DNA of 9,697 nt from Alphaproteobacteria bacterium UBA6347. GTDB taxonomy: Bacteria > Pseudomonadota > Alphaproteobacteria > CAAGCB01 > CAG-977. The notes beneath the pieces were generated by a model, which had not been told where the DNA came from, did no database searches, and saw nothing but the letters and a program-made list of their open reading frames with translations. The DNA lies in contig DJRZ01000006.1 of NCBI GenBank assembly GCA_002440235.1, forward strand, positions 60,171 to 69,867, written 5' to 3'. The translations under genes were made by a program, and so were the position numbers. Below are positions 1 through 9,697 of this stretch, in pieces. Numbering within the stretch: position 1 is the first letter of the stretch; the number at the start of each line of letters is the position of its first letter.

Positions 1-26
1 CCGTTATTACAATTACCGCCGCGAAG
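1..26 (-). repeat. DGR template repeat (TR), 5' part only, cut by window edge
   Basis: Seen in sequence: read on the minus strand from 26 to 1, this matches the fibre gene from 281 to 256 without gaps. All 20 columns that are not A in this copy are identical. Of six A columns, five differ (A to G, A to C, A to G, A to G, A to C) and one is retained. The match stops at 27/282 with non-A differences, which sets the 5' boundary. In the frame of the fibre the copy reads L-R-G-G-N-C-N-N-G, with AAT, AAT and AAC codons, as is typical of DGR templates. Known: in DGRs the TR RNA is copied by an error-prone reverse transcriptase that misincorporates opposite adenines, and the cDNA replaces the VR. Inferred: about 95 more TR bases, then the reverse transcriptase gene, lie left of position 1. 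The full TR length and the RT cannot be seen. Confidence 0.92.
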
Positions 27-71
27 AGAAACCCGACGGCTCCGACGTCGCCCTTCCGGTCCCGAAAGTTT

Positions 72-98
72 TTTATAGAAAATTCACCCCGAAATCAA
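72..98 (-). promoter_or_regulatory. possible sigma70-type promoter for the TR transcript
   Basis: On the minus strand TTGATT (98-93) is followed after 15 bases by TATAAA (77-72), resembling -35 and -10 boxes. A start about 7 bases further on would put the TR some 40 nt into the transcript. The -10 match is good, the -35 match moderate, and the spacing is shorter than the usual 17. The position, between the fibre gene and the TR, is where a separate promoter for TR and RT would make sense. AT-rich intergenic DNA can produce such matches by chance. Confidence 0.3.
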
Positions 99-108
99 AT
101 TTATTTTC

Positions 109-123
109 AAAGCCTTCGGCTTT
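109..123 (-). other. 6-bp inverted repeat with triloop between VR gene and TR
   Basis: AAAGCC (109-114) and GGCTTT (118-123) are perfect inverted repeats around a 3-base loop, GAA on the minus strand. The hairpin lies 39 bases past the fibre stop. It is followed on the minus strand by an A-rich stretch, not a T run, so it is not a textbook intrinsic terminator for the leftward operon. It may belong to the DGR cis-acting structure, end the late transcript weakly, or structure the 5' leader of the TR RNA. The sequence alone does not decide. Confidence 0.5.
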
Positions 124-126
124 AAA

Positions 127-152
127 CAGGGGGGAGGTAGTGTTCCCCCCTG
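127..152 (-). other. G/C-rich 8-bp hairpin just after the VR gene stop; candidate DGR homing hairpin or terminator
   Basis: CAGGGGGG (127-134) and CCCCCCTG (145-152) form a perfect 8-bp stem around a 10-base loop. A further C6 run at 155-160 could pair with the same G run in place of the proximal arm. The hairpin starts 9 bases past the fibre stop codon. Known: the Bordetella phage BPP-1 DGR needs a GC-rich hairpin/cruciform with an 8-bp stem a few bases downstream of the VR for efficient target recognition. The position and stem length here fit such an element, although the BPP-1 loop is only 4 nt. No T run follows directly on the minus strand, which weakens the terminator reading. Confidence 0.55.
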
Positions 153-161
153 TACCCCCCT

Positions 162-281
162 TTAAGAGTTTCTATAAGAGAGCGAAGCGCCGAAGTCCCA
201 ATGCGCAGCGGCAGGGAGTACGTTCACGGTGAACGCGAACGCGCCGCACAGCGCACCGGCATCACAAGCACCGCCGCGAAG
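162..281 (-). repeat. DGR variable repeat (VR) in the 3' end of the fibre gene
   Basis: The 5' boundary at 281 is set by the match to the template copy at 1-26. Only 256-281 can be verified because the template leaves the window; extension to about the stop codon is inferred from the usual VR size (about 100-130 bp) and position. The region encodes residues 728-766, beginning L-R-G-G-A-C-D-A-G. Against the template, residues 732, 734 and 735 differ from Asn through changes at the first or second codon bases, while Cys733 (TGT, no adenine) and LRGG are fixed. The next blocks, GAF at 740-742 and a W..GA.LS pattern at 755-762, resemble the C-terminal ends of DGR targets with a C-type-lectin fold. 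The coding strand is adenine-poor here (7 A in the first 105 bases), as expected after adenine-directed mutagenesis. Confidence 0.88.
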
Positions 282-2462
282 CAGCATTCTTGTCCCCGTC
301 CTTGCCGACCAATGACCGTCGGCGTAAAAGGTCGTGGAAGACCCTGCCGCCTTTGCCACCAGAAAGCCGTATTTTCCGGCGTGGACGCGGGAAATGTACG
401 CCGCGCTGTAATCCCCCTCCGTCGTCAGTCCTGTGTTGATGTAGCCTATCCCCGTGCGGTTGTAGCCCGTCGTGGTCGAACCGTCCGCCGTTGAACGCGT
501 CATCTTGACGTGGTAAATGCCCTCTATCAGCAAAACTCCGTTCGGTCGCCGCCAGCGGTTGCCCCACCAGTTCTCCATGCCGAAAACCTTGACGCATTGG
601 TTGTTGGTGTTTGAACCCCAGAACATACCCTTTTGATTGCCCGACCCCGTCGGCAGAAACGCCGCCGCGCTTGTCCCGCCGTTGATGTTGCCGTTGCCCA
701 GCGCCGCTTGGCTGTCCGTGTTCTCGAACATCAAAACGAACAACGCCGTGATTAAATCCTCGTCCGCCCAAACCGTCGTCGTCCAGCCCGCGCCGTTCGC
801 TTCGGCATACGCGGCTTCTTGGTCGGCGGTCGAACCGGATTGCGCGACGGCGTTCAGCGACAGCGAACGCATGACGTTGTCAACCAGATTACCCTCGTAA
901 ATCGGCGTGTAGAAATGCTCGGCGTAAGTGCCGTCCGATTTGAGCGTCGAAAAACACTCGAACCCGCTGTCCTGCTTGACGTTGGAAAAGAAAACGTAGA
1001 TGCGGTTTCTGTCGCGGTACTTCTTCATAAAGACCGTGTTCCATTCCATCATCGCGTTGCCGTCAAAGGCGGAGTTCGCAACGTCCGACGCCGTCCCGTC
1101 CGCTTTTTTTCCGTAATCGTTCGGGTCAAGGTAATACGCGACTTCCCCGCTTCGTTTCAGCATGCACGGACGCGGCAAAAACGGCGCGTTCCGCCAATCG
1201 CCCCATTCAAAGCGGTTGTTCTCGAAATCCATATAGGCGCGTTCGTAAAAATAATTGTCGCACCCTTCGATTTTGTGAACGCGCGTCGATGTAACGGGTG
1301 CGGCTTCGTCAATGTAATAGCCGTACACCCACACGCCGAAACAGTTGCGCTTGTCCAAACAATAAACGCCGTTGACGCTGCGCGGAAACGCCCGATACTT
1401 CCACGCCGCCGCGTTTTCCTGCGTATCCGTCAGCGCGTCGTCCAAATGGCTGTCGCGGTCGGTAACCGTCGCCACAATCACGCCGTCGTCAATGTCTTCG
1501 GGATACGCGCCTTGTTTCTTGACAATGACCGTCGCGTCCCACGACGCGATGACATAGCCGTCGATGATGGTGTCCCGCGGATCTTTCCACCACAGACGAA
1601 CCGTCCGCCCGTCTGCGTCAATGCTGATTCTTTTCTGCTCGATAATGCTCATGGGGATTCCTTCGCTCCTTACCCGTTCGGCGTACGCCGCCGCTTTCAA
1701 TTCCGATTGTTTGGCTTCCGTCTGACTGGCGGCGCTCTGCTGCTGACTTGCCAAAGCCGCCGATGCCGACGCGCTCGCCGCCGCCGCTTGGTTCGGTGCG
1801 TCTTTAATCGCCGCAATCTCCGCCGCGCATAAAACAACGTCGTTCACCGCGTCAGATACGGTTTTGACGGCTTCAATGCTTCCGCTGACGGTCTGAACGG
1901 CGCCGATGTTGTTTGCCGCCGTTTTGATGACGCCGATATTTTCAGCGTCCGTCTTGATGTCGGACAAATTATCTGCCAACAAATCCAGATTGTCTTTGTC
2001 GGCGTAAAGCGTTTCCACTTTGTCAACCAATTCTGCGGGGTCGGTGTCTGAAAAGACATCAACGGTCACGGCGCGGTTTGCTTGTTCCTGCAACTGCTGG
2101 CACAACATTGTCGCCTTGTCCAAATTGTGTTCCAGCGTGTCGGCGGGAAACGCGTTGTAATTCTGATAATCGCTGCTCTGTCGGTAATCGTATTCACGGT
2201 ACACAATCAGCGAATATGCGCTTGTTCTTTTATCCGCGACCGTAACCGTTCCGCCCGTTCCGTCGTCGTTCAGTTTAACGGTGTAATCCGTTCCGTACGT
2301 CAATTCCGTTTTATTGACGCCGTCGGAAATGGAAACTTTGATTGCCTGTTTGGCGGCTTCCTCCGTCGGGTCTTTTGTTAAGCAATGGAAAAAAAAGTCA
2401 TAGGTGTTTGTCGCGCCCATGACCATTTTTTGCGTTTTGCTGACTTGGCTTTCAACTGTCAT
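162..2462 (-). CDS. phage tail fibre / receptor-binding protein, DGR target, with T7 gp17-like N-terminus
   Basis: This is the probable host-recognition fibre, assembled on the tail. Residues 1-136 resemble the N-terminal anchor of T7 gp17-type fibres, with the late YREYDYRQ, AFPADTLEHNLDK and LQEQANRAV pattern. Residues 140-222 have spaced hydrophobic residues and NI repeats like a trimeric coiled coil. Residues 224-265 are Ala/Ser/Gln-rich and hinge-like. Residues 274-385 contain a WWKDPRDT...GYVIASWDAT...YPEDIDDG pattern resembling Fn3-like modules of phage adhesins. The part from about 430 to 766 looks like a C-type-lectin/FGE-like domain (GMENWWGNRWRRPNG, then LRGG) whose last 39 codons are the DGR variable repeat. 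The ATG overlaps the upstream stop as ATGA and has GGAGGT 6 bases upstream, so the start is secure. The gene is last in the late operon and next to the DGR template. Family assignments are from recognised patterns, not a search; the exact receptor is unknown. Confidence 0.92.
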   Translation of the reverse strand: MTVESQVSKTQKMVMGATNTYDFFFHCLTKDPTEEAAKQAIKVSISDGVNKTELTYGTDYTVKLNDDGTGGTVTVADKRTSAYSLIVYREYDYRQSSDYQNYNAFPADTLEHNLDKATMLCQQLQEQANRAVTVDVFSDTDPAELVDKVETLYADKDNLDLLADNLSDIKTDAENIGVIKTAANNIGAVQTVSGSIEAVKTVSDAVNDVVLCAAEIAAIKDAPNQAAAASASASAALASQQQSAASQTEAKQSELKAAAYAERVRSEGIPMSIIEQKRISIDADGRTVRLWWKDPRDTIIDGYVIASWDATVIVKKQGAYPEDIDDGVIVATVTDRDSHLDDALTDTQENAAAWKYRAFPRSVNGVYCLDKRNCFGVWVYGYYIDEAAPVTSTRVHKIEGCDNYFYERAYMDFENNRFEWGDWRNAPFLPRPCMLKRSGEVAYYLDPNDYGKKADGTASDVANSAFDGNAMMEWNTVFMKKYRDRNRIYVFFSNVKQDSGFECFSTLKSDGTYAEHFYTPIYEGNLVDNVMRSLSLNAVAQSGSTADQEAAYAEANGAGWTTTVWADEDLITALFVLMFENTDSQAALGNGNINGGTSAAAFLPTGSGNQKGMFWGSNTNNQCVKVFGMENWWGNRWRRPNGVLLIEGIYHVKMTRSTADGSTTTGYNRTGIGYINTGLTTEGDYSAAYISRVHAGKYGFLVAKAAGSSTTFYADGHWSARTGTRMLLRGGACDAGALCGAFAFTVNVLPAAAHWDFGASLSYRNS

Positions 2463-5400
2463 TTTTTAACCTCCGTTAGCTCCTTGTCATAATCCAATGC
2501 TTCCCTCGCCATATCGGTCATTTCTTTCCGCAATTCGCGCATTTCGTCGCGTTTTTGGTCGGGGGTCAGCGTTTCGTCAATGCGGATTTTCCGCAGCTCC
2601 TTGTTTATTGCCCGAATTTCTTTATTCGTTGATTTCATCGCGCCGTACCTGTCCAAATCGGTTTCGTGCTTTTCGGCGTATTCGTCGGCGCGGTCGCCGT
2701 CCTCCCGCCCCAGCTTCTTCAACGTGTTGTGCACCCGTTCGACTTCATCGAAAGTGTCCATAAACTTCTGCACGCTTTCCGAATTGTATCCGCTGGCTTC
2801 TCTGCCGATAATGCCGCGCACGACGGGCATTTCTCCGGCTTCCCGCGTCGGCGTTCCCGCTTTCATCATATCGCCCAAGCTCAGAACGTCTTTCACCAGT
2901 CCCGCGCCCATGGACGTGATAACGTGTTCGGCTTGCGCGGGGGAAAGCCCCAATTCTCCGGCGAACTTTGCGATTTCGCTGGTTCTGTCCGTAAATTGTT
3001 CCGCCGGTTCAACGTCCGTCAAGTATGCGGGAACAATATCCTGTCCCGTGTAAAAATTGGTGTTGTACCGCAGTTCAAGGTAAATCCTCGGCAACAGCGG
3101 CAAAGCGCTTGACGCGTCGCCGATAATGTTGAACGCGTCAAAAATGTTCTTTGCCTGCGCTTTCCAGTCGATGTTGCCGCCCTCAATGCTTCCCTCGACA
3201 ACGGCTTGCGGCAATGTCGCAAAAACGGCGCCGTAAGCGAACGGCTTGGGAATGGTTACCCAGCGACCGCCGATTTTGATATTCCAAAACGTGTTCTTGC
3301 GCCACGCCGGAATTTCGGCGTATTCGCGTTTGTCGTCGTCCGGCGCGGGACCATGCGTGAAATACCACGACAGTAAAACGCTCGGCACCGTCAGTTCGGC
3401 AAAAGCCCGAACGCTCATCTGAACGGGGTGTTCTTTGAATTTCCCGCACATGGTCGCCAAGCCTTGAATGTTCGCATTGAAAAACGTCAAATACTGGTTA
3501 AGGTTTTTGGAAACCGTCCCGCCTTTTGCGAAGTCGATTGTCGAATCCCTCGACGCGAAAGCGGCTTCTTCGCCGGACATTCCCTTTTCAATGCCTTTTC
3601 TGTACACGCCGACGCGCGTTCCTTCTTCAAACAGCCCGCCCAGCTGTTCAATGTAGAAAAACGGGTTCAACAGACGCAGTTTGCTGGCGTGACCGAACAA
3701 ATCCCTGTACGGGTTCAGCTTTGAATTTTCGTTCAGCTGCATAAAGCTGTCAAAACTTCCGCCGTTGGCTTTCCATTCTTTGTATGTGTCCGTCTTCATC
3801 AAAACGTCGTATGCGCCGCGCAGGGTATCGACAACGGGAACGAACCCGACGCCGGACTGTATCGACGCGTCGATGGTGTCGCGCAGCGGATTGCGGATCA
3901 GCGCGAACGTGATGTTCGCCTGTGTCGCGCCCCACCGCAGCAACGCGTTCGGATATTTCGCCAGCCAGTCGATAACGGCGGGGGATTTCCAGTATTCGAC
4001 GCCTTCAAGGGCTTCGTACAAATCGGAATGAACCTCAATGTATTTCTTCTGCCCGTTCTGATAATACGGCACAATGTTTTTCGCCCTGTCCAGTTCGCCG
4101 TACATCGTTTCAAAACCGACGTCCAGCGTTCTGTGAATGTCTTTCAGCCATTCATGCGGGCTGTTTTCGACATACTGTTTCACCAGTTTTTCCGCCGTCG
4201 GAGCGACGGAGTGCAGCAGTTCCGGCGCGTTGACGTATGCGTCGTAAAGGTTGGCTACCAGCTCCTCGTCGGCGTACAGATAATCGGCAAAATCCTTTTT
4301 CGGCTGCTTCGTTTCACGGACAAAACGCCCGTTTTCTTCGGACAATACGGCTCCCAGCCGTTCGTTTGCCAGCTCTTTCAGCTCTTCGCGGACTTCGTCG
4401 TTGGTCAAAACGGCTTTCCCGAAACCCGCTTTGTAATCCAGCATGTGTCCGAACTCGTGCGCCAGCGCGGCATCGCTTCCGAACTTTTCGCGGATTTTGT
4501 TTTCGACGGGCAAATAAACGCCGAACGCCCGACCGTCGGCGGTCAGCCGCTTGTTGGTTCGTTCATACGTCCCGCCCAGTTTCTTTATGCCCGCTTTCAG
4601 CAAATCGCGCAAACCTTTGTCAAAGCTTGCTCTGTCGGGCAGCTTTTCCTTGACCAGCGACGGCATGGCGCGGCGCATTTTCGCAACGCGCAGTTTGATG
4701 TCGTTTTTATAAGCGTTTGAAACGATTTTCGCCGTGTTCGTTACAATGCTGGCAAACGGGTTGCGAATGTCCAAATCGCTGCCTTGAATTTTTTTCAGCG
4801 GATTCTTGCTTCTCAAAATTCCGCGGCTTTTCGCATTTTGTTGCGTCGGTTCTTTGACGACATCGTCGGGCAAAACGCGGTAGAACGGGATATAATGCGG
4901 GTTGTTTTCCAGCATTTTGGCATAGGCTTTTTCACTCATCAGCCCGCTGTCCACCAACAAACGCGACACGCGCTGCTGATAATCGTAAATTCGTTCGGCG
5001 TAATGGTCGAAACGCATGAAGTTTTCGCCGTATTTCTGCTTCAAATACGCCGCGAAGTTCAAGCTTTCTTGGATTTTCGCGTCGGAAACGTACACGTCGT
5101 CGCGCTTTTCCAAATCTTCCAAATAACGCTTGGCAATCAAATAGCCGCCCAAATCGTATTCCGCCGTTTTCTGGTTTGTGCCGAACTCCGCCTTGAAATC
5201 GTCCACAATGGGCAACAGTCCTTCGCCCGTTTTTTTACCGTTCAAATCGGTTGTGAAATACTTGATTGTCGTTTCAATTTTACCGCCGACTCCGGCATAC
5301 AGCCGCGCTTTGCGGTAGATGTCCTTGCCGAACGCTTTCAGCGGGCGCAGATAATCCGTCCACCGCGCCGCCGCCAAATCTTTCGGGTCTGCTTCGCGCT

Positions 5401-7786
5401 CCATAAACGGACGACCGAACACCGTTGCGGCGTTTTCCGCTTCCGCCGCCGATTGAATGTTTTGTTCAGCCAGCGCGGCGGGACGCGCCATTGTTTCGGG
5501 CGTTATGGCGAACAATGCGCCTTGATTTTCGTCGGGCGCATATCCGCTTTCCTCTTCGGAAACGTTTTCGGCGACGCTTTCGATGTTTCCCGTTTCGTTC
5601 CCTCTGGCTTTGTCTTGGTAATGCTTGTACAGCTCCGTATGAACGGCGAAATTTTCCAGCTTCCCGTCCAGCTCTTCCAAACGCGCGACTTCGCTTTGAA
5701 TGCCCTCCGGCGTAACGTCGAACGACAGCCCCATGGACTTGGCGGCTTCGGGATTGCGCAGCGCGCCTTTAACCGCCTTGATTTTGTCTTTGATATTCTT
5801 TCTGTCAGCCGAAACCAGTTTCGCGATTTGCTCTTGCTCTTTCAGATAAGAATCGTCAAAGCCGAACAAGTTTCCCTGTTCGGCTTTCGTTTCTTTGGCT
5901 TCTCCGCTCCGGCTCAGAATTGACATAAACGCTTTCAACTCTTCCGCCGTCATGGTTTTGGCTTTGGTTAATCCGACTGCTTGCAGTCTTTCGTTTCCGG
6001 GGGCTCCTTCGGCGATTGCGACTGCTGCTCTCTCTGCCACTTTTCCGCCGAGATACGCAGACCTAAGCAAATCCGATCCCATCTTTCCGATGGACCAGCC
6101 GTGTTTTCCCTTAGCGCGCGCAAGAAGTCCTCGCTTACTGGCTTCCCCTTTATCGTATACTGTCCGAGTGAAGTATCTGACATAGTCTTTCGTTGTTCCT
6201 TTCTCGTCTCGAATGTTCTGTTCCGCGTCAAACCGCAACGCTTCTTCTTGCGTGAACCCGTCGGCTTCTCTGACGGTTTGTGCGGGAATCGTCTTTTCCC
6301 CCGTCCGCCGCGCCAGTTCCAAGCGGTGACGTCCGGTGATGACTTCTTTCCGCCCGTCCAAACGCTCCCAGATGACAATCGGGGCTGTCCCGCGGCGGTC
6401 GTACACCCCGCCCAGTTCTTCGCCCGGAACGACGCCTCTGTCGTCCGCGCCCTCTTTAAAATTCGGCACGTCTTCGGACAGCGTGATTTCGTCCAGCGCG
6501 ACCTCGCGGACGGGGTAATCACGGATATTGTCCGATATGCCGACCTTTTTGGCAAGGGCTTCTTTTTGCGTTTCGGTCATATCGGCGACGGTCGCCTCCG
6601 CCTGCTGACGTGAAAATCCCTTTTTCATCAATCCGTTGACGGCGCGCACGGCGGAATGCGACCCGACGCCCATAATCGTGAACGCGCCGATTTCCGCCAG
6701 CATTTGTTCCTTGTCGGGAAACAGTCCGTCCAAAATCTGGTCGGTCGTCGATTTGTCCGATTCGTTCAGCCCCAGAACGGCGCGGGCGACATCGCCCAAG
6801 CGTTCCTCGCCGTATTCGCCCAAAATGCCGTTGAAATAAACCTTGTCGGACAGCATTTTGGAAATGTTCGCGTCGGGCATAACCTTTTTAATTCCGCGGA
6901 ACAGCGCGTCCTTGAACTTGACGGGAATATGCGCTCCCATTCTGGCGGCGGCGGGCTGCATCATTTTGGAAACGGGCGCGGCGATTTTGGAAATGCCGCT
7001 TTGAATAGCGCCGCCCGCCATTTCGCTGGAAACTTCCACCAACGAATCGGCAAACGCTTTTGTCGCCGTCAGCGCGGGGCTTTCGTCCATGTCTTTCAGC
7101 AATAAATCGCCTTTGTCCGTCAGTTCCATCGACCCCGCGAATCTTCGGTCGATATATGCGTTCGCCGTCAACTGCGGCATTGCGGCTGTCGCCGTCGCGG
7201 CTTTTGCTGAAACGGTCAGTGCTTTCTTGGCAAACTCTTTTACGCCTTTTTTGACAGCCTGCTGTGTCGCCGCTTTTGCCGCTTGCGGTGCCGCGCCGGC
7301 GCCGAACGTCGCCATTGCAACGGCAAATTCCGTCATAAACGCGGGGGCTTGGTTCAGTATGTTTCCAATCTGCCCGCCGATTGTCGTGCCGCGCATTTGC
7401 TTTATCATGTCCTCGCGCACTTTGTCGCGAATGTACAGCTTTGCGGCTCCGTCGCCGTTTTTCGCTTTTTCCAGCATCTGCAAATCGGCAATGCCTTCGC
7501 CGGCTTCCAGCCCGCTGCCGATAAACGGCAAAGAACGGACAAGCCCTTTGCCTTTGATAGCTTCGCAAAAACCGATTTGCGGCATTTTGGCGATTTCCGC
7601 GCGCTCTTCTTCCGTGAACAGATTTTCAATCAGCCGCTTTTCGTCTTCCGTTTCACCGATAGTGTCCGACGAATGACGTTCAATCTGTTCTTGAAAAGTC
7701 GGCGCGGGTTCGTCCGCCAGCAAATCCGCGGGGGCGTTGTTTTCGACAGGCTCCATGCCCAATTCCGTTACGAACAAATCCCTCAT
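2459..7786 (-). CDS. giant virion/ejection protein of polyvalent type with ParB-like and HEFGH zincin-like segments
   Basis: At 1775 aa and lying just before the fibre, this is positionally like T7 gp16 (1318 aa), the largest core/ejection protein. Visible parts: an acidic start; a hydrophobic, Ala-rich helical stretch at 131-210; a ParB/sulfiredoxin-like segment at 424-533 with VITGRHRLELARR around GRHR 485-488 and AEQNIRDEKGTTKDY after it; a charged linker to about 800; a long helical region at 813-1040 (RPLKAFGKDIYRK, NPHYIPFYR at 962-970); a zincin-like part with HEFGH at 1110-1114 and a candidate third ligand Glu1174 or Glu1175; then GATQANITFALIRNPLRDT near 1286-1304, recalling LPD38-type phage scaffolds; a hydrophobic stretch near 1458-1476; and a charged coiled-coil end from about 1690. 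I see no convincing lytic transglycosylase domain such as T7 gp16 has. The ATG overlaps the preceding stop by 4 nt and has GAGAGGT 5 bases upstream. Ejection with the genome is inferred from position and size. Confidence 0.85.
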   Translation of the reverse strand: MRDLFVTELGMEPVENNAPADLLADEPAPTFQEQIERHSSDTIGETEDEKRLIENLFTEEERAEIAKMPQIGFCEAIKGKGLVRSLPFIGSGLEAGEGIADLQMLEKAKNGDGAAKLYIRDKVREDMIKQMRGTTIGGQIGNILNQAPAFMTEFAVAMATFGAGAAPQAAKAATQQAVKKGVKEFAKKALTVSAKAATATAAMPQLTANAYIDRRFAGSMELTDKGDLLLKDMDESPALTATKAFADSLVEVSSEMAGGAIQSGISKIAAPVSKMMQPAAARMGAHIPVKFKDALFRGIKKVMPDANISKMLSDKVYFNGILGEYGEERLGDVARAVLGLNESDKSTTDQILDGLFPDKEQMLAEIGAFTIMGVGSHSAVRAVNGLMKKGFSRQQAEATVADMTETQKEALAKKVGISDNIRDYPVREVALDEITLSEDVPNFKEGADDRGVVPGEELGGVYDRRGTAPIVIWERLDGRKEVITGRHRLELARRTGEKTIPAQTVREADGFTQEEALRFDAEQNIRDEKGTTKDYVRYFTRTVYDKGEASKRGLLARAKGKHGWSIGKMGSDLLRSAYLGGKVAERAAVAIAEGAPGNERLQAVGLTKAKTMTAEELKAFMSILSRSGEAKETKAEQGNLFGFDDSYLKEQEQIAKLVSADRKNIKDKIKAVKGALRNPEAAKSMGLSFDVTPEGIQSEVARLEELDGKLENFAVHTELYKHYQDKARGNETGNIESVAENVSEEESGYAPDENQGALFAITPETMARPAALAEQNIQSAAEAENAATVFGRPFMEREADPKDLAAARWTDYLRPLKAFGKDIYRKARLYAGVGGKIETTIKYFTTDLNGKKTGEGLLPIVDDFKAEFGTNQKTAEYDLGGYLIAKRYLEDLEKRDDVYVSDAKIQESLNFAAYLKQKYGENFMRFDHYAERIYDYQQRVSRLLVDSGLMSEKAYAKMLENNPHYIPFYRVLPDDVVKEPTQQNAKSRGILRSKNPLKKIQGSDLDIRNPFASIVTNTAKIVSNAYKNDIKLRVAKMRRAMPSLVKEKLPDRASFDKGLRDLLKAGIKKLGGTYERTNKRLTADGRAFGVYLPVENKIREKFGSDAALAHEFGHMLDYKAGFGKAVLTNDEVREELKELANERLGAVLSEENGRFVRETKQPKKDFADYLYADEELVANLYDAYVNAPELLHSVAPTAEKLVKQYVENSPHEWLKDIHRTLDVGFETMYGELDRAKNIVPYYQNGQKKYIEVHSDLYEALEGVEYWKSPAVIDWLAKYPNALLRWGATQANITFALIRNPLRDTIDASIQSGVGFVPVVDTLRGAYDVLMKTDTYKEWKANGGSFDSFMQLNENSKLNPYRDLFGHASKLRLLNPFFYIEQLGGLFEEGTRVGVYRKGIEKGMSGEEAAFASRDSTIDFAKGGTVSKNLNQYLTFFNANIQGLATMCGKFKEHPVQMSVRAFAELTVPSVLLSWYFTHGPAPDDDKREYAEIPAWRKNTFWNIKIGGRWVTIPKPFAYGAVFATLPQAVVEGSIEGGNIDWKAQAKNIFDAFNIIGDASSALPLLPRIYLELRYNTNFYTGQDIVPAYLTDVEPAEQFTDRTSEIAKFAGELGLSPAQAEHVITSMGAGLVKDVLSLGDMMKAGTPTREAGEMPVVRGIIGREASGYNSESVQKFMDTFDEVERVHNTLKKLGREDGDRADEYAEKHETDLDRYGAMKSTNKEIRAINKELRKIRIDETLTPDQKRDEMRELRKEMTDMAREALDYDKELTEVKK
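2469..2474 (-). promoter_or_regulatory. ribosome binding site of the fibre gene
   Basis: GGAGGT on the minus strand lies 6 bases before the ATG at 2462, inside the last codons of the upstream gene. It is a near-perfect Shine-Dalgarno sequence and fixes the fibre start at the ATGA overlap. A strong site despite the overlap suggests high fibre synthesis independent of complete coupling. Confidence 0.85.
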
Positions 7787-9549
7787 TTTTTACCTCTCAA
7801 TTTTTCCAAAACTTCGGGAATGCTCAATCCCCGCGCCTGTGCCGTATAAATAACCTCTTGCGGCGTATATCCTCGTTCCGACAAAAACAGGGAATCGCTG
7901 TCCGTAAAGCTATACGTCGCGTTTGAAACGGCAAGGTCGGTTTTCGCCCGAACCTTCACGGTCTGTTCGGATACGACCTGTTTTGCCAGCTCTCTGCGTT
8001 TCAATTCGTCCATATCCTTGTTCCATTGGCTGATAAAACTGTCCTGCGCGTCTTGACGCACGGACGACGGCAGATACATGGAAAAAATCGAATTTGCTTC
8101 GTTGACGTTCGGCACGTTTTCGACGGCATACGAAACCGCGCCGCTCATAATGCGTTCGCGCGTTTTCGCGTCCAGCTGCTCCCATTGCGCCCCGTTCGGG
8201 TTTTCCTGCTGCAGCTGGCGCGCCATTCCCTCGATAACCAATCCGTGAACGCTTGCCCGCGTTGCCGTGGATTGAACCCCCATGCCTTTCAGCTTTTCGT
8301 CAACGGCTTTCATTCCCTCGACATACGGGTTTTCCGCCCGTGTCCCGTCGGAATAGCTCCGCCGTGTTTCGTGCATGGACGTTCCGATGATTCCGTTCAA
8401 ATAGGTGTGCGCCTGTTCCTTGGTGATATATCCGGCTTCCAGCGCGCCGTACACGTCGTCGCGCAAGTTCAGCAAATCTTCCATTCCCTTGCCGCGCTGT
8501 GCTTTCAGCCGTTCGGAATCGATTGTTTCCTCGATTTTATCGTCCAGTTCCAGCCGGGCGGCGACCGCCTGCGTCGGATCGGCGGCGTTTTTCCGACCGC
8601 CTCCGAAATTCAGCGTCAAGCCGCCGCCTTTGCCGGATTTTTCAGAAAAGCCGCTCAGCCGCATCAGCGCGTTTTTTTCGTTCTCCGAAATCTTGTCGTT
8701 TTCTTGAATGTCCGCCAGCGTCAAACTGCCGTCGGCGTATTTGTCAAACAGGCGGTTTCCTTCGCTGCCGCGTTCAACCAGCTGATTTAAACCGTCCATA
8801 AAACGCTGTTGCTTGATTTTCAGCGCGGCGGCTCCGACCAAACGCTTTTTATCGGCGGCGTTCAGTCCGAAACTGTCGGCTTCCCGCAACGCCTGCGACG
8901 CGTCCGCGTCCAAAACATACGACGCCCGCGCGAAATTCCACTTGTCCATATCCAAAACGCGCTTCGTCATGGTTTCCTTGTCGATGTATCCGGCGCGGTA
9001 CGAACTTTCCAAATCGGCTTTGTACGAATCCTTGAACGCCGGATTGCCCGATGTCGTGAAATCGTTGCGGTTTCTGTATTCGGACTTGATTAAATTCGCG
9101 TTGTTGTTGTCGATGTACTTTTTGCGGAATGCGCCCGCCAGCTTGCTTTTGGCGACCATTAGGCTGATTTGGTTGTTGCGCGAAAAATCCTGTGCGCTTT
9201 TGGGCAAATCAATGCCGCCGACAATGGCGTCGAAAGCCTTGTCCAGCCTTTCGCTAAACGCTTGTTCCTGCCGGTTCAAATCTTTTTCGTTTGTGTACGG
9301 GACGGCGTTTGCTTCGTCCAATATGCTTTGCGTTTGCTCCGCCAGTTTGTTTTTAGCGTCCAGCTGCACTTCCGCGCTTTGCGTTCTCAGCCATTTTTCC
9401 GCGACGTTCTGCATCGCGTTGCCCAGCCGTTCCGCCGCGCGGGCGACAGGCTCCGCCGAATTGACCGTTTGTCCGCCTCTGGCATGTTCGGTGTGAATGT
9501 TCGCCCGCGTGTTGTACAGGGGCGTTTGATAAACGGGTAATGTCGCCAT
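7783..9549 (-). CDS. predicted internal virion / ejection protein, T7 gp15-like by position
   Basis: This 588-aa protein is polar, with no signal peptide or clear membrane segment. It appears mostly helical: charged Ala/Gln/Glu-rich helices at about 35-110, further helical stretches at 120-300, a Gly-rich linker at 305-318 (GKGGG, then FGGG), and a second helical half from 325 to 588. No catalytic motif is recognisable. Its place between a small Gly-rich protein and a giant protein followed by a tail fibre matches T7 gene 15, which encodes a core protein forming the periplasmic part of the DNA ejection channel. T7 gp15 is longer (747 aa) and sequence similarity was not established, so the role rests on gene order and composition. 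The start ATG lies 4 bases after the upstream stop and has AGAAGGG 8 bases before it. The 3' end overlaps the giant gene by 4 nt, suggesting coupled synthesis of two partners. Confidence 0.75.
   Translation of the reverse strand: MATLPVYQTPLYNTRANIHTEHARGGQTVNSAEPVARAAERLGNAMQNVAEKWLRTQSAEVQLDAKNKLAEQTQSILDEANAVPYTNEKDLNRQEQAFSERLDKAFDAIVGGIDLPKSAQDFSRNNQISLMVAKSKLAGAFRKKYIDNNNANLIKSEYRNRNDFTTSGNPAFKDSYKADLESSYRAGYIDKETMTKRVLDMDKWNFARASYVLDADASQALREADSFGLNAADKKRLVGAAALKIKQQRFMDGLNQLVERGSEGNRLFDKYADGSLTLADIQENDKISENEKNALMRLSGFSEKSGKGGGLTLNFGGGRKNAADPTQAVAARLELDDKIEETIDSERLKAQRGKGMEDLLNLRDDVYGALEAGYITKEQAHTYLNGIIGTSMHETRRSYSDGTRAENPYVEGMKAVDEKLKGMGVQSTATRASVHGLVIEGMARQLQQENPNGAQWEQLDAKTRERIMSGAVSYAVENVPNVNEANSIFSMYLPSSVRQDAQDSFISQWNKDMDELKRRELAKQVVSEQTVKVRAKTDLAVSNATYSFTDSDSLFLSERGYTPQEVIYTAQARGLSIPEVLEKLRGKK
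7792..7798 (-). promoter_or_regulatory. ribosome binding site of the giant virion protein
   Basis: GAGAGGT followed by five A residues precedes the ATG at 7786. It lies within the last codons of the 588-aa gene and supports the start at the ATGA overlap. Confidence 0.75.
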
Positions 9550-9553
9550 TGCC

Positions 9554-9697
9554 TTAACCCTTCTTTACGTTCTTCAATAAATTGGTGGGCTTTCCTACGC
9601 TTCCGCCGGTAGAATCGCCGCCGGTAGAACTTCCGCCCGTCGAACCGCCGCCGTAATGAGCCCCGTATTCTCCCGCCGCGGACAGCAAGCTTGCCGT
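9554..9697 (-). CDS. C-terminal fragment of a small virion protein with Gly/Ser/Thr repeats, possibly gp14-like
   Basis: An open minus-strand frame enters from the right edge and ends at a TAA (9554-9556), giving 47 residues of an otherwise unseen protein. It begins T-A-S-L-L-S-A-A-G-E-Y-G, then runs through a flexible segment of STGG units (STGGS, STGGD, STGGS) and ends in a basic tail, LLKNVKKG. The stop is only 4 bases from the next ATG and its last codons carry that gene's ribosome binding site, which supports real coding. By position it could be the small core protein corresponding to T7 gp14, but the visible tail is low complexity and cannot prove this. The start and full length lie outside the window. 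Confidence 0.7.
   Translation of the reverse strand, partial: TASLLSAAGEYGAHYGGGSTGGSSTGGDSTGGSVGKPTNLLKNVKKG
9558..9564 (-). promoter_or_regulatory. ribosome binding site of the 588-aa gene
   Basis: AGAAGGG lies 8 bases before the ATG at 9549 and overlaps the last codons of the preceding gene. A second AAGG at 9552-9555 is too close to the ATG to serve. The site supports the chosen start. Confidence 0.65.
9603..9644 (-). repeat. 15-bp-period short tandem repeat encoding STGGx
   Basis: The 12-mer CCGCCGGTAGAA (plus strand) occurs exactly at 9603-9614 and 9618-9629, with a diverged third unit at 9633-9644. The period is 15 bases, or five codons, encoding a Ser-Thr-Gly-Gly-x linker in the fragment at the right edge. 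In-frame gain or loss of units would change linker length without breaking the gene. Confidence 0.8.

Follow-up and report, generated by a model that had tools for sequence, protein, structure and literature searches.

Part of a diversity-generating retroelement at the end of a phage tail-fibre gene, from a branch that appears to lack Avd and has a conserved spacer RNA

Introduction

The mechanism literature on diversity-generating retroelements (DGRs) that we considered rests on phage BPP-1, in which the accessory protein Avd is essential. The BPP-1 element consists of mtd, avd, a template repeat (TR), and brt; its variable repeat (VR) is at the 3' end of the tail gene and TR lies downstream on the same strand. 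One report states that BPP-1 needs a hairpin or cruciform after VR (PMC3240598). Another describes a spacer that folds and recruits the reverse transcriptase (RT) together with Avd, with a spacer adenine priming cDNA at the 3' end of TR, and gives a repair frequency of about 1e-9 for reconstituted BPP-1 in which Avd was inactivated (PMC12875486).

The majority of known DGRs encode Avd, according to PMC10053308, and phage DGRs without detectable Avd are already in print. In PMC5883640, Avd homologs are reported only in Mushu and Lagaffe among Faecalibacterium prophages, and another small protein is suggested for the Avd-less DGRs of these prophages. The use of a DGR by a phage on its fibre is known biology. 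In our judgement, the new part of the analysis below is a branch of DGRs that appears to lack Avd and has a conserved spacer RNA of its own.

Results

Template and variable repeats at the fibre gene

We analyzed a stretch of 9,697 nucleotides (the window) from the contig DJRZ01000006.1 of Alphaproteobacteria bacterium UBA6347. The features relevant here are as follows.

1..26, minus strand: first 26 bases (5' end) of TR, matching exactly the beginning of the full-length TR of contigs L001 and L002; the remainder lies past the window edge
27..179, minus strand: gap between VR and TR, 153 bases
126..153, minus strand: inverted repeat with a 10-bp stem and an 8-base loop, 3' of VR and of the fibre stop codon
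180..281, minus strand: VR, 102 bases, fibre codons 728-761, ungapped alignment to TR
162..2462, minus strand: tail-fibre gene, 766 aa, with an N-terminal anchor (about residues 1-225) and a C-terminal tip, the part apparently diversified by the DGR
1862..1863, no strand: border of the cassette shared with L001 and L002, 96.9% identity from here to base 1 (blastn, sliding identity)

The preliminary description of this DNA had proposed an adenine-specific TR/VR pair from two 26-base copies, at 1-26 and 256-281. These copies do align without gaps. Read on the minus strand, five of the six adenines of the edge copy are changed at 256-281 and the 20 other positions are all identical; given five mismatches in the 26-base pair, the probability that all of them fall on the six adenines is 9.1e-5. 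As originally described, the template has the codons AAT/AAT/AAC and lies downstream of the fibre gene on the same strand, and VR is at the 3' end of that gene (codons 728-761 of 766). The strand shared by TR and the gene is the minus strand.

A 37-base pattern from the window edge matched two IMG/VR contigs, L001 and L002, which also ranked first among the 63 loci in a search with the fibre protein. They are 96.9% identical to the window across window bases 1-1862 and 99.1% identical to each other over 5.9 kb. The complete TR starts at 2092 in L001 and at 3511 in L002; the two TRs are identical over 110 bases, and both are identical to the 26 TR bases in the window. The adenine bias held when the full TR was aligned and mismatches were tabulated by base. 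In ungapped alignments of 102 bases, the window VR was changed at 14 of 21 adenines and 2 of 81 other bases (Fisher p 2e-10), the L001 VR at 8 of 21 and 1 of 81, and the L002 VR at 14 of 21 and 0 of 81. None of the 169 codon variants that can be reached by substituting TR adenines is a stop codon.

The 3' end of VR resembles the IMH/IMH* anatomy, with a constant end, a fixed difference just beyond the repeat (TR A103 is T in the VRs of the window, L001, and L002), and the 10-bp inverted repeat 26 bases after VR. This inverted repeat occupies the place of the BPP-1 target hairpin or cruciform, as the latter is described in PMC3240598. Stems of at least 7 bp after VR were found in 36 of 80 loci not labelled Avd-positive, versus 2.5% of mononucleotide shuffles. 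On the sequences alone, the repeat at the window edge and the 3' end of the fibre gene can be recognized as part of a DGR.

The reverse transcriptase and comparison with BPP-1

The preliminary description anticipated a DGR-type RT downstream, and there is one directly 3' of TR in L001 and L002, the contigs that match the end of the window. The RT begins 138 bases past TR in both contigs and is followed by small ORFs and a phage lysozyme. It matches the PHROG 1423 reverse transcriptase family (E 2e-83) and RVT_1 (E 1e-14). Because the window ends inside TR, before any RT, we infer an RT for its phage from these 96.9% identical contigs. In L001, there is a stop at codon 4 of the RT frame (2332-2343), and L002 is open at the same place, so one of the contigs may carry a damaged or shorter RT. 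A later TTG in L001 could start a 363-aa product.

The arrangement is similar to that of BPP-1 in several respects. The BPP-1 spacer between TR and RT is 144 bases, close to the 138 found here, and in both cases RT, small ORFs, and an endolysin follow. The RTs of BPP-1, L001, and L002 are all in PHROG 1423, and there is a hairpin after VR in both systems. The solved chain nearest the RT is 8ub7 (named 'Reverse transcriptase', 328 aa), which, judging by its length, is presumably the BPP-1 enzyme. There are also differences. The BPP-1 arrangement with avd between VR and TR was not found here: there was no match to the Pfam bAvd model in L001 or L002, and the 153-base gap is too short for an avd gene, which has 387 bases in BPP-1. 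The RT is in another branch, and the BPP-1 spacer does not match the RNA model of the Avd-less branch described below. In addition, the fibre in the window fuses an N-terminal part similar to Bbp9 (29%, residues 43-196) to the variable tip; in BPP-1, Mtd and Bbp9 are encoded separately.

Variation among near-identical fibres

The first 14 of 308 protein matches include 13 of 766 aa (P0001-P0012 and P0014), and these were compared with one another. P0001 is the window's own protein, and P0013 (756 aa) was left out because of its length. All 13 full-length fibres, the window included, have distinct VRs. The mean pairwise difference was 71% at the 11 adenine codons, 0.7% at the 23 other VR codons, and 3.3% elsewhere, so that, as had been predicted, relatives vary at the codons with template adenines. 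P0002 differs from the window at 8 of the 11 adenine codons and at none of the 755 other residues. Because the two differ solely at adenine codons, the rewriting appears to be recent in the window's lineage, and we take the 13-fibre comparison as strong evidence for recent template-directed rewriting, with P0002 pointing to recent DGR activity. The VRs of L001 and L002 differ at 13 of 21 TR-adenine sites, compared to 8 differences in the 1200 bases of fibre sequence just upstream.

A modular fibre with a portable tip

The fibre matched two tail-protein profiles, phrog_5302 over residues 379-764 (E 8e-78) and phrog_1640 over residues 1-132. The family phrog_5302 is the basis for predicting that the tip binds a receptor. 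No Pfam C-type-lectin or FGE match was found among 33 tip sequences, and a PDB sequence-profile search with the tip matched no solved structure.

The fibre common to the window and L001/L002 starts at about nucleotide 600 and is 97-100% identical in most 60-base steps, with lower identity close to the border and within VR. Upstream of the border at 1862..1863, the DNA match between the window and these contigs is weak or absent. In P0016 and P0020, the window's tip is on two other N-terminal types, that of P0020 being the type found in L002. In P0066 (100%) and P0067 (96%), window residues 1-225 are joined to other ends. The same DGR tip is joined to three or more N-terminal anchors, and the window's anchor to two or more other ends; the border falls at about residues 200-225. 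By these protein comparisons the fibre is modular, its tip evidently swapped between anchors. We rejected an assembly chimera at the junction of tip and anchor, as 12 other 766-aa entries share the architecture and each half is found with other partners in further proteins.

Among the viral fibre relatives, 26 of 63 have no RT in the DNA examined, in some cases because the contig ends. A small tail gene is kept in 13 of these 26, directly 3' of the fibre in those inspected. Because this gene stays beside the fibre where there is no RT, TR and RT behave as a cassette placed between the fibre and the small gene.

Several individual loci merit description. In L044 (3560-4060), a fibre relative is accompanied by an RT fragment and a TR match of 29 bases, apparently a decayed DGR. 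In L058 (4158-9381), an RT and the spacer RNA lie upstream of the fibre match, which itself contains a 207-base repeat pair with 10 mismatches at bases other than A. The fibre relative P0052 (51%) is from an organism named Alphaproteobacteria bacterium. A 1775-aa gene in the window has only distant relatives (<60% identity) in named phages and none in a pattern scan of IMG/VR.

TR/VR pairs across RT loci

There were 124 RT-bearing loci, 119 of which had enough upstream DNA to test. An A-type TR/VR pair was found upstream of the RT in 101 of the 119; there was no pair in the other 18, several of which are cut close to the RT. Differences from TR fell at 1510 of 2625 adenines versus 47 of 8165 other bases (five groups, 99 of the 101 pairs), where the scoring punishes mismatches at other bases and therefore biases this count, like those of all the multi-locus pair searches, low. 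The unbiased counts are those from the 102-base alignments of the window, L001, and L002. As a control, mismatches at C, G, or T were allowed instead of A at the same threshold, yielding 5, 25, and 11 of the 101 pairs, respectively. The G cases presumably reflect an exchange of roles between TR and VR, because both repeats were in the search region. The gap between VR and TR was 62-268 bases in 73 of 78 Avd-less loci (402, 469, 691, 1345, and 1867 in the other five) and 407-531 bases in 21 Avd-positive loci.

A conserved RNA between TR and RT

The spacers between TR and RT of Avd-less loci have sequence and structure in common. We aligned 50 of 63 non-redundant spacers with MAFFT, leaving out 13 that were mostly longer. 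Three stems comprise 18 pairs. The first joins the 3' end of TR to the bases immediately preceding the RT start, the second is a short hairpin, and the third, which is longer, encloses an invariant GTA. In these stems, 91.5% of the cells are paired, compared to 73.0% in shuffles, and there are 139 double changes, compared to 39.2; neither value was reached in any of 500 shuffles. Slid versions of the stems pair at no more than 45.9%. The weakest measure, the number of pairs with any double change, was 14 versus 10.9 and was reached by 2 of 500 shuffles. The spacer is a conserved, covarying RNA.

A covariance model built from 28 spacers of the fibre family, with L001, L002, and L013 held out, matched both L001 and L002 across the end of TR and the spacer (42 bits, E 4e-5). 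Using E values up to 0.1 and Avd-less loci with at least 150 bases upstream of the RT, we found the RNA in 91 of 96 Avd-less RT loci; of the 68 that had not been used for training, 63 matched. The matches in L096, L130, and L132, which count among the 91, are weaker than E 0.001. The model matched none of 23 Avd-positive loci, nor BPP-1, nor any of 34 loci without a full RT, among them L044 with its RT fragment. Lagaffe, Mushu, VP58.5, and ACA1, which are annotated with Avd, gave nothing below E 3, and there was no match in Epona, for which no Avd homolog was reported (PMC5883640). Rfam 15 gave nothing at the L001 and L002 spacers with E up to 1, and five weak matches elsewhere. A literature search that left most subscription journals outside its reach found no report of a shared spacer RNA, which is weak evidence for novelty.

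Avd and the RT tree

We searched for Avd with the Pfam bAvd model, which detected the BPP-1 Avd as a positive control (E 2e-37). No match over the cut-off was found in 37 IMG/VR records (36 of the fibre family, including L001 and L002, plus L086) or in the complete phages Arawn and LBR48; the search of the 37 records gave a single 18-bit match, distant from the DGR, in a 244-kb contig. In a nearer RT set, 2 of 47 IMG/VR records matched (L133 and L135), both on the Avd-positive side of the RT tree. Among the 25 most distant RT records (L136-L160), 21 matched; of the four missed, two are truncated at the RT (L137 and L140) and two have the spacer RNA (L145 and L150). PF05635, a second Avd-like family, was found in 0 of 39, but the controls were silent too, making the result uninformative. 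The HRDC accessory domain was found in none of 43 records, with control genomes positive. At least 1500 bases upstream and 1000 bases downstream of the RT were present in 71 of 101 Avd-less loci, the contigs being mostly fragments.

In an RT tree of 123 rows (quick search, SH-aLRT only), a single branch with support 99 separates all 24 Avd-positive rows, BPP-1 among them, from all 99 Avd-less rows, including L001 and L002. There are eight long end branches (among them BPP-1 and the basal L134), and for this reason details of the tree are unsure. RT phylogeny, VR-TR spacing, presence of Avd, and the spacer RNA split the sampled DGRs along nearly the same line, and the RT branch of DGRs like that at the window appears to lack Avd. 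The RT of L002 has the motif IGFYTSP, which ends in TSP at a place where the majority of the set has TSQ. Among the 99 Avd-less rows, TSP occurs in 3 and TSH in 14; SQ occurs in 24 of 24 Avd-positive rows. A motif count for a C-terminal RT extension (17 of 71 Avd-less, 0 of 11 Avd-positive) was too noisy for use.

An ORF of 90-110 aa follows the RT in 35 of 37 viral loci with an RT, and we considered it as a replacement for Avd. We rejected it because 13 of the 26 viral loci that have no RT also contain it after the fibre, so that it goes with the fibre rather than with the DGR. In L001 (3473-3742) and L002 (4892-5158), the small protein after the RT is phrog_20201, conserved in the fibre family with or without a DGR. 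In many relatives it is followed by a short ORF that presumably resembles XkdX, of which one is annotated in Epona.

Avd-less DGRs in named phages

The Butyrivibrio phage Arawn (complete genome) has a relative of the fibre (34.5%) and of the RT (33%) in gp17/gp18, with no Avd found. It has an A-type TR/VR pair (differences at 9 of 24 adenines versus 0 of 87 other bases) and the same spacer RNA (E 7e-6). It differs in having a tape-measure gene and other genes upstream and is thus a different type of phage, in which relatedness was seen for the tip and RT cassette only. The Lactobacillus phage LBR48, a complete record without Avd, has an RT in the same Avd-less branch and the spacer RNA (E 5e-9), but its RT is 821 bases from the start of the record and no TR/VR pair was found there. 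The Faecalibacterium phage FP_Epona has the same order of tail protein, RT, small ORF, and XkdX, but no match to the spacer RNA model and a tip that is only 28% similar. Its DGR is published without a detected Avd homolog (PMC5883640).

Discussion

The window very probably ends in a DGR whose RT, seen in relatives, would copy TR with adenine errors into the 3' end of the fibre gene and so vary a predicted receptor-binding tip. That the phage rewrites its own predicted tip was the central suggestion of the preliminary description, and it is supported by the TR/VR counts, the RT in L001 and L002, and the variation at adenine codons. In this process, the RT of the cassette, which probably adjoins the window, would copy TR with random errors at adenines; the mutated copy would be written into the 3' end of the tail-fibre gene, and the predicted tip would vary as a result. 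The window's own phage would carry an intact RT, and the changed tip would bind a host receptor.

Two other accounts of the repeats are far less probable. It is extremely improbable that they are simply a gene duplication that later diverged by drift or by selection on surface residues. Changes at bases other than A do exist (2 of 81), but set against 14 of 21 at adenines (Fisher p 2e-10), with the same asymmetry in two more VRs and a conserved RT and TR-RT order, they leave such an origin little room, and the comparison of the 13 fibres contradicts it as well. The DGR might instead have decayed, with TR and VR as remnants, the RT lost or broken in the window's phage, and VR frozen. The RT does lie beyond the window, the L001 frame has its early stop, no RT was seen in the DNA examined for 26 of the 63 viral relatives of the fibre (in some because the contig ends), and L044 retains only pieces. 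We consider decay very unlikely, given that P0002 departs from the window at 8 of the 11 adenine codons but nowhere among the 755 other residues, and that L001, L002, and the 26 bases in the window agree in TR although their VRs differ.

How such DGRs work is less certain. We tentatively suggest, with slightly less than even odds, that this phage DGR branch is an Avd-free machine of RT and template RNA in which the spacer RNA serves in docking and priming and the tip-TR-RT cassette is portable between anchors. The RNA would consist of a helix closing the 3' end of TR against the RT start, a short hairpin, and the covarying stem around the invariant GUA. By analogy with BPP-1, it would dock the RT and position the 3' end of TR for priming; because the closing stem uses bases at the very end of TR, it would keep the site of priming next to the folded spacer. 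The RT of the Avd-less branch would bind this RNA directly, making Avd unnecessary. The unmatched Epona and the 5 of 96 Avd-less loci that miss the RNA are points against this picture. An ordinary DGR with an undetected Avd, either a divergent accessory protein elsewhere in the phage or one supplied by the host or a co-resident DGR, is a real if somewhat doubtful possibility. Avd proteins are small, most contigs are fragments, absence is read from one Pfam model, and another small protein has been suggested for such phages (PMC5883640). Moreover, in three of 14 host MAGs of fibre relatives, other contigs carry an Avd-like match under the cut-off and RT-like matches beside it, so that Avd could act in trans there. 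Against this, 21 of the 25 most distant records do give an Avd match with this one model, the four exceptions being cut at the RT (L137, L140) or carrying the spacer RNA of the Avd-less group (L145, L150), and its 2 of 47 matches in the nearer set (L133, L135) are both on the Avd-positive side of the tree. The complete phages Arawn and LBR48 have no Avd, and 73 of 78 Avd-less loci have only 62-268 bases between VR and TR, versus 407-531 in 21 Avd-positive ones. The one small gene found to be conserved next to the RT is also present after the fibre in 13 of the 26 viral loci that have no RT.

If the Avd-free reading is true, a branch that needs only RT and RNA would provide a minimal system in which to ask what role Avd plays. 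The question is testable, because complete named phages, Arawn (Butyrivibrio fibrisolvens) and LBR48 (Lactobacillus), carry the Avd-less type.

Some further observations concern the surrounding genomes. The three host MAGs with Avd-like and RT-like matches (L192, L193, and L194 from G114, G118, and G116, respectively) also hold an Avd-less fibre DGR, and the RT-like match in L194 is short. The near-identity of L001 and L002 ends at L001 5868 and L002 7283, just after a sequence like the 3' end of a tRNA and a terminator, and the flanks differ. ARAGORN called no tRNA at this point, which is likely a prophage attachment site. The upstream gene of L002 matched its own contig only. The L002 flank has an FGE-sulfatase gene and an ORF that, judged by eye, is transporter-like; the flank gene has named relatives in several phyla, at about 57-61% identity.
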